From assembly GCA_023015935.1 (NCBI GenBank), contig JALKAY010000002.1, forward strand, positions 372,001 to 436,000: a stretch of DNA of 64,000 nucleotides, read 5' to 3'. The translations under genes and the position numbers were made by a program. Below are positions 1 through 64,000 of the stretch, one piece after another. This DNA is from Flavobacteriaceae bacterium F08102 (GTDB lineage: Bacteria; Bacteroidota; Bacteroidia; Flavobacteriales; Flavobacteriaceae). Position 1 is the stretch's first letter. Each line of letters opens with the position of its first letter. A model generated the notes under the pieces. The model saw only the letters and a program-made list of their open reading frames with translations. It made no database searches and was not told the origin of the DNA.

Positions 1-71
1 AAGACATCGTCATTAGACATGTCTTTAAACGCTACTATTCTATAATTTTCTGGATGAATTCCTTTTTTCAT
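1..71 (-). CDS. rpmE2: 50S ribosomal protein L31 type B, N-terminal part (cut by window edge)
   Basis: Only the first 23 codons lie in the window, reading off its left edge. The residues begin MKKGIHPENYR and continue VAFKDMSNDDV, which is the N-terminus of type B (zinc-free) ribosomal protein L31 as found across Flavobacteriaceae. It would sit in the large ribosomal subunit. A second in-frame ATG lies one codon upstream (72-74); the family normally starts MKKGIHP, so 71 is preferred. It diverges from the glutamine cyclotransferase gene, and a minus-strand -7 element lies at 147-154. The identification is by sequence recognition of a short stretch, but that stretch is highly characteristic. 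Confidence 0.88.
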   Translation of the reverse strand, partial: MKKGIHPENYRIVAFKDMSNDDV

Positions 72-136
72 CATATTTTGTTTTAAATGATATTAAATTT
101 AGCCCTATTTTTATATTAAAAAAAATACCTGACTAT

Positions 137-166
137 TTTGAGACTGCAAATTTAATACTATTTTTG
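137..166 (+). promoter_or_regulatory. Bacteroidota -33/-7 promoter for the glutamine cyclotransferase gene
   Basis: TTTG at 137-140 is followed, after an 18-base spacer, by TATTTTTG at 159-166. This matches the primary sigma consensus of Bacteroidota (TTTG, about 18-19 bases, TAnnTTTG). The -7 element overlaps a possible TTG start at 164, so transcription would begin downstream of it. This supports the ATG at 185 as the real start. Confidence 0.6.
147..154 (-). promoter_or_regulatory. -7 promoter element for rpmE2
   Basis: On the minus strand the bases read TAAATTTG, a match to TAnnTTTG, about 76 bases before the rpmE2 start. It overlaps the spacer of the divergent promoter on the plus strand, so the two genes may compete for polymerase. 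No clear -33 element was seen. Confidence 0.4.
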
Positions 167-184
167 AAAATTCAAACATATCAG

Positions 185-1207
185 ATGAAAAAAATAACTT
201 CCTTTTCCCTTTTTCTTTTTTTAATGGGATTAACCCAGTCATGTGGTAATGCATATAAACTCGAATTAAGCTCACCAAAGCGTATAAAAATTAATGAAAA
301 ATTGTCGATTTCGGTTTCTGAAAAAAATAAAAAGCCAATTGATTCAGTGCGGTATTATATTGATGGAGAGCGGATTGAGAATCATATTGATATAGATATT
401 TCGGATAGTAGATTAGGAAAACACGCTGTTTCTGCTACGGTATTTTTTGGAAATCAACAGAAGCAGTTAACGAATACAATTTATTATTTAGCAGATCGCT
501 TAGCTGAAATTTATACGTACGAAATTGTCAATACGTACCCACATGATCCAAATGCTTTTACACAAGGCTTAGAATACCACGATGGTTACCTCTATGAAAC
601 GACAGGACAAAGAGGAGAATCTAGCTTGCGTAAAGTAGATATTTCTACCGGAAAAGTCGTGCAAAAACTTGATTTAGACGATATGTATTTTGGTGAAGGT
701 ATGACTATTTTCCAAAATAAAATTTACATGTTGACCTGGCAGAGTAAAGTTGGTTTTGTTTTTGATTTACATAGTTTCGATAAATTAAAAGAGTTTTCCT
801 ATAATGAGAGTAAAGAAGGGTGGGGGCTTGCGCATAATGGTGAAAAATTAATTAAGTCTGATGGTACAGAACGTCTTTGGTTCTTAAATCCTGAAACCCT
901 AGAAGAGGAAGGGTTCATTGAGGTATATGCGCATAATGGAAAAGTAACCATGCTTAATGAATTGGAGTATTTTAACGATCGAATCTATGCAAATAAATGG
1001 CAAACTAACAGTATTGTAATTATAAATCCTAAAAACGGTATGGTCGAGGCAATTGTAGACCTTAAAGGATTGCAAGAAAAATCTGGTCAAACGGGTGATG
1101 ATAATATATTAAATGGCATTGCTTATGATGCTGAAAATGATCGACTTTTTGTGACTGGTAAAGATTGGAATAAGCTCTACGAAATAAAGTTGTTAAAAAA
1201 ACAATAA
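185..1207 (+). CDS. glutaminyl-peptide cyclotransferase (bacterial/plant type), lipoprotein
   Basis: This enzyme family converts N-terminal glutamine of peptides to pyroglutamate. The 340-residue product starts with a lipoprotein signal ending LTQSC (Cys20), so it should be anchored in the envelope. Residues of about 110-340 match the glutamine cyclotransferase family: the blocks NAFTQGLEY, GYLYETTGQ, SLRKVDI, FGEGMT and LNGIAYD are typical of its beta-propeller. Residues 20-110 form an extra Ig-like N-terminal region. I start at the ATG at 185 and not the TTG at 164, because the TTG lies in the -7 promoter element and the signal peptide begins at 185. The next gene follows after 27 bases on the same strand. 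Pyroglutamate formation is common on secreted proteins of Bacteroidota, which fits a periplasmic role. Confidence 0.9.
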   Translation: MKKITSFSLFLFLMGLTQSCGNAYKLELSSPKRIKINEKLSISVSEKNKKPIDSVRYYIDGERIENHIDIDISDSRLGKHAVSATVFFGNQQKQLTNTIYYLADRLAEIYTYEIVNTYPHDPNAFTQGLEYHDGYLYETTGQRGESSLRKVDISTGKVVQKLDLDDMYFGEGMTIFQNKIYMLTWQSKVGFVFDLHSFDKLKEFSYNESKEGWGLAHNGEKLIKSDGTERLWFLNPETLEEEGFIEVYAHNGKVTMLNELEYFNDRIYANKWQTNSIVIINPKNGMVEAIVDLKGLQEKSGQTGDDNILNGIAYDAENDRLFVTGKDWNKLYEIKLLKKQ

Positions 1208-1234
1208 CATAGCCCTTAAAGGGGTTATCATATT

Positions 1235-2782
1235 ATGATGATTAGAACCTCGGTTGCCGTTTTATTACTTTCACTACTCGTAGTCACTGGTGCCTGCCGA
1301 AAAGACTTTGGAACAATCTTAAGTTCAGGAGACTTAGCATTTTCGGTTGATACGTTGTTATTAAATCGAGTTTTCGAAGATATCAGCTCAAGTACACAAT
1401 CGTTTAAAGTTTATAATAGATCCAAAGAAGCAATTCGGATTCCGCAAATAAGCTTAGGAAGAGGAGATCAATCGTTTTATCGCCTTAATATTGATGGGGT
1501 GCCTGGTAAGTCTTTTGAAGATGTAGAGATTCTTGGGAAAGATAGTATTTTCGTTTTTGTTGAAGCTACGATTGATTTTGACTTTGTTGATCCTGATGAT
1601 TTTTTTTACCGTGATGCAGTGATTTTTGATACAGGCATGTATGAACAGCGAGTACCTCTAGAAGCTTTAGTCTTGGATGTCAATTTAATACGGCCTGACC
1701 GAACACGCGTAGGGGATGATTTTGTATATGAAACCATCGTGCTGGGCGAAGATGAAGATGGACAGCCTTTAGGGGTTCGCGGCGTAATGTTATCGGGTAA
1801 TACCACGTTTACAAATGAAAAACCCTATCTAATTTATGGATATATTGGGGTTCCTGAAAATTCAACCTTAACTATAGAAGCTGGTGCTAGATTGTATTTT
1901 CACAATGAATCTGGAATTGTTGTCGATAAAAAAGGAAGTTTAAAGGTGCTTGGTACGGCTGATGAAAAAGTGCTTTTTGAAGACGATCGATTAGAGCCAG
2001 AGTTTGAGGATGTAGCAGGACTTTGGGAAACTATTTGGTTACGAGCAGGAAGTAAAAATAATATCATAAACCACGCGGTTATAAAAAACAATACAATTGG
2101 TATTTTGGTGGATTCTATTGGGAATTCTCAACCCACATTACAGCTCACGAATTCAGAAATATACAACAGTGCTAATTTTGGAATGCTTGGAAGAGAAACC
2201 CATATTAAAGGTGAGAATATTGTAATAGGTAGTGCTGGTCAATCTTCATTAGCGTGTACCATGGGGGGGATTTATAATTTTAAACACGCTACCTTTTCAA
2301 ACTATTGGAGTCAAAGTTTTAGACAGTTTCCAACCGTCTTAGTTACTAATTTTTTTAGTTATATCGATGGGTCAACGACCGTTGTAGAAACCCGAGATCT
2401 TGTTGAAGCTACGTTTACAAATTGTATTATCGCAGGAAATCAAAACGTTGAATTTATGGTTGATAAAGTAGCAGGAGCTGACTTTAACTTTACGCTGAAT
2501 CATTGTATGTTGCAATTTGAAACGAATCAAGCAAGTTTACTGAACAATCCGTTGTATGATTTTAGTGATACAAACTTCTATCAGCAAGTCATATTAAATA
2601 GAACCACAGATTTTATGGATCCAGCTAAAAATAGGTTTCTAATTGGTGAAGCATCAGCGGCGGTAAATTCTGCCGATTTAGCTACGGCTCAAGATGTACC
2701 TGTTGATTTAGTGGGGGTTGATCGAACTGTAAATCCCGATATTGGAGCCTATCAACATATCATTTTTGAAGAAGACAAGTAA
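1235..2782 (+). CDS. lipoprotein with right-handed parallel beta-helix region, function unknown
   Basis: A 515-residue protein of unknown function. A lipoprotein signal ends VVTGAC (Cys21). Residues of about 30-150 resemble an immunoglobulin-like domain (the text around FKVYNRSKEAIRI). Residues of about 190-460 look like a beta-helix, with short repeated rungs such as TLTIEAGARLYF, GSLKVLGTADEKVLF and HAVIKNNTIGILV. The C-terminus ends with the DIGAYQ motif, which often closes beta-helix proteins of Bacteroidota. The gene follows the glutamine cyclotransferase by 27 bases and is probably co-transcribed with it. No polysaccharide-lyase catalytic residues were recognised, so I do not call it an enzyme. 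It could be a surface adhesin or carbohydrate-binding protein. Confidence 0.75.
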   Translation: MMIRTSVAVLLLSLLVVTGACRKDFGTILSSGDLAFSVDTLLLNRVFEDISSSTQSFKVYNRSKEAIRIPQISLGRGDQSFYRLNIDGVPGKSFEDVEILGKDSIFVFVEATIDFDFVDPDDFFYRDAVIFDTGMYEQRVPLEALVLDVNLIRPDRTRVGDDFVYETIVLGEDEDGQPLGVRGVMLSGNTTFTNEKPYLIYGYIGVPENSTLTIEAGARLYFHNESGIVVDKKGSLKVLGTADEKVLFEDDRLEPEFEDVAGLWETIWLRAGSKNNIINHAVIKNNTIGILVDSIGNSQPTLQLTNSEIYNSANFGMLGRETHIKGENIVIGSAGQSSLACTMGGIYNFKHATFSNYWSQSFRQFPTVLVTNFFSYIDGSTTVVETRDLVEATFTNCIIAGNQNVEFMVDKVAGADFNFTLNHCMLQFETNQASLLNNPLYDFSDTNFYQQVILNRTTDFMDPAKNRFLIGEASAAVNSADLATAQDVPVDLVGVDRTVNPDIGAYQHIIFEEDK

Positions 2783-2797
2783 ACAAAAATATGACAC

Positions 2798-4072
2798 CTA
2801 TTCTTTGTAAATTACCCCTTCTTTCATTACAAAAACGACCTCTTCCATCGTGTGAATATTTTTTGTGGGATCTTCTTTTACGGCAATAATATCTGCGATC
2901 ATGCCCGATTTCAATTGTCCTATTTGATTGGCCATATCCAGTAATTTAGCATTGGTGATGGTAGCTGATTGAATTGTCTCAATGGCAGGCATTCCCGCTT
3001 CAACCATATAGCCAAATTCCTTGCCGTTTAACCCGTGATTAAAAACGCCAGCATCTGTTCCGAAAGCAATGCCAACCCCTTTTTTATAAGCCCTACCAAA
3101 AGTTTCTTGAATTTTAGGTCCAATTGCTAACGCTTTTGGAACAATCACAGGCGGAAAGTACCCGTCAATTTTCGCCTTATCTTCTACAGATTTACCCGCT
3201 GTAATGGTGGGAACCAAATACGCATCGAATTTGATCATTAACTCCATGGTTTGGTCACTCATTAATGTGCCGTGTTCAATGGTTTTTACACCGCCTAGTA
3301 TGGCACGCTGCATGCCTTCATCCCCATGAGCATGGGCGGCAACATGCATACCGTAATCTTTCGCGGCAGTAGTGATGGCTTTAATTTCTTCAATTGTAAA
3401 CTGAGGGTTTTGTCCACTCTTAGCCACACTAAGGACGCCACCAGTTGCTGTTATTTTAATGACATCTGCACCGTTTTTATAGCGTTGTCTCACGGCTTTA
3501 TAGGCGTCTTCTATACTGTTTACTACTCCTTCTTTAGGTCCAGGGTCGCCTATGAGTTTTCGACTCGACCCATTGGTTGGGTCTGCGTGGCCACCCGTGG
3601 TAGCAATCGATTTTTCTGCGGTGAAAATTCTTGGTCCAATCACCTTTCCTGTATTGATCGCATTTCGCAATGACACATTCACACCAGATCCACCTAAATC
3701 ACGAACCGTAGTAAAACCAGCCATAAGGGTGCGTTGGGCATATACTTGTGCATTGTAGGCGAGGTCGGCTTCATTTAATGTATATTTTTGTATTTGGCTG
3801 CTGGGGTTCAATTGTGATTCTAAATGAACGTGTAAGTCAATCAGCCCTGGCATCACTGTATAGTTTTTTAAATCAATAGCGAGGTGTTGGTTGTTAGGAT
3901 TGATATACCCTTTCTTTACAGAAACAATCAGATTGCCTTCTGTAATTATAGTCATTTCACGGAGTATTTTCCCGTTTTTCGTGTCAATAAGTTTGCCGCA
4001 ATGTAAATAGGTTTGTTGCGCAAAAAGGGCCGTAGAGAAGAATAAAGCGAGGAGGATTAATTTATTTTTCAT
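2798..4072 (-). CDS. secreted metal-dependent amidohydrolase (imidazolonepropionase-like / Xaa-Pro dipeptidase type)
   Basis: A 424-residue amidohydrolase with a cleavable signal peptide (about residues 1-19, ending ALFAQ), so it acts in the periplasm or outside. The metal-binding HxH is His81 and His83 in the strand DLHVHLE. A probable carbamylated lysine lies in VIKITATGG. Further metal ligands are the histidines of AAHAHGDE and IEHGT, and the aspartate of FGTDAGVF. The family hydrolyses cyclic amides or dipeptides such as prolidase substrates, and the exact substrate cannot be read from sequence. The C-terminus shows the usual GQLKSGMIADIIAV strand returning to the beta-sandwich. It converges on the beta-helix gene with only 15 bases between stops and diverges from the SDR gene. 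Confidence 0.88.
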   Translation of the reverse strand: MKNKLILLALFFSTALFAQQTYLHCGKLIDTKNGKILREMTIITEGNLIVSVKKGYINPNNQHLAIDLKNYTVMPGLIDLHVHLESQLNPSSQIQKYTLNEADLAYNAQVYAQRTLMAGFTTVRDLGGSGVNVSLRNAINTGKVIGPRIFTAEKSIATTGGHADPTNGSSRKLIGDPGPKEGVVNSIEDAYKAVRQRYKNGADVIKITATGGVLSVAKSGQNPQFTIEEIKAITTAAKDYGMHVAAHAHGDEGMQRAILGGVKTIEHGTLMSDQTMELMIKFDAYLVPTITAGKSVEDKAKIDGYFPPVIVPKALAIGPKIQETFGRAYKKGVGIAFGTDAGVFNHGLNGKEFGYMVEAGMPAIETIQSATITNAKLLDMANQIGQLKSGMIADIIAVKEDPTKNIHTMEEVVFVMKEGVIYKE

Positions 4073-4237
4073 AGGAGGTGATATAAATATTATATTTGAA
4101 TATTGAAGATGGATGATTGTTAATCGAAGCTTGATTTTGTGGTGAGTGCGTGTGTTATTTGCTACCTAAAATTCAAGTTTCACAAAAGAATCATTGAAAA
4201 CTTAAATATAGTATAAATTGATTTAGAAAACAATATT

Positions 4238-4927
4238 ATGAGTAATAATAATAAAAATATCATTGTAACGGGATCGAGTCGAGGTATTGGTTTTGAGTTG
4301 GTTAGACAGCTTTCAGATCGCGGTCACAACGTTCTTGCTATTTCCCGAAGTATGGATACGCTTGAAAATATCCCTACCAAAATACATCGCCTTGCTGCGG
4401 ATATTGGCACACAATCTGGGATTGATTTAATTCAAACCTATCTCAAAAAAATATGGAAACAAGTCGATGTGGTGATTCATAACGCTGGTAAATTAATCCA
4501 TAAACCTTTTGCTGAAACTACCAATGATGATTTTGAGTCAGTTTATCGCACGAATGTGTTTGGTGTTGCCGCATTGACCAGAATGGTCTTGCCATATTTT
4601 GTTCAAGGGAGTCATGTGGTGGCTATTAGTAGTATGGGAGGGATTCAAGGAAGTGTGAAATTTGCAGGACTTTCAGCGTATAGCTCATCAAAAGGAGCCG
4701 TGATTACCCTAATGGAATTGTTAGCAGAAGAATTTAAAGAACAAGGTTTTATTTTTAATACATTAGCACTAGGCGCTGTTCAAACAGAGATGCTAGCCGA
4801 AGCATTTCCCGATTATCAAGCGCCAGTTACGGCTGCGGAAATGGCGGAGTATATTGCTGATTTTTCGCTAACTGGTCAAAAAATGTACAATGGTAAAGTG
4901 CTACAAGTATCGTCATCAACGCCTTAA
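4238..4927 (+). CDS. short-chain dehydrogenase/reductase (SDR family)
   Basis: A 229-residue NAD(P)-dependent oxidoreductase of the classical SDR type. The Rossmann glycine motif TGSSRGIG is at residues 11-18. NAG follows strand 4 (HNAGKL). The catalytic tetrad includes the serine in AISSMGG and Tyr148/Lys152 in AYSSSK. The substrate is unknown. It is slightly shorter than the usual 240-260 residues and lacks a long substrate-binding loop near the C-terminus. The next gene starts 2 bases after its stop, so it is the first gene of a tight operon with the SprT-like protein and the mannose-1-phosphate guanylyltransferase. Confidence 0.92.
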   Translation: MSNNNKNIIVTGSSRGIGFELVRQLSDRGHNVLAISRSMDTLENIPTKIHRLAADIGTQSGIDLIQTYLKKIWKQVDVVIHNAGKLIHKPFAETTNDDFESVYRTNVFGVAALTRMVLPYFVQGSHVVAISSMGGIQGSVKFAGLSAYSSSKGAVITLMELLAEEFKEQGFIFNTLALGAVQTEMLAEAFPDYQAPVTAAEMAEYIADFSLTGQKMYNGKVLQVSSSTP

Positions 4928-4929
4928 GT

Positions 4930-5526
4930 ATGTATGAGGAATTAAAAAAAAATATCCCAAAAGGAGCCGTTGATTATGTACTTAGTTTGATGGATACCTA
5001 TCCGTGTACATTGAAAATTGTCAGTGCAAGAAAGACAAAACATGGAGACTTTAGTAGAAAACCCGGTGGAAAATTACAGATTACGATTAACAACGATCTT
5101 AATGAGTATCGATTTTTGTTGACCTTGATTCACGAAATTGCCCATTTGGTTACTTTTACTAAACATGGAAGGGTAAAACCACATGGCGTCGCGTGGAAAG
5201 TGAATTTTCAACACCTAATGTTGCCTTTGTTGCATCCTGAAATTTTCCCCTCAGAATTATTACCACACCTAGCGGCGTATTTAAAAAATCCAAGGGCAAG
5301 TACAGATAGTGATGTTACGCTTTCGTTAGCATTAAAAAGATATGATCCACCCAACGATAAACATTTTATATTTGAAATCGGATATAAGCAAAAGTTTTTG
5401 TATAATAGACGAACATTTGAGTTAGGCGCAAAACGACGTACACGCTATGAATGTATAGAATTAGCTACATCAAAAAAATATTTGTTTCATCAAAATACAG
5501 AAGTAACCCAAATTGAACATGAATAA
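4930..5526 (+). CDS. SprT-like zinc metalloprotease domain protein
   Basis: A 198-residue protein with an SprT-like domain. The zinc-protease motif HEIAH is at residues 68-72 and is followed by the HGVAWK block, which supplies the third ligand in this family. SprT/Spartan-like proteases cut DNA-protein crosslinks in eukaryotes; the bacterial role is not established. The C-terminal 60 residues (about 140-198) resemble a beta-rich zinc-ribbon-like tail but carry only one cysteine, so no complete zinc ribbon is present. It lies in a tight operon, 2 bases after the SDR stop and overlapping the guanylyltransferase start by 8 bases. Confidence 0.82.
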   Translation: MYEELKKNIPKGAVDYVLSLMDTYPCTLKIVSARKTKHGDFSRKPGGKLQITINNDLNEYRFLLTLIHEIAHLVTFTKHGRVKPHGVAWKVNFQHLMLPLLHPEIFPSELLPHLAAYLKNPRASTDSDVTLSLALKRYDPPNDKHFIFEIGYKQKFLYNRRTFELGAKRRTRYECIELATSKKYLFHQNTEVTQIEHE

Positions 5527-6589
5527 TCATTATGCAGTAATTATGGCTGGAGGTGTAGGCTCTAGATTTTGGCCTGTGAGCACGAAAAAATATCCTAAAC
5601 AGTTTCACGATATGTTGGGTACTGGAACGACGTTAATTCAACAAACGTTTAATAGGTTGCGTCGATTCATACCGCCGAGTCAAATTTATATCGCAACCAA
5701 CGCGAGGTATAAGCAGTTAGTACTAGATCAATTGGGAGTGAGTGAGAATCAACTTCTCATTGAACCTGCGATGAGAAACACGGCTCCTTGTATTTTATAT
5801 GCCGCTTTAAAAATTGAAAAAATAAACCCGGCTGCTTCTATTTTAATTGCTCCTTCTGATCATTGGATTGAAAATGAGGATGAATTTGAAGCAAATATTA
5901 AAACTGCATTTCATGCTTGTGACACGTCTGACATTTTAATGACCTTGGGAATTCAACCCACGCATCCCAATACAGGGTATGGTTATATCAAATTTAAGGA
6001 TGATAATTCTACCGTAAAAAAGGTTGAAGCTTTTGTTGAAAAACCAGATTTAGCAAAGGCTACTAAGTATTTAAATGAAGGGGGATATGTCTGGAATGCG
6101 GGTATTTTTATTTGGTCTGTGAAGGCAATTTTAAAAGCCTTCACCCTGTATTTACCAGCGATGAAGTCGCTTTTTGACAAAGGGAATGACGTTTTTAATA
6201 CACCAGAAGAAGCTGCGTTTATTGAGGAGCATTATGAGGATGCAGAAAATATTTCTATCGATTATGGAATCATGCAAAAGGCAACCAATATTTTCACATT
6301 ACCAGTACATTTTGATTGGAATGATTTGGGCACTTGGTCCTCCTTGTATGAAAAAATAGAGAAAGATGCACAGCAAAATGCAGTTATCAATGCCTCTAGT
6401 ATATTATTAGATGCTAAAAATAATATAGTGCGAACAAATGCGGGGAAAAAAGTAATTATCCAAGGATTAAGTGATTTCATTGTGGTTGAAAAGGATGATG
6501 TATTACTGATATGCCCTAAATCAAAGGAGCAAGAAATAAAAGGAATCGTTGCCAAGGTGAAGGAAAAATACGGTTCAGATCTTGGTTAA
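5519..6589 (+). CDS. manC: mannose-1-phosphate guanylyltransferase
   Basis: This enzyme makes GDP-mannose from mannose-1-phosphate and GTP, a precursor for O-antigen, exopolysaccharide and GDP-fucose. The 356-residue protein has the nucleotidyltransferase signature MAGGVGSRFWP at residues 9-19, with further family blocks in IAPSDHWI, FVEKPD and WNAGIFIW. It lacks the C-terminal phosphomannose isomerase domain of long bifunctional forms. The ATG at 5519 is chosen over a TTG at 5513 because the family starts shortly before the MAGG strand. The start overlaps the stop of the SprT-like gene by 8 bases, so translation is probably coupled. The gene symbol rests on family similarity. Confidence 0.92.
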   Translation: MNNHYAVIMAGGVGSRFWPVSTKKYPKQFHDMLGTGTTLIQQTFNRLRRFIPPSQIYIATNARYKQLVLDQLGVSENQLLIEPAMRNTAPCILYAALKIEKINPAASILIAPSDHWIENEDEFEANIKTAFHACDTSDILMTLGIQPTHPNTGYGYIKFKDDNSTVKKVEAFVEKPDLAKATKYLNEGGYVWNAGIFIWSVKAILKAFTLYLPAMKSLFDKGNDVFNTPEEAAFIEEHYEDAENISIDYGIMQKATNIFTLPVHFDWNDLGTWSSLYEKIEKDAQQNAVINASSILLDAKNNIVRTNAGKKVIIQGLSDFIVVEKDDVLLICPKSKEQEIKGIVAKVKEKYGSDLG

Positions 6590-6600
6590 TTTTTATACGT

Positions 6601-8034
6601 ATGGAAGAAAATGAAAAAATTGAAGTTGAATTCGATTTAAATAAAGAAACACCTGAGAAAAAAGTAACAGGTCTTTTTGGTGGAATTCGCGAGTTTCTTG
6701 TTGAATTATTGGATATCAAAAAAGATACCAATAAGGAAGGTACAGTGCAAAGTATTAAAGATAATATCTCCATGAAAGGACATACCGCATGGATTCTTGT
6801 TTTTTCTATCTTAATAGCCTCCATAGGTTTAAATGCAAATTCAGCCGCTGTCGTAATTGGGGCCATGTTAATATCTCCCTTAATGGGGCCTATTTTGGGA
6901 GTTGGACTGTCTATTGGAATTAATGACATTGATACGCTCAGACGTTCTATGCTGAATTTAGGCGTAATGATTGGGTTGAGTTTGTTGACTTCTTTTTTGT
7001 TTTTTAGTATTCCGCTTTTTCACAATGAAACAACCGAACTTTTAGCGCGTGTTCGTCCCGATGTGAGGGATGTTCTTATAGCCATTAGTGGAGGCTTAGC
7101 ATTGATAATTGCTGTGAGTAGGCCTTCTGCTCAAACAAATACGGTAGCAGGAGTTGCGATCGCCACCGCTTTAATGCCACCCTTATGTACGGCAGGTTAC
7201 GGCTTGGCAACATGGAATTTCAACTACTTTTTTGGTGCCATGTTCCTTTTTACCATCAATACTATTTTTATTGCCTTAGCCACTTTTGGTATTGTGAAAT
7301 TTTTGCGATTTCCAATGGTTAAATACATCAATTCAGCCAAACGTAAACGTATAGCACAGTTGGCATCTATGCTCGCTTTTTTAATTTTAGCGGGGTCTGT
7401 GTATTCGTTTTATAAGTTAATTCAAGAGAATAGTTTTAAGAAAATGGCATCAGAATTTATCGATGAATTAAAAGAAAAGGAGGGAATTGCTATTTTGGGA
7501 GACAATGATAAAAATATTGACTATTTCAACCGAACGATCACTTTGCCTTTATTAGGCTCAATGGTGTCTGAAGTTGAACGAGAAGAGTGGAATGAGCGCT
7601 TGAAAAAAATTGGACTTACAGATGTAACCTTAAAAATTCAACAAGAGGACGATTCAGAAATTAGACAGCAAGTACAGAATTTGCAAGATTTGTATGCGCA
7701 AAATCAGCGGATAATTACTTCTAGAGATGAAAGTATTAAAGAAAAGGAGGAAAAAATTAGACTTTTAGAACATGAATTGTCTAAATTTTATAGTGATCAG
7801 ATTCCGTTTAAAGAAATAAGCGAGGAGGCTAAAATTAATTATGAAGCCTTACAGGCATTGAGTTATTACAAAGAAATTCGTACCGATTTTAAACGCATTG
7901 ATTCAATGGCTGTATTTAGTGCAAAATGGTATGATTCTATTCCCAAGAAAGTCAAACAAGTTCAAGAAGAAAAACTAAAGATGTGGCTAAAGACAAGATT
8001 GAATTTAGACACGTTGAAAGTAATTAATCAATAG
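6601..8034 (+). CDS. DUF389 membrane protein (TIGR00341-type)
   Basis: A 477-residue integral membrane protein of the DUF389 family, whose function is not known. The family blocks NSAAVVIGAMLISPLMGPI and VSRPSAQTNTVAGVAIATAL are plain. I count about six transmembrane segments between residues 60 and 270, ending near AQLASMLAFLILAGSVYSFY. After this comes an extra 200-residue soluble C-terminal region with a likely coiled coil (about 345-400). The N-terminal 55 residues are charged. It starts 11 bases after the guanylyltransferase stop and could be the last gene of that operon. Its 3' end converges on the ABC gene with 16 bases between stops. Confidence 0.87.
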   Translation: MEENEKIEVEFDLNKETPEKKVTGLFGGIREFLVELLDIKKDTNKEGTVQSIKDNISMKGHTAWILVFSILIASIGLNANSAAVVIGAMLISPLMGPILGVGLSIGINDIDTLRRSMLNLGVMIGLSLLTSFLFFSIPLFHNETTELLARVRPDVRDVLIAISGGLALIIAVSRPSAQTNTVAGVAIATALMPPLCTAGYGLATWNFNYFFGAMFLFTINTIFIALATFGIVKFLRFPMVKYINSAKRKRIAQLASMLAFLILAGSVYSFYKLIQENSFKKMASEFIDELKEKEGIAILGDNDKNIDYFNRTITLPLLGSMVSEVEREEWNERLKKIGLTDVTLKIQQEDDSEIRQQVQNLQDLYAQNQRIITSRDESIKEKEEKIRLLEHELSKFYSDQIPFKEISEEAKINYEALQALSYYKEIRTDFKRIDSMAVFSAKWYDSIPKKVKQVQEEKLKMWLKTRLNLDTLKVINQ

Positions 8035-8050
8035 CGAAAAGAGCTTGTCT

Positions 8051-8836
8051 TTATTTTTGATGTTGATCTCTTGCTGCTTCAGCAAGTTGCGCTTTTCGTA
8101 CTTTTTGAAAGAGATTTGATGAGTAGACAAAATCGGTTAGCGCCTCATTGTCAGTTCTAAAAACATCATGACTTGTACCTTCCCATTCCTTAACCCCATT
8201 CTTTAAAAAGATAATCTTTTCTCCAATTTCCATGACCGAATTCATGTCGTGAGAATTAATGATGGTGGTAATGTTATAATCTTTTGTGATTTCTTGAATA
8301 AGGTTATCAATGACGGTTGAAGTTTTAGGGTCTAAACCTGAGTTTGGTTCATCACAAAATAAGTATTTTGGATTCATCACTATAGCTCTGGCAATCGCCA
8401 CCCTTTTTTGCATACCTCCTGATAATTCTGCGGGATATTTGTTATGTGCATCAGGAAGGTTAACCCTATCGAGAACTTCATCAACACGTGCCTTCATTTC
8501 GTTAACTGATTGTCGAGTAAACATTTTTAACGGAAACATAACATTGTCTCGTACTGTTGAAGAATCGAATAATGCCGACCCTTGAAAGACCATGCCAATT
8601 TCTTGGCGAAGGAGTAAGCGTTGATCTACACTCATTTCCTTGTATTTTTGACCATCGTATGAAATACTACCACGTTCAGGTCTAAATAAACCTAACATGC
8701 ATTTGAGTAATACGGTTTTTCCTGAACCACTGGTGCCAATAACTAAGCTTGTTTTTCCATTCTCAAAAGTAGCATCTATTCCTTTTAGGATAGGTACTCC
8801 ATCAAATTCTTTATATACATTTCTTACCTCTATCAT
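8051..8836 (-). CDS. ABC transporter ATP-binding protein, MlaF-type (phospholipid transport)
   Basis: A 261-residue ABC ATPase. It has the Walker A motif GTSGSGKT, the signature LSGGMQKR, Walker B YLFCDEP followed by NSGLDP, and the switch histidine in INSHD. The sequence best fits the Mkl/MlaF subfamily that powers lipid transport by MCE systems between inner and outer membranes. The ATG at 8836 is chosen over an upstream start that would give a cysteine-rich, unrelated extension. This ATG overlaps the permease stop as ATGA, so translation is coupled. An MCE-domain (MlaD-like) partner is not in the next positions; see findings. Confidence 0.9.
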   Translation of the reverse strand: MIEVRNVYKEFDGVPILKGIDATFENGKTSLVIGTSGSGKTVLLKCMLGLFRPERGSISYDGQKYKEMSVDQRLLLRQEIGMVFQGSALFDSSTVRDNVMFPLKMFTRQSVNEMKARVDEVLDRVNLPDAHNKYPAELSGGMQKRVAIARAIVMNPKYLFCDEPNSGLDPKTSTVIDNLIQEITKDYNITTIINSHDMNSVMEIGEKIIFLKNGVKEWEGTSHDVFRTDNEALTDFVYSSNLFQKVRKAQLAEAARDQHQK

Positions 8837-9579
8837 TTTCCAAGGAGCATTTGTGTTAGGACATAATTTAATACAATAATAACAACAGAAGTCCAAACTA
8901 CGGCTCTCGTACTCGCTTTTCCAACTTCAATAGCACCTCCATTTACATAGAAACCGTGATATGCCGGAACTGTTGCGATAATAAAGGCAAAAACCATGGT
9001 TTTAACAATTGAATAAAAAAAGTGAAATGGTTCTAAACCAACACGAATTCCATAAATATAGTCTGTAGAACTTACCAATCCCGTGATAATTCCCGCTACC
9101 CATCCACCAACAATTCCTAAGAATATACTGATAATGATTACAAAAGGATAAAAGAAAACGGTGGCAATCAACTTAGGAAGTACTAAGTGATTAAGTGAAT
9201 TTATACCCATTACTTCTAAGGCATCAATTTGTTCAGTAACGCGCATGGTTCCAATGCTTGAGGTTATAAATGAACCGACTTTACCCGCGAGGATAATAGA
9301 AATTAATGTTGGAGAAAATTCTAAAATTAACGACTCCCTAGAAGCAAATCCGATTAGGTATTTGGGGGTTAAAGGAGATTCTAAGTTTAAGGCAGTTTGT
9401 ATAACAACTACACCGCCAACGAAAAAGGAAATAAAGGCAACAATTCCAATTGAACTGATCCCTAAATCCTCTATTTCTTTAAAGATTAACTCTCTAAAGA
9501 CTGATTTCTTTTGGGGTTTGCGAAACACTCTTTTTAGCATTAAAAAGTAGCGTCCGATATGTTTAATATAGTTGATCAA
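8833..9579 (-). CDS. ABC transporter permease, MlaE family
   Basis: A 248-residue inner-membrane permease of the MlaE/YrbE family, with about five to six membrane segments. The family blocks are the GVVVIQTAL helix, the LILEFSPTLISIILAGKVG strand with its conserved Glu-Phe, MRVTEQIDALEVMGINS, and the C-terminal GAIEVGKASTRAVVWTSV helix. It pairs with the ATPase gene that overlaps its 3' end by 4 bases. Together they would form a lipid transporter that keeps outer-membrane asymmetry. It diverges from pafA across a short region with a -7 element for each direction. Confidence 0.92.
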   Translation of the reverse strand: MINYIKHIGRYFLMLKRVFRKPQKKSVFRELIFKEIEDLGISSIGIVAFISFFVGGVVVIQTALNLESPLTPKYLIGFASRESLILEFSPTLISIILAGKVGSFITSSIGTMRVTEQIDALEVMGINSLNHLVLPKLIATVFFYPFVIIISIFLGIVGGWVAGIITGLVSSTDYIYGIRVGLEPFHFFYSIVKTMVFAFIIATVPAYHGFYVNGGAIEVGKASTRAVVWTSVVIIVLNYVLTQMLLGK

Positions 9580-9609
9580 GTTTCAGTAATTTCTTAACAT
9601 AAGCGCAAT

Positions 9610-9617
9610 CAAAAATA
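9610..9617 (-). promoter_or_regulatory. -7 promoter element for the MlaE/MlaF-type operon
   Basis: The minus strand reads TATTTTTG, a full match to TAnnTTTG, about 31 bases before the permease start. It is back to back with a plus-strand element at 9642-9649. No convincing -33 TTTG was seen. Confidence 0.4.
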
Positions 9618-9641
9618 TAATTTTAAATATAAAAAAAGCAG

Positions 9642-9649
9642 TATTTTTG
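9642..9649 (+). promoter_or_regulatory. -7 promoter element for pafA
   Basis: TATTTTTG matches TAnnTTTG and lies 23 bases before the pafA ATG. The upstream A/T-rich spacer has no clear TTG at the expected distance, so only the -7 element is supported. Confidence 0.4.
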
Positions 9650-9672
9650 ATTAAGTTTAAAAAAAAACATCC

Positions 9673-11343
9673 ATGTATAGAGTATTTCTTTTTTTCGTTC
9701 TTTTACCATTTATTTCTTGTTCTGCGCAGTCTAACGTAAAAACGCAAGCCGTTTACAGTGATCAACAAGGTTCGAGTGGTCCAAAATTGGTAGTTGGAAT
9801 TGTGGTAGACCAAATGCGGTATGATTATTTGACTAAATTTTATTCGCGATTTGGTGAAGGAGGGTTTAAACGTTTAGTTGAAAATGGATTTAACTGTGAA
9901 AACGCTCAATACAATTATATTCCCACCTACACAGCAGTAGGTCATGCTTCTATTTATACAGGAACAACCCCTCAAAGTCATGGGATTATTGGAAATAATT
10001 GGTATGATAAGTATGAAAAAAAGTCAATTTATTGTGTAGATGACGGAAATTATAAAAGTGTAGGAGCGTCAGATGGAGGAAGAAAATCTCCAGCAAGAAT
10101 GGTCACCACGACTGTCACAGATGAATTAAAGATGTTTCAAAATCAGCGAGGAAAAGTGATTGGAATAAGTATTAAAGATCGATCTGCAATCCTACCAGCA
10201 GGTCATAGTGCAGATGCAGCCTATTGGTTTCAAGGAGCTGATGAAGGAAAATTTATAACCAGCAGTTACTATAGGGATGAACTCCCAGCGTGGGTAAACG
10301 ATTTTAATAATTCGGGAAAAGCACAAGCTTATTTAGATACGCCATGGAATACCCTGTATGATATCAGTACTTACACAGCAACCATTGCAGATGACAATCC
10401 TTATGAGGGCGTGTTTAAAGGGAAAGATAATCCTACGTTCCCGTATGATTTAAAGAAACTCAAAAAAGATAACGGAAATTTTAATTTGTTAAAAACGGTA
10501 CCAGCAGGTAATACGATTGTAAAAGATTTTGCCGAAGCTGCAATCCTTGGAGAGAAGTTAGGACAATCGAATACCCTGGTTGATTTTCTTGCGGTTAGTT
10601 TTTCAAGTACCGATTATGTGGGCCATAAATTTGGGGTTGATTCAAAAGAAATTGAAGATACTTATTTGAGATTAGATCGTGATTTAGCCGAGTTTTTAAC
10701 CTTCTTAGATAAGAACGTAGGTGAAAATGCCTATACGGTATTTTTAACTGCCGACCACGCAGCGGTTCAGGTTCCTGCGTATTTGAAAGAGTTGAAAGTT
10801 CCTGCGGGATATTTAGATAAGAAAGGATTTACAGCAGCGTTAAATACCTTCTTGAAAGATAGGTTTGGCATGGAAGATCTTATTGAGAATTTTTCAAACA
10901 ATCAATTGTTTTTAGATAAAGCTAAAATAGCTAAGGCTAAACTCAATATCCATGAGGTAACTCAAGCAATTGTTGATGAGGTGATTAATTATGAAGGTGT
11001 TTATAAAGCGGTATCTGCCAAGACCTTGCAAGAGACCCATTTTACGTCTGGGATTTTAGCATTGCTTCAAGAGGGATATAACCAAAAAAGATCAGGAGAT
11101 GTCTTATTGATTCATGAACCCTCAGTGATTAGTTATTCGAAAACGGGTTCTACACATGGTTCAGGGTATAGTTATGACACGCATGTGCCCATTATTTTTT
11201 ACGGAAATGGCATTAAAAAAGGGCGTACCAGTCGATACATTCCCATTGTAGATATTGCGCCAACAATATCTAATTTGTTAGGGATTAGCTTTGGAAATGG
11301 AACCACTGGACGTGTAATTGAAGAAGTTATCCAGCGAGACTAA
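9673..11343 (+). CDS. pafA: PafA-type alkaline phosphatase (phosphate-irrepressible family)
   Basis: A 556-residue secreted phosphomonoesterase of the alkaline phosphatase superfamily. The catalytic nucleophile is Thr87 in PTYTAVGHASIYTG. The zinc ligands are Asp46 (VVDQMRYD), the Asp and His of SSTDYVGHKFG, the Asp-His of FLTADHAAV, and a C-terminal His in GSTHGSGYSYDTH. The PafA-specific phosphate-binding residues are also seen: Asn108, Lys168 and Arg170 (IKDRS). The spacing matches the PafA of Elizabethkingia closely (Asp to Thr is 41 residues in both). The signal peptide ends FISCSAQ and could be processed as a lipoprotein at Cys16. It supplies phosphate from organic phosphates in the periplasm. 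Confidence 0.94.
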   Translation: MYRVFLFFVLLPFISCSAQSNVKTQAVYSDQQGSSGPKLVVGIVVDQMRYDYLTKFYSRFGEGGFKRLVENGFNCENAQYNYIPTYTAVGHASIYTGTTPQSHGIIGNNWYDKYEKKSIYCVDDGNYKSVGASDGGRKSPARMVTTTVTDELKMFQNQRGKVIGISIKDRSAILPAGHSADAAYWFQGADEGKFITSSYYRDELPAWVNDFNNSGKAQAYLDTPWNTLYDISTYTATIADDNPYEGVFKGKDNPTFPYDLKKLKKDNGNFNLLKTVPAGNTIVKDFAEAAILGEKLGQSNTLVDFLAVSFSSTDYVGHKFGVDSKEIEDTYLRLDRDLAEFLTFLDKNVGENAYTVFLTADHAAVQVPAYLKELKVPAGYLDKKGFTAALNTFLKDRFGMEDLIENFSNNQLFLDKAKIAKAKLNIHEVTQAIVDEVINYEGVYKAVSAKTLQETHFTSGILALLQEGYNQKRSGDVLLIHEPSVISYSKTGSTHGSGYSYDTHVPIIFYGNGIKKGRTSRYIPIVDIAPTISNLLGISFGNGTTGRVIEEVIQRD

Positions 11344-11355
11344 TCAGTATCAGTT

Positions 11356-11388
11356 TTTTCCAATGGTTCATTGGATCTTCTTTTGACC
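11356..11388 (+). terminator. weak hairpin after pafA
   Basis: A 7-bp stem, TCCAATG at 11359-11365 with CATTGGA at 11369-11375 and a 3-base loop, lies 16 bases after the pafA stop. It is followed by TCTTCTTTT, a broken T-tract. A weak intrinsic terminator is likely but not certain. Confidence 0.35.
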
Positions 11389-11476
11389 ATAAGGATACGT
11401 ACCTGATTTATTGAGTAAAATTAAGGATCAAAAGGAACTTCTGAAGGCATTTGCATCCTCTACCAATTAAAATAAA

Positions 11477-13192
11477 TTATTGAATAGCGAGAATGGTATC
11501 GACTATTTCATTGATTTTATGGGTAGGGATGGTGAGAGAACAGGTTCGATTTCTACGAGCAATATTAATTCCGATGACTTCGCCTTTTAAATTGATTACG
11601 GGTGTACCACATTGATGAACTTCCAATGGCATATCATGCGTAAAAACGGATGGAAATCCATCTTTTCGTTTATTCGTTTTCGTATTGTATGCGGGGTGTC
11701 TGCGTTGTGTTTTGGGTCTTTGTCCGAGCGTTACTGAAACTTGTTTAGGTTTTCCATTGCGTAGAATAGTAAGATTAACGTTTTGTTGTGGACGGGTTTT
11801 TTTTAATTCAGATGTGAGCGATTCGTTATGTTGAAATTCAATTCCGTTCATTGCTAAAATTTTATCGCCTACTTGAAGACCGGCATTTTCAGCAGGCATT
11901 CCCTTTGAAACGCGTTCAATGACTAAATCTTCTTGTTTATTAAACCAAACGCCTAGGAATCCATATTCCTTTGTTGGTATGGGGCGAGCTTCGAGTCCTA
12001 AAATACCGGATAATTCAACACTAGTGTCATTTGGCAGTACAGTTCCTAAGAGCTGTCCAGGGGTGTCATTTTTTGTGCGAAGTGAGATAGGTTTTGACTT
12101 TTTAGACGATTTTATGCGTAATAAAACAATATCATTCTCTTCATTTCTGCCTACAATTTCTGCTTTAACTTGTTCTTTATAGGTTGTGCAGTAAATAGCC
12201 TCAGAACCTATCAGTGAAGATTTTGCTACAACAATTCCGTTAGCACTGACAAGGGTTCCATAAGTAGATTTTGTTTCATTGTTGAGTGTACTTTCGATAT
12301 GCACTACAGATTTAAAAGTATTCCCACTTTTTTGTGAGAGTACCTTAGCAAGTGTTTCTTTCCCCCCTTTTAAGACAAACGGTTTGTCATTTTCTGGCGC
12401 CTCTGTAATGGTTCGCTTATAGGTGTTTCTCTCTAAATTAAACCTTTCCTTAGCAACTAATCGGTCCCAATTCTTTTTTACTTGATCTATAGCGGGGTAA
12501 TAATTTGCCGTAAGGTCATTATTTATATAACTACAAATCCCTATCAATGAACCTTCTAAGTCAAACAATGGACCTCCAGAATCTCCTGGCATCATAATAC
12601 ATGACGTTTTTAAATAACCGTGATCGGTTATTCCTTTATAAAATCCAATTCTACCAATCGCTGCACGTTCTTTGTCTGAAGTGCCTGGGTTTCCAAACAT
12701 GAGACAGGCTTCGTCTTTAGCTAAGGAGCCAGAGTTACCCATTGTTGCATAGGCAAGTTTTTTAGTAGGTTCAATTTTCATAAGACCGTAATCACCGATG
12801 TTATCCCAACCTAAACAAGTTGCCGTATAGGTAGAGCCATCGTGTAGTTGAATCGTTGCCGTTTTACCACCCACTGCATCTATTACGTGTTTTGCAGTGA
12901 GTATATATCCATCTTCTGAAACAACAACAGCGCTGGCGAATGAATTCCCTAAAATTACTTTGACCGTAGTTTCAAGGAGATTAGGATAAATTTTTAAAAT
13001 TTGGTCTTGAATTGATTGAACACGCTGTTCCTCGTTCGCTATTGTATGTTCTGTGGGTGCACAAAAAGCGGCCGTGTCTTTAAGAGATTCCTTTCCTGTA
13101 AAAAAATAAAAGGTACCTAGTGTGATTAAGGATATAGCGGCAATTAAGACGGTAATACGCCTTGGTGAATTGAATGTACGATTTTTGATCAT
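11477..13192 (-). CDS. membrane-anchored trypsin-like protease with PDZ and a second, degenerate protease domain
   Basis: A 571-residue HtrA-like protein. One N-terminal membrane segment (about 14-32) anchors it. Domain 1 (about 70-235) is an intact trypsin-like protease: His102 (ILTAKH), Asp134 (GDYGLMKI) and Ser205 (GDSGGPLF). Domain 2 begins near residue 280 and resembles the same fold, but the His position is serine (VVAKSSLI). A PDZ domain (about 395-475, GFLGVW to NLTILRNG) follows, and the chain then returns to the protease fold at CGTPVINLKGEVIGINIA, where the catalytic Gly-Ser is absent. So one active and one dead protease are present. It is monocistronic, with 348 gene-free bases upstream. 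A role in envelope protein quality control is inferred, not shown. Confidence 0.85.
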   Translation of the reverse strand: MIKNRTFNSPRRITVLIAAISLITLGTFYFFTGKESLKDTAAFCAPTEHTIANEEQRVQSIQDQILKIYPNLLETTVKVILGNSFASAVVVSEDGYILTAKHVIDAVGGKTATIQLHDGSTYTATCLGWDNIGDYGLMKIEPTKKLAYATMGNSGSLAKDEACLMFGNPGTSDKERAAIGRIGFYKGITDHGYLKTSCIMMPGDSGGPLFDLEGSLIGICSYINNDLTANYYPAIDQVKKNWDRLVAKERFNLERNTYKRTITEAPENDKPFVLKGGKETLAKVLSQKSGNTFKSVVHIESTLNNETKSTYGTLVSANGIVVAKSSLIGSEAIYCTTYKEQVKAEIVGRNEENDIVLLRIKSSKKSKPISLRTKNDTPGQLLGTVLPNDTSVELSGILGLEARPIPTKEYGFLGVWFNKQEDLVIERVSKGMPAENAGLQVGDKILAMNGIEFQHNESLTSELKKTRPQQNVNLTILRNGKPKQVSVTLGQRPKTQRRHPAYNTKTNKRKDGFPSVFTHDMPLEVHQCGTPVINLKGEVIGINIARRNRTCSLTIPTHKINEIVDTILAIQ

Positions 13193-13540
13193 GCGGTGCT
13201 ATTTATTTTAGACGAACTTCATTATGATTCGTTGGTACCTTGTGTAAAGGTATATGAATGGCAGAGAGAAGATACAGAAGGTTTAATCGTAAACCGGATG
13301 CCATCTCACTGGGTATTAGAATATGCGCTAATAATTACGTTTTCGGATGTTGATTTACTCCTATGTTAGGTAATCGCTTGTACTACAAAGACGATAGAAA
13401 AATGAGAATCCCTTAATTCGATTTGTTAAATAAAATGTTAAAAATTAGGGTGATTTTTAAATGTGTTTTCTTCGTAGGTAAAGGGTTATTATAAACCAGA
13501 CAAAACTGTTTAACAAAGGCAGTTATTAAATCACATCGCT
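13193..13540. other. gene-free stretch between the protease and the KASIII-like gene
   Basis: No credible coding region or RNA signature was seen. It is upstream of the minus-strand protease gene. A near-match -7 element (TACCTTTA on the minus strand, 13245-13252) lies inside a small dyad TACCTT/AAGGTA. A 33-codon minus-strand reading frame near 13304 has no recognisable features and is not called. Confidence 0.4.
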
Positions 13541-14605
13541 TTACATTCTATACACGACAGCATTAATATTCATTCCAGCGCCTACCGAAGCAAACATAAC
13601 CACATCGCCAGGATGCACCTGTTGCCCTTCTAAATTTCCTTTTAAAACCATGTCAAGTAAAGTGGGGACAGTTGCTACAGAACTGTTTCCTAATTTGCTG
13701 ATACTCATTGGCATAATTCCCTCTGGAGTTGGGGTTTTATGTAGTTTGTAAAAACGATGGATGATCGCCTCATCCATTTTTTCATTGGCTTGGTGTATAA
13801 AGATTTTTTTTACGTCCTCAATCGGTACGCCACTTTTATCTAAGGCTTCCTTCATGGCTAATGGTACGTTGTTTAAGGCAAATTCATAAATTTTTCTTCC
13901 ATGCATTTTAATATACCGTACGTTAGGATCTGTAGCAGGAATATTTGACTTACCTAAAAATAAAAAGTTCGCTTCATCGTAAGTATGCGTAGCAGCAGCG
14001 TGACTTAAGATGCCTCGGTTTCCTTCATTTTCTTTAGCTTCAAGGATACAGGCTCCCGCTCCATCTGAATAAATCATCGAATCGCGATCGTGCATATCAA
14101 GTACACGAGACAAGGTTTCAGTTCCAATGATTAAGCATTTTTTTGCTTCACCTGCTCTGAGATAGAGGTCTGCTTGAATTAAACCTTGTATCCATCCAGG
14201 ACAACCAAAAACAACATCGTAGGCAATACACTTTGGGTTCTTAATTTTTAAGTTGTGCTTTACTCTTGATGCCAAACTCGGTAATATATCCGTTTGAATA
14301 GTCCCCTTTTTGATGTCGCCAAAATTTTGAGCGAGAATTATATAGTCTAAAGTTTCAGGATCAATTCCAGCATCCTTAATTGCTGTTTCTGCCGCATAGG
14401 TAGCAATCATTGATGAATCAAGATCGTCACTGACATAACGGCGTTCTTCAATTCCTGTAATCGATTTAAATTTTTCAATGATCACCTCGTTACTTGCTTC
14501 AAAAGGTACATTTCTATCGCTGTAAAAACGCTCATTGACAAAGTCTATGTTCTTTTTAATAACTTTAGGGATATAACTTCCGGTTCCAGTAATTATTGAT
14601 CTCAT
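13541..14605 (-). CDS. 3-oxoacyl-ACP synthase III family protein (KASIII/FabH-like)
   Basis: A 354-residue thiolase-fold condensing enzyme. The catalytic triad is visible: Cys135 in VVFGCPGW, His in IFIHQAN and Asn in KLGNSSVA. It has the C-terminal glycine loop GAGMNINAVVYRM. The fabH gene of Flavobacteriaceae that starts fatty acid synthesis is normally next to rpmF and accC; here it stands alone, so this is probably a paralogue with a different starter or product. Candidate roles are secondary lipid or polyketide-like synthesis, but these are inference. About 170 gene-free bases separate it from cdd upstream. Confidence 0.87.
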   Translation of the reverse strand: MRSIITGTGSYIPKVIKKNIDFVNERFYSDRNVPFEASNEVIIEKFKSITGIEERRYVSDDLDSSMIATYAAETAIKDAGIDPETLDYIILAQNFGDIKKGTIQTDILPSLASRVKHNLKIKNPKCIAYDVVFGCPGWIQGLIQADLYLRAGEAKKCLIIGTETLSRVLDMHDRDSMIYSDGAGACILEAKENEGNRGILSHAAATHTYDEANFLFLGKSNIPATDPNVRYIKMHGRKIYEFALNNVPLAMKEALDKSGVPIEDVKKIFIHQANEKMDEAIIHRFYKLHKTPTPEGIMPMSISKLGNSSVATVPTLLDMVLKGNLEGQQVHPGDVVMFASVGAGMNINAVVYRM

Positions 14606-14775
14606 AGGTGGTAATTTAAATGCTATATTTAGGGTTTTAATTAGTCTCGCAATACATTTCTGAAAGTAAGCACAACATCGTTTATTGTAAATAATAATAA
14701 TGTGTCAATCGTCAAAGATAATGCTAATTATAAAGATAAGGACTTTTTTCTGGAATTCAAATGTTGAACGCGAGT

Positions 14776-15258
14776 TTATAATTGATTGGCGTCAAAACCA
14801 AAGGGAAGTAATGTTGAAAGTGAGTCTACGTTAATAATGTTCCCGGTATTTCCCATAAAATAAATGGATATAGGGTGCCCTTGTTTTTGTTCATATTCAG
14901 CAATTGCTTGGCGACAAGAACCACAAGGTCCTACGGGAGTTACTACTTCCTTAAGTCTCGATCGGGCAGCAATGGCAATGGCGTTAATGTCAATGGAAGG
15001 GAATTGAGCTCCTGCACTATAAATAGCAACCCGTTCGGCGCACAAGCCTGATGGATAGGCGGCATTCTCTTGGTTATTGCCAATGACAATTTCTTCATTT
15101 TCTAGCAAAACTGCTGCGCCAACTAAAAAATTAGAATAGGGGGCATAGGCCTTTTCTCTACTTTGCGTAGCGACCTCCATAAGCACTTTAATTGAAGGGG
15201 GTAACTCCTCCATGTTTTCGTAAACGGTATAAGTTGTCGTATGTTGTTGCTTCTTCAA
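14776..15258 (-). CDS. cdd: cytidine deaminase
   Basis: This enzyme deaminates cytidine and deoxycytidine to uridine forms in pyrimidine salvage. The zinc site is typical: CAER with the catalytic glutamate (SGLCAERVAI) and PCGSCRQ with two zinc cysteines. The substrate block YAPYSNFLVGAA is near residue 40. The start is uncertain. The longest frame would begin with TTG at 15279, but that codon lies in the T-tract of the porV terminator. A TTG at 15258 gives MKKQQHTTTY, which matches the N-terminal length of relatives, so it is used. It is about 160 residues long, as expected for the homotetrameric family. Confidence 0.88.
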   Translation of the reverse strand: MKKQQHTTTYTVYENMEELPPSIKVLMEVATQSREKAYAPYSNFLVGAAVLLENEEIVIGNNQENAAYPSGLCAERVAIYSAGAQFPSIDINAIAIAARSRLKEVVTPVGPCGSCRQAIAEYEQKQGHPISIYFMGNTGNIINVDSLSTLLPFGFDANQL

Positions 15259-15277
15259 AGCGTTAGGTTTTAGGGTC

Positions 15278-15323
15278 AAAAAAAAGGCAAACTATTTAGC
15301 GTATGTACTAAATTGATTGCCTT
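15278..15323 (-). terminator. intrinsic terminator of the porU-porV operon
   Basis: On the minus strand the arms AAGGCAA (15323-15317) and TTGCCTT (15290-15284) close a hairpin with an inner TTTAG/CTAAA helix. A run of T follows at 15285-15278. It lies 31 bases after the porV stop and just before the cdd start, so cdd is probably transcribed from its own promoter. Confidence 0.6.
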
Positions 15324-15353
15324 CTATATAATTTGTTTCTTTTTTAAATCAGA

Positions 15354-16493
15354 TTAATATCCGAAAACGTCTCCAAAATTAAAGGTTAATGAAAACCGCA
15401 ATGTGTTTTCTAAGGGGTTATTTACGTCAGAAGAGTTAATGAGGTAGGATACATCTAAATTTAAACTTCTAAACTTAGCTCCAGCGCCTAAGGTAAAATA
15501 TTTTCTAGCACCTTTTAGGTCACTTTCATTAAAATAACCAGCTCTAAAAGCTACCGTATTGTCATAACTGTACTCAGCTCCTAAAGCCCAGGTGAATTCT
15601 TTTAACTCTTCACTAAATCCGTTAGGTGCATCTCCAAACGATTGGAACATACCACCGAGAAATCCTACATTATTATCTTTCCCTTCAATTATTTCACCTG
15701 TACTTTGGTCTCGTAGAGGAGGTGTAGGGACTAATAATTTATTCACTTCAATATTGGCAGATACTCTATTGAAATTATCTAAAATAAAGTCAAATCCTCC
15801 ACCTAATTTCATGTTGGTTGGGATAAAACTTTCGCTACCTCCTTCGGTTAAGGTAACTTTTGGTCCAATATTAGAAAGGTTAAAACCACCTCTCCATAAG
15901 CCGTTAAAATTTCCGTAATTTTTTTCTTCTGATTCATAATATCCTGCAATATCTACAGCAAAGGTATTTACCGTTTTTAAATCTGAATTTTCAACGCGTA
16001 AGGCAAAATCAGAACGTATATAACGTACGGCAACCGCCATTGCGAAGGTTTCGTTTAATTTCAATGAATATGACCCGTCAATCGATAGTTCATTTGGATT
16101 TTCAGTTCCGATAGGATTGGCACTGTTATCTGTTAAATCAATCGTACCTAATGAAAAGAATTTTAAACTGGTAGCCCAAGCACTACGATCATCAATACGA
16201 TTTGCAAAACCAACACTGCTGACAAAAACATCATTAGTTAAATTCCGTAACCATGGCGTATAATTTACACCAATTGAATATTGATATTCTGCAAAGGCAA
16301 ATTTGGCTGGGTTAAAATGTTGTGAATTGGCATCTGGTGCAGTTGCGACTCCTATATCACCCATACCTCCTGAACGAGCATCTGGCGCAATTAATAAAAA
16401 GGGTGCCGCAGTCGTAATGGGATTTGGGTTTTCCTGGGCATTTGTTTTAATAAAACAGACCAATGCCAATAAAAGGATGAGGGGTTTTTTCAT
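15354..16493 (-). CDS. porV: type IX secretion system outer membrane channel/shuttle protein PorV
   Basis: A 379-residue outer-membrane barrel of the PorV (LptO/PG27) family. It has a signal peptide ending TNAQ, an N-terminal block ARSGGMGDIGVATAPDANSQHFNPAKFAF (the family hallmark), and alternating beta strands through to the final aromatic residue (FNFGDVFGY). PorV binds cargo emerging from the T9SS channel and hands it to PorU at the cell surface. It lies immediately downstream of porU on the same strand, with 32 bases between, the order also seen in Flavobacterium johnsoniae. It ends at a terminator before cdd. Confidence 0.95.
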   Translation of the reverse strand: MKKPLILLLALVCFIKTNAQENPNPITTAAPFLLIAPDARSGGMGDIGVATAPDANSQHFNPAKFAFAEYQYSIGVNYTPWLRNLTNDVFVSSVGFANRIDDRSAWATSLKFFSLGTIDLTDNSANPIGTENPNELSIDGSYSLKLNETFAMAVAVRYIRSDFALRVENSDLKTVNTFAVDIAGYYESEEKNYGNFNGLWRGGFNLSNIGPKVTLTEGGSESFIPTNMKLGGGFDFILDNFNRVSANIEVNKLLVPTPPLRDQSTGEIIEGKDNNVGFLGGMFQSFGDAPNGFSEELKEFTWALGAEYSYDNTVAFRAGYFNESDLKGARKYFTLGAGAKFRSLNLDVSYLINSSDVNNPLENTLRFSLTFNFGDVFGY

Positions 16494-16525
16494 TATGATA
16501 CTTTAGTTAGTTTACGTGTTCTTTA

Positions 16526-19500
16526 TTATTGAAGAATTACTAATTTTTCAAATTTTTCATTTTTTGTATTCGATACAGTTGATCTAACTTGAAGTTTGTA
16601 TACATAAACCCCTTTACCAATTTTATTACCAAAGTCATCTAAACCATCCCACGTTATGGAACGAGATAAATTTTCAGATTGAACCGTTTGTGAAATGGTT
16701 TTAATCAACTTCCCACTAACAGTGAAGATTTGAACTAAAACGTCTAACGGTTCATTTGGTTTATTGTGATTAAACCAGAACTCTGTATAATTAATAAATG
16801 GATTAGGATAATTGAGTACATTACTCAAGACCAAATCTCGGTTATCGACTACAACAAAATTTAACGTAGCTTCTGCTGAATTATTGTATGTATCCCAACA
16901 TTTAAACTCAATAACATGTGGGCCTGAAGATAAATTGCGAAATGGGAATTTTATTTTTCCTTTGGTAAAGTCATCTAAATCAGTTTCGTAGAAGTCATTT
17001 AGGATGTACGGATTAGCCTGATTTCCATCTAAAATAGCAACCATGTCATGATCTACGGCGGTAATTGATGTGTTTAAACCTGAAGCATCTTCTAATAAAG
17101 CTATAAAATGCGGCGATTCACTGGTATTTCCTCCATCGACAAAACTTTCATCATCCATAAATAATTGGATGGTCGGGCCTTCGGTATCTTCTGGAGCATT
17201 TTCATTGATACCACCAATCGTTATTTCTTGATTTACGCCTGATTTATCCATCTCTTGATTGTGGGCATAAAAACTAATTTTTGCTTTCCCATAGGCTATT
17301 CGAATGTCTTTTGGGACAATAAAATTCAAGGTGAAATTTCCATTTTTAACACTTGCACGACCTTTAAAAATTTTACTTTCAATTGCATCAAAGGTCATCG
17401 TGTTTCCAAAATTATTATTGTCTAGCGTTATCCGATCAACAGCCTTGTCAAAGATGGTTGCAGAAAGAACTCCGTTAAAATTTGTCAGCGGTATATTATT
17501 GTTATCCGTAATCACTCCTTCTAGGGTGATGTTTGACAGAGCTTTTAAGCTGTCGGTTGCCTGATTAATTGATGTTCCGTTAATCTTTGTCAATTGAATA
17601 TTTGGCTGTGGTTTGGCTAATTTCATCGCTGGATCACCTAAGTAATATACAAAGAGTCGCTGACTTGTTTTTGGTGAAGATGGGTCGTTTTTCATTGCCA
17701 TTAAGGCTTCTGCAATGGTATAATCTTCACCATTATACCCCAGTAATTTTTGAAATAAGATCTCATTAAAGCGTTGACCAACACTGATGAAAATTTCGCG
17801 GGTAGTTGTAATCATGCTTGTTGAACCTCCTTTTGGATTTAAAAACACAAATTCACCTGCAGTAGGGCGTAAAGGATTATCAAATCTTGAAAATTCACAA
17901 GTAACGGTAATAAATAGGGGTAAGGTATTTTCATTATTCCAAGCATTTATTTGTGGAACTTCTAAAATACGTTCATTGGCCCATCCATCTTCACCACCAT
18001 GACCAAAATAGTTTATCAAGAGCGTTCCTCCTTCTATGGCATTGTTAATTGCTTCGTTGACAGCAGGATAACGCTCTCCGCCAGCTGAAGATTCTTGCAC
18101 AAAGGCATCTGCATAAATCTTGGTTAAATTAAAAATGGGTTTCTTTTTAGTAAGGGTATCTGCCAAGCGTTCTACCGTTTTTTGTAGCACAAATTCACTC
18201 GCTAAATCTGGGTCATCCGCAACTACGGTAATATTGTTTCGCCAGTCACCAAATGAGGTAGTAGCATAATAACGCAAGGTTTTATCTACGGCAATTTTGG
18301 CTTCTGCTAATGTTGATACTGGAAATCGGCCCGTTGCAACATCCTGTTTTTCATTGTTAGATAAGACGCCTTCATGGTCATCCATCATCCCAAAATAATC
18401 ATCGGTTACATACGACCGTGCTAAATCAAAACTTTCGAACGATTGAAAAGCAGGAACAATATTGTTATTGTTCTTGATACGATCTTTAAAATCGTACGAC
18501 GCATCGCCAAAAAGGCAAAGGTATTTTATACGCTTTGACGGAGAAGAGGCATTGACATAAAGATGTCGTACGAAATCTCGAATGGCCGTTAAATCAGGAA
18601 TACCTGAGCTAAACTCATTGTAAATTTGATCTAAATCAATGACACGCACGTTCAATCCACTGTGTGTTCGATGGTAGTCGGCTAAGCGATTTGCTTCTGA
18701 TCGTAAAAATGATTGCGTGACAATTACATAATCAATATCTTGTAATGCATGAAGATTTTGATTCGGCACCTGAGCTTTCTCTATGCGTATAGGACGGTAA
18801 TAATCATCAGGATGAATAAATCGGTATTTTTTTAAACTTCCTGCAGGTGATTTGAAAAATAAGGTATTGCCTGTACCTTCATGCTGTATTTTTTCTGGAC
18901 GTAAAGGATTGGTAACATCCCATACCATTGACGAACTGTTGGCAGATTGAATTTGGTATTCGAGGATGGTACTCGGATCCATGGTTGCCGATTTAAAATT
19001 ACTAAATCCAAATTGGGTTGAATTTGCGATAAGTTTACGTTGCCCTATGACTTCGATATAATCTAAATACGCTTTTGCTGAAGGGTTTCCCCCATTATTA
19101 AAGGTAACGGTGACGATGAGTTGTCCGGTATTTACGAATGCTGATCCAATCTCTTCTTGTGGAATCGCTAAGGTTAAATTTCCACTGTTAGAAGGGAGTG
19201 CTGGAAAATTTAGTGTCATTAAAGGTGATCCGTTTAAAGCTACTTCCATAGTAGTGTTGGTTGAGGAAACTGTTACGCCTCTAACACGAATGTGGACAGG
19301 TGCACTTGGATCAATCGGATCTAAGTTAAAGGTAGCCGTGGTTGAATTTATAAAGCTTAGATCTGCACCAAACCATTGTTGACCATTGGCAAATAAATTA
19401 GTCTTATCTTCTTCAAATAAGTGTAAGTCATTATAGGTTGTAACGGATTGATTTGTCGGTTCGGTTATGGTAGGCTGATCAGTAATACGCAACCCAGGTC

Positions 19501-19972
19501 CATTGTCAATGGTTAAATAATAATAAGATAGATCGCTATAGATGTTATTTTCATGTCTGCTTAAACTGGGTTGTGAAGGTTGAACATTCCAATCATGAGG
19601 TCCTATTCCATAAAATAAAAGATAGTCATTAGCATCAAAGACACCGTCATCTTCACCTGAGATAAAAATGGCATTTTCTTGTAAGCCATCATAGCGTTCG
19701 GTACTGTTGAGCATTGGTAAGAGGTGTCCGCCATTACCAAAAAGTCGAATGGATCTAGGATCAAGGGAATTTGTATTGATTCCTAAATCGCGTAAAAAGT
19801 TTCTATCAATCTTATAGACACCTGTAGTGTCTATCGCAAATTTTACCCAGGTTCCTGATGATAATACGGAGGATTTAACCGTTGATTTATTCGATTTTTG
19901 TTGTGCATAAACACCGAGACCTCCCATGAGAAGTAAAAGGTAAAGTCCAGTTGTTATTCTTTTTAATCGCAT
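16526..19972 (-). CDS. porU: type IX secretion system sortase PorU
   Basis: A 1148-residue gingipain-type (C25) cysteine peptidase that removes the C-terminal signal of T9SS cargo at the outer surface and links it to lipopolysaccharide. The signal peptide is residues of about 1-23. The C25 catalytic His is in NYFGHGGEDGW and the Cys in TVTCEFSRFD, both in the second third of the protein. Residues of about 1060-1148 form a type A C-terminal sorting-like domain with NYPNPF and GKLIKTISQ, ending in KLVILQ. It is the first gene of the porU-porV pair and diverges from gldJ, with its own -7 element at 19989-19996. The length is normal for Flavobacteriaceae PorU. Confidence 0.96.
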   Translation of the reverse strand: MRLKRITTGLYLLLLMGGLGVYAQQKSNKSTVKSSVLSSGTWVKFAIDTTGVYKIDRNFLRDLGINTNSLDPRSIRLFGNGGHLLPMLNSTERYDGLQENAIFISGEDDGVFDANDYLLFYGIGPHDWNVQPSQPSLSRHENNIYSDLSYYYLTIDNGPGLRITDQPTITEPTNQSVTTYNDLHLFEEDKTNLFANGQQWFGADLSFINSTTATFNLDPIDPSAPVHIRVRGVTVSSTNTTMEVALNGSPLMTLNFPALPSNSGNLTLAIPQEEIGSAFVNTGQLIVTVTFNNGGNPSAKAYLDYIEVIGQRKLIANSTQFGFSNFKSATMDPSTILEYQIQSANSSSMVWDVTNPLRPEKIQHEGTGNTLFFKSPAGSLKKYRFIHPDDYYRPIRIEKAQVPNQNLHALQDIDYVIVTQSFLRSEANRLADYHRTHSGLNVRVIDLDQIYNEFSSGIPDLTAIRDFVRHLYVNASSPSKRIKYLCLFGDASYDFKDRIKNNNNIVPAFQSFESFDLARSYVTDDYFGMMDDHEGVLSNNEKQDVATGRFPVSTLAEAKIAVDKTLRYYATTSFGDWRNNITVVADDPDLASEFVLQKTVERLADTLTKKKPIFNLTKIYADAFVQESSAGGERYPAVNEAINNAIEGGTLLINYFGHGGEDGWANERILEVPQINAWNNENTLPLFITVTCEFSRFDNPLRPTAGEFVFLNPKGGSTSMITTTREIFISVGQRFNEILFQKLLGYNGEDYTIAEALMAMKNDPSSPKTSQRLFVYYLGDPAMKLAKPQPNIQLTKINGTSINQATDSLKALSNITLEGVITDNNNIPLTNFNGVLSATIFDKAVDRITLDNNNFGNTMTFDAIESKIFKGRASVKNGNFTLNFIVPKDIRIAYGKAKISFYAHNQEMDKSGVNQEITIGGINENAPEDTEGPTIQLFMDDESFVDGGNTSESPHFIALLEDASGLNTSITAVDHDMVAILDGNQANPYILNDFYETDLDDFTKGKIKFPFRNLSSGPHVIEFKCWDTYNNSAEATLNFVVVDNRDLVLSNVLNYPNPFINYTEFWFNHNKPNEPLDVLVQIFTVSGKLIKTISQTVQSENLSRSITWDGLDDFGNKIGKGVYVYKLQVRSTVSNTKNEKFEKLVILQ

Positions 19973-19988
19973 AACTCATTTGATAAGG

Positions 19989-19996
19989 CAAAGTTA
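19989..19996 (-). promoter_or_regulatory. -7 promoter element for porU-porV
   Basis: The minus strand reads TAACTTTG, a match to TAnnTTTG, about 17 bases before the porU start. No clear -33 TTG lies at the right distance. The short leader is usual for this promoter type. Confidence 0.45.
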
Positions 19997-20133
19997 ATCA
20001 TACTTATTTTAATAAATTATGAACATTCGTATAATAAAGAAATAAAACTATCGTTATACAAGCATTAATGGGCACTTGTGCCAAATTGAATAGGAAACTA
20101 TCAACCCTAAAAATAATAAATTAAGCAATAAAT

Positions 20134-21900
20134 ATGAGAAGGTCTATTGGAAACAAAATTCTGTTAGTTGTGTTGGGAGCTGCCACTTTAGTTAGTTGTG
20201 GTAAGAGAGGAAGAACACACTCAGAACTCACCGGTTGGAAATTTAATGATCCCACCTATGGAGGATTTACTACCAACACAAATTATGAAGGTCAAAAGAT
20301 CCCTCCAGGAATGGTCTTGATCGAAGGAGGTACATTTACGATGGGTAGTGTACAAGATGATGTATTGTTTGATTGGAATACCACCCCGACCCAGCAGCAA
20401 GTTCGTTCATTTTATATGGATGAAGCAGAGGTTACAAACTTAGAGTACTTATTTTATTTGTCCTACCTAGAGAAAGTATATCCACCTTCTGATGATAATT
20501 ATAGAAAAATTTATCAAAGTGCTTTGCCAGATACGTTGGTATGGAGAGATGCTTTAGGCTTTAATGAGTTATTGTCTGAATCGTATTTACGTCATCCATC
20601 GTATGCAGATTATCCTGTGGTTGGAGTGTCTTGGATTCAAGCGACCGATTATTGTAAATGGAGAACTGATCGTGTAAACGAAAAGATTCTAATGGATAAA
20701 GGGGTGTTGAAGTCCTTATTTGATTTAGATTCAGTTACGGTAGAAGGTAAAAATAGGTTTGATACGGGTACCTATCTTGCGAATCCTAATTTATTATTTG
20801 ACGGCGATGAAAGTATTTATGGGCGAGGTTTACCAGTGCCACAGCAAAAAAAGAAAAAAGTAAGTAAAAAAGATAGAAAAGCAGAAGCAGCTTTAGCGAG
20901 TACGGATGAAGGCGGTGATAAAAAATCAAGGAGAGCTGCCAAACGAGGAAAACAATCACAAGGATTTACAGGAAGACACGTGAAAACTTCAGATGGTATT
21001 TTAACTCAACGATTTAGATTACCTACAGAAGCAGAGTGGGAGTACGCAGCGAAAGCATTAATCGAAAATCGCGAATACAATACGATCCGAGGAAGAAAAA
21101 AATATTCTTGGAATGGTCGTTATACTCGTGATGATTCAAGAAGAAATAGAGGGGATCAACGTGCCAACTTTAAACAAGGAAAAGGAGACTATAGTGGTTT
21201 AGCTGGTTGGTCTAATGACGGAGCTGATATTACGATTAAAGTTAAATCGTATGACCCAAATGCATTTGGTCTATACGATATGTCAGGAAATGTTGCCGAA
21301 TGGGTAGCAGATGTATATCGTCCAATTATTGACAACGATGCAAATGACTTTAATTATTTCAGAGGAAACGTATTTAAGAAACCCCTCATTGATGAAGAAG
21401 GTAAAGTAGTGGTTGTTGATTATAACAGCATCGAATTTGATACCTTAGAGAATGGAAAAATTGTTCCTAGAGATTTACCAGGAAGTATTAAATATGTTCC
21501 AATTACTAAAAGTGATGCCTTTATGAGACCTAATTACGAAAAGGCGGATAATATTGGTATTAGAGATGGAGATTTAGCCTCAACGAGGTATTATAGACAA
21601 GCAGAAGAAGATGGTGAAACAGTTCCTAGAATGTACAATTCTCCAAAAACACCAAGACAAATTGGAGAGAGTGGTTTGATTATTCAACAGTATGATACGA
21701 AAAAGAGAAATACCTTAATTAGCGATCAAGCTCGTGTGTATAAAGGAGGATCTTGGAGAGATAGAGAATATTGGTTGGATCCAGCGCAAAGAAGATATTT
21801 GCCAGAATATATGGCAACCAATTATATCGGCTTTAGATGTGCAACTGATAAGCTAGGAGCAATGTCTTATAAAAGAAGACGTAAAGAACCAAGACGATAA
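20134..21900 (+). CDS. gldJ: gliding motility lipoprotein GldJ
   Basis: A 588-residue lipoprotein (signal ending TLVSC, Cys23) of the formylglycine-generating-enzyme (FGE-sulfatase) fold. It has the family blocks GMVLIEGGTFTMGS, VTNLEYLFYL, FRLPTEAEWEYAAKA, LYDMSGNVAEWVADV and YKGGSWRDR. GldJ is an essential gliding-motility component that supports the GldK-GldN type IX secretion core in Flavobacterium. A lysine/arginine-rich insert (about 240-285, KKKKVSKKDRK) interrupts the fold in the same way as in other GldJ proteins. Its position next to porU and porV, divergently, matches F. johnsoniae. A strong terminator follows 20 bases after the stop. Confidence 0.95.
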   Translation: MRRSIGNKILLVVLGAATLVSCGKRGRTHSELTGWKFNDPTYGGFTTNTNYEGQKIPPGMVLIEGGTFTMGSVQDDVLFDWNTTPTQQQVRSFYMDEAEVTNLEYLFYLSYLEKVYPPSDDNYRKIYQSALPDTLVWRDALGFNELLSESYLRHPSYADYPVVGVSWIQATDYCKWRTDRVNEKILMDKGVLKSLFDLDSVTVEGKNRFDTGTYLANPNLLFDGDESIYGRGLPVPQQKKKKVSKKDRKAEAALASTDEGGDKKSRRAAKRGKQSQGFTGRHVKTSDGILTQRFRLPTEAEWEYAAKALIENREYNTIRGRKKYSWNGRYTRDDSRRNRGDQRANFKQGKGDYSGLAGWSNDGADITIKVKSYDPNAFGLYDMSGNVAEWVADVYRPIIDNDANDFNYFRGNVFKKPLIDEEGKVVVVDYNSIEFDTLENGKIVPRDLPGSIKYVPITKSDAFMRPNYEKADNIGIRDGDLASTRYYRQAEEDGETVPRMYNSPKTPRQIGESGLIIQQYDTKKRNTLISDQARVYKGGSWRDREYWLDPAQRRYLPEYMATNYIGFRCATDKLGAMSYKRRRKEPRR

Positions 21901-21920
21901 TCACCTATTCTATAAAATTT

Positions 21921-21955
21921 AAAAACTCAATACTTCGGTATTGAGTTTTTTTTTT
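21921..21955 (+). terminator. strong intrinsic terminator after gldJ
   Basis: A perfect 13-bp inverted repeat (21921-21933 with 21938-21950) closes on the stable TTCG tetraloop, and the descending arm merges into a run of ten T (21946-21955). It lies 20 bases after the gldJ stop and 11 bases before murF, which therefore must use another promoter or read-through. Confidence 0.9.
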
Positions 21956-21966
21956 AGCTTTAAGCC

Positions 21967-23241
21967 ATGAATTTAGAAACACTTTACAAAGCCTTCTCAT
22001 TAAATTATGCGGTTTCTACAGATACCCGAAAAATTGTACCTGAATCACTTTTTTTTGCCTTAAAAGGGAAAAATTTTAATGGGAATAAATTTGCACATAA
22101 AGCCCTTGATTTAGGAGCGAGTTTAGCCGTTATTGATCAAGAAGAATATGCTGTTCCAGGAAAGACCATGGTCGTTGAAGATGTATTGACTACCCTACAA
22201 GAATTGGCAAGATATCACAGACAGAAGTTAGGGATTCCTATCCTTGCATTGACCGGAAGTAATGGTAAAACGACCACCAAAGAACTCATTCAAGCTGTAC
22301 TTTCTAGCCAATATTTGGTTTCGGCAACACAAGGGAATCTCAATAATCACATAGGTGTTCCCTTGACATTGCTAAGGATGACTCCGCAAACAGAAATTGG
22401 AATTGTTGAAATGGGCGCTAATCACCCAGGTGAAATTGCTTCACTGTGTGAAATCGCACAACCAGATTATGGATATATTACAAATTTTGGGAAGGCTCAT
22501 TTAGAAGGATTTAAATCACTTGAAGGTGTCATTAAAGCAAAAACAGAATTATATCGATTTCTAGAAAAGAAGAATAAAATTGTTTTTGTCAATGCCAATG
22601 ATAAAGAACAAGTGAAACAAGCACATGGGATGAATCAGGTTATTTTTGGTACGGAAGGAAATAGCGCAATTGCATTGCAAAGTGCAAATCCATTGGTCGT
22701 GGTAAACTTCCAGCAAAAAACTATTACAAGCCAACTCATTGGGGAATATAATTTTAACAATATGGCTGCTGCCATTGCTATAGGAAATTATTTTAAGGTT
22801 GATTTTGACCTGATTAAAAAGGCAATTGAATCGTACCATCCCACAAATAATCGCTCGCAGATTATTCAAAAATCGGGTGTTAAAATTATTCTCGATGCGT
22901 ACAATGCAAATCCTTCAAGTATGCAAGCAGCATTGGCTAATTTTTATCAGTTAAGCGAAGAACCTAAAGTGGTAATTCTTGGAGATATGTTTGAACTAGG
23001 ATCAACAGCGTCAAAGGAACATCAAGTCGTTGCAGATAAAGTGGTATCTATGAATCTTTTTAAATCAGTCCTAATTGGTGAAAATTTTTATAAAACAAAA
23101 GACCATCCGTTGCTGTTAAAATACCCAAACTTTGAGGCTTTTGCGAATGATTTTGACGGTACGGCACTTCAGGGAGCTACCGTGCTAATTAAAGGGTCTA
23201 GAGGGATGGCCTTAGAGCGAATTGTTGAATTAATACGTTAA
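21967..23241 (+). CDS. murF: UDP-N-acetylmuramoyl-tripeptide--D-alanyl-D-alanine ligase
   Basis: MurF adds D-Ala-D-Ala to the UDP-MurNAc tripeptide, the last cytoplasmic step in building the peptidoglycan monomer. The 424-residue protein has the ATP-binding P-loop LTGSNGKTTTKE near residues 97-108, the Mur ligase blocks EMGANHPGEI and ITNFGKAHLEGF with the carbamylated-lysine region, and DAYNANPSSM in the C-terminal domain. The length is slightly short compared with E. coli MurF (452), as usual in Bacteroidota. It starts 11 bases after the gldJ terminator, in the common Flavobacteriaceae order gldJ-murF. Confidence 0.95.
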   Translation: MNLETLYKAFSLNYAVSTDTRKIVPESLFFALKGKNFNGNKFAHKALDLGASLAVIDQEEYAVPGKTMVVEDVLTTLQELARYHRQKLGIPILALTGSNGKTTTKELIQAVLSSQYLVSATQGNLNNHIGVPLTLLRMTPQTEIGIVEMGANHPGEIASLCEIAQPDYGYITNFGKAHLEGFKSLEGVIKAKTELYRFLEKKNKIVFVNANDKEQVKQAHGMNQVIFGTEGNSAIALQSANPLVVVNFQQKTITSQLIGEYNFNNMAAAIAIGNYFKVDFDLIKKAIESYHPTNNRSQIIQKSGVKIILDAYNANPSSMQAALANFYQLSEEPKVVILGDMFELGSTASKEHQVVADKVVSMNLFKSVLIGENFYKTKDHPLLLKYPNFEAFANDFDGTALQGATVLIKGSRGMALERIVELIR

Positions 23242-23245
23242 TTTT

Positions 23246-23268
23246 TGCACAAAATCTTGTATCTTGTG
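23246..23268. promoter_or_regulatory. inverted repeat in the leader of the GH20 gene
   Basis: GCACAA (23246-23251) and TTGTGC (23263-23268) flank an 11-base spacer, and the region also holds TATCTTGT, a near-match to the -7 element. It may be an operator at the promoter, or chance. The GH20 start lies 55 bases downstream. Confidence 0.25.
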
Positions 23269-23322
23269 CATTTGTAAAACCGCAGGCTTCAAAGAGGAGG
23301 TGGGGTAAAAATAAACGATCGT

Positions 23323-24891
23323 ATGAAACCAACCATTCCTTTTCGATTTTTAATGATAATCATGAGCTGTGCCTTTGGTTTAGGATTAGGGAGCTGTGTT
23401 AAAGAACGCCCTTCAGTTCCCAAAGATTTGGCACAAGAAGCTTTAATTCCCTTACCGCAAAGTGTACACGCAACAGGTGTTTCCTTTGCGATTGATAAAG
23501 ACACTAAAATTACCTATCAACAACCTGATTTAGCCATATTCGCTACTGATTTAAGTGAGTACTTAGGGAAAAGTACAGGCTTTAAGTTTTCTACCAAGGA
23601 GGCAAATTCCCCTACGGTAAATACAATTCATTTTGCCCTTGTAGATAGTATCGCTCAGGCAGAAGGGTATGTACTAAATATTACCCCAGAAGCCATCACC
23701 TTGATTGCAAAGGACCACGCTGGGATTTTTTATGGAATGCAAACGTTACACCAGCTTTTACCTGCTCAATTTGAAGCTGGATTGATGACAAAAGATACCG
23801 TTTATGTGGCTAGTGGGCGCATATTAGATTTTCCAAGTTATTCTTATCGAGGGGCTATGCTTGATGTTGTACGACACTTTTTTACCGTTGAAGATGTGAA
23901 AAGATATATTGATTTGCTCGCTTCTTATAAGATAAACAAGTTGCATTTACATTTATCAGATGATCAAGGTTGGCGTATTGAAATTAAATCGTGGCCAAAA
24001 CTAACCGAACATGGAGGTAGTACTGAGGTAGGAGGTGGAGTAGGTGGTTTTTATACCCAAGAAGATTATAAAAACATTGTTGCTTATGCACAAAAGCATT
24101 TTATAACAATTGTTCCCGAAATTGATATGCCAGGTCATACCAATGCGGCATTATCTAGTTATCCAGAGTTAAATTGCGATGGAAAAGCACCCAAATTATA
24201 TACTGGAACGCGTGTAGGGTTTAGTACACTATGTACCGAAAAAGAGATTACCTATACATTTATTGATGACGTTGTACGTGAAATTTTAGCCATGACACCT
24301 GGTCCTTACTTTCATATAGGAGGGGATGAAAGTCATGCTACACCACTCGATAAGTACATTCCCTTTATTAACCGCGTACAAGCCATTGTGAAAAAGTATG
24401 ATAAAAAGGTTATTGGATGGGATGAAATTGCCCATGCCGATTTAGATTCGACCGTAGTGGTCCAGTTTTGGGCCCAGGAAGAAAATGCAGTTCGCGGAAT
24501 TAAAAAAGGAGCTAAAGTACTTATGTCTCCAGCTAAACGTGCCTATCTCGATATGAAATACGATAGTCTTACGAAAACAGGATTGACTTGGGCAGCGTAT
24601 ATCGAAGTAGATCAAGGGTATACATGGAGTTTGGAGGAGTATGCTGAAGGAGTGCATCAAGAAGATATTATAGGCGTAGAAGCTCCCCTTTGGAGTGAGA
24701 CGGTAAGTACCATTGATGAAGTTGAGTTCTTAGCCTTTCCACGACTTATGGGAATTGCTGAAATCGGGTGGACTGCTGCAGCAAAAAGAAGTTGGGACCA
24801 CTATAAACTTCGCTTAGCCAAGCACCAAGTTAGACTCGATGCTAAAAAGGTACATTATTATAAGTCTCCAAAAGTACCTTGGAATAATTGA
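23323..24891 (+). CDS. beta-N-acetylhexosaminidase, GH20, lipoprotein
   Basis: A 522-residue exo-enzyme that removes terminal GlcNAc or GalNAc by substrate-assisted catalysis. The GH20 catalytic pair is Asp335-Glu336 in HIGGDESHA. The N-terminal GH20b domain (about 35-155) leads into the barrel at YRGAMLDVVRHFF and KLHLHLSDDQGWRIEIKS. The signal is of lipoprotein type (GLGLGSC, Cys26). It could trim chitin oligosaccharides, glycoproteins or recycle cell-wall sugars; the position after murF is suggestive, but the enzyme would be in the envelope, not the cytoplasm. An inverted repeat GCACAA/TTGTGC in its leader is noted separately. Confidence 0.94.
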   Translation: MKPTIPFRFLMIIMSCAFGLGLGSCVKERPSVPKDLAQEALIPLPQSVHATGVSFAIDKDTKITYQQPDLAIFATDLSEYLGKSTGFKFSTKEANSPTVNTIHFALVDSIAQAEGYVLNITPEAITLIAKDHAGIFYGMQTLHQLLPAQFEAGLMTKDTVYVASGRILDFPSYSYRGAMLDVVRHFFTVEDVKRYIDLLASYKINKLHLHLSDDQGWRIEIKSWPKLTEHGGSTEVGGGVGGFYTQEDYKNIVAYAQKHFITIVPEIDMPGHTNAALSSYPELNCDGKAPKLYTGTRVGFSTLCTEKEITYTFIDDVVREILAMTPGPYFHIGGDESHATPLDKYIPFINRVQAIVKKYDKKVIGWDEIAHADLDSTVVVQFWAQEENAVRGIKKGAKVLMSPAKRAYLDMKYDSLTKTGLTWAAYIEVDQGYTWSLEEYAEGVHQEDIIGVEAPLWSETVSTIDEVEFLAFPRLMGIAEIGWTAAAKRSWDHYKLRLAKHQVRLDAKKVHYYKSPKVPWNN

Positions 24892-24929
24892 ATGGAAGGG
24901 GCCGTAAAGGAAAATGTTGTTAAAACGTT

Positions 24930-26711
24930 TTACATTCGTTCAGGCACTTCAATTCCTAACAATTCGCAAGCTGAAGAAATTACTTCGGCTACTTTATAAG
25001 ATAACTGAAGCCTAAATGTTTTTTCCTTCGCATTTTCTGTAGCAATAATGGGAACTGATTGGTAAAATGAATTGTATTCTTTTACGAGTTCATAGAGGTA
25101 ATTTGCGATGATTGCCGGACTGTGTTGTTCTGCAGCAAGTTGGATAGTTGATGGAAATTGATTCAGTTGCTTTAAGACTGATTTTTCCTTTGGATCTAAT
25201 TGGATTTCAACAGATTCACTTGCAATGTCAAACTTAGACTTTCGTAAAACAGATTGAATTCTCGCGTAGGTATATTGAATAAAAGGCCCTGTATTACCGT
25301 TAAATTCAATAGAAGATTCAGGGTCAAACATAATTGCCTTTTTGGGATCCACTTTTAAAATATGGTATTTTAAAGCGCCTAGCCCAATAACTCTATATAA
25401 TTCATTCTTTTGAGCAGCAGAATAGCCTTCTAGTTTTCCTAACTCTTCCGCGATAGATCTTGCAGTTTCCGTCATTTCAACCAATAAGTCATCTGCATCG
25501 ACCACCGTTCCTTCACGTGATTTCATTTTACCCGATGGTAATTCGACCATTCCATAACTCAAATGATAAAGATGATCTGCCCATGCATAGCCCAGTTTTT
25601 TTAAGATTAAAAATAGCACTTTAAAATGATAATCTTGTTCATTTCCAACGGTATAGATAATACTATTTACATCTGGAAAATCCTTGACACGTTGAATTGC
25701 GGTACCAATATCTTGCGTTATATACACTGATGTCCCATCAGCTCTTAAGACAATTTTTTCATCGAGGCCTTCATCACTTAAATCGATCCAAACTGATCCG
25801 TCATCTTTTTTGAAAAAAACGCCTTTTGATAAACCTTCTTCAACAATATTTTTTCCTAGCAAATAGGTTTTACTCTCATAGTAATTAATGTCAAAATCGA
25901 CACCTAAATCGGCATATGTCTTTTCAAAACCAGCGTATACCCAAGCGTTCATTTTTTCCCAAAGTGCAACTGTTTCAGGGTCTCCAGCTTCCCAATCCTG
26001 TAACATTTTTTGTGCATCGAATAGGATAGGAGCCTTGGCCTTAGCGTCTTTCTCATCGTAACCTTGGGCTATCAAGTTTGCGATTTCTTTTTTGTATTCT
26101 TGGTCAAATTTCACATAGTAATTGCCAACCAATTTATCTCCTTTGAGTCCTGTAGACGCGGGTGTTTCTCCGTTTCCAAATCGTTGCCAAGCTAACATAC
26201 TCTTGCAAATATGAATTCCTCGATCGTTAATGATTTGTGTTTTATACACCTTTTTTCCCGCAGCAGCCGTGATATTTGCTACTGAATAACCTAGAATATT
26301 ATTCCGGATATGTCCTAGATGGAGGGGTTTGTTGGTATTAGGGGAAGAATATTCCACCATGACTGCATCACAACCTTTTTCTGCTTTGACAAAGCCATAT
26401 TTTTTTTGCTTAAAGATTGCGTAAAATTCGTTGAGGAAATGTTGATCACTAAACGAAAGGTTCAAAAAACCCTTTACTACATTGTAGGCAGAAATTTCCA
26501 CTAGATGTTCGGCTAAATAAGCGCCAATTGCCTCGCCAATGACTACCGGATTTCCTTTAATCGTCCGCAAAAGCGGGAAAATAACGAGGGTAATGTCTCC
26601 TTCAAAATCTTTTCGGGTAGCTTGAAATTCAAGTTGGGTTATTTCTTGATTGTAAAGTTCACGTATGGCCTCCGAGGTGGTTTTCTCTAATTGACTTTTA
26701 AACTGCATCAT
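24930..26711 (-). CDS. argS: arginyl-tRNA synthetase
   Basis: Charges tRNA-Arg in the cytoplasm. The 593-residue class I synthetase has the HIGH-type motif PLHLGHIRNN near residue 132, preceded by VEYSSPNTNKP, and the KMSKS equivalent GKMKSREGT. The N-terminal Add-1 domain (about 1-100) and the C-terminal helical anticodon-binding domain (about 460-593, ending IEVPERM) are both present. Two ATG codons open the frame (26711 and 26708); either is acceptable. A -7 element, TAAATTTG, lies 18 bases upstream. The gene converges on the GH20 gene with 38 bases between. Confidence 0.97.
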   Translation of the reverse strand: MMQFKSQLEKTTSEAIRELYNQEITQLEFQATRKDFEGDITLVIFPLLRTIKGNPVVIGEAIGAYLAEHLVEISAYNVVKGFLNLSFSDQHFLNEFYAIFKQKKYGFVKAEKGCDAVMVEYSSPNTNKPLHLGHIRNNILGYSVANITAAAGKKVYKTQIINDRGIHICKSMLAWQRFGNGETPASTGLKGDKLVGNYYVKFDQEYKKEIANLIAQGYDEKDAKAKAPILFDAQKMLQDWEAGDPETVALWEKMNAWVYAGFEKTYADLGVDFDINYYESKTYLLGKNIVEEGLSKGVFFKKDDGSVWIDLSDEGLDEKIVLRADGTSVYITQDIGTAIQRVKDFPDVNSIIYTVGNEQDYHFKVLFLILKKLGYAWADHLYHLSYGMVELPSGKMKSREGTVVDADDLLVEMTETARSIAEELGKLEGYSAAQKNELYRVIGLGALKYHILKVDPKKAIMFDPESSIEFNGNTGPFIQYTYARIQSVLRKSKFDIASESVEIQLDPKEKSVLKQLNQFPSTIQLAAEQHSPAIIANYLYELVKEYNSFYQSVPIIATENAKEKTFRLQLSYKVAEVISSACELLGIEVPERM

Positions 26712-26728
26712 GGTTGTAAAATAATGGG

Positions 26729-26736
26729 CAAATTTA
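26729..26736 (-). promoter_or_regulatory. -7 promoter element for argS
   Basis: The minus strand reads TAAATTTG, a match to TAnnTTTG, 18 bases before the argS ATG. A TTG lies only about 10 bases further upstream, too close for a -33 element. Confidence 0.4.
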
Positions 26737-26950
26737 AGATATTTCTCAAGGTTTTTAGTACTTTTATGAGGCTAAATAAAAAAAACGTTTTGACAAACGC
26801 CTAAGATACAATGGAAGTTCTACGGCATTTCTAAAAATAGCTAAAATTTAAGCGAATCGATGCTAAATTAACCTAAGATTTTCTTAAACATACTAGGTTC
26901 GTGTGCTATTAATTGGTCCTAAAAAAAGTATTAATTTAATTTTAAATTCA

Positions 26951-27370
26951 ATGAGATTACCTCCGTTTCACCTAGCAATTCCAGTACATCATTTAGAAGA
27001 AGCCCGTGTTTTTTACCGTGATATCATTGGGTGTTAAGAGGGACGTAGTAGTGATCGTTGGGTAGATTTTAATTTTTATGGGCATCAATTGGTGATTCAT
27101 CTAAAAGAACAAGTACAGTTGGAAACATCAACAAATCCTGTTGACGGAAAAACGGTACCTGTACCCCATTTTGGAATCGTCCTTCCTTGGGATGAGTTCG
27201 ACACTTTGTCTGCAAAAATTCAACATTCAGGAATCGAATTTATCATAGAACCATACATCCGTTTTCAAGGAGAAGAAGGCGAGCAGGCTACCATGTTTTT
27301 TAAAGACCCTAGCGGAAATGCATTGGAATTTAAATCGTTTAAGGATCTAACCAAGTTGTTTGCCAAGTAA
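26951..27370 (+). pseudogene. VOC-family (glyoxalase/dioxygenase fold) protein interrupted by one nonsense codon
   Basis: A continuous 139-codon VOC-family reading frame begins at ATG 26951 and ends at 27370, broken only by TAA at 27035-27037 (codon 29). Without the stop it reads MRLPPFHLAIPVHHL, then VFYRDIIGC, then [36 protein letters not shown] and [12 protein letters not shown]. Relatives carry glutamate at codon 29 (GCEEGRSSD), so a single GAA to TAA change explains it. Metal ligands of the family would be His7, the His of VPHFG and the Glu of ALEFK. A restart at TTG 27089 would give 93 residues lacking the first ligand. It is either a recent pseudogene or a sequencing error. Confidence 0.8.
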
Positions 27371-27458
27371 TATGCTAAATTTCCAATAAAAAATATACGG
27401 TCTTTTTTTTAGGCAATTGGGATTAACCATTTTTATAATTTTTAATAAAAAGGGTGAA

Positions 27459-28292
27459 TTAGGGTTGATCTACGAGTCGAACGGATAGAATTCTTACATC
27501 GTTTACTGGACGGTCAAAGGCATTCGTAGGAACTGCTGTAATAGCATCTATAACCGATAATCCTTCAACGACTTCTCCAAAAACCGTATAGTTTTGATCT
27601 AAATGAGGGGTACCTCCTTTTGTTTTATACCAGTTGCGTTGGTTTTCGGGAATATGATAGGGTGTAAAGTTTGGGTTGCGTTTCCCTCGTTCAATTAACT
27701 CATCATTTAGCTCTTTGCTCTGGTCTTCATTGGCTCTTTTTAGCGCTTTTATCAAGGCATTATTCTTAGGATCATTTGTTGCGTGATAACTAGCTAACCA
27801 GTTATTGATCCTCCCTTCTGCAACTGAGAGTAGGCTGTCATTTTGTACTTTTCCTTGAACGATATAAAATTGGCTACCGCTAGAGGCTCGTTCGGGATTA
27901 TTATCCCTTGCAGCACCGAGAGCACCTTTCTTGTGGAATAATTTCGGATTAATTTCGGCAGGGATTTTATATGGTAACTCTCCTTCTCCTAGCGGGTCTT
28001 CTTTTTTAGCCATTTTACTTTTAGGATCTCCAGCTTGTGCCATGAAATTTTTAATTACGCGATGAAATAATAATCCGTCAAAAAATTTATCCTTGGTAAG
28101 TTTGATGAAATTATCGCGATGTAATGGGGTTTCATTATACAATTCAATAAGCATGGTTCCTTTATTTGTCCTCATTTCTAAAGTAACGTTCTTTTCTTGA
28201 TTTGAAGTAGCGGTTGCTTGTGCCTCTTTGACGTTTATAAAAAGCAAAATTACCCCCATAATAAGGAGTGTATAATGGATGTTTTTTTTCAT
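27459..28292 (-). CDS. peptidylprolyl isomerase, cyclophilin type, exported
   Basis: A 277-residue proline cis-trans isomerase for protein folding in the envelope. The cyclophilin domain starts near residue 40: MRTNKGTMLIELY, HRDNFIKL, FFDGLLFHRVIKNFMAQAGDP and GSQFYIVQG carry the catalytic Arg and the binding-site residues. The family core is interrupted by a 65-residue charged insert (about 165-230), and the domain ends with YTVFGEVVEGLSVIDAI. The ATG at 28292 gives a proper signal peptide (MKKNIHYTLLIMGVILLF); an upstream ATG at 28301 is a possible alternative, and the longest frame (from 28394) adds an unlikely extension. It lies downstream of folD in the same direction, but 268 bases separate them. 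Confidence 0.88.
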   Translation of the reverse strand: MKKNIHYTLLIMGVILLFINVKEAQATATSNQEKNVTLEMRTNKGTMLIELYNETPLHRDNFIKLTKDKFFDGLLFHRVIKNFMAQAGDPKSKMAKKEDPLGEGELPYKIPAEINPKLFHKKGALGAARDNNPERASSGSQFYIVQGKVQNDSLLSVAEGRINNWLASYHATNDPKNNALIKALKRANEDQSKELNDELIERGKRNPNFTPYHIPENQRNWYKTKGGTPHLDQNYTVFGEVVEGLSVIDAITAVPTNAFDRPVNDVRILSVRLVDQP

Positions 28293-28560
28293 TTTGAGCA
28301 TTTTAATAGATTGGGGTATACATGGTAGAACCTTTATTGTGAATAAAAATAACCAATTAAATACTATAGGTCGGTAATACCGAAGGATTTTCACGCGCTA
28401 TGTAGTTTTTAATCCTACAAATATGAATGTTTATGTAAGCATGTTGAATGCTATTAACCTGTTGAGGCGTAATCTGTTATGAATCAAAGAAAACGTTGTT
28501 TTTTTTCGGGTGTTACGTCGCGATGGATGGTTTAATGGGAAATAATCCAAAAACGATGTG

Positions 28561-29436
28561 TTAATCTCTGTTTTCGCAGGCTTGAAGGGTGTTTTTGAGA
28601 AGCATAGCGATGGTCATTGGACCAACTCCTCCAGGTACGGGGGTGATAAATGAAGCTTTGGGACTTACAGAAGCGAAATCGACATCACCTGCGAGACGGT
28701 ATCCTCTTTTTTTACTGTCATCTTCTACACGTGTAATACCCACGTCAATAATCGTTACCCCTTGTTTTACCATGTCTCCAGTTAAAAATTCGGGAATGCC
28801 TAAAGCTGCGACAATAATATCGGCTTGTAGGGTAATCGCTTTTAAATTTTTCGTACGGCTATGTGTTAAGGTTACTGTGGCATTACCTTGTGCTCTTTTT
28901 TGCGCCAGTAAAATACTCATGGGTTCTCCAACAATGTGACTTCGACCAATTACAACTACATGTTGTCCACTTGTTTCTACCTGATATCGTTTTAGGAGTT
29001 CAAGAATTCCATACGGTGTAGCAGGTAAAAAGGTAGGTAAGTTCAAGGCCATTTTGCCAACATTCATGGGATGAAAACCATCCACGTCTTTCGCTGGATC
29101 AATGGCTAATAATATTTTTTGTTCATCAATGTGTTTTGGCAATGGAAGTTGTACAATAAATCCATCAATGTCTGAATTCGCGTTTAGGGAGGCAATTTCT
29201 GAGAGTAATTGCTCTTCACTTGTGCTGGCATCTAACGTAATGAGGGTTGATTTATAGCCAACTCGCTCACAGGCTTTGACTTTGCTATTGACGTAGGTCA
29301 TGCTAGCTCCGTCGTTGCCCACTAAAACTGCGGCCAGATGTGGGATTTTTTTTCCAGCCTCTTTTCGCGCTGCAACGGCGACAGTTAATTCATCTTTTAT
29401 GGTATTTGAAGTTGCCTTGCCGTCGAGTAAAGTCAT
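28561..29436 (-). CDS. folD: bifunctional methylenetetrahydrofolate dehydrogenase / methenyl-THF cyclohydrolase
   Basis: FolD interconverts 5,10-methylene-, methenyl- and 10-formyl-tetrahydrofolate using NADP. The 291-residue protein shows the catalytic lysine block [13 protein letters not shown] (about 49-61), the QLPLPKHID motif, DVDGFHP, and the NADP-binding [13 protein letters not shown] followed by a C-terminal [12 protein letters not shown]. The length is standard. It supplies one-carbon units to purine and thymidylate synthesis. It lies 144 bases after ffh in the same direction. Confidence 0.97.
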
Positions 29437-29580
29437 TGGATTAAAATATTAGAGTTAGTATTAAATGTCGTCGCTGAGAATGTTATAGATTAAGTGTACT
29501 TTATAAAAATGAATTGATCTGGTATTAATTTGCCTTTTCCATAGACGTTTGTTGAATTTAAAGTAGTGCTTTATGCACTC

Positions 29581-30909
29581 CTATTTTAATCCTTTCATCA
29601 TTTGCATCATGCGTTTTCCACCACCACCTTGCATCATTTTCATCATCTTGCTCATTTGATCAAATTGTTTCATTAATTGATTAACTTCTTGAACGCTGGT
29701 TCCTGAACCTTTTGCAATTCTCTTTTTGCGACTAGAATTGATTATAGCTGGTTTGCTTCGTTCGGTTGGTGTCATGGAATGAATAATAGCTTCGATTCCT
29801 TTGAATGCATCATCATCAATATCTATGTTTTTCATAGCCTTTCCAACACCCGGTATCATCCCGATTAAGTCTTTCATATTCCCCATCTTCTTAATCTGTT
29901 GAATTTGTTTGAGGAAATCATCAAAGCCAAATTGATTTTTGGCAATTTTCTTTTGTATTTTTCTAGCTTCTTCTTCGTCGTACTGTTCTTGTGCTCTTTC
30001 TACTAAAGAGACAACATCTCCCATCCCTAAGATACGATCTGCCATACGGTCAGGATGGAATACGTCAATCGCTTCCATTTTTTCTCCAGTACCGATGAAT
30101 TTGATAGGCTTATTGACAACTGATTTAATCGATAACGCCGCACCACCTCGGGTGTCACCGTCTAACTTAGTCAATATAACCCCGTCAAAATTTAAGACAT
30201 CGTTAAAAGCCTTTGCCGTATTTACAGCATCTTGACCTGTCATCGAATCGACAACAAATAAGGTTTCTTGTGGGTGAATTGCACTGTGTATGTTTGAAAT
30301 TTCACGCATCATCTCGTCATCTACTGCCAATCGTCCAGCGGTATCTATAATGATGACGTTTTTCCCATTCGCTTTTGCGTATTTAATGGCATTTTGTGAA
30401 ATTTCTACTGGATTTTGATTGCCTTCTTCTGCATACACTTCTACACCAATCTGTTCCCCAACTACACGAAGTTGATTAATAGCTGCAGGTCTATAAACAT
30501 CACATCCAACTAAAAGAACTTGCTTTGTTTTTTTCTTTTTTAAGTAGTTGGCTAGTTTACCAGAAAAGGTTGTTTTACCAGAACCTTGTAATCCAGACAT
30601 TAAAATTATAGATGGAGTAGCATTTAAGTTAAGGCCAACGGTTTCTCCACCCATCAATTGGGTTAATTCGTCTTTGACAATTTTAACCATTAATTGTCCC
30701 GGATTTAACGTAGTCAATACATTTTGACCTAAGGCTTTTTCCTTAACCTTAACCGTAAATTCTTTAGCAATTTTATAGTTAACATCTGCGTCAAGTAAGG
30801 CTCTTCGAACCTCTTTTAACGTTTCAGCTACGTTTATTTCAGTAATTTTTCCATGTCCTTTAAGTACATGAAATGCTTTATCTAACTTATCACTTAAATT
30901 ATTAAACAT
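29581..30909 (-). CDS. ffh: signal recognition particle protein Ffh
   Basis: Ffh binds 4.5S RNA and the signal sequences of nascent membrane proteins and delivers them to FtsY. The 442-residue protein has the N domain (about 1-90), the GTPase G domain with G1 GLQGSGKTT, G3 DTAGR and G4 TKLDGD, and the methionine-rich M domain from about 300, ending in MMKMMQGGGG and MMQMMKGLK. The length is normal. Transcription probably starts at the promoter 30936-30962. The 4.5S RNA gene is not in this window. Confidence 0.97.
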   Translation of the reverse strand: MFNNLSDKLDKAFHVLKGHGKITEINVAETLKEVRRALLDADVNYKIAKEFTVKVKEKALGQNVLTTLNPGQLMVKIVKDELTQLMGGETVGLNLNATPSIILMSGLQGSGKTTFSGKLANYLKKKKTKQVLLVGCDVYRPAAINQLRVVGEQIGVEVYAEEGNQNPVEISQNAIKYAKANGKNVIIIDTAGRLAVDDEMMREISNIHSAIHPQETLFVVDSMTGQDAVNTAKAFNDVLNFDGVILTKLDGDTRGGAALSIKSVVNKPIKFIGTGEKMEAIDVFHPDRMADRILGMGDVVSLVERAQEQYDEEEARKIQKKIAKNQFGFDDFLKQIQQIKKMGNMKDLIGMIPGVGKAMKNIDIDDDAFKGIEAIIHSMTPTERSKPAIINSSRKKRIAKGSGTSVQEVNQLMKQFDQMSKMMKMMQGGGGKRMMQMMKGLK

Positions 30910-30935
30910 CGGCTTGCGTCATTTTTAATGAGTTG

Positions 30936-30962
30936 CAAAGATAATTTATTTTGTCAAAGCAA
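30936..30962 (-). promoter_or_regulatory. -33/-7 promoter for ffh
   Basis: On the minus strand TTG (30962-30960) is followed after 16 bases by TATCTTTG (30943-30936), a full match to the -7 consensus, 26 bases before the ffh ATG. The spacing is about two bases shorter than ideal. Confidence 0.5.
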
Positions 30963-31032
30963 CGAAGTCATATTTTTTTTAAATATGCTAAAATATTTAG
31001 GCTTTCTATTAATTCAATTGAAGGGAACCGTG

Positions 31033-31040
31033 TACCTTTG
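31033..31040 (+). promoter_or_regulatory. -7 promoter element for the MgtC-like gene
   Basis: TACCTTTG matches TAnnTTTG, 30 bases before the ATG at 31071. A TTG at 31018 lies only 12 bases upstream, so no proper -33 element was identified. Confidence 0.4.
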
Positions 31041-31070
31041 TGTAGAATCTGTTGTATTAAATTGTGACCT

Positions 31071-31541
31071 ATGTTTTTTAATGCCATTTTTGCTTCATTT
31101 GAACCAGGCCCCCAAGGAACAGGAGAGTTTGCACTGAATTTGTGTTTAGCTATTTTGGGAGGGCTGTTGATCGGATTAGAGCGTGAGATCAAAGGGAAAA
31201 GTGCTGGGTTAAAAACAAACGCTTTAGTGGCTGTAGGTGCAGCCGTTTTTATTATGGTCTCCTTGAAATTTTATAGTTCAGATAAAATTGACCCTACACG
31301 TGTCATAGGTCAAGTGGTTACGGGGATTGGATTTTTAGGAGCGGGGGTTATATTAAAACGTCACAATGAAATTAGTGGCTTAACAACAGCAGCTACTGTA
31401 TGGTGTAGTGCAGCAGTAGGTTGTCTTGCAGCCATCGAACTCTATGCTGAATTGCTAATTTTTGTGCTTGCAGTAGTCTTTATTAATTTGATTTTTGGTT
31501 TAATTGATCACCTTATAGGTAAGGTCAAAAAGCGGAATTAA
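31071..31541 (+). CDS. MgtC/SapB family membrane protein
   Basis: A 156-residue integral membrane protein of the MgtC/SapB family, with four to five transmembrane helices. The hallmark is GLLIGLEREIKGKSAGLKTNALVAVGAA, followed by RVIGQVVTGIGFLGAGVIL and GLTTAATVWCSAAVG. This is the conserved membrane domain only; the soluble C-terminal domain of Salmonella MgtC is absent. The biochemical role is not settled in the family (MgtC itself acts on ATP synthase and magnesium homeostasis), so none is claimed here. It diverges from ffh. Confidence 0.92.
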   Translation: MFFNAIFASFEPGPQGTGEFALNLCLAILGGLLIGLEREIKGKSAGLKTNALVAVGAAVFIMVSLKFYSSDKIDPTRVIGQVVTGIGFLGAGVILKRHNEISGLTTAATVWCSAAVGCLAAIELYAELLIFVLAVVFINLIFGLIDHLIGKVKKRN

Positions 31542-31801
31542 ACGAGGCGTCTATTTGCTAAAATCTTTTTTTTGGATGGCTGTATCGATACCATTAGAAG
31601 CGGTCAATTTTAAGTTGAATACGTTTACTTTTATTTGAAGAGTAGGGAGCTGGGGTGTTGTCGTGAAAAAAAATCAGAACGATTTGATTTCATATTGTAA
31701 CAATTTGTTTATAAATGTGTTGTAAGTGAATGGTGCCGAGGTTCGGTTTTGTTCACCACTAGTTTGTGCGGTTGTGAATAATGAAAACTTCATATAAAGT
31801 A

Positions 31802-32356
31802 CTAAAGTATATCATCTGTAAAATGACGCTTATCTTTATCTTTTTTAAATTTTTGCTGGTTGTATTCAGATGAACGGTTCTTAGGAATGGATAAACTATT
31901 CCAGTCGGCTCCTTGAATCATTTTACCTATAAAGACCAATTGACCAACGTGATAGCTGTAATGGCAGAGTTGACGGTTAATTGCTTCTGTTACAGTATGA
32001 CCTTGATTTCGAATGTATATAATCCGGTCTAAATCGTCTGTAGTCAGGGAGTTAATTACTTGAAATAAGCATTCCCATCCATGATTCCAAGCCTTTATTA
32101 TCGCTTCTTTATTTGGAAAGTCATCTTCAAATTCAAGGTCTCTTTGACGCCATTCTTTCTCTCCATCTTCTGTGAAAAAATTAGTCCATCGCGATAGCAT
32201 ATTGCCCGCCATATGTTTTACCAATAGGCTCATACTATTGCTTTGTTCATTGTATTTCCAAGATAATTCATCGAAGTTAAAACGTGCTAAGGTTTGATCA
32301 CCTAAATATTTGTAGTAGGTAAATTGTTTTTGGATACTTTCAATATAAGATTCCAT
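31802..32356 (-). CDS. DinB-like protein, DUF1572 family
   Basis: A 184-residue four-helix protein of the DinB/YfiT-like superfamily, best matching the DUF1572 branch. The likely metal-site histidines are in LVKHMAGN (about residue 48) and in LCHYSYHVGQLVFIGKMI (about 131-148). DinB-type proteins in other bacteria are damage-inducible or thiol (bacillithiol) transferases; the role of this branch is not known. The 260 bases on its C-terminal side hold nothing recognisable. A second, different DinB protein is at 56718-57233. Confidence 0.85.
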   Translation of the reverse strand: MESYIESIQKQFTYYKYLGDQTLARFNFDELSWKYNEQSNSMSLLVKHMAGNMLSRWTNFFTEDGEKEWRQRDLEFEDDFPNKEAIIKAWNHGWECLFQVINSLTTDDLDRIIYIRNQGHTVTEAINRQLCHYSYHVGQLVFIGKMIQGADWNSLSIPKNRSSEYNQQKFKKDKDKRHFTDDIL

Positions 32357-32459
32357 GGTATACTAATTTTGAATCTATGGATAGGTAATTTAAGGTGAAA
32401 AATGTTTTAAAGAAGTTTAATATTATTTGTTTGTTCTCAGGAATGCCCTGTACTTTCCT

Positions 32460-32945
32460 TTATTTTGAAGGAATAAACTTAATAGAACTGGTATTTACAC
32501 AATAGCGCTTTCCTGTGGTTTCTTTAGGACCGTCATCAAAGATATGGCCTAAATGCCCTCCACATTTTGCACAGGTGATTTCTGTTCTAATCATTCCTGC
32601 ACTCAGGTCTCTATGGAATTCGACGGTTCCAGGAATTGCATCATCAAAGGATGGCCAACCACAATGGCTTTCAAACTTACTGTTAGACACAAATAATTGC
32701 GAATCACAAGCGCGACAAACGTAAGTACCTTTTTCAAAATGGTTGGTATACCCTCCGTTTCCGGGTCTATCAGTGCCTTTTTCTCTTAACACATAATATT
32801 CTTGAGGCGTCAATTTAGCACGCCATTCAGCTTCTGTTTTTACTATTTTATCCGTTTTTTTATCCATTGTTTGTTCTTTTTCTTGGGCAATTCCTGTACA
32901 ACTACTAAAAAAATATAAGCAAATTAAATAGATACTATTTTTCAT
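32460..32945 (-). CDS. msrB: peptide-methionine (R)-S-oxide reductase, exported
   Basis: MsrB repairs methionine-R-sulfoxide in proteins. The 161-residue product has an N-terminal lipoprotein-like signal (LYFFSSC, Cys16), so it should act in the periplasm. The MsrB domain occupies about 35-161. The structural zinc cysteines are in YVCRACDSQ and CAKCGGHLG. The catalytic cysteine is in KRYCVNTSS, preceded by GHIFDDGP. The start is 2 bases from the stop of the upstream alpha/beta hydrolase gene, so the two are probably one operon. The resolving-cysteine arrangement is not resolved from sequence alone. Confidence 0.95.
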   Translation of the reverse strand: MKNSIYLICLYFFSSCTGIAQEKEQTMDKKTDKIVKTEAEWRAKLTPQEYYVLREKGTDRPGNGGYTNHFEKGTYVCRACDSQLFVSNSKFESHCGWPSFDDAIPGTVEFHRDLSAGMIRTEITCAKCGGHLGHIFDDGPKETTGKRYCVNTSSIKFIPSK

Positions 32946-32947
32946 AG

Positions 32948-33802
32948 TTAACGTTGTATAAATTTAATAATATTCACGATGGTATTAAAATCGCGAATTA
33001 TTCTTCGGTGTCCTAAGCCATTTGTAATTAAGAGACGTCCTTGTTTGAGGTTTTGTCGAATTTTATACGCATTACTTACATCTACATCGGTATCATCTGT
33101 ATCGTGAATAATTAATGTTGGTACGTTAATTTTTTTAGCAGCTTCGGCTGCAGAGGTTTCATTAATTCCCCCAGGCTGATCTTTTTCAATGCGTTGGATG
33201 AGGGCATTACACACCTTCGAATTCAGTTCTAATTTGTGAATAAAATCTTCAATAATTTTATCCGTATAGGCGGCAATTCCAAGGGTTATGAGTTTAGGAA
33301 ACATCGGTTTTTTTGCTTGGGCAATCATCAGGGAAATACCCCCAAAAGAATGTCCTATAGCTGCTTCAAAGGGGCCAAATTTTTCATTAATGGCATCCAT
33401 GCATGCGGTATTTTCTAAAATATGTGTTCGCGTTCCTTCGGATAGTCCATGGGCTGGACCGTCATACGTGATGACCATCATTCCATTTTCTAGGAGTTTA
33501 TCGGCTATTTCATAAAGTTGTGTAGCCCTTCCAGCCCAAGCATGTGCTAGTAAAATACGGGTTTTTGAAAAACCGTATTCGTAAACCATAATTTTACGAT
33601 CTATTTGTGGAACTTCAAAAGGGATTGCCTTAACGCTTTTTTGCATCATTTGCTCTCGTTCTGGAGTCGCAAACTTTGGCGGTGTCATAAATATGTTGAG
33701 TGCAAATTTTGCCGCCATGGGGGTAGAGAAAAATTGTAGGAGTTTACCAACTCTTTTTACTTTTGGCGGAATCTCAAAAAGTTGAGCTGTTTTTTTTGTC
33801 AT
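32948..33802 (-). CDS. alpha/beta hydrolase
   Basis: A 284-residue alpha/beta-hydrolase fold protein without signal peptide. The nucleophile elbow is GHSFGG (about residues 148-153), the acid is in IIHDTDDTDVD, and the base is His in NGLGHRRII. The oxyanion strand is ILLAHAWAGRATQ. The substrate is unknown; esterase, thioesterase or peptidase activity are all possible. It is the first gene of a two-gene unit with msrB and diverges from the M48 lipoprotein gene. Confidence 0.86.
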   Translation of the reverse strand: MTKKTAQLFEIPPKVKRVGKLLQFFSTPMAAKFALNIFMTPPKFATPEREQMMQKSVKAIPFEVPQIDRKIMVYEYGFSKTRILLAHAWAGRATQLYEIADKLLENGMMVITYDGPAHGLSEGTRTHILENTACMDAINEKFGPFEAAIGHSFGGISLMIAQAKKPMFPKLITLGIAAYTDKIIEDFIHKLELNSKVCNALIQRIEKDQPGGINETSAAEAAKKINVPTLIIHDTDDTDVDVSNAYKIRQNLKQGRLLITNGLGHRRIIRDFNTIVNIIKFIQR

Positions 33803-33853
33803 TAGTGTTCAATTCTTGTCTACGAATTTAGGCATTTTTTGTATATTTACTCT

Positions 33854-34699
33854 ATGATAAAATTGAAGAAACTACGAATGCAAAAGATCGGAATTTTAAT
33901 AGTACTTTTTGGCTTTATGGTAAGCTGTAGTACGGTACCAATAACAGGAAGAAAGCGTGTGAACTTTGTAAGTGATGAAGCAATTTTACCAACTGCGTTT
34001 GAGCAGTATAGTGGTTTTTTAGCTGAAAATAAATTATCTACAGATGCCGCTAAAACGGCCGAAATAAAGAATGTGGGTGCTCGAATTTCCAAGGCAGTAG
34101 ACCGGTTTATGAGAGCGAATGGCATGAGTAAAGAAGCAGATGCATATCGATGGGAATTTAATCTAGTGGAAGATGAAACGGTCAATGCATGGTGTATGCC
34201 TGGAGGAAAAGTCGTTTTTTATACGGGTATTTTACCGATTTGTAAAAATACTGATGGGATTGCCGCCGTAATGGGGCATGAAGTGGCTCATGCTTTTGCA
34301 AAGCATGGGCAAGAACGTATGTCTACAAGTCAAATACAACAGTATGGAGGGATAGCGGTAGCTTTAGCTACGGCAAATAGCGACCCTCGAAAGCAACAAA
34401 TATGGAATACCGTATATGGGGTGGGATCTCAAGTAGGGGTCATGTTACCATTTAGTAGAGTACACGAACGTGAGGCTGACCGATTAGGACTCGTATTTAT
34501 GATAATGGCAGGATATAATGGAGAGGAAGCAGCAGAGGTCTGGGTTCGGATGAGTGAACGTCCAGGGGCAGATCAAGCGCCGCCAGAATTCTTAAGTACA
34601 CATCCGTCAAATGAATCGAGAATTGCAGATTTACGAGCCTATTTGCCAGAAGCTAAAGTGTTGGCTAAAAAATACAACGCGAAGAACTTTTCAAATTAA
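33854..34699 (+). CDS. M48 family metalloprotease, lipoprotein
   Basis: A 281-residue zinc endopeptidase of the M48 (LoiP/BepA-like) group. The signal peptide ends FMVSC, so a lipoprotein facing the periplasm is expected. The zinc motif is HEVAH at 142-146, and the third ligand is the glutamate in HEREADRLGL about 60 residues later. The Pfam-like core covers about 75-265. In E. coli relatives take part in outer-membrane protein quality control. The ATG at 33854 is used; the longer frame starts with TTG at 33839. A strong terminator follows. Confidence 0.93.
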   Translation: MIKLKKLRMQKIGILIVLFGFMVSCSTVPITGRKRVNFVSDEAILPTAFEQYSGFLAENKLSTDAAKTAEIKNVGARISKAVDRFMRANGMSKEADAYRWEFNLVEDETVNAWCMPGGKVVFYTGILPICKNTDGIAAVMGHEVAHAFAKHGQERMSTSQIQQYGGIAVALATANSDPRKQQIWNTVYGVGSQVGVMLPFSRVHEREADRLGLVFMIMAGYNGEEAAEVWVRMSERPGADQAPPEFLSTHPSNESRIADLRAYLPEAKVLAKKYNAKNFSN

Positions 34700-34718
34700 A
34701 CAATCAAGTTAATAAGGT

Positions 34719-34748
34719 AAAAAGCCATTCAAAATGAATGGCTTTTTT
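34719..34748 (+). terminator. intrinsic terminator after the M48 gene
   Basis: A perfect 13-bp stem (34719-34731 with 34735-34747) with a three-base AAA loop runs into T6 at 34743-34748, 19 bases after the stop. The A-rich rising arm could also work for the opposite strand. Confidence 0.88.
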
Positions 34749-34897
34749 GTTTAATTTTTTATCGAGCTAGTCGGAATTGTTGGCGAATAGATTTTAGTGT
34801 TAAACCCGTCTTATAAAAAATTAAAACTGAATTGCTATTGGAGCGAGGAACGTCTGTTTTTTGCTATATTAGCATCGCTAACCAACCTAACCTCACT

Positions 34898-36196
34898 ATG
34901 CTTCAACGAGGCGATAAAAAATTAATTAATGCCTGGGCCTTTTATGATTGGGCAAATTCAGTATATTCTTTAGTAATTGCTACGGCAGTGTTTCCAATTT
35001 ATTATGCCGCATTGACGAAAAATCATGAAAGTGTCTCATTTCTTGGCGGAACGTTTGATCCGATAAGTTTATATAACTACGCATTGTCATTTTCATTTTT
35101 AGTGGTTGCTTTTATTTCACCTGTTCTCTCTGGAATTGCTGATTATACCGGTAATAAAAAAAAGTTTCTAAAATTCTTTTGCCTATTAGGTGCACTATCT
35201 GTAATGAGTCTCTACTTTTTTGACGGGATTGCAAATTTATGGGTGGGGATCGTGTTTACAATATTAGCGAGTATTGGTTTTTGGGGAAGCATCGTTTTTT
35301 ACAATTCTTATTTACCTGAGGTTGCTTTTCCTGAACAACAAGATAAAGTCAGTGCAAAAGGGTTTATCTATGGGTATGTGGGGTCGATTTTATTATTGAT
35401 TGTTAATCTGTTGATGATCCAAAATTATGCTTGGTTTGGATTTGAAGATAGCGCGATGCCAACGCGATTGACTTTTGTCTTAGTAGGGGTTTGGTGGCTT
35501 GGTTTTGCGCAAATCACCTTTAAACGCCTTCCAAACAACGTATTCAATAGGAAACCCCAAAAAGATTATATATGGAAAGGGTTTAATGAATTAAAAAAAG
35601 TGTATCGTGAATTAAAGGAATTTCCACGACTGAAGATTTTTTTAGGGGCTTTTTTTATGTTTAGTATTGGTGTGCAAACGATCGTATTGATGGCCGGTGT
35701 ATTTGGTTCGAATGAGCTTGAACTCGAAACTTCTAAATTAATTATGACCATTTTAATAGTTCAGCTAGTAGCCGTTGTCGGTGCTTATTTGTTTTCAAGA
35801 TTATCTACCAAAATAGGAAATATAGCTACGTTAAAAGTGACTATTGTCATTTGGGGGGGTGTTTGTTTTATCGCGTTTTTACTAGATAAATCTCAGCCAA
35901 ATGTTGAATTGTATTTTTATGGATTAGGGGGGATACTCGGACTTGTACTTGGAGCTATTCAATCCATTTCGCGCTCCACCTATTCTAAACTTTTACCAGA
36001 AACACAAGATCACGCAACGTATTTTAGTTTTTATGATGTTACAGAAAAGGTAGCGATTGTACTAGGTACTTTTGTCTTTGGTGCACTAATTGGAATTACT
36101 GGATCAATGCAGGCGAGTGTCCTTGTTTTAGCAGGATTCTTTTTACTTTCATTCATTCTTTTAAGCTTTTTGAAAAAGTCAAAACACGTGCAATAA
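34898..36196 (+). CDS. MFS transporter, UMF1/Atg22-like permease
   Basis: A 432-residue major-facilitator permease with about 12 membrane segments. The N-terminal block INAWAFYDWANSVYSLVI is the signature of the Atg22-like/UMF1 branch. It further shows SPVLSGIADYTGNKK at the loop between helices 2 and 3, FYNSYLPEVA, and GLVLGAIQSISRSTYSKLLPE in the second half. The eukaryotic relative Atg22 exports amino acids from vacuoles; the bacterial substrate is unknown. The ATG at 34898 is used because the extension to 34832 does not match the family. It is followed by a long gene-free region. Confidence 0.9.
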   Translation: MLQRGDKKLINAWAFYDWANSVYSLVIATAVFPIYYAALTKNHESVSFLGGTFDPISLYNYALSFSFLVVAFISPVLSGIADYTGNKKKFLKFFCLLGALSVMSLYFFDGIANLWVGIVFTILASIGFWGSIVFYNSYLPEVAFPEQQDKVSAKGFIYGYVGSILLLIVNLLMIQNYAWFGFEDSAMPTRLTFVLVGVWWLGFAQITFKRLPNNVFNRKPQKDYIWKGFNELKKVYRELKEFPRLKIFLGAFFMFSIGVQTIVLMAGVFGSNELELETSKLIMTILIVQLVAVVGAYLFSRLSTKIGNIATLKVTIVIWGGVCFIAFLLDKSQPNVELYFYGLGGILGLVLGAIQSISRSTYSKLLPETQDHATYFSFYDVTEKVAIVLGTFVFGALIGITGSMQASVLVLAGFFLLSFILLSFLKKSKHVQ

Positions 36197-36863
36197 ACAA
36201 TATAAAGGACGCCTCTTAGATTGAAACAGATTGGATTATGACCAAAGGAGATCAATATTACCTCAACTTGAGGTCATTTTATTGTCTAATCATCTCTTTT
36301 AGTTTTGTTTTACAGCCATGGATACAAGGTTTTGGCGTTTCTTTATTGAAATACCCCCCCCAAAAAAAATATTGAATTGTTAAAACGTAGCGCATTTTGT
36401 TGAGTTTTTTGAAAATACTTATGTCAAAGACAACTGAGAGATAAGAATGTATGAAGCGAAGACTCATCGTATTTTACTGTGAAAAATTAGTTCATAATTT
36501 TACAAAAATCTCCTAAACACGGCGGGTCGTTGGCATTCAATGTGTAGCGTGGTATTTTACCAAGTCTATAAAAAAATACAAAAGATCCTCACCCCGAAAG
36601 GTGAAGACCTATTTGCCTACTGTGAAATAGTTTATTTTCAAATCTATTGACGTAAAAAAACCTATTTTTTACTAACTAACAATTAACTAACTGTAGACAA
36701 AAATAACGGCTAAATTACTGTTTGAGATTAACTCATTTGAATGTTTAGATTAAGAAATTATTGCGAAAAGGTTACCTAGTTTAGGGAATGGTTATTTGGT
36801 TAATCTATGTGGAGTAGACGGGTGATAAGGTATAAGAGGTAACACGACTGTCGTTATTCTACT
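36197..36863. other. 667-base gene-free stretch
   Basis: No supported gene or RNA was found. Visible items are a 7-bp dyad ACCTCAA/TTGAGGT with one-base loop (36260-36274), a run of eight C followed by eight A (36354-36369), and a small hairpin TCACC/GGTGA near 36588-36604. A 62-codon minus-strand frame at 36279-36467 crosses the homopolymer and has no recognisable features. The sequence is the longest silent stretch in the window, and may be degenerate former coding sequence or hold an unrecognised RNA. Confidence 0.4.
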
Positions 36864-36901
36864 AAAAAAAAATCCTATAAGCTAGTGTTAGCTCATAGGA
36901 T
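36864..36901 (-). terminator. intrinsic terminator of the DEAD-box helicase gene
   Basis: Arms 36872-36884 and 36889-36901 pair over 13 positions with one G-U on the minus-strand transcript and a 4-base loop. A run of T follows on the minus strand (36872-36864). It lies 82 bases after the stop of the helicase gene, so that gene has a longer 3' untranslated region than most in the window. Confidence 0.85.
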
Positions 36902-36982
36902 GTATATCTAAACTGGTTTTTCGAGTACTTCGATAATTTTATTGAACCTAAATAGGGTATAGTAAAATAAGTCGTTTTACGA

Positions 36983-38728
36983 CTAGTAGCGTTTGGATTT
37001 TTTACGTTTTGGTCGGTCATTTCCACCGCCTCCACTATAACTTTTTTTACCAGAAAAACCTTTTCTTCCGCCAAAATCATTGCGATTTCCGCCAAAAGAC
37101 TTTCTTTTACGACCACCGCCACTGCGTTGTTTGCTTTGCTTGGTGACTTCTACAATTAAACTTCTTCCGCCAAAACTTTCGTTTTGAAAAGAACTTATTA
37201 CTTGATTCTCGTAGTTTTTGTCGATTTCAAAAAATGAAAAGCTTTTTAAGATCTCAATTTGTCCAATTTCAATATCGCCTTTGTCTAAAGTTTCGTTGAT
37301 AATTCCAATCAGTTTGGCGGGATTAATCTTGTCCATTTTACCCAAATTGATGTAAAAGCGTGTGAAATTTTCATCACCACCGGTCTTTCTACTTTTAGAA
37401 TCATCCCCGTTTATATCATTCGCATCCTCATAATACGATAAAAATTGATTGAATTCTATGGATACAAATCGTTGAATTAAATCCTCACGGCTTACCCCTT
37501 CAAGTTGACTGTAAATACTTTCTAAATACGGATTTATTTGATCGTCTTTTACATTGACATCTTTAACTTTTTCAATTAATTTGAATAATTGCTTTTCACA
37601 AATTTCTTTGCCACTAGGAACTTGTTGTGCAACAAATTTTTTCCCGATTTTATTTTCAATCGGTTTAAGTTTGTTTTTTTCCTTATTTGAAATAATTGCA
37701 ATTGAAATTCCTTTTTTTCCTGCGCGTCCAGTTCGGCCGCTACGGTGTGTGTAATTTTCAGTCTGATCTGGTAGTTTGTAGTTGATTACGTGCGTTAAAT
37801 CGTCAACATCTAATCCCCTCGCTGCAACATCGGTAGCAACCAAAATTTGGAGTTGACGTTTTCTGAATTTTTCCATGACAATATCACGCTGTGCTTGTGA
37901 TAAATCTCCGTGAAGTGCATCTGCATTATAGCCGTCAGCAATTAACTTAGAGGCAACGTCCTTGGTTTCTCTACGCGTTCTACAGAACACAATACTGTAA
38001 AAATCTGGATGTACATCAGCTAACCTTTTTAAAGCAGGGTAGCGGTTGCGTTCTGAAACTAAATAGTACTCGTGACTTACTTTGTCAGCTCCAGCATTTT
38101 TCTTACCTGCATTAATTTCGACAGGTTTGTGCATATAGTTTTTAGCGATGGCATCCACTTCTTTTGGAAAGGTTGCTGAGAAAAGTAAAGTTTGTTTCTC
38201 TTTTGGTGTTACTTCCAAAATTTGATCCAAATCTTCCTTAAAGCCCATATTGAGCATTTCGTCTGCTTCGTCAAGAACAACCCAATGGATGTTTTTGAGT
38301 TTAAGTTGATTTCGTTTAATTAAATCAACCGTTCTTCCGGGTGTACCAACAACAATTTGTACGCCTCGCTTTAATCGTTTTATTTGATCATCAATACTTG
38401 ATCCTCCATATACAGTTAAGACCTTTAATCCTTTCGTGTATTTTGAAAATTCTTCAATGTTTTTCCCAATTTGAATGGCTAATTCACGTGTGGGTGAAAG
38501 AATGATTGCTTGAACTGATGAGTTATCAAGATCAATTTGTTGAATAATAGGCAAGCTAAAGGCTGCTGTCTTTCCAGTCCCAGTTTGTGCAAATGCTTTT
38601 AAATCAGCTTTAGAGCTAAGTACTTGCGGGATGGATTTTTCTTGAATTGGGGTGGGTTGCTCGTAACCAAGATCTTCTAGGGCACGCGTAATTTCTTGGC
38701 TTAAACCAAGGTCTGTAAATAAAGACAT
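36983..38728 (-). CDS. DEAD-box ATP-dependent RNA helicase with DbpA-type RNA-binding C-terminus
   Basis: A 581-residue RNA helicase of the DEAD family. Visible motifs are Q (QPTPIQEKSIP), I (AQTGTGKTAA), Ia (PTRELA), II (VLDEADEM), III (SATFP), IV-V (ATDVAARGLDVDD) and VI (HRSGRTGRAGKKG). A DbpA-like RNA-binding domain follows (about 460-540, FYINLGKMDKINP), then a glycine/lysine/arginine-rich tail of about 45 residues. Relatives (DeaD/CsdA) help ribosome assembly and mRNA decay, often under cold stress. A 3' terminator lies at 36864-36901. A clear promoter could not be fixed upstream; near matches to TAnnTTTG occur at about 38780-38790. Confidence 0.95.
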   Translation of the reverse strand: MSLFTDLGLSQEITRALEDLGYEQPTPIQEKSIPQVLSSKADLKAFAQTGTGKTAAFSLPIIQQIDLDNSSVQAIILSPTRELAIQIGKNIEEFSKYTKGLKVLTVYGGSSIDDQIKRLKRGVQIVVGTPGRTVDLIKRNQLKLKNIHWVVLDEADEMLNMGFKEDLDQILEVTPKEKQTLLFSATFPKEVDAIAKNYMHKPVEINAGKKNAGADKVSHEYYLVSERNRYPALKRLADVHPDFYSIVFCRTRRETKDVASKLIADGYNADALHGDLSQAQRDIVMEKFRKRQLQILVATDVAARGLDVDDLTHVINYKLPDQTENYTHRSGRTGRAGKKGISIAIISNKEKNKLKPIENKIGKKFVAQQVPSGKEICEKQLFKLIEKVKDVNVKDDQINPYLESIYSQLEGVSREDLIQRFVSIEFNQFLSYYEDANDINGDDSKSRKTGGDENFTRFYINLGKMDKINPAKLIGIINETLDKGDIEIGQIEILKSFSFFEIDKNYENQVISSFQNESFGGRSLIVEVTKQSKQRSGGGRKRKSFGGNRNDFGGRKGFSGKKSYSGGGGNDRPKRKKSKRY

Positions 38729-38873
38729 ATTTTAAATTTTGCGAACTTAGGCTTCCACTAACTATCACGACAAGATAAAATAAGCCTTTGTTCAAATGAG
38801 GCGCGAAATTACGCTAATTTATTGGATTATACGCAATTTAATTGAGTTTGTTTGAAAATTAAGTATTTAATTC

Positions 38874-40271
38874 CTAGTTAGATTTGGCCATTTTAGCGTC
38901 CTTAGACAAGGATCTTAATTGTTTTTCAAAGCGGGTATAGGCTAAGAGCGTCATATTATTTTGAATGATATTGTCTTTGTCTATAAGGATCGCAATAGGG
39001 AAATCAATAAGAAGCCAATCCGATGGTTGTGATAACATAAATTGATGATCAGCGTTAATGCCCTTTTGCTTAATATGTTTGAGCCAATCTTGTTTTTTAT
39101 TTTTTGTATTAACTCCGATAAACAAGAAATTAGGATAATGTTTTTCGAGATAATTTAACCGCTTTGCAAAATTTTCAATAGCAATATCATTATCAGGCCA
39201 GGTGTATAAGGCGGTATGGTGTCCTTTAATTAAGTCGTAGAGTTGAGTCGTTGAACCATCAGTAGCAGTTAAGCTTAAATTTGGTATTAGACTTCCTTTC
39301 TTAAGTTTGTTAGAAGTGCGAATCAAATTTGAAATCTGTTGAACAAATACAGAGTCTGTACAGTGATCAAAAAATAATCGCTGTGCCTTGTCGCGCTCAT
39401 TATTCGTGAGATCATGATTCATCAACACTCCCCAAATTCCTTCACGTAGAATATCGTTTTTAACCGATTCAATTTTTAACTCCTTAAGTGCATTTTCCAT
39501 ATAACTTACCCAAAAGTAGGAGCTGTCTTTTTCCTCTTGTTCAAAGGACTTATGGTATAAGTACATTTGAACATAGTCAAAATGAGGATAAAAGTAGGCG
39601 AGTTTTTCATTGTTAATTTCAACATTTTTTCTGAAATCGTAAAATACGGGTGATAATTTAGGTAGTTTATCTAAACCTTGTTTGCGCTTAGCCTTGAAGG
39701 CATAGGCTTCCTTTTTTTCATATAAAGGATAAAGAATTGCGGCTTCAGCCAATTTGTCAAATTCAGGGCTTCGGTCTTTTACTTCTGATTTAAATTGTGT
39801 AAAAAGTAGGCTTTTTACTTGGTAAATAGAGTCAATTATAGATTCAAATGCCGATTCATTAAGTCGATAATACTTTGTGTTAAAGACATTTTGTGATTTT
39901 GCATTTTGAACGTAAAGATTAATCAAGAAATTATTTCTTCCAGCACCTTTCCCACTAAACATCAATGAACCGTTAAAATCCCACGTATTCAATCTCATTA
40001 ACAAACTGTCATTGGGTTCTAGGTAAATAGCTTGACTATGAAATCCATGCTTAAAACTATAGAGTCCTAAGTCGGGACCTTTTATATTAAAGGAAAATTT
40101 CGCACTTCGTGATAATTCAGTTGAATCAATTAATTTAGAATCTTTGTATAGGTAGACAAGCTTTGATTTTGGATTTAAAATTTGGCCTCCAAAATAAGCG
40201 GTCTTTTGTTGGCTCTTTTCAGAGCAACTGACAGTTAATAAACCCGCAAAGATTAAAATTAAAATTCTCAT
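38874..40271 (-). CDS. lipoprotein with thioredoxin-like C-terminal domain lacking CxxC
   Basis: A 465-residue protein with a lipoprotein signal (LLTVSC, Cys16). Residues of about 20-125 resemble the beta-rich N-terminal domain common in Bacteroidota TlpA-like proteins. A helical middle (about 130-315) follows. Residues of about 325-455 have a thioredoxin/AhpC-like outline: IPNLSLTATDGSTTQLYDLIKG, then ALYTWPDNDIAIENF where WCxxC should be, then NFLFIGVNTK and a cis-proline-like IDFPIAILID. The active cysteines are absent, so it is probably not an oxidoreductase. The ATG at 40271 is used because the longer frame begins inside the -7 element at 40319-40326. Confidence 0.8.
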   Translation of the reverse strand: MRILILIFAGLLTVSCSEKSQQKTAYFGGQILNPKSKLVYLYKDSKLIDSTELSRSAKFSFNIKGPDLGLYSFKHGFHSQAIYLEPNDSLLMRLNTWDFNGSLMFSGKGAGRNNFLINLYVQNAKSQNVFNTKYYRLNESAFESIIDSIYQVKSLLFTQFKSEVKDRSPEFDKLAEAAILYPLYEKKEAYAFKAKRKQGLDKLPKLSPVFYDFRKNVEINNEKLAYFYPHFDYVQMYLYHKSFEQEEKDSSYFWVSYMENALKELKIESVKNDILREGIWGVLMNHDLTNNERDKAQRLFFDHCTDSVFVQQISNLIRTSNKLKKGSLIPNLSLTATDGSTTQLYDLIKGHHTALYTWPDNDIAIENFAKRLNYLEKHYPNFLFIGVNTKNKKQDWLKHIKQKGINADHQFMLSQPSDWLLIDFPIAILIDKDNIIQNNMTLLAYTRFEKQLRSLSKDAKMAKSN

Positions 40272-40318
40272 TAGCAATATACGCTTTAACGGCAAGTCAC
40301 CAAATAAAGTTAAGCTCA

Positions 40319-40326
40319 CAAACATA
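40319..40326 (-). promoter_or_regulatory. -7 promoter element for the thioredoxin-like lipoprotein gene
   Basis: The minus strand reads TATGTTTG, a match to TAnnTTTG, 47 bases before the chosen ATG. The upstream alternative start at 40325 lies inside it and is therefore unlikely. Confidence 0.4.
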
Positions 40327-40393
40327 CATATTCGAGTTCTTTATTATTGTTAATGCGATGTTAAATTATAAGGTTTTAAGCGTGGTCTAATGA

Positions 40394-42049
<1,656 letters not shown>

Positions 42050-42118
42050 TATCGCGTGGTGGTTGAAGTTTGTTTTGCTGGTAATCAAACCATAAAATTT
42101 TAGCCATACATTCAATCT

Positions 42119-42170
42119 TAATAAAAAGCAAAACGCAACTTGGTAATGGTTGCGTTTTGCTTTTTATTTT
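42119..42170. terminator. long bidirectional intrinsic terminator
   Basis: A perfect 20-bp inverted repeat (42120-42139 with 42149-42168) with a 9-base loop separates the ABC-F gene from the convergent DUF6515-like gene. Both arms carry A/T tracts at their outer ends, so it can stop transcription from both sides. Confidence 0.85.
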
Positions 42171-42200
42171 TATGGTTTAGGGGTTTCGTGTTTTTACAGC

Positions 42201-42536
42201 TTAGGGTCTTGCAACTTCGAAAAGGTCTTTTTTGATTTTTTTGTAAAAAACACCATTGAGTCTGTAGTACTTTTTCCCACCCAATACGATGTATTCTCCG
42301 CCTTTTGGTAGTCTTTTCAAGCGAGCTCCTTTGGGGGCCTTCCTTAAAATTAATTTTTCATTTGATTTTAAATACCAAATACCATCAATGATGTGATATT
42401 CTAAGTCTTTGTGAATGACGATTTCACTTTCTTTATCAGTAGTATTAATCGTTTTAAGTTGTGATGCAGTTTGTGCAGATACACCTATGGTGCTCAATAA
42501 TAATAGAATAACTAATTTAAAGGTTACTTTTGTCAT
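42201..42536 (-). CDS. small exported protein, DUF6515-like
   Basis: A 111-residue protein with a cleavable signal peptide (ending GVSAQ, about residue 21). The mature part holds two similar blocks, YHIIDGIWYLKSN and YYRLNGVFYKKI, with the PKGARLKRLPKGGEYI strand between. This resembles the DUF6515 type of repeated YxxxxGxxY blocks seen in small Bacteroidota envelope proteins. No function is known. It is the last gene in the direction of the ECF sigma cassette, 62 bases after the helical protein gene, and ends at the bidirectional terminator. Confidence 0.7.
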   Translation of the reverse strand: MTKVTFKLVILLLLSTIGVSAQTASQLKTINTTDKESEIVIHKDLEYHIIDGIWYLKSNEKLILRKAPKGARLKRLPKGGEYIVLGGKKYYRLNGVFYKKIKKDLFEVARP

Positions 42537-42598
42537 ATACAGTATTTTTTGCGGTTATGCATAGAACGATAAAACTTCTATTATCGTGTATTTATACC

Positions 42599-43054
42599 TT
42601 ATTTTCTCGGTTTTCTTTCGTCTCTAAACCGTTTTAAAAGTTCTCTGCTGAAACTGTGTTCAGCACGTACTAGAAGAATAGCTTTCTTTGCTGAGAAAAC
42701 GCCTTTTAATTTTTTATACAAGTCACGTTTCTCATTGGCCATTTGGATTTCCGTATCAAGATAGCTTTGTAGGTATTCGTTTGCTAATTCATCACTGGCC
42801 TTATCAACGCCACCAGCGTTGCGAATTTTTTTGTAAATTTCTTTAGATTTCCCAAAACGGATTTTGTCAATTTTTTCTTCGTATGCGTTGTAAATGGGCC
42901 AAAATTTCTCTGCCTCAGCAGGCGTTAGATCTAGTGCATCTGTGATATAAGCCGTCTTGAAAGCTTTCATCTTTTCTTTATTAGACTCTTGACCAAAAGC
43001 AGACATGCTTGCTATGCAAAGGGTTACTAAAAGTATGTAATTTATTCGTTTCAT
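42599..43054 (-). CDS. small periplasmic helical protein (Spy/CpxP-like outline)
   Basis: A 151-residue protein with a signal peptide (ending SAFGQ, about residue 21). The mature part is a highly charged helix set that contains LDLTPAEAEKFWPIYNAYEEKIDKI, close to the LTxxQ-type helix of Spy/CpxP-like stress proteins. Such proteins act as periplasmic sensors or chaperones. It lies directly after a membrane protein and an ECF sigma gene and probably belongs to their control. The ATG at 43054 gives a clean signal peptide; one at 43066 would overlap the upstream stop by 8 bases and is also possible. Confidence 0.72.
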   Translation of the reverse strand: MKRINYILLVTLCIASMSAFGQESNKEKMKAFKTAYITDALDLTPAEAEKFWPIYNAYEEKIDKIRFGKSKEIYKKIRNAGGVDKASDELANEYLQSYLDTEIQMANEKRDLYKKLKGVFSAKKAILLVRAEHSFSRELLKRFRDERKPRK

Positions 43055-43058
43055 TTTA

Positions 43059-43649
43059 TTATTCATCAACAGGTTCGTCAAGTAGTATCAATTCAACATT
43101 CGTATTACCGAGATACTCTAATACTTCTTCATCATCAAAATATTGTTCTTCGGTTAATTCTACATCAGCAAAAACTTCCAATATTTCAGAGTCGTTTAAC
43201 GATATTAAATCTTCATTAATCCATTGTTCAATATCAGCCGTAGCGATGTTGTTTAAATTTGTGCCAACTCGGTCGTAGTTAAAAAACAAGAGCAAGGCTA
43301 AAGAGGCTGCCACTGCAATAGGTGCAAATTGTTTTAGGAAGAAATTCTTTAAAGGAATAACCTTGGTTTTACCAACTGTATTTTCTTCCTGAATTTCTGT
43401 CGGAATCTCTGTACGATTAAAGTATCCCGCGGGAACTACAAATCCATGACGTTTTTCAGAACCAAATAATTTTTCACATACTGGTTCCGTTGCTTTTGTA
43501 AAATAAAGCGGAGGCACACTAAATCCTGATTTTTTAGGAAAAGAATATGTAATTAATTTAATCATAACCTCATCTTCCAATTGATTAAAATAATCATCGG
43601 GGAGCTTAAAATTAGATCGGGTGCTATGTGATTTGTGTTCGTTTTTCAT
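43059..43649 (-). CDS. single-pass membrane protein, putative anti-sigma factor
   Basis: A 196-residue protein with one predicted membrane segment (about 108-123, FAPIAVAASLALLLFF). It has no classic zinc anti-sigma motif. The cytoplasmic N-terminal half holds three copies of FxxPxxYF, at residues 14-21, 43-50 and 70-77, a motif often seen near sigma factors in Bacteroidota. The C-terminal part is acidic (about 140-196) and would face the periplasm. Its location 37 bases after the ECF sigma gene and directly before the periplasmic helical protein suggests it holds the sigma factor inactive. The anti-sigma role is inferred from order and topology. Confidence 0.6.
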   Translation of the reverse strand: MKNEHKSHSTRSNFKLPDDYFNQLEDEVMIKLITYSFPKKSGFSVPPLYFTKATEPVCEKLFGSEKRHGFVVPAGYFNRTEIPTEIQEENTVGKTKVIPLKNFFLKQFAPIAVAASLALLLFFNYDRVGTNLNNIATADIEQWINEDLISLNDSEILEVFADVELTEEQYFDDEEVLEYLGNTNVELILLDEPVDE

Positions 43650-43686
43650 GATTTACACCATTTAGACTCAATAAAGTAATAAAGGT

Positions 43687-44232
43687 TTAATCCATTTTCT
43701 TTAAATAATTTTCAATTTTTTTGACAGCATGATGGTAAGATGATTTCAAGGCGCCAACCGTCGTATCTAGAACTTCTGCAATATCATTGTACTTCATTTC
43801 ATCAAAATACTTCATATTAAAGACAAGTTGTTGCTTTTGTGGTAAGGTAGCGACGGCCTTTTGGAGCGTGAGTTGGGCTTCATCTCCATCAAAATATTCA
43901 TCGGCCTCTAGATTTTCTGCCATCTTATATTGTAAGTCAGCGATATCAACTTGTTGCATTTTGGCTTTTTTGTTTAAAAAAGTAATGGCTTCGTTTGTCG
44001 CAATCCGATACATCCAAGAAAATAGTTTGCTATCTCCTTTAAATTTATCGATACTCCGAAATACTTTTACAAAAGTGTTTTGTAAAATATCATCGCTATC
44101 ATCATGGGATAGTACAATTTTTCGTATATGCCAATAAAGACGCTCTTTATACGTGGACATTAATTCTCTAAAAGCACGTTCACGTTGTTCAGGGTCTTTT
44201 AAGGCGCTTAGTAAAGCTTCTTCTTCCTTCAA
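43687..44232 (-). CDS. RNA polymerase ECF-type sigma factor
   Basis: A 181-residue extracytoplasmic-function sigma factor. Region 2 (about 20-85) includes LYWHIRKIVLSHDDSDDILQNTFVKVF and WMYRIATNEAITFL. Region 4 (about 120-175) includes LPQKQQLVFNMKYFDEMKY and the recognition helix with VGALKSSYHHAVKKI. It heads a same-strand cassette with a putative anti-sigma, a periplasmic helical protein and the DUF6515-like gene. An 8-bp inverted repeat lies at 44313-44342, about 80 bases upstream. Confidence 0.95.
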   Translation of the reverse strand: MKEEEALLSALKDPEQRERAFRELMSTYKERLYWHIRKIVLSHDDSDDILQNTFVKVFRSIDKFKGDSKLFSWMYRIATNEAITFLNKKAKMQQVDIADLQYKMAENLEADEYFDGDEAQLTLQKAVATLPQKQQLVFNMKYFDEMKYNDIAEVLDTTVGALKSSYHHAVKKIENYLKKMD

Positions 44233-44312
44233 AAAAATATTTTTTATTTAGACGGTGAATTTACAAAAAGGTTTAATAAGTTAATAGACAAAAGTTAAAT
44301 AACAATTGGGTT

Positions 44313-44342
44313 GTTCGTCACTGGGGTAGCAAATTGACGAAC
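44313..44342. repeat. inverted repeat upstream of the ECF sigma gene
   Basis: GTTCGTCA (44313-44320) and its exact complement TGACGAAC (44335-44342) flank a 14-base spacer. It is 80 bases before the sigma gene start and 101 bases after the TonB receptor stop on the same strand. No T-run follows, so a terminator is unlikely; an operator or promoter-related site is possible. Confidence 0.3.
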
Positions 44343-44442
44343 GATGCTTGTCCCACACCCTGTATGCAGGTTAAAATGTAAGGGATTTTAATGTCTATTT
44401 AGAGGCATTTGAATCTTGTTTAATTACCTCAGGTGCCGTTTA

Positions 44443-46899
44443 TTAAAACTTCATGGTTAATTTAGTATTTAAGACACGACCAGAAAGAAAGTTGGGGACT
44501 CCTACCGAAACACCAGAAGAAAGGTCGCGAACCCATGTATTACTAATCGTATTTTGTATGTCAAACATATTAAAAAGCTCTACCCCAATGGCAAATTCGT
44601 TAAACTTAGAGAGCCATTTTTTTTTGTTTAGATTTAGAGCATCTTTTAAAACATAAGACACCCCAATATCAGATCGAAAATAACTTTTAAGTCGGTTGTT
44701 AAAAATATAGGGATCTGCGTATGAGGGTGATCCACCAGGTAAGCCAGTATTGTAGATTAAATTCAAATACATTTTTAAATTGGGTCGATCAGGTACATAA
44801 TCCTGAAATAAGACGGCTAATTTAATTCGTTGATCGGTTGGTCGAGCAATATATCCACGGTCTTCAATGCTTTCTTCTGTCTTTAAGTACCCAAAACTAA
44901 AGTAGGATTCTGTTCCTGGCACAAACTCTCCATTTAAACGCGTGTCAAATCCATACGCATATGCTTTCGCATTATTTTTTGCTCGGTACCGTATTTGCAC
45001 ATTGTTTACAGTAAACGGGTTAACGTCTGAAAGTGATTTATAATAAACCTCTGAGACCAATTTAAACGGTCTTTCCCACATGGAAAAACTATAATCATTT
45101 CCCAATACGAGATGAACGGATTTTTGAGCTTTGACCTCGGGGTGAACTTGTCCTAAGGAATCTCGTAGTTCATGGTAAAAAGGAGCTTGACTATAGGCTC
45201 CTCCTGAAATCCTAAACAACATGTCTTTGCCCCAATCAGGTTTAATGGTAAACTGTGCTCGGGGACTTACAATTTGATGTTGTTGATGGCCGTAATCGGT
45301 TGATTTTACTTCCCAGTGTTGTGTGCGTACACCAAGATTAAACCAGTATTGATGTTTGTCTAGATACCCTGTTTTACTAACTTGTGCAAAGCCTGAGATT
45401 CTGTGAATTTTTGTTGAATTCACAGCGTGCGTACTTGTGAATGGAATGATAGGGCCTGTATAAGCCGAATAGGGCTCGTCATTTCCTGTAAGGTAGGGCG
45501 GTCTTAACGAAAACCCAGCTGAATCGATCATTTGATACGACTTGATTCTATCTTTTAGATCTTCCCATTGCATTTTGGCACCTAGTTCAATAACATAGTC
45601 ACCTCGACGTAGGGTTGAGTTTATGCCTAAATTCCCGATAATTGCGTCAAGATCATTTCTGGCATGGTCTAATTGTGATCCAATGGCTTGGGTAAATTCT
45701 ACTTTTCCAAAATTTTCACCACCAATATCCGCATTTACATCGCCCAAATTATAGGCTGCCAAAATATCATAATATTCTTCTTCTTGGGTGTTATACATCG
45801 AACTAGTCACTTGAAATTTGGTTGTTTCATTCAGCTGGTAGTCAGCGCTGAGTGCCCCGAAAATAGTTTGATAGGTGTCAATTTCTTTTCCTTCATAGCT
45901 CACAACAAGCGCTTTAGGGTCTGTGATGGTTCCGAAATTTGTGCGTCGGCCAATGGGGGTGTAATTGTATTTGTTAATCGCTACATTACCTAGAAAATTA
46001 ATTGAAAGTTGTTCATTGGCATCATAAGTAAAGAGCGTTTGTATATCGGTAAAACTAGGTTTAAAATTTGTCTCAACATCCTTACTGTTTACAAAAAGGC
46101 TGTTATTTCGATAGCGAATTCCTGCGAGGGAGGTAAACTTTTTGGAGGATGAAATACCTTCAAAGGTCAAGCTGGCTCCTAAGAGGCTTGCTTCAATGGC
46201 CAGTTCGTTTTTTTTAGGTGTTTTGTACGTTATATCGAGTACTGAAGAAAGTTTGTCGCCGTATTTTGCTTGAAATCCACCGGCTGAAAATTTTACATTT
46301 TGTGTCATTTGTGAATTCACAAAACTCAAGCCTTCTTGTTGCCCAGATCGCACTAAAAAAGGACGATACACTTGAATGCCATTTACATATACCAGGTTTT
46401 CGTCATAATTACCTCCACGTACGTTGTATTGGGTACTTAATTCATTGTTTCCTGATACGCCGAGACCAATGTTTTTTAAGGTGCTTTCTACCCCAGCATT
46501 TGCACTGGGTAGTTGTTTAACTGTTTCTATGGGGATTTTATCAACGCCAGCTACTTTATCTTTAACATCTTTAATGACTACGGTGTCAATTAATTCAGTT
46601 TTAAGTGTCAATTTTGGAGAGAAGTTAAAACTGCGATTTCTCGGAACTCGAACGCGTTTTACATAGGTCTCATAACTTAAGTGTCTAAAGACCACACTAA
46701 TCATTTTACCAGAAGGAATACGTAAGCTATAATAGCCGTCCTTATTACTAACCGTACCCTTGGTTTCAATCTGGATAGAAACTTCAGAGATAGGTTGTCC
46801 CTTTTGATCTAAAACTCGGCCTTTTATAGTGGCTTCTTGCGCAACACTATAGAAGTGACCACAGAATATACATAACCATAAAGCAAGTAGTGTTTTCAA
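44443..46899 (-). CDS. TonB-dependent receptor with N-terminal carboxypeptidase-like domain
   Basis: An 818-residue outer-membrane receptor. The signal peptide ends YSVAQ (about residue 20). A CarboxypepD_reg-like beta domain follows (about 22-110, ATIKGRVLDQKGQPISEVSI), then the plug (about 120-235, with YNVRGGNYDENLVYVNGIQVYRPF), and a large beta-barrel that ends in aromatic-rich strands (LNTKLTMKF). It lacks the long SusC barrel size (about 1000 residues) and has no SusD partner nearby. The substrate is unknown. It is downstream of, and 28 bases from, the M23 peptidase gene, so the two may be one operon. Confidence 0.93.
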   Translation of the reverse strand: MKTLLALWLCIFCGHFYSVAQEATIKGRVLDQKGQPISEVSIQIETKGTVSNKDGYYSLRIPSGKMISVVFRHLSYETYVKRVRVPRNRSFNFSPKLTLKTELIDTVVIKDVKDKVAGVDKIPIETVKQLPSANAGVESTLKNIGLGVSGNNELSTQYNVRGGNYDENLVYVNGIQVYRPFLVRSGQQEGLSFVNSQMTQNVKFSAGGFQAKYGDKLSSVLDITYKTPKKNELAIEASLLGASLTFEGISSSKKFTSLAGIRYRNNSLFVNSKDVETNFKPSFTDIQTLFTYDANEQLSINFLGNVAINKYNYTPIGRRTNFGTITDPKALVVSYEGKEIDTYQTIFGALSADYQLNETTKFQVTSSMYNTQEEEYYDILAAYNLGDVNADIGGENFGKVEFTQAIGSQLDHARNDLDAIIGNLGINSTLRRGDYVIELGAKMQWEDLKDRIKSYQMIDSAGFSLRPPYLTGNDEPYSAYTGPIIPFTSTHAVNSTKIHRISGFAQVSKTGYLDKHQYWFNLGVRTQHWEVKSTDYGHQQHQIVSPRAQFTIKPDWGKDMLFRISGGAYSQAPFYHELRDSLGQVHPEVKAQKSVHLVLGNDYSFSMWERPFKLVSEVYYKSLSDVNPFTVNNVQIRYRAKNNAKAYAYGFDTRLNGEFVPGTESYFSFGYLKTEESIEDRGYIARPTDQRIKLAVLFQDYVPDRPNLKMYLNLIYNTGLPGGSPSYADPYIFNNRLKSYFRSDIGVSYVLKDALNLNKKKWLSKFNEFAIGVELFNMFDIQNTISNTWVRDLSSGVSVGVPNFLSGRVLNTKLTMKF

Positions 46900-46927
46900 G
46901 ATGGAGGATCAATATCGGAAATTAAAT

Positions 46928-48619
46928 TTACTCCTTTTTATTAAACGTTGTAATATACGTATTAGTATTGTTTAGGTTATCCTTAACCACTAATTTTAAC
47001 GTGTGCTTAGTGCCAGGAAGTGAGATGTCATCGAAGTCAAAAACTAGCGTACCTAATTTGGGTTCATATTCAAATAAGACCCATTTGCCATCAATTTCAC
47101 CTGAATACGATTTGATACCCGAATGGCGATCGCTAATTTTAAATTTGAGGTAGCTGTACTTTGACAGCCATTGATCTTTTTTGAAATTAATAGGAGTTAC
47201 TACTGGCGGTATAGAGTCATACGCTAGTGTATAATTTCCAAGATCCCGACTATTGGTAAATACCTTATCTGCTTTACGTTGCGTACTTACATACGATATT
47301 CGACCATTGTTTCCGATGCGTCCAATATACATTTTGTCTCGTCCCTTGGTTGGATAATGGCTTATGTCAAATGTTAAGGTGAAATTCTTGTGCAAGGCTA
47401 CCGAAGGGTTGTGTAAACGGGCTATATTATTCTTAAAAGAAAAATCAAAATAGAGATCTTCATAGAAGCTTCCACTTGGAAAAGCAACTGAAACGATTGA
47501 GTCGCTAACTTTGTTGAATGCTGTTCTCTTAAAGTAATGGGGTGTTTTCTTTATTGGAACTTTTTTAATTTCATCGTGTTTTTTTCCTGTTATTGGAATG
47601 ATGAGTTCTGTCGTGTTGCCTTTAAAGTCGAGTGCTTTAATTTGTACCGTATAGCTGAGACCATCCTCAATAGTGAGATAGCCATTTTCAACTAAGTCAC
47701 TGTAAATAGAGAGCTTATTGGCTGGTGTGACGAAACAGCGTTGAATACGTTGTTTTTTATAATAATTACGTGAATAATCAATCAGTGTGTTGATGTATCG
47801 GGTTTCGCTAAATGAAAATAGATTGACCGTACGGTTAAAGACTTTTCGTCCATTCACAGCCATTTCTAGTGTGTAGACTCCATTGTTATTTAAGGCGCCA
47901 TCTTGTTTGTCAACAGTATTTACTCCAATGCCTATGGTTCCATAGGCTTCAATAGGTGTTGCAATTAATTGCCCTTTAGCGTTGCGTTTAAACGCTAGGG
48001 TTTTAACGGCATTGGATTGATTAACATGTGAGGAATCCCCAAAAGCATACACAACACCCGCTCTAATTTCAGGCGCTTTGCTATCAATGATATTTATTCC
48101 AAAAAGCATAGGGTTCATCGGTCGTGCATTGCGATCGCGAATTTCGAAATGTAGGTGGGGGCCACCAGAGCTTCCCGAATTTCCACTGTAGGCTACAACC
48201 TCTTGTTTTTTTACAATTAAGTCGCTCGGTTTTGGAAAGAGTTCAATTTCATAGGTTTTTTTTGCATATTGCTGCTTTTTGATATAGGCCTCTATGGTAG
48301 GGTTAAATTTTTTAAGGTGACCATATACTGTTGTATACCCATTAGGGTGTGTGATATACAGTGCTTTGCCATATCCCCAATGAGAAATTTTAATACGAGA
48401 AACATAGCCTTCGGCCGAAGCGTGTACAGAAAGTCCCGTTCGTTGTTGGGTTTTAATATCCAACCCTGAATGAAAGTGATTCGTCCTCAATTCCCCAAAT
48501 GTTCCTGATAAGATTAAAGGAATTTTTAATGGAGGAGTAAAATAATCCGTAGGGTATTTAGCCTGTGTATAGCTAACAGAATGTATGCATAAACCTATTA
48601 AAAAAAGTATTTTTCTCAT
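46928..48619 (-). CDS. M23 family peptidoglycan metallopeptidase
   Basis: A 563-residue exported peptidase (signal peptide about 1-19, ending SYTQA). The LytM zinc domain is near the N-terminus, residues of about 45-160: HFHSGLDIKT, YTTVYGHL and GPHLHFEIRD supply the ligands. The large C-terminal part (about 200-563) is beta-rich with Ig-like strands and no recognised motif. M23 enzymes cut peptide crosslinks in peptidoglycan or regulate such cutting. The ATG at 48619 is used: a frame extending to 48658 would start inside the promoter at 48628-48658. The gene is followed by the TonB receptor gene after 28 bases. Confidence 0.9.
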   Translation of the reverse strand: MRKILFLIGLCIHSVSYTQAKYPTDYFTPPLKIPLILSGTFGELRTNHFHSGLDIKTQQRTGLSVHASAEGYVSRIKISHWGYGKALYITHPNGYTTVYGHLKKFNPTIEAYIKKQQYAKKTYEIELFPKPSDLIVKKQEVVAYSGNSGSSGGPHLHFEIRDRNARPMNPMLFGINIIDSKAPEIRAGVVYAFGDSSHVNQSNAVKTLAFKRNAKGQLIATPIEAYGTIGIGVNTVDKQDGALNNNGVYTLEMAVNGRKVFNRTVNLFSFSETRYINTLIDYSRNYYKKQRIQRCFVTPANKLSIYSDLVENGYLTIEDGLSYTVQIKALDFKGNTTELIIPITGKKHDEIKKVPIKKTPHYFKRTAFNKVSDSIVSVAFPSGSFYEDLYFDFSFKNNIARLHNPSVALHKNFTLTFDISHYPTKGRDKMYIGRIGNNGRISYVSTQRKADKVFTNSRDLGNYTLAYDSIPPVVTPINFKKDQWLSKYSYLKFKISDRHSGIKSYSGEIDGKWVLFEYEPKLGTLVFDFDDISLPGTKHTLKLVVKDNLNNTNTYITTFNKKE

Positions 48620-48627
48620 ATGGGCGG

Positions 48628-48658
48628 CTAATGTAATCAATCCTTTTTGAAATGTCAA
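48628..48658 (-). promoter_or_regulatory. -33/-7-like promoter for the M23 peptidase operon
   Basis: On the minus strand TTG at 48658-48656, then 20 bases, then TACATTAG (48635-48628), one base off TAnnTTTG. The leader to the ATG at 48619 would be very short. It supports that start rather than 48658. Confidence 0.4.
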
Positions 48659-48785
48659 GATGTAAAAAAATAAGTGTCTTTAATTCAGTTTGTTATCTTT
48701 AAATTTTGGAATAATATTCAAAACAGTTGTATTATTCTCTTAAGAATGCTAAATTTGTTCAAAAGGTTTAGATTCTTTGTTATAG

Positions 48786-49076
48786 ATGAGTAATATTCTC
48801 GAATTGGTTGACACTCTGCAAAGTAAACTTGACAAGTTGCTTGTGAAGTATGAGTTATTGCAGATAGAAAACCAGCAGCTTTTGGAAAAAAGTGAAAAAT
48901 TAGTTCAAAAAGTAGATCAACAACAAAAAGCAATTTTGGAAGTTGAGAAGGACTATGAAGCGTTGAGGATTGCGAATTCCATTGTAGGCAGTAAAGAAGA
49001 TAAGCATATGACCAAGCTTAAAATAAATAGCTTAATACGCGAAATAGATAAATGCATTGGGCAGTTAAGTGAATAG
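48786..49076 (+). CDS. small coiled-coil protein upstream of zapA, possible ZapB-like partner
   Basis: A 96-residue protein made almost wholly of heptad-pattern helix (about 5-65, rich in Leu, Gln, Glu and Lys). It has no signal peptide or membrane segment. It lies 8 bases before zapA and should be co-translated with it. In E. coli, ZapB is a short coiled-coil that links ZapA to the division apparatus. Conservation of a similar gene beside zapA in Flavobacteriaceae is my impression, not tested. I name no gene. Confidence 0.75.
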   Translation: MSNILELVDTLQSKLDKLLVKYELLQIENQQLLEKSEKLVQKVDQQQKAILEVEKDYEALRIANSIVGSKEDKHMTKLKINSLIREIDKCIGQLSE

Positions 49077-49084
49077 GTGGAAAG

Positions 49085-49375
49085 ATGAGTGAGAAACTTA
49101 AAATAAAAGTTACGATTGGAGATCGCGTTTACCCACTGACCATTAATAATGCAGGAGAAGAGGAGGGAGTGCGTAAAGCGGTAAAAAAAATTAATGATCT
49201 CATTAAGAAGTTTGAAGAAAATTACGAGGTGAGAGATAAGCAAGATGTATTAGCCATGTGTGCGTTACAATTTGCCTCATTACAAGAGGTGAAGACTATT
49301 TATAACGAGCAAGATGGAGAAGAGATAGAAGAAAAATTAACATATTTAAATGCGGTTTTAGATTCGCATTTATAA
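49085..49375 (+). CDS. zapA: cell division protein ZapA
   Basis: ZapA bundles FtsZ filaments at the division ring. The 96-residue protein has the N-terminal beta-alpha part (KIKVTIGDRVYPLTI, about 5-19) and the block EEGVRKAVKKINDLIKKF, then a C-terminal coiled coil (about 50-95). The length matches the family. It follows the coiled-coil gene by 8 bases. The probable 6S RNA begins 26 bases after its stop. Confidence 0.92.
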   Translation: MSEKLKIKVTIGDRVYPLTINNAGEEEGVRKAVKKINDLIKKFEENYEVRDKQDVLAMCALQFASLQEVKTIYNEQDGEEIEEKLTYLNAVLDSHL

Positions 49376-49401
49376 GGACGTTCTTTACATAAAACAATAT
49401 T

Positions 49402-49565
49402 GCCTACATTAGTTACTTGTTCAATAAACTCAACATTATTTAATTAAAAAGGGTGAGTTTCAGTTAGTAAAGCGAGCCGTCTTGAACGGATACTTGATCA
49501 ACTGGGTAACCCTAAACTTGTATATAAAGGAGTTTATAAAACCCTTTCTAATGTAGGCTTTTTTT
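49402..49565 (+). ncRNA. ssrS: structured RNA between zapA and rny, probable 6S RNA (Flavobacteria type)
   Basis: A long rod-like foldback can be drawn by eye. Closing stem 49402-49412 with 49548-49558 (11 bp, perfect), then 49424-49431 with 49530-49537 (8 bp), then an A/T-rich internal bubble (49432-49449 and 49514-49529). Above it are 49450-49454 with 49509-49513, 49461-49465 with 49500-49504, 49466-49469 with 49491-49494, and an apical hairpin 49477-49480/49486-49489. Seven T follow the closing stem (49559-49565), consistent with an intrinsic 3' end. A rod with a large central bubble is the 6S RNA hallmark, and ssrS lies after zapA in Enterobacteria as well. Alternatives are an attenuator or leader for rny. 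No TAnnTTTG was seen just upstream. Confidence 0.72.
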
Positions 49566-49584
49566 ATAGTTAAAAATTACAAAA

Positions 49585-51150
49585 ATGGATGGATATATGA
49601 TGCCAGCATTAGCTGGTGTAGTGGGAATAATAATCGGATTTGTCATTGCTAAATTGCTTGAAAAAAGCAAAGGTTCAATGCTTATAAACAATGCTAAAAA
49701 GCAATCAGAAACTCTATTAAAAGAGGCAAGGATAGATGCCGAAGCCCTAAAAAAAGACAAAGTATTACAGGCAAAAGAAAAATTTATTGAACTTAAGGCA
49801 GAACACGAAAAAGTGATTCTTAGTCGTGATAAAAAAGTTTCTGAAGCCGAAAAGCGAATTCGAGAGAAGGAGTCAAGAATCTCTCAAGAACTTGATAGAA
49901 CGGCTAAATTGAATAAGTCATTAGAAGCTAAAAAAGCCGATTATGATTTTCGTTTAGAATTTATTGATAAAAAGCGCAAGGAGACCGAAAAGATGCATAA
50001 GCGACAAGTGGAGCAACTTGAAGTGATTTCAGGTTTGTCTGCAGAAGAAGCTAAAAAGGAATTGGTTGAATCGCTTAAAGAGGAAGCGAAAACAAGTGCG
50101 ATGGCAATTATTCAGGAAACAGTTGAAGAGGCTAAACTCACCGCACAACAAGAAGCCAAAAAAATTATTTTAAATACAATTCAACGTATCGGTGTTGAAC
50201 AAACCGTAGAGAATTGCGTGTCGGTGTTCAATTTAGAATCAGATGACGTTAAAGGAAGAATTATAGGCCGAGAAGGAAGGAATATTAGAGCTATTGAGGC
50301 TGCAACGGGGGTTGAAATCATCGTAGATGATACACCTGAAGCAATCATTTTATCGTGTTTTGATCCAATCCGTAGAGAAATCGCACGTCTCTCTTTACAC
50401 AAGTTAGTGACCGATGGAAGAATTCACCCAGCGCGAATTGAAGAAGTGGTGGCTAAAACAAGTAAGGAAATCAATCAAGAAATTATAGAAGTTGGAAAAC
50501 GAACGGTGATTGATTTAGGAATTCATGGACTACATCCTGAATTGGTAAAAGTAGTAGGTCGAATGAAGTATAGATCATCGTATGGTCAAAATTTATTACA
50601 ACACTCACGTGAAGTAGCCAATTTGTGTGGTGTGATGGCGGCAGAATTAGGTATAAATCCTAAAATTGCAAAACGCGCTGGTCTATTACACGATATTGGT
50701 AAGGTACCAGAAACAGAAAGTGAATTACCACATGCCTTATTAGGAATGGAATGGGCACAGAAATACGGTGAAAAACCCGATGTGTGTAATGCCATTGGTG
50801 CGCACCATGATGAGATTGAAATGAAATCGTTGTTTGCACCCATTGTGCAAGTTTGTGATGCTATTTCTGGTGCTCGGCCAGGAGCTCGTAGACAAGTACT
50901 CGATTCTTATATCCAACGTTTAAAGGATTTGGAAGATGTTGCTTTTGGGTTTAATGGGGTCGAAAAAGCTTATGCAATTCAAGCAGGTCGTGAACTTAGA
51001 GTGATTGTTGAAAGTGAAAAAGTGGATGATGTTAAAGCTTCTGAATTATCATTTAATATTTCTCAGAAAATACAAAACGACATGACTTATCCAGGTCAAG
51101 TGCGGGTAACAGTTATCCGAGAAACACGAGCGGTAACGATTGCAAAATAG
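49585..51150 (+). CDS. rny: ribonuclease Y
   Basis: RNase Y is the membrane-bound endoribonuclease that starts mRNA decay. The 521-residue protein has an N-terminal membrane segment (about 4-25), a long coiled coil (about 30-200), a KH RNA-binding domain with [22 protein letters not shown], and the HD phosphohydrolase domain with [20 protein letters not shown], and the C-terminal [19 protein letters not shown]. Length and order match the family exactly. The start ATG 49585 lies 20 bases after the T-run of the upstream RNA. Confidence 0.97.
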
Positions 51151-51258
51151 GGAGAATCCCGATAGAGATTTCTTTAAAAGTTAGCTGTTAGCCACCTCGC
51201 TAATGATAATTCTAAAAGAAGTTCATTCATTAATGAATTTGCAGATTAGAATAGTTTG

Positions 51259-51295
51259 CTTTGCGAAAAATCAATATTGATGAATTTTCGCAAAG
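51259..51295. repeat. large hairpin after rny
   Basis: Arms CTTTGCGAAAA (51259-51269) and TTTTCGCAAAG (51285-51295) pair over 11 bp around an inner palindrome ATCAATATTGAT. No T-run follows, so it is probably not an intrinsic terminator; a structural mRNA element or protein site is possible. A palindrome TTCATTAATGAA precedes it at 51226-51237. Confidence 0.4.
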
Positions 51296-51345
51296 GTTTG
51301 CAGCTATCCTACCTCTAGTGGGTTCTTTATATCGTGAAACTAGCA

Positions 51346-52398
51346 ATGCGTAATTTATTTCAAAATAAGGGAGAACTGTCAGGGTTAACCTATACTTTTA
51401 ATCAAGACTGGACGCCTTTAAATTCGGATGCGTTTAAGGATACCTTCTACAAACAACACAAAGTTCATCACGATTATTTTCACCACCCATCAGTACAAAA
51501 GTTGTGTTTTGAAATTTTCTCTAAAGATGAAAATTGCTATTTGCTTTCAGTATATAAGGGTGATCGTTTGGTGGGATATATGGGATTTAGAGAAGCTGTT
51601 AGAAGGATGAGGTATATGCAGATCTCTTGCCTTGTGCCTATAGTGAGTAGTGTGTCTGAATATAATTTCCCTGTTGTGGAACCAGCCTATTTAGACAAGT
51701 TTTATGAAATACTTAATGTGGTATTAGAAAAACACAACCTTTATATTGAACATGTGCCAGGTTTCTTTAATGAATATTTTAAAAAATACCTTCCAAAATC
51801 TTTCGTGAGACATACGGTTACAAATCCGTGTATATCGCAAAACAACGAACTTATTAAATTTTCAAAGAAGAAAAGTGAATTAAATAAGAAAAGAAGAATT
51901 CTTCGCGATTATAATCTGTGTGTTGAACACTTAAACGGAAATATTTCGAAGGAGTTGATGGATGTCTTTTTTGATATGCATATTGCACGTTGGAAACGTT
52001 CTGGGATTAACAGCAATTTTAGGCAAGAAAAATATAGAGAACTCTATTACCGCTTGGTCAATTTACAGGTCGAAGGGGTGGGAGAGCCGATTATAAATTG
52101 TTTGAAAATTGATGGAGAATATTTAGCGATTGATTTAGGATTTTTATTACTTGATGGAAAACAGTATTTAGCCCAAATTTTGTCCTCTAAACTAACGGAA
52201 AAAACGGCTTCAACGGGTGCAATTTTGTATCGAGAGATTGTAGAATATACCGCCAAAATTGGGGTTGAAAATTTTAATTTGGGTGTAGGCATGGAATCTT
52301 ATAAATTTCGATATATGAATGAGGTAATGACTTGTTTTACCATAGTAAAAGTAAATCATAACGTAAAGGCTTTGCTACAAAGAGCTACCTTAAAATAA
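51346..52398 (+). CDS. GNAT/FemAB-type acyltransferase-like protein
   Basis: A 350-residue soluble protein with the outline of the BioF2-like/GNAT_6 acetyltransferase group (cellulose biosynthesis protein CelD type). Strands FSKDENCYLLSVYKGDRLVGYMGF and INCLKIDGEYLAIDLGFLLLDGKQYLAQIL are the paired acyl-CoA-binding core units. A characteristic KKRRILRDYNL block, as in other members, lies near 180. The acceptor is unknown. The ATG at 51346 is used; a GTG at 51334 is also possible. It lies after rny but with about 195 bases and a hairpin between, so it is probably separate. Confidence 0.7.
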   Translation: MRNLFQNKGELSGLTYTFNQDWTPLNSDAFKDTFYKQHKVHHDYFHHPSVQKLCFEIFSKDENCYLLSVYKGDRLVGYMGFREAVRRMRYMQISCLVPIVSSVSEYNFPVVEPAYLDKFYEILNVVLEKHNLYIEHVPGFFNEYFKKYLPKSFVRHTVTNPCISQNNELIKFSKKKSELNKKRRILRDYNLCVEHLNGNISKELMDVFFDMHIARWKRSGINSNFRQEKYRELYYRLVNLQVEGVGEPIINCLKIDGEYLAIDLGFLLLDGKQYLAQILSSKLTEKTASTGAILYREIVEYTAKIGVENFNLGVGMESYKFRYMNEVMTCFTIVKVNHNVKALLQRATLK

Positions 52399-52487
52399 TG
52401 ATGGATTTGATTCGGAAAAAAGTAGTGGAATCTGTACTGCATAAATTTTAATTTTTGAGATTATTCGAAATGTTCTCTTGGTTTCTA

Positions 52488-53390
52488 TTAACGTCTTGGG
52501 TGAAATTTATGAACAACTTCTTTTAAAAAACGCCTGTCTACGTGCATGTAAATTTCTGTCGTTGTGATACTTTCATGGCCTAACATTTGTTGAATTGATC
52601 GTAAATCTGCTCCATTTTCTAATAAATGTGTTGCGAAAGAATGTCTAAAGGTATGTGGACTTACCTTTTTCGTAATGCCAGCTTTTTCTGCTAAACCCTT
52701 TATAATCATAAAAATCATATTTCGGGTAAGTTGTTTACCGCGTCGATTTAAAAACAAGGTGTCTTCAAAGCCTTTTTGTTGTTTGATATGACAACGAATT
52801 TTGGTAATGTATAGATTGATATAGTTTTGTGTTGAAGGATTAATAGGAACAAAACGCTGTTTATCCCCTTTTCCAATGACTCGAATAAACCCCTCTTCAA
52901 AAAACAAATCAGATAACTGTAAACTAATTAATTCGCTTACTCGTAATCCACAGCTATAGAGCATTTCTAACATGGTGCGATTGCGTTCTCCTTCTGGCGT
53001 AGAAAGATCAATAGCGCTGAGTAGTTGATCTATTTCAACTAAGGAGAGCACTGCGGGGAGTTTGCGACCAATTCTTGGGGTTTCTAAGCGTGCAGTAGGG
53101 TTGTCTTCTCGGTAATTTTCAAAAATTAAATAGTCAAAAAAACTACGCAATCCACTTATAATTCGCGACTGACTAGTAGCTTCCATTTCTTTGGAAATAT
53201 GATAGATGAATTCCATAATCATCTCATGGTTAATTTCTATAGGAGAAATTTCAATTCCAGAATCGGTGAGGTATCTCGTTAGTTTTGTAATATCACGGAG
53301 GTAATTTTCGATCGAATTTTTAGATAACCCGCGTTCTATTTTTAAAAATAATTGATAATCCGCTATTGCGTGTTGCCAATTCATTCGCAT
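52488..53390 (-). CDS. xerD: site-specific tyrosine recombinase XerD
   Basis: XerD works with XerC at dif to resolve chromosome dimers; many Bacteroidota have a single Xer enzyme plus others. The 300-residue protein has an N-terminal SAM-like domain (about 5-90) and the catalytic core with the arginine of CGLRVSEL, the lysine of VIGKGDKQRF, HTFRHSF with His-Arg, the GHESITTTEIY block with a downstream His, and the tyrosine nucleophile near IYMHV. The length is that of chromosomal XerD, and no mobile element neighbours it. It diverges from aroQ. Confidence 0.92.
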   Translation of the reverse strand: MRMNWQHAIADYQLFLKIERGLSKNSIENYLRDITKLTRYLTDSGIEISPIEINHEMIMEFIYHISKEMEATSQSRIISGLRSFFDYLIFENYREDNPTARLETPRIGRKLPAVLSLVEIDQLLSAIDLSTPEGERNRTMLEMLYSCGLRVSELISLQLSDLFFEEGFIRVIGKGDKQRFVPINPSTQNYINLYITKIRCHIKQQKGFEDTLFLNRRGKQLTRNMIFMIIKGLAEKAGITKKVSPHTFRHSFATHLLENGADLRSIQQMLGHESITTTEIYMHVDRRFLKEVVHKFHPRR

Positions 53391-53454
53391 TGAAGTTTTT
53401 TCTTACCTTGCAAGATAAAATATATTGAGCATAAACGCGTAAAGAATTATAAAA

Positions 53455-53865
53455 ATGAACATAGCCATTATTAACGGGCCAAACCTAAATTTGCTCGGAA
53501 AACGAGAACCTGAAATATATGGAAATAATACTTTTGAATCCTATTTTAAGCAATTGCAGGACAAATTTCCGACCCATACATTACACTATTATCAATCTAA
53601 TATTGAAGGGGAAATAATTGATAAATTGCATGAAGTTGGTTTTGACTTTGACGGGATCGTTTTAAATGCGGCAGCGTATACACATACTTCGGTCGGAATT
53701 GGAGATGCTATTAAAGCAATCCAAACACCAGTTGTTGAGGTACATATCTCTAATGTTTATGCACGTGAAGATTTTAGAACACATTCTTATATTTCCCCCC
53801 ATGCTAAAGGAATTATAGTCGGTTTTGGATTACAAGGCTATGATTTAGCCATTGCGAGTTTTTAA
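53455..53865 (+). CDS. aroQ: 3-dehydroquinate dehydratase, type II
   Basis: AroQ catalyses the third step of the shikimate pathway (dehydroquinate to dehydroshikimate). The 136-residue protein begins with NIAIINGPNLNLLGKREPEIYG, which holds the catalytic Tyr and Arg region, followed by the Asn-rich YQSNIEGEIID, NAAAYTHTS and VEVHISNVYAREDFR blocks with the catalytic His. Type II enzymes form dodecamers. The length is slightly shorter than the usual 145-150. It diverges from xerD; the next 320 bases are gene-free. Confidence 0.97.
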   Translation: MNIAIINGPNLNLLGKREPEIYGNNTFESYFKQLQDKFPTHTLHYYQSNIEGEIIDKLHEVGFDFDGIVLNAAAYTHTSVGIGDAIKAIQTPVVEVHISNVYAREDFRTHSYISPHAKGIIVGFGLQGYDLAIASF

Positions 53866-54185
53866 GGATTGTATCCCATTAATTGAGCAAGTGTAGATCA
53901 TTTCTTTAAATGATTGTATGAATTACTTTTTTTCATTGATTACCGTATAATATATTTGGTAAATACATTGACGGTACACGCATTATTGTTAATAAAAAAC
54001 AATGTGTTTAAGCTTTTTTAGGGGGTGAATCTGTAGTATTTGGGGGCCTAAATGGTGTGAAATTGGAGTAAAATGATAGGGGAGGAGAAAGGAATGTTTA
54101 GTTTTTATTAAATTCTTATTATAATTAGTTAATTCATAGGTAATTACTATATTTATATAGAAAATTAATCAAAAAACTAAACATT
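53866..54185. other. gene-free stretch between aroQ and the barrel lipoprotein gene
   Basis: No coding region was identified. A small hairpin ATTGTT/AACAAT (about 53983-54006) lies mid-way, and a purine-rich patch with several runs of G follows at 54020-54100. The 54140-54185 region is A/T-rich and holds a near-match (TATATTTA) to the -7 element for the next gene. Confidence 0.35.
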
Positions 54186-54755
54186 ATGAAAAAAGTAAAT
54201 TTACTAGTAACCTTACTCGGTCTATGCTTAATGATGTCTTCTTGTGTAACCCTTCGTGGAGGGGTTGCTGTTGGACGCGAAAGTTATAATGTAGACTATA
54301 TTGATCTCTCGATTAGTCCAAATCATACCGATGTTCCAACCCAAAAGTCAGCCAATGCAGCTGTTCCTAGTACGAGATCAAATTCTAATGTGGGATTTTA
54401 TGTCGGCGTTGGATTAACAGGTGTTGACATTGCAGAAAAATTTAGTTTTGCTCCAGAAATTAATTTTATAAGTGCTACGAAAGATCTTGATCAAATTCAA
54501 GTGCCCGTTTTAGTGCGTTATGAAATTATTGATAAATTGAGTGCACATGCAGGGCCAGCTGTTGGATTTTTCCTAAACAGTCCTGAAGACTCTAAATCTA
54601 CTATATTCGGTTTTGATTTAGGTGTAGGATACGAAATTATGGATCAATTGAGTGTACAAGCTCGATTTGATTTAGGAGTTTCTAATTTTGCTGAATCTGA
54701 TTATGGAAAATGGCGGTATAGCACCATGCAATTTGGAGTTACCTATCAGTTTTAA
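54186..54755 (+). CDS. outer membrane beta-barrel lipoprotein (porin-like)
   Basis: A 189-residue protein with a lipoprotein-type signal (LMMSSC, Cys20). The remainder has alternating hydrophobic strands: NVGFYVGVGLTG, FSFAPEINFIS, VPVLVRYEII, HAGPAVGFFLNS, FGFDLGVGYEIM and a final aromatic TMQFGVTYQF. This is the outline of small outer-membrane barrels of the OmpA-like or OMP_b-brl group. An insert of about 25 residues with TDVPTQKSANAAVPSTRS lies in the first loop. Function unknown. It ends one base before the convergent ftcD stop. Confidence 0.7.
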   Translation: MKKVNLLVTLLGLCLMMSSCVTLRGGVAVGRESYNVDYIDLSISPNHTDVPTQKSANAAVPSTRSNSNVGFYVGVGLTGVDIAEKFSFAPEINFISATKDLDQIQVPVLVRYEIIDKLSAHAGPAVGFFLNSPEDSKSTIFGFDLGVGYEIMDQLSVQARFDLGVSNFAESDYGKWRYSTMQFGVTYQF

Positions 54756-56450
54756 TTAAAATTGGGAATCCACATATGCAATTACTTCCGCTTCCTTTTG
54801 GATGGCAGATTGGTATAATTTTTCAGCTTTTGCGATCATAGTATCCGCATAAGTTCGATCCTTTAAGCCTTTGGCATTAATTCGAACATTAAAATAGCCA
54901 CCAATTACAGCTGTTCTTGCACAAAGTGCACCGACAGCGCCGTCGGAAAGGGAGCTGGGAATTCCTTTGGTTAGCATTTCTTGCATGAGCTCCATAGAGT
55001 CATGAGCGGTTTGCATGAGTTCAAATGGAATTTCTATCGCATATTTTGTTGCTTCTTCAATAGCTTTTCGCCGCACTTCTTTTTCAGTTTCCGTGCCTTT
55101 GGGCATTCTAAGACCTTCGATAATACCATGGAAAGCTTTGGTGTCTTCATCGACTAAGTACAGTAATTTTTTTTGAAATGCTTGCCCTTTAACAGCCCAG
55201 TTAGAGAACTCTTCCCAGCGCTCATCCCAGCCCGCTTTATGTGCCGATAAATTGGCGACCATGGTGCCTAATGATACACCGAGCGTACCTACATAGGCGG
55301 CAATAGATCCGCCTCCGGGCGCTATTGTATCTGCCGCGGTGATAGAAGCGAATTCTTTTAAATTTAAATCAATGAGCTGTTTAGCTTGTCCTTTTTTTAA
55401 TCGATATTCGATAATTTTTTCTTCTGGATTAAAAGGTTTGAGATCATCTAAGCCTAGAGATTTAACGGCAATTTTTATTTTTTCAGCTTCCGAAATTCCA
55501 AGCGAACGCTGTTGTAAGGTTAAGTAATAATCGGCCGCATCCAACATGGCTTTGAGCGGAACTAACCCTACCAATTCAGATCCAGTTACCCGTAAACCTC
55601 GGGCTTGAGCTGCTTTACAACTTTCGTCAAAAGCTTTATGCATGGGGGTGACGTGTATATTTGTTAAGTTGTAAGAAATTTGGGCAATTCCATATTCTTC
55701 AATATACCAACCAATTCCTTTTACGGCTTTTAATTTTCCTGGAACTCTAATAGGTTTGCCGTGTTTATCTAATTTCTTTTTACCTGTAATTGGGTTTCCT
55801 TCACGTGCAATTCGTCCACTTTCTCTAATGTCAAAAGCAATGGCATTTGCTCTTCGTGTTGAGGTGGTATTTAAATTCACATTGTACGCTATTAAAAAAT
55901 CGCGCGCAGAGATGGCAATAGCTCCTGTTTTAGCAACTTCAGGGGTAAATGCAGCAGGGCCAAAATCGGGTTTCCAGTCCGGGTCTATCAGTTTTTTCAC
56001 CAATCCTTCGTATTCTCCAGAACGACAATTTGCCAAATTTTTCCGGCTATCAGTTTGTGCAGCCGCTTCGTAAAAATAGCCTGGAATACCCAATTGCTCT
56101 CCTACCATTTTACCCAGTTGATGTGCATAAACTGCTGTTTCTTCAAGGGTTATTCCTGAAATTGGGACGAGAGGACATACGTCTGTAGCTCCAAATCGAG
56201 GATGTTCTCCACGGTGTTGACGCATATCGATGCATGATGCGGCTGTTTTTATGAGTAAAAATGCAGCTTCAACTACGGCTTGTGGTTCTCCTACAAAGGT
56301 AATCACCGTGCGATTTGTCGCTTTTCCTGGGTCAATGTCTAATAATTTTACGCCAGTGACAGTTTCTACTACAGAAGCGATTGCATTAATTTTTTTTATA
56401 TCTCGTCCCTCGCTGATATTAGGAACACATTCAATGAGTTGTTTTTGCAT
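54756..56450 (-). CDS. ftcD: bifunctional glutamate formimidoyltransferase / formimidoyltetrahydrofolate cyclodeaminase
   Basis: FTCD links histidine degradation to folate: it moves the formimino group of formiminoglutamate to tetrahydrofolate and then cyclises it. The 564-residue protein has the formiminotransferase domain (about 1-330) with VPNISEGRDIKKI, HRGEHPRFGATDVCPLVP and AQISYNLTNIHVTPMHKAF, and the cyclodeaminase domain (about 355-560) with APGGGSIAAYVGTLG and TAVIGGYFNVRIN. The length matches the mammalian fusion (about 541). Other histidine-degradation genes are not nearby. Confidence 0.96.
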   Translation of the reverse strand: MQKQLIECVPNISEGRDIKKINAIASVVETVTGVKLLDIDPGKATNRTVITFVGEPQAVVEAAFLLIKTAASCIDMRQHRGEHPRFGATDVCPLVPISGITLEETAVYAHQLGKMVGEQLGIPGYFYEAAAQTDSRKNLANCRSGEYEGLVKKLIDPDWKPDFGPAAFTPEVAKTGAIAISARDFLIAYNVNLNTTSTRRANAIAFDIRESGRIAREGNPITGKKKLDKHGKPIRVPGKLKAVKGIGWYIEEYGIAQISYNLTNIHVTPMHKAFDESCKAAQARGLRVTGSELVGLVPLKAMLDAADYYLTLQQRSLGISEAEKIKIAVKSLGLDDLKPFNPEEKIIEYRLKKGQAKQLIDLNLKEFASITAADTIAPGGGSIAAYVGTLGVSLGTMVANLSAHKAGWDERWEEFSNWAVKGQAFQKKLLYLVDEDTKAFHGIIEGLRMPKGTETEKEVRRKAIEEATKYAIEIPFELMQTAHDSMELMQEMLTKGIPSSLSDGAVGALCARTAVIGGYFNVRINAKGLKDRTYADTMIAKAEKLYQSAIQKEAEVIAYVDSQF

Positions 56451-56693
56451 GGTAGGGAAATTAAAATGCCTTTCAAATATAATGTGTTTTTAGTGATTGC
56501 ATCCATTCAATAGGAGAAAAATAACGGAGCTAACTGAGATTTCATAAGGAGTTTTAACGCAGGCTTATAGATAGCCAATGTTAAATATAACTAAGTTATA
56601 CATGAGGTAGGTTGCTTGATTAATGGTTATATGTACATTGCATTAATTTCTGTTTTGTTTTTGTGATGGGAAGTAAATAAAATGTAAATCACG

Positions 56694-56701
56694 TATATTT
56701 G
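56694..56701 (+). promoter_or_regulatory. -7 promoter element for the DinB gene
   Basis: TATATTTG matches TAnnTTTG, 16 bases before the ATG at 56718. The upstream spacer is A/T-rich without a clear TTG at the expected distance. Confidence 0.4.
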
Positions 56702-56717
56702 AACTAAAGAAAAACTG

Positions 56718-57233
56718 ATGGCAATACCCGTTCCTTTTATATATCCGCCGTACTATGAGGGATATTTACAACAGGCAGATTTTACAAAATCACTTGTTGA
56801 AAATTTAAATCAGTCAAAAAGGCAAATGATTGATTTTTGTAATTCAATACCTAAGGAAAAAGAATCTTATGCCTATGCACAAGGAAAGTGGACGGTTAAA
56901 GAGGTGATACAACACTGTTTAGATACAGAGCGTATATTTGCCTATAGAGCGCTTCGCTTTGCGAGAAATGATCAGACTCAACTCGCTGGATATGATGAAG
57001 AACAATACGGTAAAGAGATGTGTTGTAATCATCGGAGTTTAGGACAATTAGTTTCGGAATTTGAACGATTGCGCGACTCAAATATCGATTTATTTGAAAG
57101 CTTTTCTTCAGAAGCGTTGAAAAGAGCTGGGGTGGCAAGTGGTCAACGCATTTCGGTAGAAGCGATAGGGTATATTTTAACAGGACACCTCTTGCATCAC
57201 ATGGAGATTGTACAGAATCGATACTTGGGTTAG
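56718..57233 (+). CDS. DinB family protein
   Basis: A 171-residue four-helix protein of the DinB superfamily. Probable metal-site histidines are in VIQHCLDTERIF (about residue 63) and TGHLLHHMEIVQNRYLG (about 154-171), the order seen in DinB/YfiT-like proteins. The block WTVKEVIQHCLDTE is typical. The function is not known; relatives are thiol-S-transferases or damage-induced. It has low similarity to the DUF1572 protein at 31802-32356, so they are not recent duplicates. Confidence 0.9.
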   Translation: MAIPVPFIYPPYYEGYLQQADFTKSLVENLNQSKRQMIDFCNSIPKEKESYAYAQGKWTVKEVIQHCLDTERIFAYRALRFARNDQTQLAGYDEEQYGKEMCCNHRSLGQLVSEFERLRDSNIDLFESFSSEALKRAGVASGQRISVEAIGYILTGHLLHHMEIVQNRYLG

Positions 57234-57359
57234 TGGTCTATAAGTGACGGTTAGTTTGCTAAAAATCAAAAGAATTTGAGGTAAACGGAAGGAATTTTAA
57301 CAGGAATTAAATACTAAATTTCCAACTTCTTTCGTTTTTATCAAAAAAGTCGCTAAACG

Positions 57360-57530
57360 ATGAATCAAGCTTATCAAAACCCAGAAGAACAACCGCGTTC
57401 GAACAAAAAAAGAAAGAAAAGGTTTAGTCCTTATAAAAAAGAAAAGTATACCCTATCTAAATTAGAGGAATACGAAAATTATCTTCGCAATATCGAATCT
57501 ATGAGTAGAGGTTATCCCGTAGAAAATTAA
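57360..57530 (+). CDS. small basic protein, 56 residues
   Basis: A 57-codon frame starts at ATG 57360 and ends at TAA 57528-57530. The product begins MNQAYQNPEEQPRSNK, then a lysine/arginine block (KKRKKRFSPYKKEKY), then a helix-prone TLSKLEEYENYLRNIESM. It has no signal peptide or cysteine. The lysine-rich motif resembles nucleic-acid-binding tails, but no known family is recognised. It lies between the DinB gene and a small exported protein. It is supported by codon use and coherent composition only; ribosome profiling would settle it. Confidence 0.5.
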   Translation: MNQAYQNPEEQPRSNKKRKKRFSPYKKEKYTLSKLEEYENYLRNIESMSRGYPVEN

Positions 57531-57535
57531 TTTTG

Positions 57536-57543
57536 TATCTTTG
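57536..57543 (+). promoter_or_regulatory. -7 promoter element for the 140-residue exported protein
   Basis: TATCTTTG is a full match to TAnnTTTG, 26 bases before the ATG at 57570 and directly after the stop of the small basic protein gene. No clear -33 element. Confidence 0.45.
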
Positions 57544-57569
57544 AGTCACTGCGTAAAATAATAGGTAAG

Positions 57570-57992
57570 ATGCTAAAAAAAATCACGTTGTTTTGTGTGA
57601 TAACTGTAGGAGTGACAAATTTTGTTCACAGTCAATCGGCACCTAACATTCCGAATACGATATATGGTCTTAATCAGGATTATAAAATGGTTGGTCCCCA
57701 TTTACCTGAACATTTTTTTTTAGCCGATTATCGTTTTAGAATTTTGGACAAAGCGCAGTTAATGAAGGGGAATTTTGTAGTTAATTTTACAAATATGCAT
57801 ATTCCTGCTACTTCTTTTGCTATGGATTCTTATCGGAACCTTGAACGCGACAGGTATTTTTTTAAAGGGTATGACCTTTATGAAATGCACAGTGCACAAT
57901 ACGCTAATTGGAAAAATCAACAACGAATTGAACAAAAGACAGCCAAGGCTTTGGCGAAATCGTATCGTCAATTTGGTAAGTTAAATCCGTAA
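57570..57992 (+). CDS. small exported protein, function unknown
   Basis: A 140-residue protein with a cleavable signal peptide (about 1-21, ending NFVHSQ). The mature part has aromatic and charged residues in an irregular pattern: PNIPNTIYGLNQDYKM, PEHFFLADYRFRIL, ARRANGEMENT not resembling any family I know, and a basic C-terminal helix (about 112-140). Its own -7 element lies upstream. Possible homologues would be small Bacteroidota envelope proteins. No role is proposed. Confidence 0.65.
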   Translation: MLKKITLFCVITVGVTNFVHSQSAPNIPNTIYGLNQDYKMVGPHLPEHFFLADYRFRILDKAQLMKGNFVVNFTNMHIPATSFAMDSYRNLERDRYFFKGYDLYEMHSAQYANWKNQQRIEQKTAKALAKSYRQFGKLNP

Positions 57993-58044
57993 GCGTTGCT
58001 TCCTTTTGGATGGTTTTTCTAAGGCTACGTATTGAATTCCTGAG

Positions 58045-58094
58045 AAAAAATAATGCCTATATTAATGATTCCTAATGGGGTAATATAGGCATTA
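58045..58094 (-). terminator. intrinsic terminator of fumC
   Basis: A perfect 14-bp inverted repeat (58051-58064 with 58081-58094) with a 16-base loop. On the minus strand it runs into T-rich bases (58050-58045), 22 bases after the fumC stop. On the plus strand there is no T-run. Confidence 0.75.
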
Positions 58095-58116
58095 TACTCT
58101 TTAAAAATCTGAAATT

Positions 58117-59511
58117 TTAGAGGGTACCACACATATCTTCAGGCACCACCCATTCGTCATATTGTTCTGCGGTAACATAGCCCAATCGAACCGCCTCTTC
58201 TTTGAGTGTTGTTCCATTTTTAAAGGCAGTGTTGGCTATCTCAGCAGCTTTGTAATAGCCTATTTTGGTATTCAAAGCTGTTACTAACATGAGTGAGTTT
58301 TGAAGTAAGTCATTGATTTTAGGTTTGTTTGGTAAAATTCCTTCAGCACAATGATCATTAAAAGAGACACAAGCATCTCCTAATAGGCGTGCAGATTGAA
58401 GTAAGTTAGCAATCATTAGGGGTTTAAAAACATTGAGTTCATAATGTCCTTGTGTTCCTCCGATGGTAATGGCTACATCATTCCCCATAATTTGAGCGCA
58501 AACCATAGTAAGGGCTTCGGCCTGTGTTGGATTTACTTTACCTGGCATAATAGACGAACCTGGTTCATTTGCAGGAATTACCAATTCACCAATTCCTGAC
58601 CGTGGTCCAGAGGCCATTAAACGGATGTCGTTTGCAATTTTATTTAGTGATACTGCAAGTTGTTTTAAAGCACCATGAGTTTCTACGATTGCATCATGTG
58701 CGGCTAAAGCTTCAAATTTATTTTGTGCAGTAACAAAAGGTAATTGGGTAAATTCTGCAATATATTTAGCTACAATGACGTCGTAATTTTTAGGAGTATT
58801 TAAGCCTGTTCCAACGGCTGTTCCACCTAATGCAAGTTCCGATAAATGTTCCAGTGTATTGCGCAGGGCTTTCAGTCCGTGATCTAATTGAGACACATAA
58901 CCAGAAAATTCTTGACCTAGTGTTAAGGGAGTGGCATCCATTAAATGAGTTCGTCCTATTTTAACAACATTTTTAAAGGCTTTTGATTTTTCTGCGAAGG
59001 TATTTCGTAATTTTTCAATCCCCGGAATGGTGATTTCAGTAATTATTTTATATGCAGCGATGTGCATTGCTGTTGGAAAGGTGTCGTTGGAAGATTGTGA
59101 TTTGTTAACATCGTCATTAGGTTGAATGGTCTTTTCTCCTTCTCCAATAACCTTACCTGCAATTTCATGCGCTCTATTTGCTATGACTTCATTGACATTC
59201 ATGTTACTTTGCGTACCAGAACCAGTTTGCCAGATTACGAGCGGAAATTGATCGTCGTGTTTTCCTGAGAGGATTTCGTCACAAACGGTTGCGATTAAAT
59301 CTCGTTTTTCAACAGGTAATACTCCTAGTTCGGCATTGGTGTAGGCAGCGGCTTTTTTTAAATAGGCAAAACCGTGAATAATTTCAATAGGCATAGAGGC
59401 TGCCGGTCCAATTTTAAAATTGTTTCTTGAGCGTTCAGTTTGCGCACCCCAATATTTATCAGCGGGAACATTTACGGCTCCCATCGTGTCTTTTTCGATT
59501 CTAAATTCCAT
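58117..59511 (-). CDS. fumC: class II fumarate hydratase
   Basis: Fumarase of the TCA cycle, converting fumarate and malate. The 464-residue iron-independent enzyme has the blocks [50 protein letters not shown] (with the catalytic His), and the signature [13 protein letters not shown] with the catalytic serine loop. The length matches E. coli FumC (467). It has a -7 element at 59536-59543 and a terminator at 58045-58094, and is monocistronic. Confidence 0.97.
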
Positions 59512-59535
59512 GAAGGTTCTCTTTTTTTAATGCGA

Positions 59536-59543
59536 CAAAGGTA
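59536..59543 (-). promoter_or_regulatory. -7 promoter element for fumC
   Basis: The minus strand reads TACCTTTG, a full match to TAnnTTTG, 25 bases before the fumC ATG. Confidence 0.45.
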
Positions 59544-59567
59544 CAAATTCTACCGCTGAAAACCAGT

Positions 59568-59599
59568 AAAAAAAGAGCCCGTTTAGGAGCTCTTTTTAA
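59568..59599 (-). terminator. intrinsic terminator after the OB-fold gene
   Basis: A 9-bp stem AAAAAGAGC (59570-59578) with GCTCTTTTT (59589-59597), loop of ten bases. The minus-strand transcript ends with T-rich sequence. It lies 22 bases after the stop of the OB-fold gene and before the fumC promoter. Confidence 0.65.
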
Positions 59600-59618
59600 A
59601 TTAATTACGCGTAACTTT

Positions 59619-60077
59619 TTAGTTAATAATGGCACACTTTTCTAGAACCACGTGTTCTATTAAGTCTAAATCTTTATCTATTTCTGCACCTGAACGAATA
59701 ACGCCTTTAACAGAAATTTTATCACCAATTTTGATATGGGCTACTTGTGTATTGGTTTCTTCTGTAAATGTGCATGAAACACCCATTTGATCAGTAGTAT
59801 TTGTTTTGAGAAGTATAACAGCTTGGCCTGATTGATCTTTAAACTGATCCACTACGATTCCGATAACTACAAGAACTTTAGAATCGCCGTCATCGGCTAA
59901 ATATCGTTGATTCGCCTTAGTTCGATTTGTGATGAATTCATTGACAAGATCGGCTGCTTCAACTTCTGCAAATGCTTTGGTTGCCTGCACATCTCGATGT
60001 GGCATAAACCAAAAGTACGCTACTACTCCAAGTGCAAGAAGAATTATAGCAATGAAAATTTTTACATATTTTGCCAT
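59619..60077 (-). CDS. membrane-anchored OB-fold protein (tRNA_anti-like)
   Basis: A 152-residue protein with one N-terminal membrane segment (about 5-25) and a short linker. The following part (about 45-150) resembles the tRNA_anti-like OB fold found in Bacteroidota, with SKVLVVIGIVVDQF, AVILLKTN and KIGDKISVKGVIRSG. Some relatives are annotated as putative lipoproteins. Function unknown. It starts 3 bases after the stop of the YceI gene, so the two form an operon and may act together in the periplasm. Confidence 0.75.
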   Translation of the reverse strand: MAKYVKIFIAIILLALGVVAYFWFMPHRDVQATKAFAEVEAADLVNEFITNRTKANQRYLADDGDSKVLVVIGIVVDQFKDQSGQAVILLKTNTTDQMGVSCTFTEETNTQVAHIKIGDKISVKGVIRSGAEIDKDLDLIEHVVLEKCAIIN

Positions 60078-60080
60078 CGG

Positions 60081-60626
60081 TTATTTATAATCTAAGTTGG
60101 CGGTAATTTTAATTTCTTTCGCGATGTTCGTTGCTGGTTTCCCATCTTTAAAAGCAATTCCATAATCGGCTAATACGATGTAGAATTCAGTTGTTGCTGT
60201 TACTTTAGAACCTTTCACAGTTAATTTTAGCTCCTCTTTTACAGGATTTGTGACACCGTGAATGGTTAAATCGCCAACAACTTGCGCGGTATATGTTCCG
60301 TCAGATTTTAAATTGATCTCGCTTATATTACTAATAGTGCCTTTAAATTTAGCTTTGGGAAATTTTTTAGTATCTAAAAATTTTTTCGAATTATAATGTT
60401 TTTGCATGAGGGCTTTTTCAAATTCAAAGCTTTGCATGGGTACAGAAAACACCAGAGTTCCATCTTCTGAAAGATTACTAACAACCTTGTAATTGTTCGC
60501 TTCAATGTCTTCTACAGCCGTACTAGAAAAGAATTTTATATGGCCCGTATTGGTGGTTAATTTAGTTTGTGCAAAAGCAGCTACACTGATAATTGTGAAG
60601 CATGTAGATAAAAATAATTTTTTCAT
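60081..60626 (-). CDS. YceI family lipid-binding periplasmic protein
   Basis: A 181-residue protein with a signal peptide ending AAFAQ (about 19). The mature part has the YceI lipocalin-like barrel: [63 protein letters not shown] and the final [11 protein letters not shown]. Relatives bind isoprenoid-type lipids in the periplasm. It is the first gene of a two-gene operon with the OB-fold protein. Confidence 0.92.
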
Positions 60627-60677
60627 TTGTAGTATGTTTTAGTGTACAGGTTTTGTCGTAGCTAAATTTCATACTTA

Positions 60678-60706
60678 CAAAAAAAGTTACTCGGTAGAGT
60701 AACTTC
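60678..60706 (-). terminator. intrinsic terminator of the barrel-receptor gene
   Basis: AAGTTACTC (60684-60692) and GAGTAACTT (60697-60705) form a 9-bp stem with a four-base loop. On the minus strand a run of T follows (60685-60679). It is 28 bases after the stop of the receptor gene at 60734. Confidence 0.8.
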
Positions 60707-60733
60707 TTAAATTTTTTAAGATGTTAATTGGAT

Positions 60734-63163
60734 TTATCCGCCAAAATCTTCGCCATCATCCATATCGAATTTTGGTCGTTGTTGTTGTTTTTTCTTTTGA
60801 TTGAATCGATAGGTGAACGAGAGGTTGATACTTCGTTGTCTCCATCTAAACTCACTTGTTCCTCTAAAGGTAGGAGCGAAGATTTCACTAGCACGTTTGT
60901 TAGAATTAAAAAGGTCATTTACACTTAAAGCAAGTGAAGCTTTTTCGTTAAAAAGATCCTTACTAAAAGCTAAATCTGTTGAAAATATGCCTTTTCTTTT
61001 ATTTTGAGCATCTTCTTGGGGACCTCTGTACGACAATTTGGTTTGCCATTCGATTTGTCCTGGTAAGGTAAGCTTATTATTAAACTTTGCTGACCAACTT
61101 GTGTTTTTATTATCTAAGTTTTCGCCAAGACTATTTTCTCCTTTTGTATTCGATTCAAAAAAGTTAAAATTCCCGTCCATTTTCCAACTTCGCGTTGGGT
61201 TATAGGTTAAGGTAAATTCAAATCCATAGCGATCACTGGAGTCTAAGTTTAAAGGAAATCTTCGTATTTCAGGAACTTCATCGCCATTAGGCAATTGTGC
61301 CATCACACCGGTTGGTTCTTCGACAAAACTAATGACATTTGTTGAATGTTGATAGTATATTGAGGTATTTAAGGTTATTTTTCCTAAACGATTTAAATAA
61401 CCAAAGTCTACCGCATTAGAAAAAGTTGGGTCTAAATTAGGGTTTCCTTGAAAAATGGTTGTAGTACTCGAACGTGAAGGGAAGGGATTAATAAAATAAG
61501 AACGAGGTCTTCTCAATCTTCGGTTATACCCTAACGTAATACTTTGTTTCTCATTGATTTCATACCCTAAATTAATCGTAGGGAATAGTTCGTTGTAATT
61601 TTTAACATTCTTATCATTGGTGGTGACTTGGTTAATGGTCACTTTAGTGTTTTCTAAACGCAGCCCCAACAAGATCGATAATTTGTTGATTTTAGCACCG
61701 TATTGTGTGTAAAAGGCATTGACGTATTCTTTGTAAATTAGCCGGTTGCTAATGTTTTCATCCAATTCAAATTCATTGGTGGTTTCATTTCTAAATTCTA
61801 CGGCATAATCGGTATCTAAGGTATTGAAATTCCCTTTGTACCCTGCCTCAAATTGACTGTTTTCACCGAGCGGAAGCACATAGTCAGTCTGTGCTAAAAT
61901 TCGCTCTTGGTTTTCGTCGGTATTGACTCTTTCAATATCAAGACCTCCTTCGTTGATTAAGGAATTTTCATCTTCATTACTGTTTTCATACTGAAAGTCA
62001 GCCACTAAGGAGTGTCCTTCTTTTTTAAATTTCTTATCGATGTTTAATGAGTATTGGATTGTTTTATCATCTTCTAGTTCAGGATCAAAACGTTGGCTGA
62101 GATTAATTTGACCATCAGTGTTGGTGAATTTGGAATTGGTTGTAGTGTTGTTCTCATTGTTACTGTCTTTATAAAAAACACTTCCCGTAATTGAAGTACT
62201 TTCATTGAGATACCATTCTATTCCGAAATTGGTGTTCAATCCTTTTCGAATTCGTTTTGTTTCTTTATCTTCTCTTAAAAAGGTACTTGGCGTTGGGGCA
62301 ATGCCGAAAAATTCCTTATCGGTAAATGATTTTCCAGGTGAATTTTTATAACTGTATCCTGATGTCGTAAAGAAATTGAAATCACCAACGCGATAATTAA
62401 TATTTCCTGAGATTCCTGCAGCGGTAGGGATTCCGGTATTCACTGTTACAGAACCGTTTAAGCCTTGGAGTTTACTTCTACGTAAAATAATATTTAAAAT
62501 ACCTGCCGTACCTTCAGCGTCATAGCGTGCCGAGGGTGAGGTAATTACTTCCACCTTCTCAATGGCATCAGCTGGAAGTTGACGAAGAGCCTCAGAAGAA
62601 TTTAGTCCAACTAAACCAGACGGTTTACCATTAATTAGAATTCTAACATTATCATTACCTCGTAATGCAACATTTCCTTCAACATCTACAGAAACAGAGG
62701 GAACATTATCTAATACATCACTCACAGTTCCTCCTCGTACGGTAAGATCTTTACCAACGTTATAAATCTTTTTGTCAAGTTTAATTTCTACTGTAGTCTT
62801 TTCTGCAATTAGTTCAATCTCATCTAAGGTTTCACTGTCTATTTCGAGACTTATGGTGCCCATGTCAAAATCAGTATCCAATTGTTTGTTTTGCAGCTTA
62901 TAGCTTTTAAACGACAAATATTCTATGGATATATTATAGACCCCTTTATCAACCTCAATTTTAAAATTTCCTGCTGAATCGGTTAATCCACCTGTCACTG
63001 CACCTCCATTAATTGGGGTTAATACGATAGTAGCATATTCCAAAGGTTCTTTGGTTTCTTTATCTAAGACCTTCCCTTTAATTTGAATTTTTGCGGAAGG
63101 TGCTTGAGCATTTGCAGCGAAAAATGTTAAAATTGTTAAAAAATAGAGAATGAAATTTTTCAT
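60734..63163 (-). CDS. TonB-dependent receptor-like outer membrane barrel (OMP_b-brl_3 type)
   Basis: An 809-residue outer-membrane protein. The signal peptide ends FAANAQ. A carboxypeptidase-like beta domain follows (about 25-110, IQIKGKVLDKETKEPLEYATIVL), then a plug-like region (about 120-225, with VRGGTVSDVLDNVPSVSVDVEGNVALRGN), and a barrel of the outer-membrane beta-barrel family type, ending INLSFTYRF and a Gln/Lys/Pro-rich tail of about 20 residues. It does not have the full set of SusC features. The substrate is unknown. It is probably monocistronic. Confidence 0.92.
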   Translation of the reverse strand: MKNFILYFLTILTFFAANAQAPSAKIQIKGKVLDKETKEPLEYATIVLTPINGGAVTGGLTDSAGNFKIEVDKGVYNISIEYLSFKSYKLQNKQLDTDFDMGTISLEIDSETLDEIELIAEKTTVEIKLDKKIYNVGKDLTVRGGTVSDVLDNVPSVSVDVEGNVALRGNDNVRILINGKPSGLVGLNSSEALRQLPADAIEKVEVITSPSARYDAEGTAGILNIILRRSKLQGLNGSVTVNTGIPTAAGISGNINYRVGDFNFFTTSGYSYKNSPGKSFTDKEFFGIAPTPSTFLREDKETKRIRKGLNTNFGIEWYLNESTSITGSVFYKDSNNENNTTTNSKFTNTDGQINLSQRFDPELEDDKTIQYSLNIDKKFKKEGHSLVADFQYENSNEDENSLINEGGLDIERVNTDENQERILAQTDYVLPLGENSQFEAGYKGNFNTLDTDYAVEFRNETTNEFELDENISNRLIYKEYVNAFYTQYGAKINKLSILLGLRLENTKVTINQVTTNDKNVKNYNELFPTINLGYEINEKQSITLGYNRRLRRPRSYFINPFPSRSSTTTIFQGNPNLDPTFSNAVDFGYLNRLGKITLNTSIYYQHSTNVISFVEEPTGVMAQLPNGDEVPEIRRFPLNLDSSDRYGFEFTLTYNPTRSWKMDGNFNFFESNTKGENSLGENLDNKNTSWSAKFNNKLTLPGQIEWQTKLSYRGPQEDAQNKRKGIFSTDLAFSKDLFNEKASLALSVNDLFNSNKRASEIFAPTFRGTSEFRWRQRSINLSFTYRFNQKKKQQQRPKFDMDDGEDFGG

Positions 63164-63309
63164 AAATTAGTTTCTATGTATTAATTTGATTGTTGCATCT
63201 TATATGACTCGCGAAAGTAAAATAGGTTCTATGAGTTCATTGTTAAATAAAAGTTAAAAAGAGATTGTGAAAAAAAGCAGATCGAATAGGTTCTTTTGGG
63301 TAATTTTTC

Positions 63310-63317
63310 TATTTTTG
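63310..63317 (+). promoter_or_regulatory. -7 promoter element for the small membrane protein
   Basis: TATTTTTG matches TAnnTTTG, 13 bases before the ATG at 63331. The short distance implies a very short leader. Confidence 0.4.
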
Positions 63318-63330
63318 TGGCGATAATAAA

Positions 63331-63501
63331 ATGAACACTATGGAATTTTCTCAATTTTTAGGATTTTTAGCATTTTTAACGGTTTTCACCATGGGGTTTT
63401 GGTTAATGATTTTTTTATTAACCTTCGTAATACCTTATTGGGTTATGGGATATCTAAGAGAAAACGCACAATTAAAGAAGCAAGCAAAACAGCATAAATA
63501 A
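63331..63501 (+). CDS. small membrane protein, 56 residues
   Basis: A 57-codon frame from ATG 63331 to TAA 63499-63501. The product starts MNTMEFSQFLGFLAFLTVFT and has one long or two close hydrophobic segments (about 6-38), followed by a short charged helix ENAQLKKQAKQHK. It has its own -7 element and a strong terminator (63522-63557), so it is a complete small transcription unit. No family is recognised. It is below common length cut-offs for gene finders. Confidence 0.65.
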   Translation: MNTMEFSQFLGFLAFLTVFTMGFWLMIFLLTFVIPYWVMGYLRENAQLKKQAKQHK

Positions 63502-63521
63502 ATAACGTATTTTACGGTATG

Positions 63522-63557
63522 AAAAAAGGTTGATTCGTCAGAATCAACCTTTTTTTT
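63522..63557. terminator. strong bidirectional intrinsic terminator
   Basis: A perfect 15-bp stem (63522-63536 with 63541-63555) with loop GTCA runs into T at 63550-63557 on the plus strand and into T on the minus strand too. It lies between the small membrane protein gene and the convergent ArsC-family gene. Confidence 0.88.
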
Positions 63558-63605
63558 GTGCCTATTAGAACAATTTCTAGGTAAAATTAACCTAAAATAA
63601 TGTAG

Positions 63606-63953
63606 TTAAATAAGTTGTTTGATGTTTTCTGGAGGTCTTCCGATAACAGCCATATTCCCTTTAACGACAATTGGACGTTCAATGAGTTTAGGATGGTTGT
63701 GCATTGCTTTTATAATATCTTGATCAGACATGGACTTATGTTTAAATTCATCCTTCCAAATTTGCTCTGATTTGCGAACTAACGCTAAGGGGGGGATTTT
63801 GAGTTTATTGAGAATCTCTTTAATTTCTTCTTCTGAAGGAGGATTTTTTAAATAATCAACAATTTCGAATTCGACTTGTGCATCTTTTAAGATTTGTAGT
63901 CCTTGACGAGATTTACTACAACGTGGGTTATGATATATCTTCATAGGGTTCAT
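63606..63953 (-). CDS. ArsC-family arsenate reductase-like protein
   Basis: A 115-residue thioredoxin-fold protein of the ArsC/YffB (Spx-like) family. The active-site cysteine is in IYHNPRCSKSR (about Cys12), followed by the anion-binding basic residues; the arginine block NHPKLIERPIVV and the cis-proline GRPPENI are typical. The family includes glutaredoxin-dependent arsenate reductases; no other ars genes are nearby, so the physiological role is open. Two ATG codons (63953 and 63944) could start it. Confidence 0.92.
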   Translation of the reverse strand: MNPMKIYHNPRCSKSRQGLQILKDAQVEFEIVDYLKNPPSEEEIKEILNKLKIPPLALVRKSEQIWKDEFKHKSMSDQDIIKAMHNHPKLIERPIVVKGNMAVIGRPPENIKQLI

Positions 63954-64000
63954 TTTAAATTACGAAGCTAATAAATTTTAATTGAAATCGAATCCTACAG

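Follow-up and report, generated by a model that had tools for sequence, protein, structure and literature searches.

A probable 6S-Flavo RNA gene between zapA and rny in Flavobacteriaceae and the boxA-like block that precedes it

What does the gap between zapA and rny in a flavobacterial genome encode, and how could its product be made? In the window, that is, the whole 64,000-nucleotide stretch of the Flavobacteriaceae bacterium F08102 genome analysed here, a preliminary description drawn from the letters of the DNA had seen a single rod-like fold in this gap and had proposed a 6S RNA. 6S RNA resembles an open promoter to RNA polymerase and sequesters the housekeeping holoenzyme, acting as a global brake on transcription; it is released when a short pRNA is synthesised by the polymerase with part of the 6S RNA as template. 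The features of the locus are as follows.

48727..48757, + strand: candidate promoter TTG-N20-TAnnTTTG ahead of zapB, proposed for zapB-zapA-6S-rny (sequence match only)
48786..49076, + strand: zapB-like gene (ORF; Pfam ZapB 20.5 bits, below the cut-off of 31.5)
49085..49375, + strand: zapA (Pfam PF05164, 61.2 bits)
49378..49391, + strand: boxA-like block ACGTTCTTTACATA, 2 nt past the zapA stop (core conserved in relatives)
49402..49565, + strand: probable 6S RNA (6S-Flavo), full rod plus U-run (Rfam, fold, covariation, 155.5 bits with our model R1)
49402..49412, + strand: closing stem P1, 5′ arm (fold, covariation)
49548..49558, + strand: closing stem P1, 3′ arm (fold, covariation)
49424..49431, + strand: helix P2, 5′ arm (fold, covariation)
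49530..49537, + strand: helix P2, 3′ arm (fold, covariation)
49427..49434, + strand: conserved AACTCAAC (the same in 36/36 aligned Flavobacteriales rods, present in 79/80 further loci)
49428..49535, + strand: extent of the Rfam RF01685 match (P1 and P2 are left out of its structure line)
49559..49565, + strand: seven T directly after the closing stem, terminator-like (sequence; 5-10 T in 80/80 loci)
49585..51150, + strand: rny, RNase Y (ORF; RNase_Y_N, HD, KH; start codon 19 nt past the U-run)

Identity and structure of the RNA

The flanking genes named in the preliminary description were borne out by Pfam (PF05164 for zapA; RNase_Y_N, HD and KH for rny), and the fold that it had drawn by eye is real in each of its parts. 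The rod at 49402-49565 has a minimum free energy of -44.9 kcal/mol (z -4.65), compared with -28.0 +/- 3.6 kcal/mol for dinucleotide shuffles, none of which (0/200) folded as well. The 11-bp perfect closing stem consists of 11 Watson-Crick pairs between 49402-49412 and 49548-49558, the second helix of 8 pairs between 49424-49431 and 49530-49537, and seven T indeed follow the closing stem at 49559-49565. In the A/T-rich bubble, one strand has AACUCAAC and the opposite strand GAGUUU, both invariant in 36 aligned rods.

An Rfam search and a comparison of relatives for compensating changes, which the preliminary description had put forward as checks, both came out positive. RF01685 (6S-Flavo) matched 49428-49535 at 108.6 bits, above the gathering cut-off of 85 (E 2.6e-18 for the whole window); this is the only Rfam match at cut-off within the 64 kb, and the genome of the window (G000, 51 contigs) contains a single RF01685 match. 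The match exceeds the cut-off by 23.6 bits, spans the whole 108-position model and comes from a family of the same phylum. The Rfam model, which goes back to Weinberg 2010 (PMC2864571), starts and ends inside P2, and its structure leaves the two outer helices out, P1 and P2 being unpaired or outside, whereas the full rod described here is about 160 nt long. Our own full-length model R1 scored the window rod at 155.5 bits, the window sequence being among its 30 training rods. Bacteroidales-1 (RF01693), the Rfam description of which suggests a 6S RNA, gave a weak match of 21.1 bits over the whole model, and the SsrS model (RF00013) had no match in 49200-49800 up to an E value of 10.

Full rods were aligned from 36 Flavobacteriales loci, 30 of them from the family of the window (f1 in the following; f2 stands for the same order and f3 for the same class). 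On the 30 same-family rods, a 34-pair structure was paired in 99.1% of the cells, with double changes at 21 of the 34 pairs and in 113 cells, against 9.2 pairs and 30.9 cells in shuffles. Neither the pairing percentage nor the number of double-change pairs or cells was reached by any of 500 shuffles, and slid versions of the structure were 25-45% paired; the count of further pair types was unexceptional on these rods, 73 of 500 shuffles reaching it. For P1 and P2 taken alone, pairing was complete (100%) and double changes occupied 20 cells, compared with 2.8 in shuffles. A second set was fetched by ZapA similarity, independently of the RNA, as the best 80 of 569 loci; at least four of its genomes are also among those of the 30 same-family rods. 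The 6S rod was found behind zapA in all 80 of these best loci out of 569 (E 1.9e-17 or better). The whole structure was 97.2% paired there, with 266 double-change cells (0/500 shuffles reach this), figures that are favoured by the fitting of this alignment to the model.

The inner five pairs of P2 (AACUC with GAGUU) never varied on the 30 rods while the surrounding stems did, suggesting that the inner part of P2 is held by its sequence as well as by its pairing, as would be expected if the polymerase reads or contacts it. The conserved AACTCAAC at this place is a possible RNA-polymerase contact or pRNA template. The release of 6S RNA through pRNA synthesis in E. coli and B. subtilis suggested looking for an alternative 3′ hairpin. 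The candidate, AAACUUGU with ACGAGUUU, was rejected: it was without covariation (85.0% paired, compared with 84.8% in shuffles) and paired well in one genus only.

In its closing stem, central bubble and apical stem the RNA has the layout of the 6S class; E. coli 6S RNA (SsrS) likewise forms one rod that has a closing stem and, at its centre, a bubble. The likeness in position that the preliminary description had drawn with enterobacterial ssrS also held, since the order in E. coli K-12 is zapA-ssrS-fau: the RNA lies directly behind zapA in both, and is followed by fau in E. coli and by rny in the window. The 6S identity is thus supported by a curated covariance model, by covariation and by position, and 49402-49565 very probably encodes a 6S RNA of the 6S-Flavo family with 6S-type function. 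Its action as a promoter mimic would follow from family membership and from what is established for 6S RNA. Among relatives, evidence for pRNAs has been reported for the 6S RNA of B. thetaiotaomicron (PMC7366714), and an RNA detected in F. psychrophilum has been reported as 6S RNA (PMC9723704). The window RNA is a member of an already known family, and its surroundings are more interesting than the RNA itself.

Promoters and the boxA-like block behind zapA

The flavobacterial housekeeping -7 box is TAnnTTTG (PMC9723704), and TTG-N17-23-TAnnTTTG was searched as the full promoter pattern. Such a promoter lies upstream of zapB in 30/30 family loci (1.8% in shuffles); inside zapBA it occurred in one of the 30, between 6S and rny in none. 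In f2, the zapB promoter was present in 4/6 loci only. In the 80-locus set, it lies no more than 140 nt before the zapB profile start in every locus, at -76 to -90 in 78 and at -27 in two, and none of the 80 has a promoter from the zapB profile start to 60 nt past the zapA stop. Within 45 nt of the rod, TAnnTTTG or TAnnTTGY was absent in 80/80 loci, and a -7 box within 200 nt of the rod was found in four. As a control in 12 family genomes, TAnnTTTG was found before RNase P RNA in 11 and before tmRNA in six. Since the only canonical promoter found precedes zapB, the 6S RNA would be made within the zapB-zapA transcript, and we lean slightly towards the view that in Flavobacteriaceae it rides on this transcript.

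Little of the linker between zapA and the 6S rod is conserved apart from A[AC]G[CT]TC[AT]T, which was found in 30/30 family loci. Its core, [AC]G[CT]TC[AT]T, occurred in all 30 and in 1.4% of shuffled linkers, and it was present in 79/80 ZapA-chosen loci (best 80 of 569), starting no more than 9 nt from the stop in 78 of the 79. Among the other stop codons in the window, 1/50 had the core within 45 nt. This conservation of the block, which starts 23-29 nt before the rod in 30/30 loci, speaks for the first alternative, that the 6S RNA has a non-consensus promoter of its own and that the block is part of it. Two further observations are in keeping with it: 6S genes that lie away from zapA have a full promoter in f11 (2/2) or a perfect -7 box in f8 (1/3; f5, 0/1), and tmRNA, too, has no visible canonical box before it in 6/12 genomes. 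However, the block is too close to the rod for a -33 element unless the closing stem is cut into, and neither TAnnTTTG nor TAnnTTGY stands within 45 nt of the rod in the 80 loci. In addition, the block of f3 stands 0-6 nt past the zapA stop in 7/7 loci while the rod starts 31-124 nt past it, indicating that the block keeps its place relative to the stop codon rather than to the rod. We therefore consider a separate promoter possible, though rather unlikely.

The core of the block recalls boxA, which is expected from E. coli in the rRNA leader and behind 16S. The assembly of the window is without 16S, and the rRNA genes of relatives were used for the comparison: leaders were read in nine f1 genomes (G226, with a partial 16S, was left out), and, with the 23S start unlocated in 12 records, the 381-669 nt following the 16S end served as the 16S spacer. 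The rRNA leaders of 9/9 relatives contain [AC]GTTC[AG]T downstream of the rRNA promoter, and [AC]GTTCATTGACATATT stands behind 16S in 9/9. Judged on these relatives, the block shares its core with the rRNA boxA of its lineage. The gamma-proteobacterial boxA consensus is GYTCTTTAANA (PMC5725501), and exact matches to this consensus were found in 39/80 linkers; the block of the window differs from the consensus at two positions.

A full-length match to the rRNA boxA was not found with an ungapped weight matrix. As a detector of the block this matrix was rejected, the block of the window scoring -1.2 and ranking 1105 in the window; with it, 14/30 family linkers beat shuffles at p < 0.05. Because of these poor scores, the 6S block is taken to match the core of the rRNA boxA and not the whole element. 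A loose boxA motif was also rejected as a genome-wide marker, being not enriched in G000 (23 matches, against 29 in a reversed control). In comparison with known rRNA boxA elements (E. coli rrn; suhB, PMC5725501; leader-trailer, PMC10250234), the core is thus common with the candidates of the nine relatives, but the rest of the element departs from the rRNA version, the block follows a coding gene, and the NusB-S10 site is putative.

The block was found in 7/7 f3 linkers. It was found in 0/6 f2 linkers although 6S is present there, and among distant SsrS-like loci a boxA-like match stood behind zapA in 1/30 and was absent in 29/30. The linker between zapA and 6S in E. coli K-12 is 41 nt long, and by eye it contains no boxA-like block. 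Counted by locus, the block accompanies 6S in the gap in 40/62 loci, against 0/26 without 6S (Fisher 2e-9). Counted by family, boxA is present in most loci of 4/15 families with 6S, against 0/9 without (Fisher 0.26). Both counts leave out eight loci without zapA in reach (L056, L057, L060, L063, L068, L088, L094 and L095). In these comparisons, f13, f19, f22, f24, f27, f29, f32, f39 and f46 were counted as 6S-bearing by eye; f16, f26 and f34 have model matches in the gap, and f17, f28, f34 and f37 have genome-search matches. The 26 loci counted without 6S had no convincing R1 or R2 match. By these motif matches, the boxA-like block is characteristic of Flavobacteriaceae and f3 and occurs sporadically in other families.

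A second alternative takes the block for a nuclease processing site that frees the 6S 5′ end, perhaps for RNase Y. Some such site would be needed for the 5′ end if a promoter is absent, and the block is A/U-rich and rny is the next gene. The match to the rRNA boxA core in relatives and the fit to the published boxA consensus in 39 of the 80 linkers nevertheless make this reading improbable in our view. In the open-licence literature searched, no report of a boxA at a 6S RNA was found. As a separate observation, a boxA-like GTTCTTTGA stands directly before tmRNA at L277 and L284 (2/12 genomes; L284 by eye, outside the strict core).

The 3′ end, rny and a proposed biogenesis

The closing stem runs into 5-10 T in 80/80 loci (best 80 of 569). 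The start codon of rny, taken as the first ATG of the long frame, lies at a median of 19 nt past the end of the model match, and at no more than 40 nt in 72 of the 79 measurable loci. A G+C-containing stem directly followed by a U-run is the layout of an intrinsic terminator; here, unlike in ordinary terminators, the loop is the whole 6S rod. We give roughly even chances to the reading that the closing stem and U-run would serve as the terminator that makes the 6S 3′ end, with read-through supplying rny. A terminator with the 6S rod as its loop would make release of the RNA depend on its folding, and would link read-through to rny supply.

The preliminary description had set an attenuator against 6S RNA. 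The 6S half of this opposition was confirmed, and the two need not be mutually exclusive: the closing stem and U-run end 19 nt before rny. That the rod is no free RNA, acting only in cis as an rny leader or attenuator, would suit the short distance to the rny start (median 19 nt; 79/80 loci measured) and the lack of a canonical promoter between rod and rny in 30/30, yet it is highly improbable given the match to a curated 6S family, the existence of the rod away from rny in f11 and f8, and the F. psychrophilum RNA reported as 6S RNA (PMC9723704).

From conservation and position, the following biogenesis can be proposed. The 6S RNA would be made as part of the zapB-zapA transcript, from the promoter before zapB. 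As ribosomes leave at the zapA stop, the boxA-like block just past it would let NusB-S10 load antitermination factors, which would carry the polymerase across the untranslated stretch without Rho termination; the boxA complex may also keep the closing stem's 5′ arm close to the polymerase. The closing stem would terminate the RNA as considered above, and the 6S 5′ end would come from processing, which follows if the RNA arises within the zapB-zapA transcript. That the block loads NusB-S10 for the crossing to 6S and may hold the 5′ arm is a tentative suggestion, to which we give somewhat less than even odds. The whole chain of operon transcript, boxA antitermination and closing-stem terminator is unlikely to be right in every part.

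The spacing between block and rod bears on what the block would do. In a model for rRNA, NusB-bound boxA holds the leader strand at the polymerase until the trailer emerges, and the boxA-boxC spacing in Enterobacteriaceae is 18-19 nt, counted from the end of the whole boxA (PMC10250234). The distance from the end of the core to the closing stem is 17-20 nt in 56/79 loci, near that spacing, with the reservation that the 7-nt core is shorter than a whole boxA. A fixed distance from the rod everywhere was considered and discarded: it is nearly so in the 80 loci and not in f3. Since in f3 the rod start varies from 31 to 124 nt past the stop with the block at 0-6 nt, protection from Rho is a likelier shared role than tethering. 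Should the boxA reading hold, factors for rRNA antitermination would also serve an RNA that restrains the polymerase, coupling two opposing growth controls.

Gene order and spread of 6S RNA in Bacteroidota

The order zapB-zapA-6S-rny was found in 30/30 same-family (f1) and 6/6 same-order (f2) loci, i.e. in 36/36 Flavobacteriales loci, and zapB and rny profile matches were present at all loci of the 80-locus set (best 80 of 569). Over 296 genomes of the phylum, RF01685 matched in 37, of which only 13 reach the 85-bit cut-off; one of the 37, L042 (f5), departs from this order, its weak match lying elsewhere in the genome. Bacteroidales-1 (RF01693) passes its cut-off in two of the 296 sampled genomes, and the SsrS model (RF00013) matched in 42, none above cut-off. 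Of these sub-cut-off SsrS-like loci, 30 of the 42 were inspected, and 30/30 lie between zapA and rny. In a search of 20 distant-family loci, sub-cut-off SsrS matches started just behind zapA at L097, L099, L090 and L092. The zapA-rny gaps of L081-L102, together with L167-L196, contain SsrS-like 6S RNAs below the Rfam cut-off in several families of the phylum, and other zapA-rny gaps in distant families look 6S-like by eye.

In f3, a further model, R2, found a rod behind zapA in 7/7 loci, five of which are its training set; the two held-out loci gave sense-strand matches behind zapA, of 128.5 and 79.7 bits. No Rfam family matched any of the seven f3 rods at an E value of 0.5. These Rfam-missed 6S-like rods are at L044, L045, L049, L050, L051, L052 and L053, and in all five that were aligned the closing stem is of the CCG.../...GCGG type, a T-run is present and the bubble strand contains AAACTTAAC.

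No convincing 6S match was found with R1 or R2 in the zapA-rny gap of f4-f10 and f20. Elsewhere in the genome, f8 (L163, L164 and L165) and f5 (L042) have 6S-like rods with R1 scores of 35-57 bits; the antisense strand of the rod scores up to 38.2 bits with R1, and weak matches alone were not trusted. The f11 loci L031 and L032 each carry a Bacteroidales-1 6S preceded by a perfect promoter, TTG-N20-TAnnTTTG. Like the window RNA, both are picked up by R1, with 43 and 29.6 bits; they differ from it in having their own full promoter and, for L031, the sole f11 locus with neighbours listed, in lying behind what by eye is a dnaJ-like gene. Some lineages, f11 and f8, have moved 6S away from zapA.

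With Rfam cut-offs passing 13, 2 and 0 of the 296 genomes, 6S RNA in Bacteroidota is easily missed. It lies behind zapA in 30 f1, six f2 and seven f3 genomes and in 30 with sub-cut-off SsrS matches, which offers a simple rule for locating it: look between zapA and rny. No report of the zapA-6S-rny order in Bacteroidota was found in the open-licence literature, which was partly covered, and the order may already be in print.

For beta- and gamma-proteobacteria, the order zapB-zapA-ssrS has been described (PMC7641849). Together with zapA-ssrS-fau in E. coli and the zapA-6S order in Bacteroidota, this makes it plausible that the zapA-6S neighbourhoods of Bacteroidota and proteobacteria go back to a common origin, and the same post-zapA position in E. 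coli makes such an origin testable. A joint reading for Flavobacteriaceae and part of the other Bacteroidota would combine a promoterless 6S RNA from the zapB-zapA transcript, loading through boxA, a tethered 5′ arm, a stem terminator metering rny, and a zapA-6S order older than the split between Bacteroidota and Pseudomonadota. We doubt that this combination will hold as a whole; if true, it would mean that 6S supply, cell division, the ribosomal antitermination machinery and RNase Y are wired together.

At the distant loci L167, L169 and L177, an ORF that by eye is PheT-like stands before zapB, and pheT-zapB-zapA-6S-rny may have been the ancestral arrangement. The gene preceding zapB in the window encodes an M23 peptidase and is divergent.
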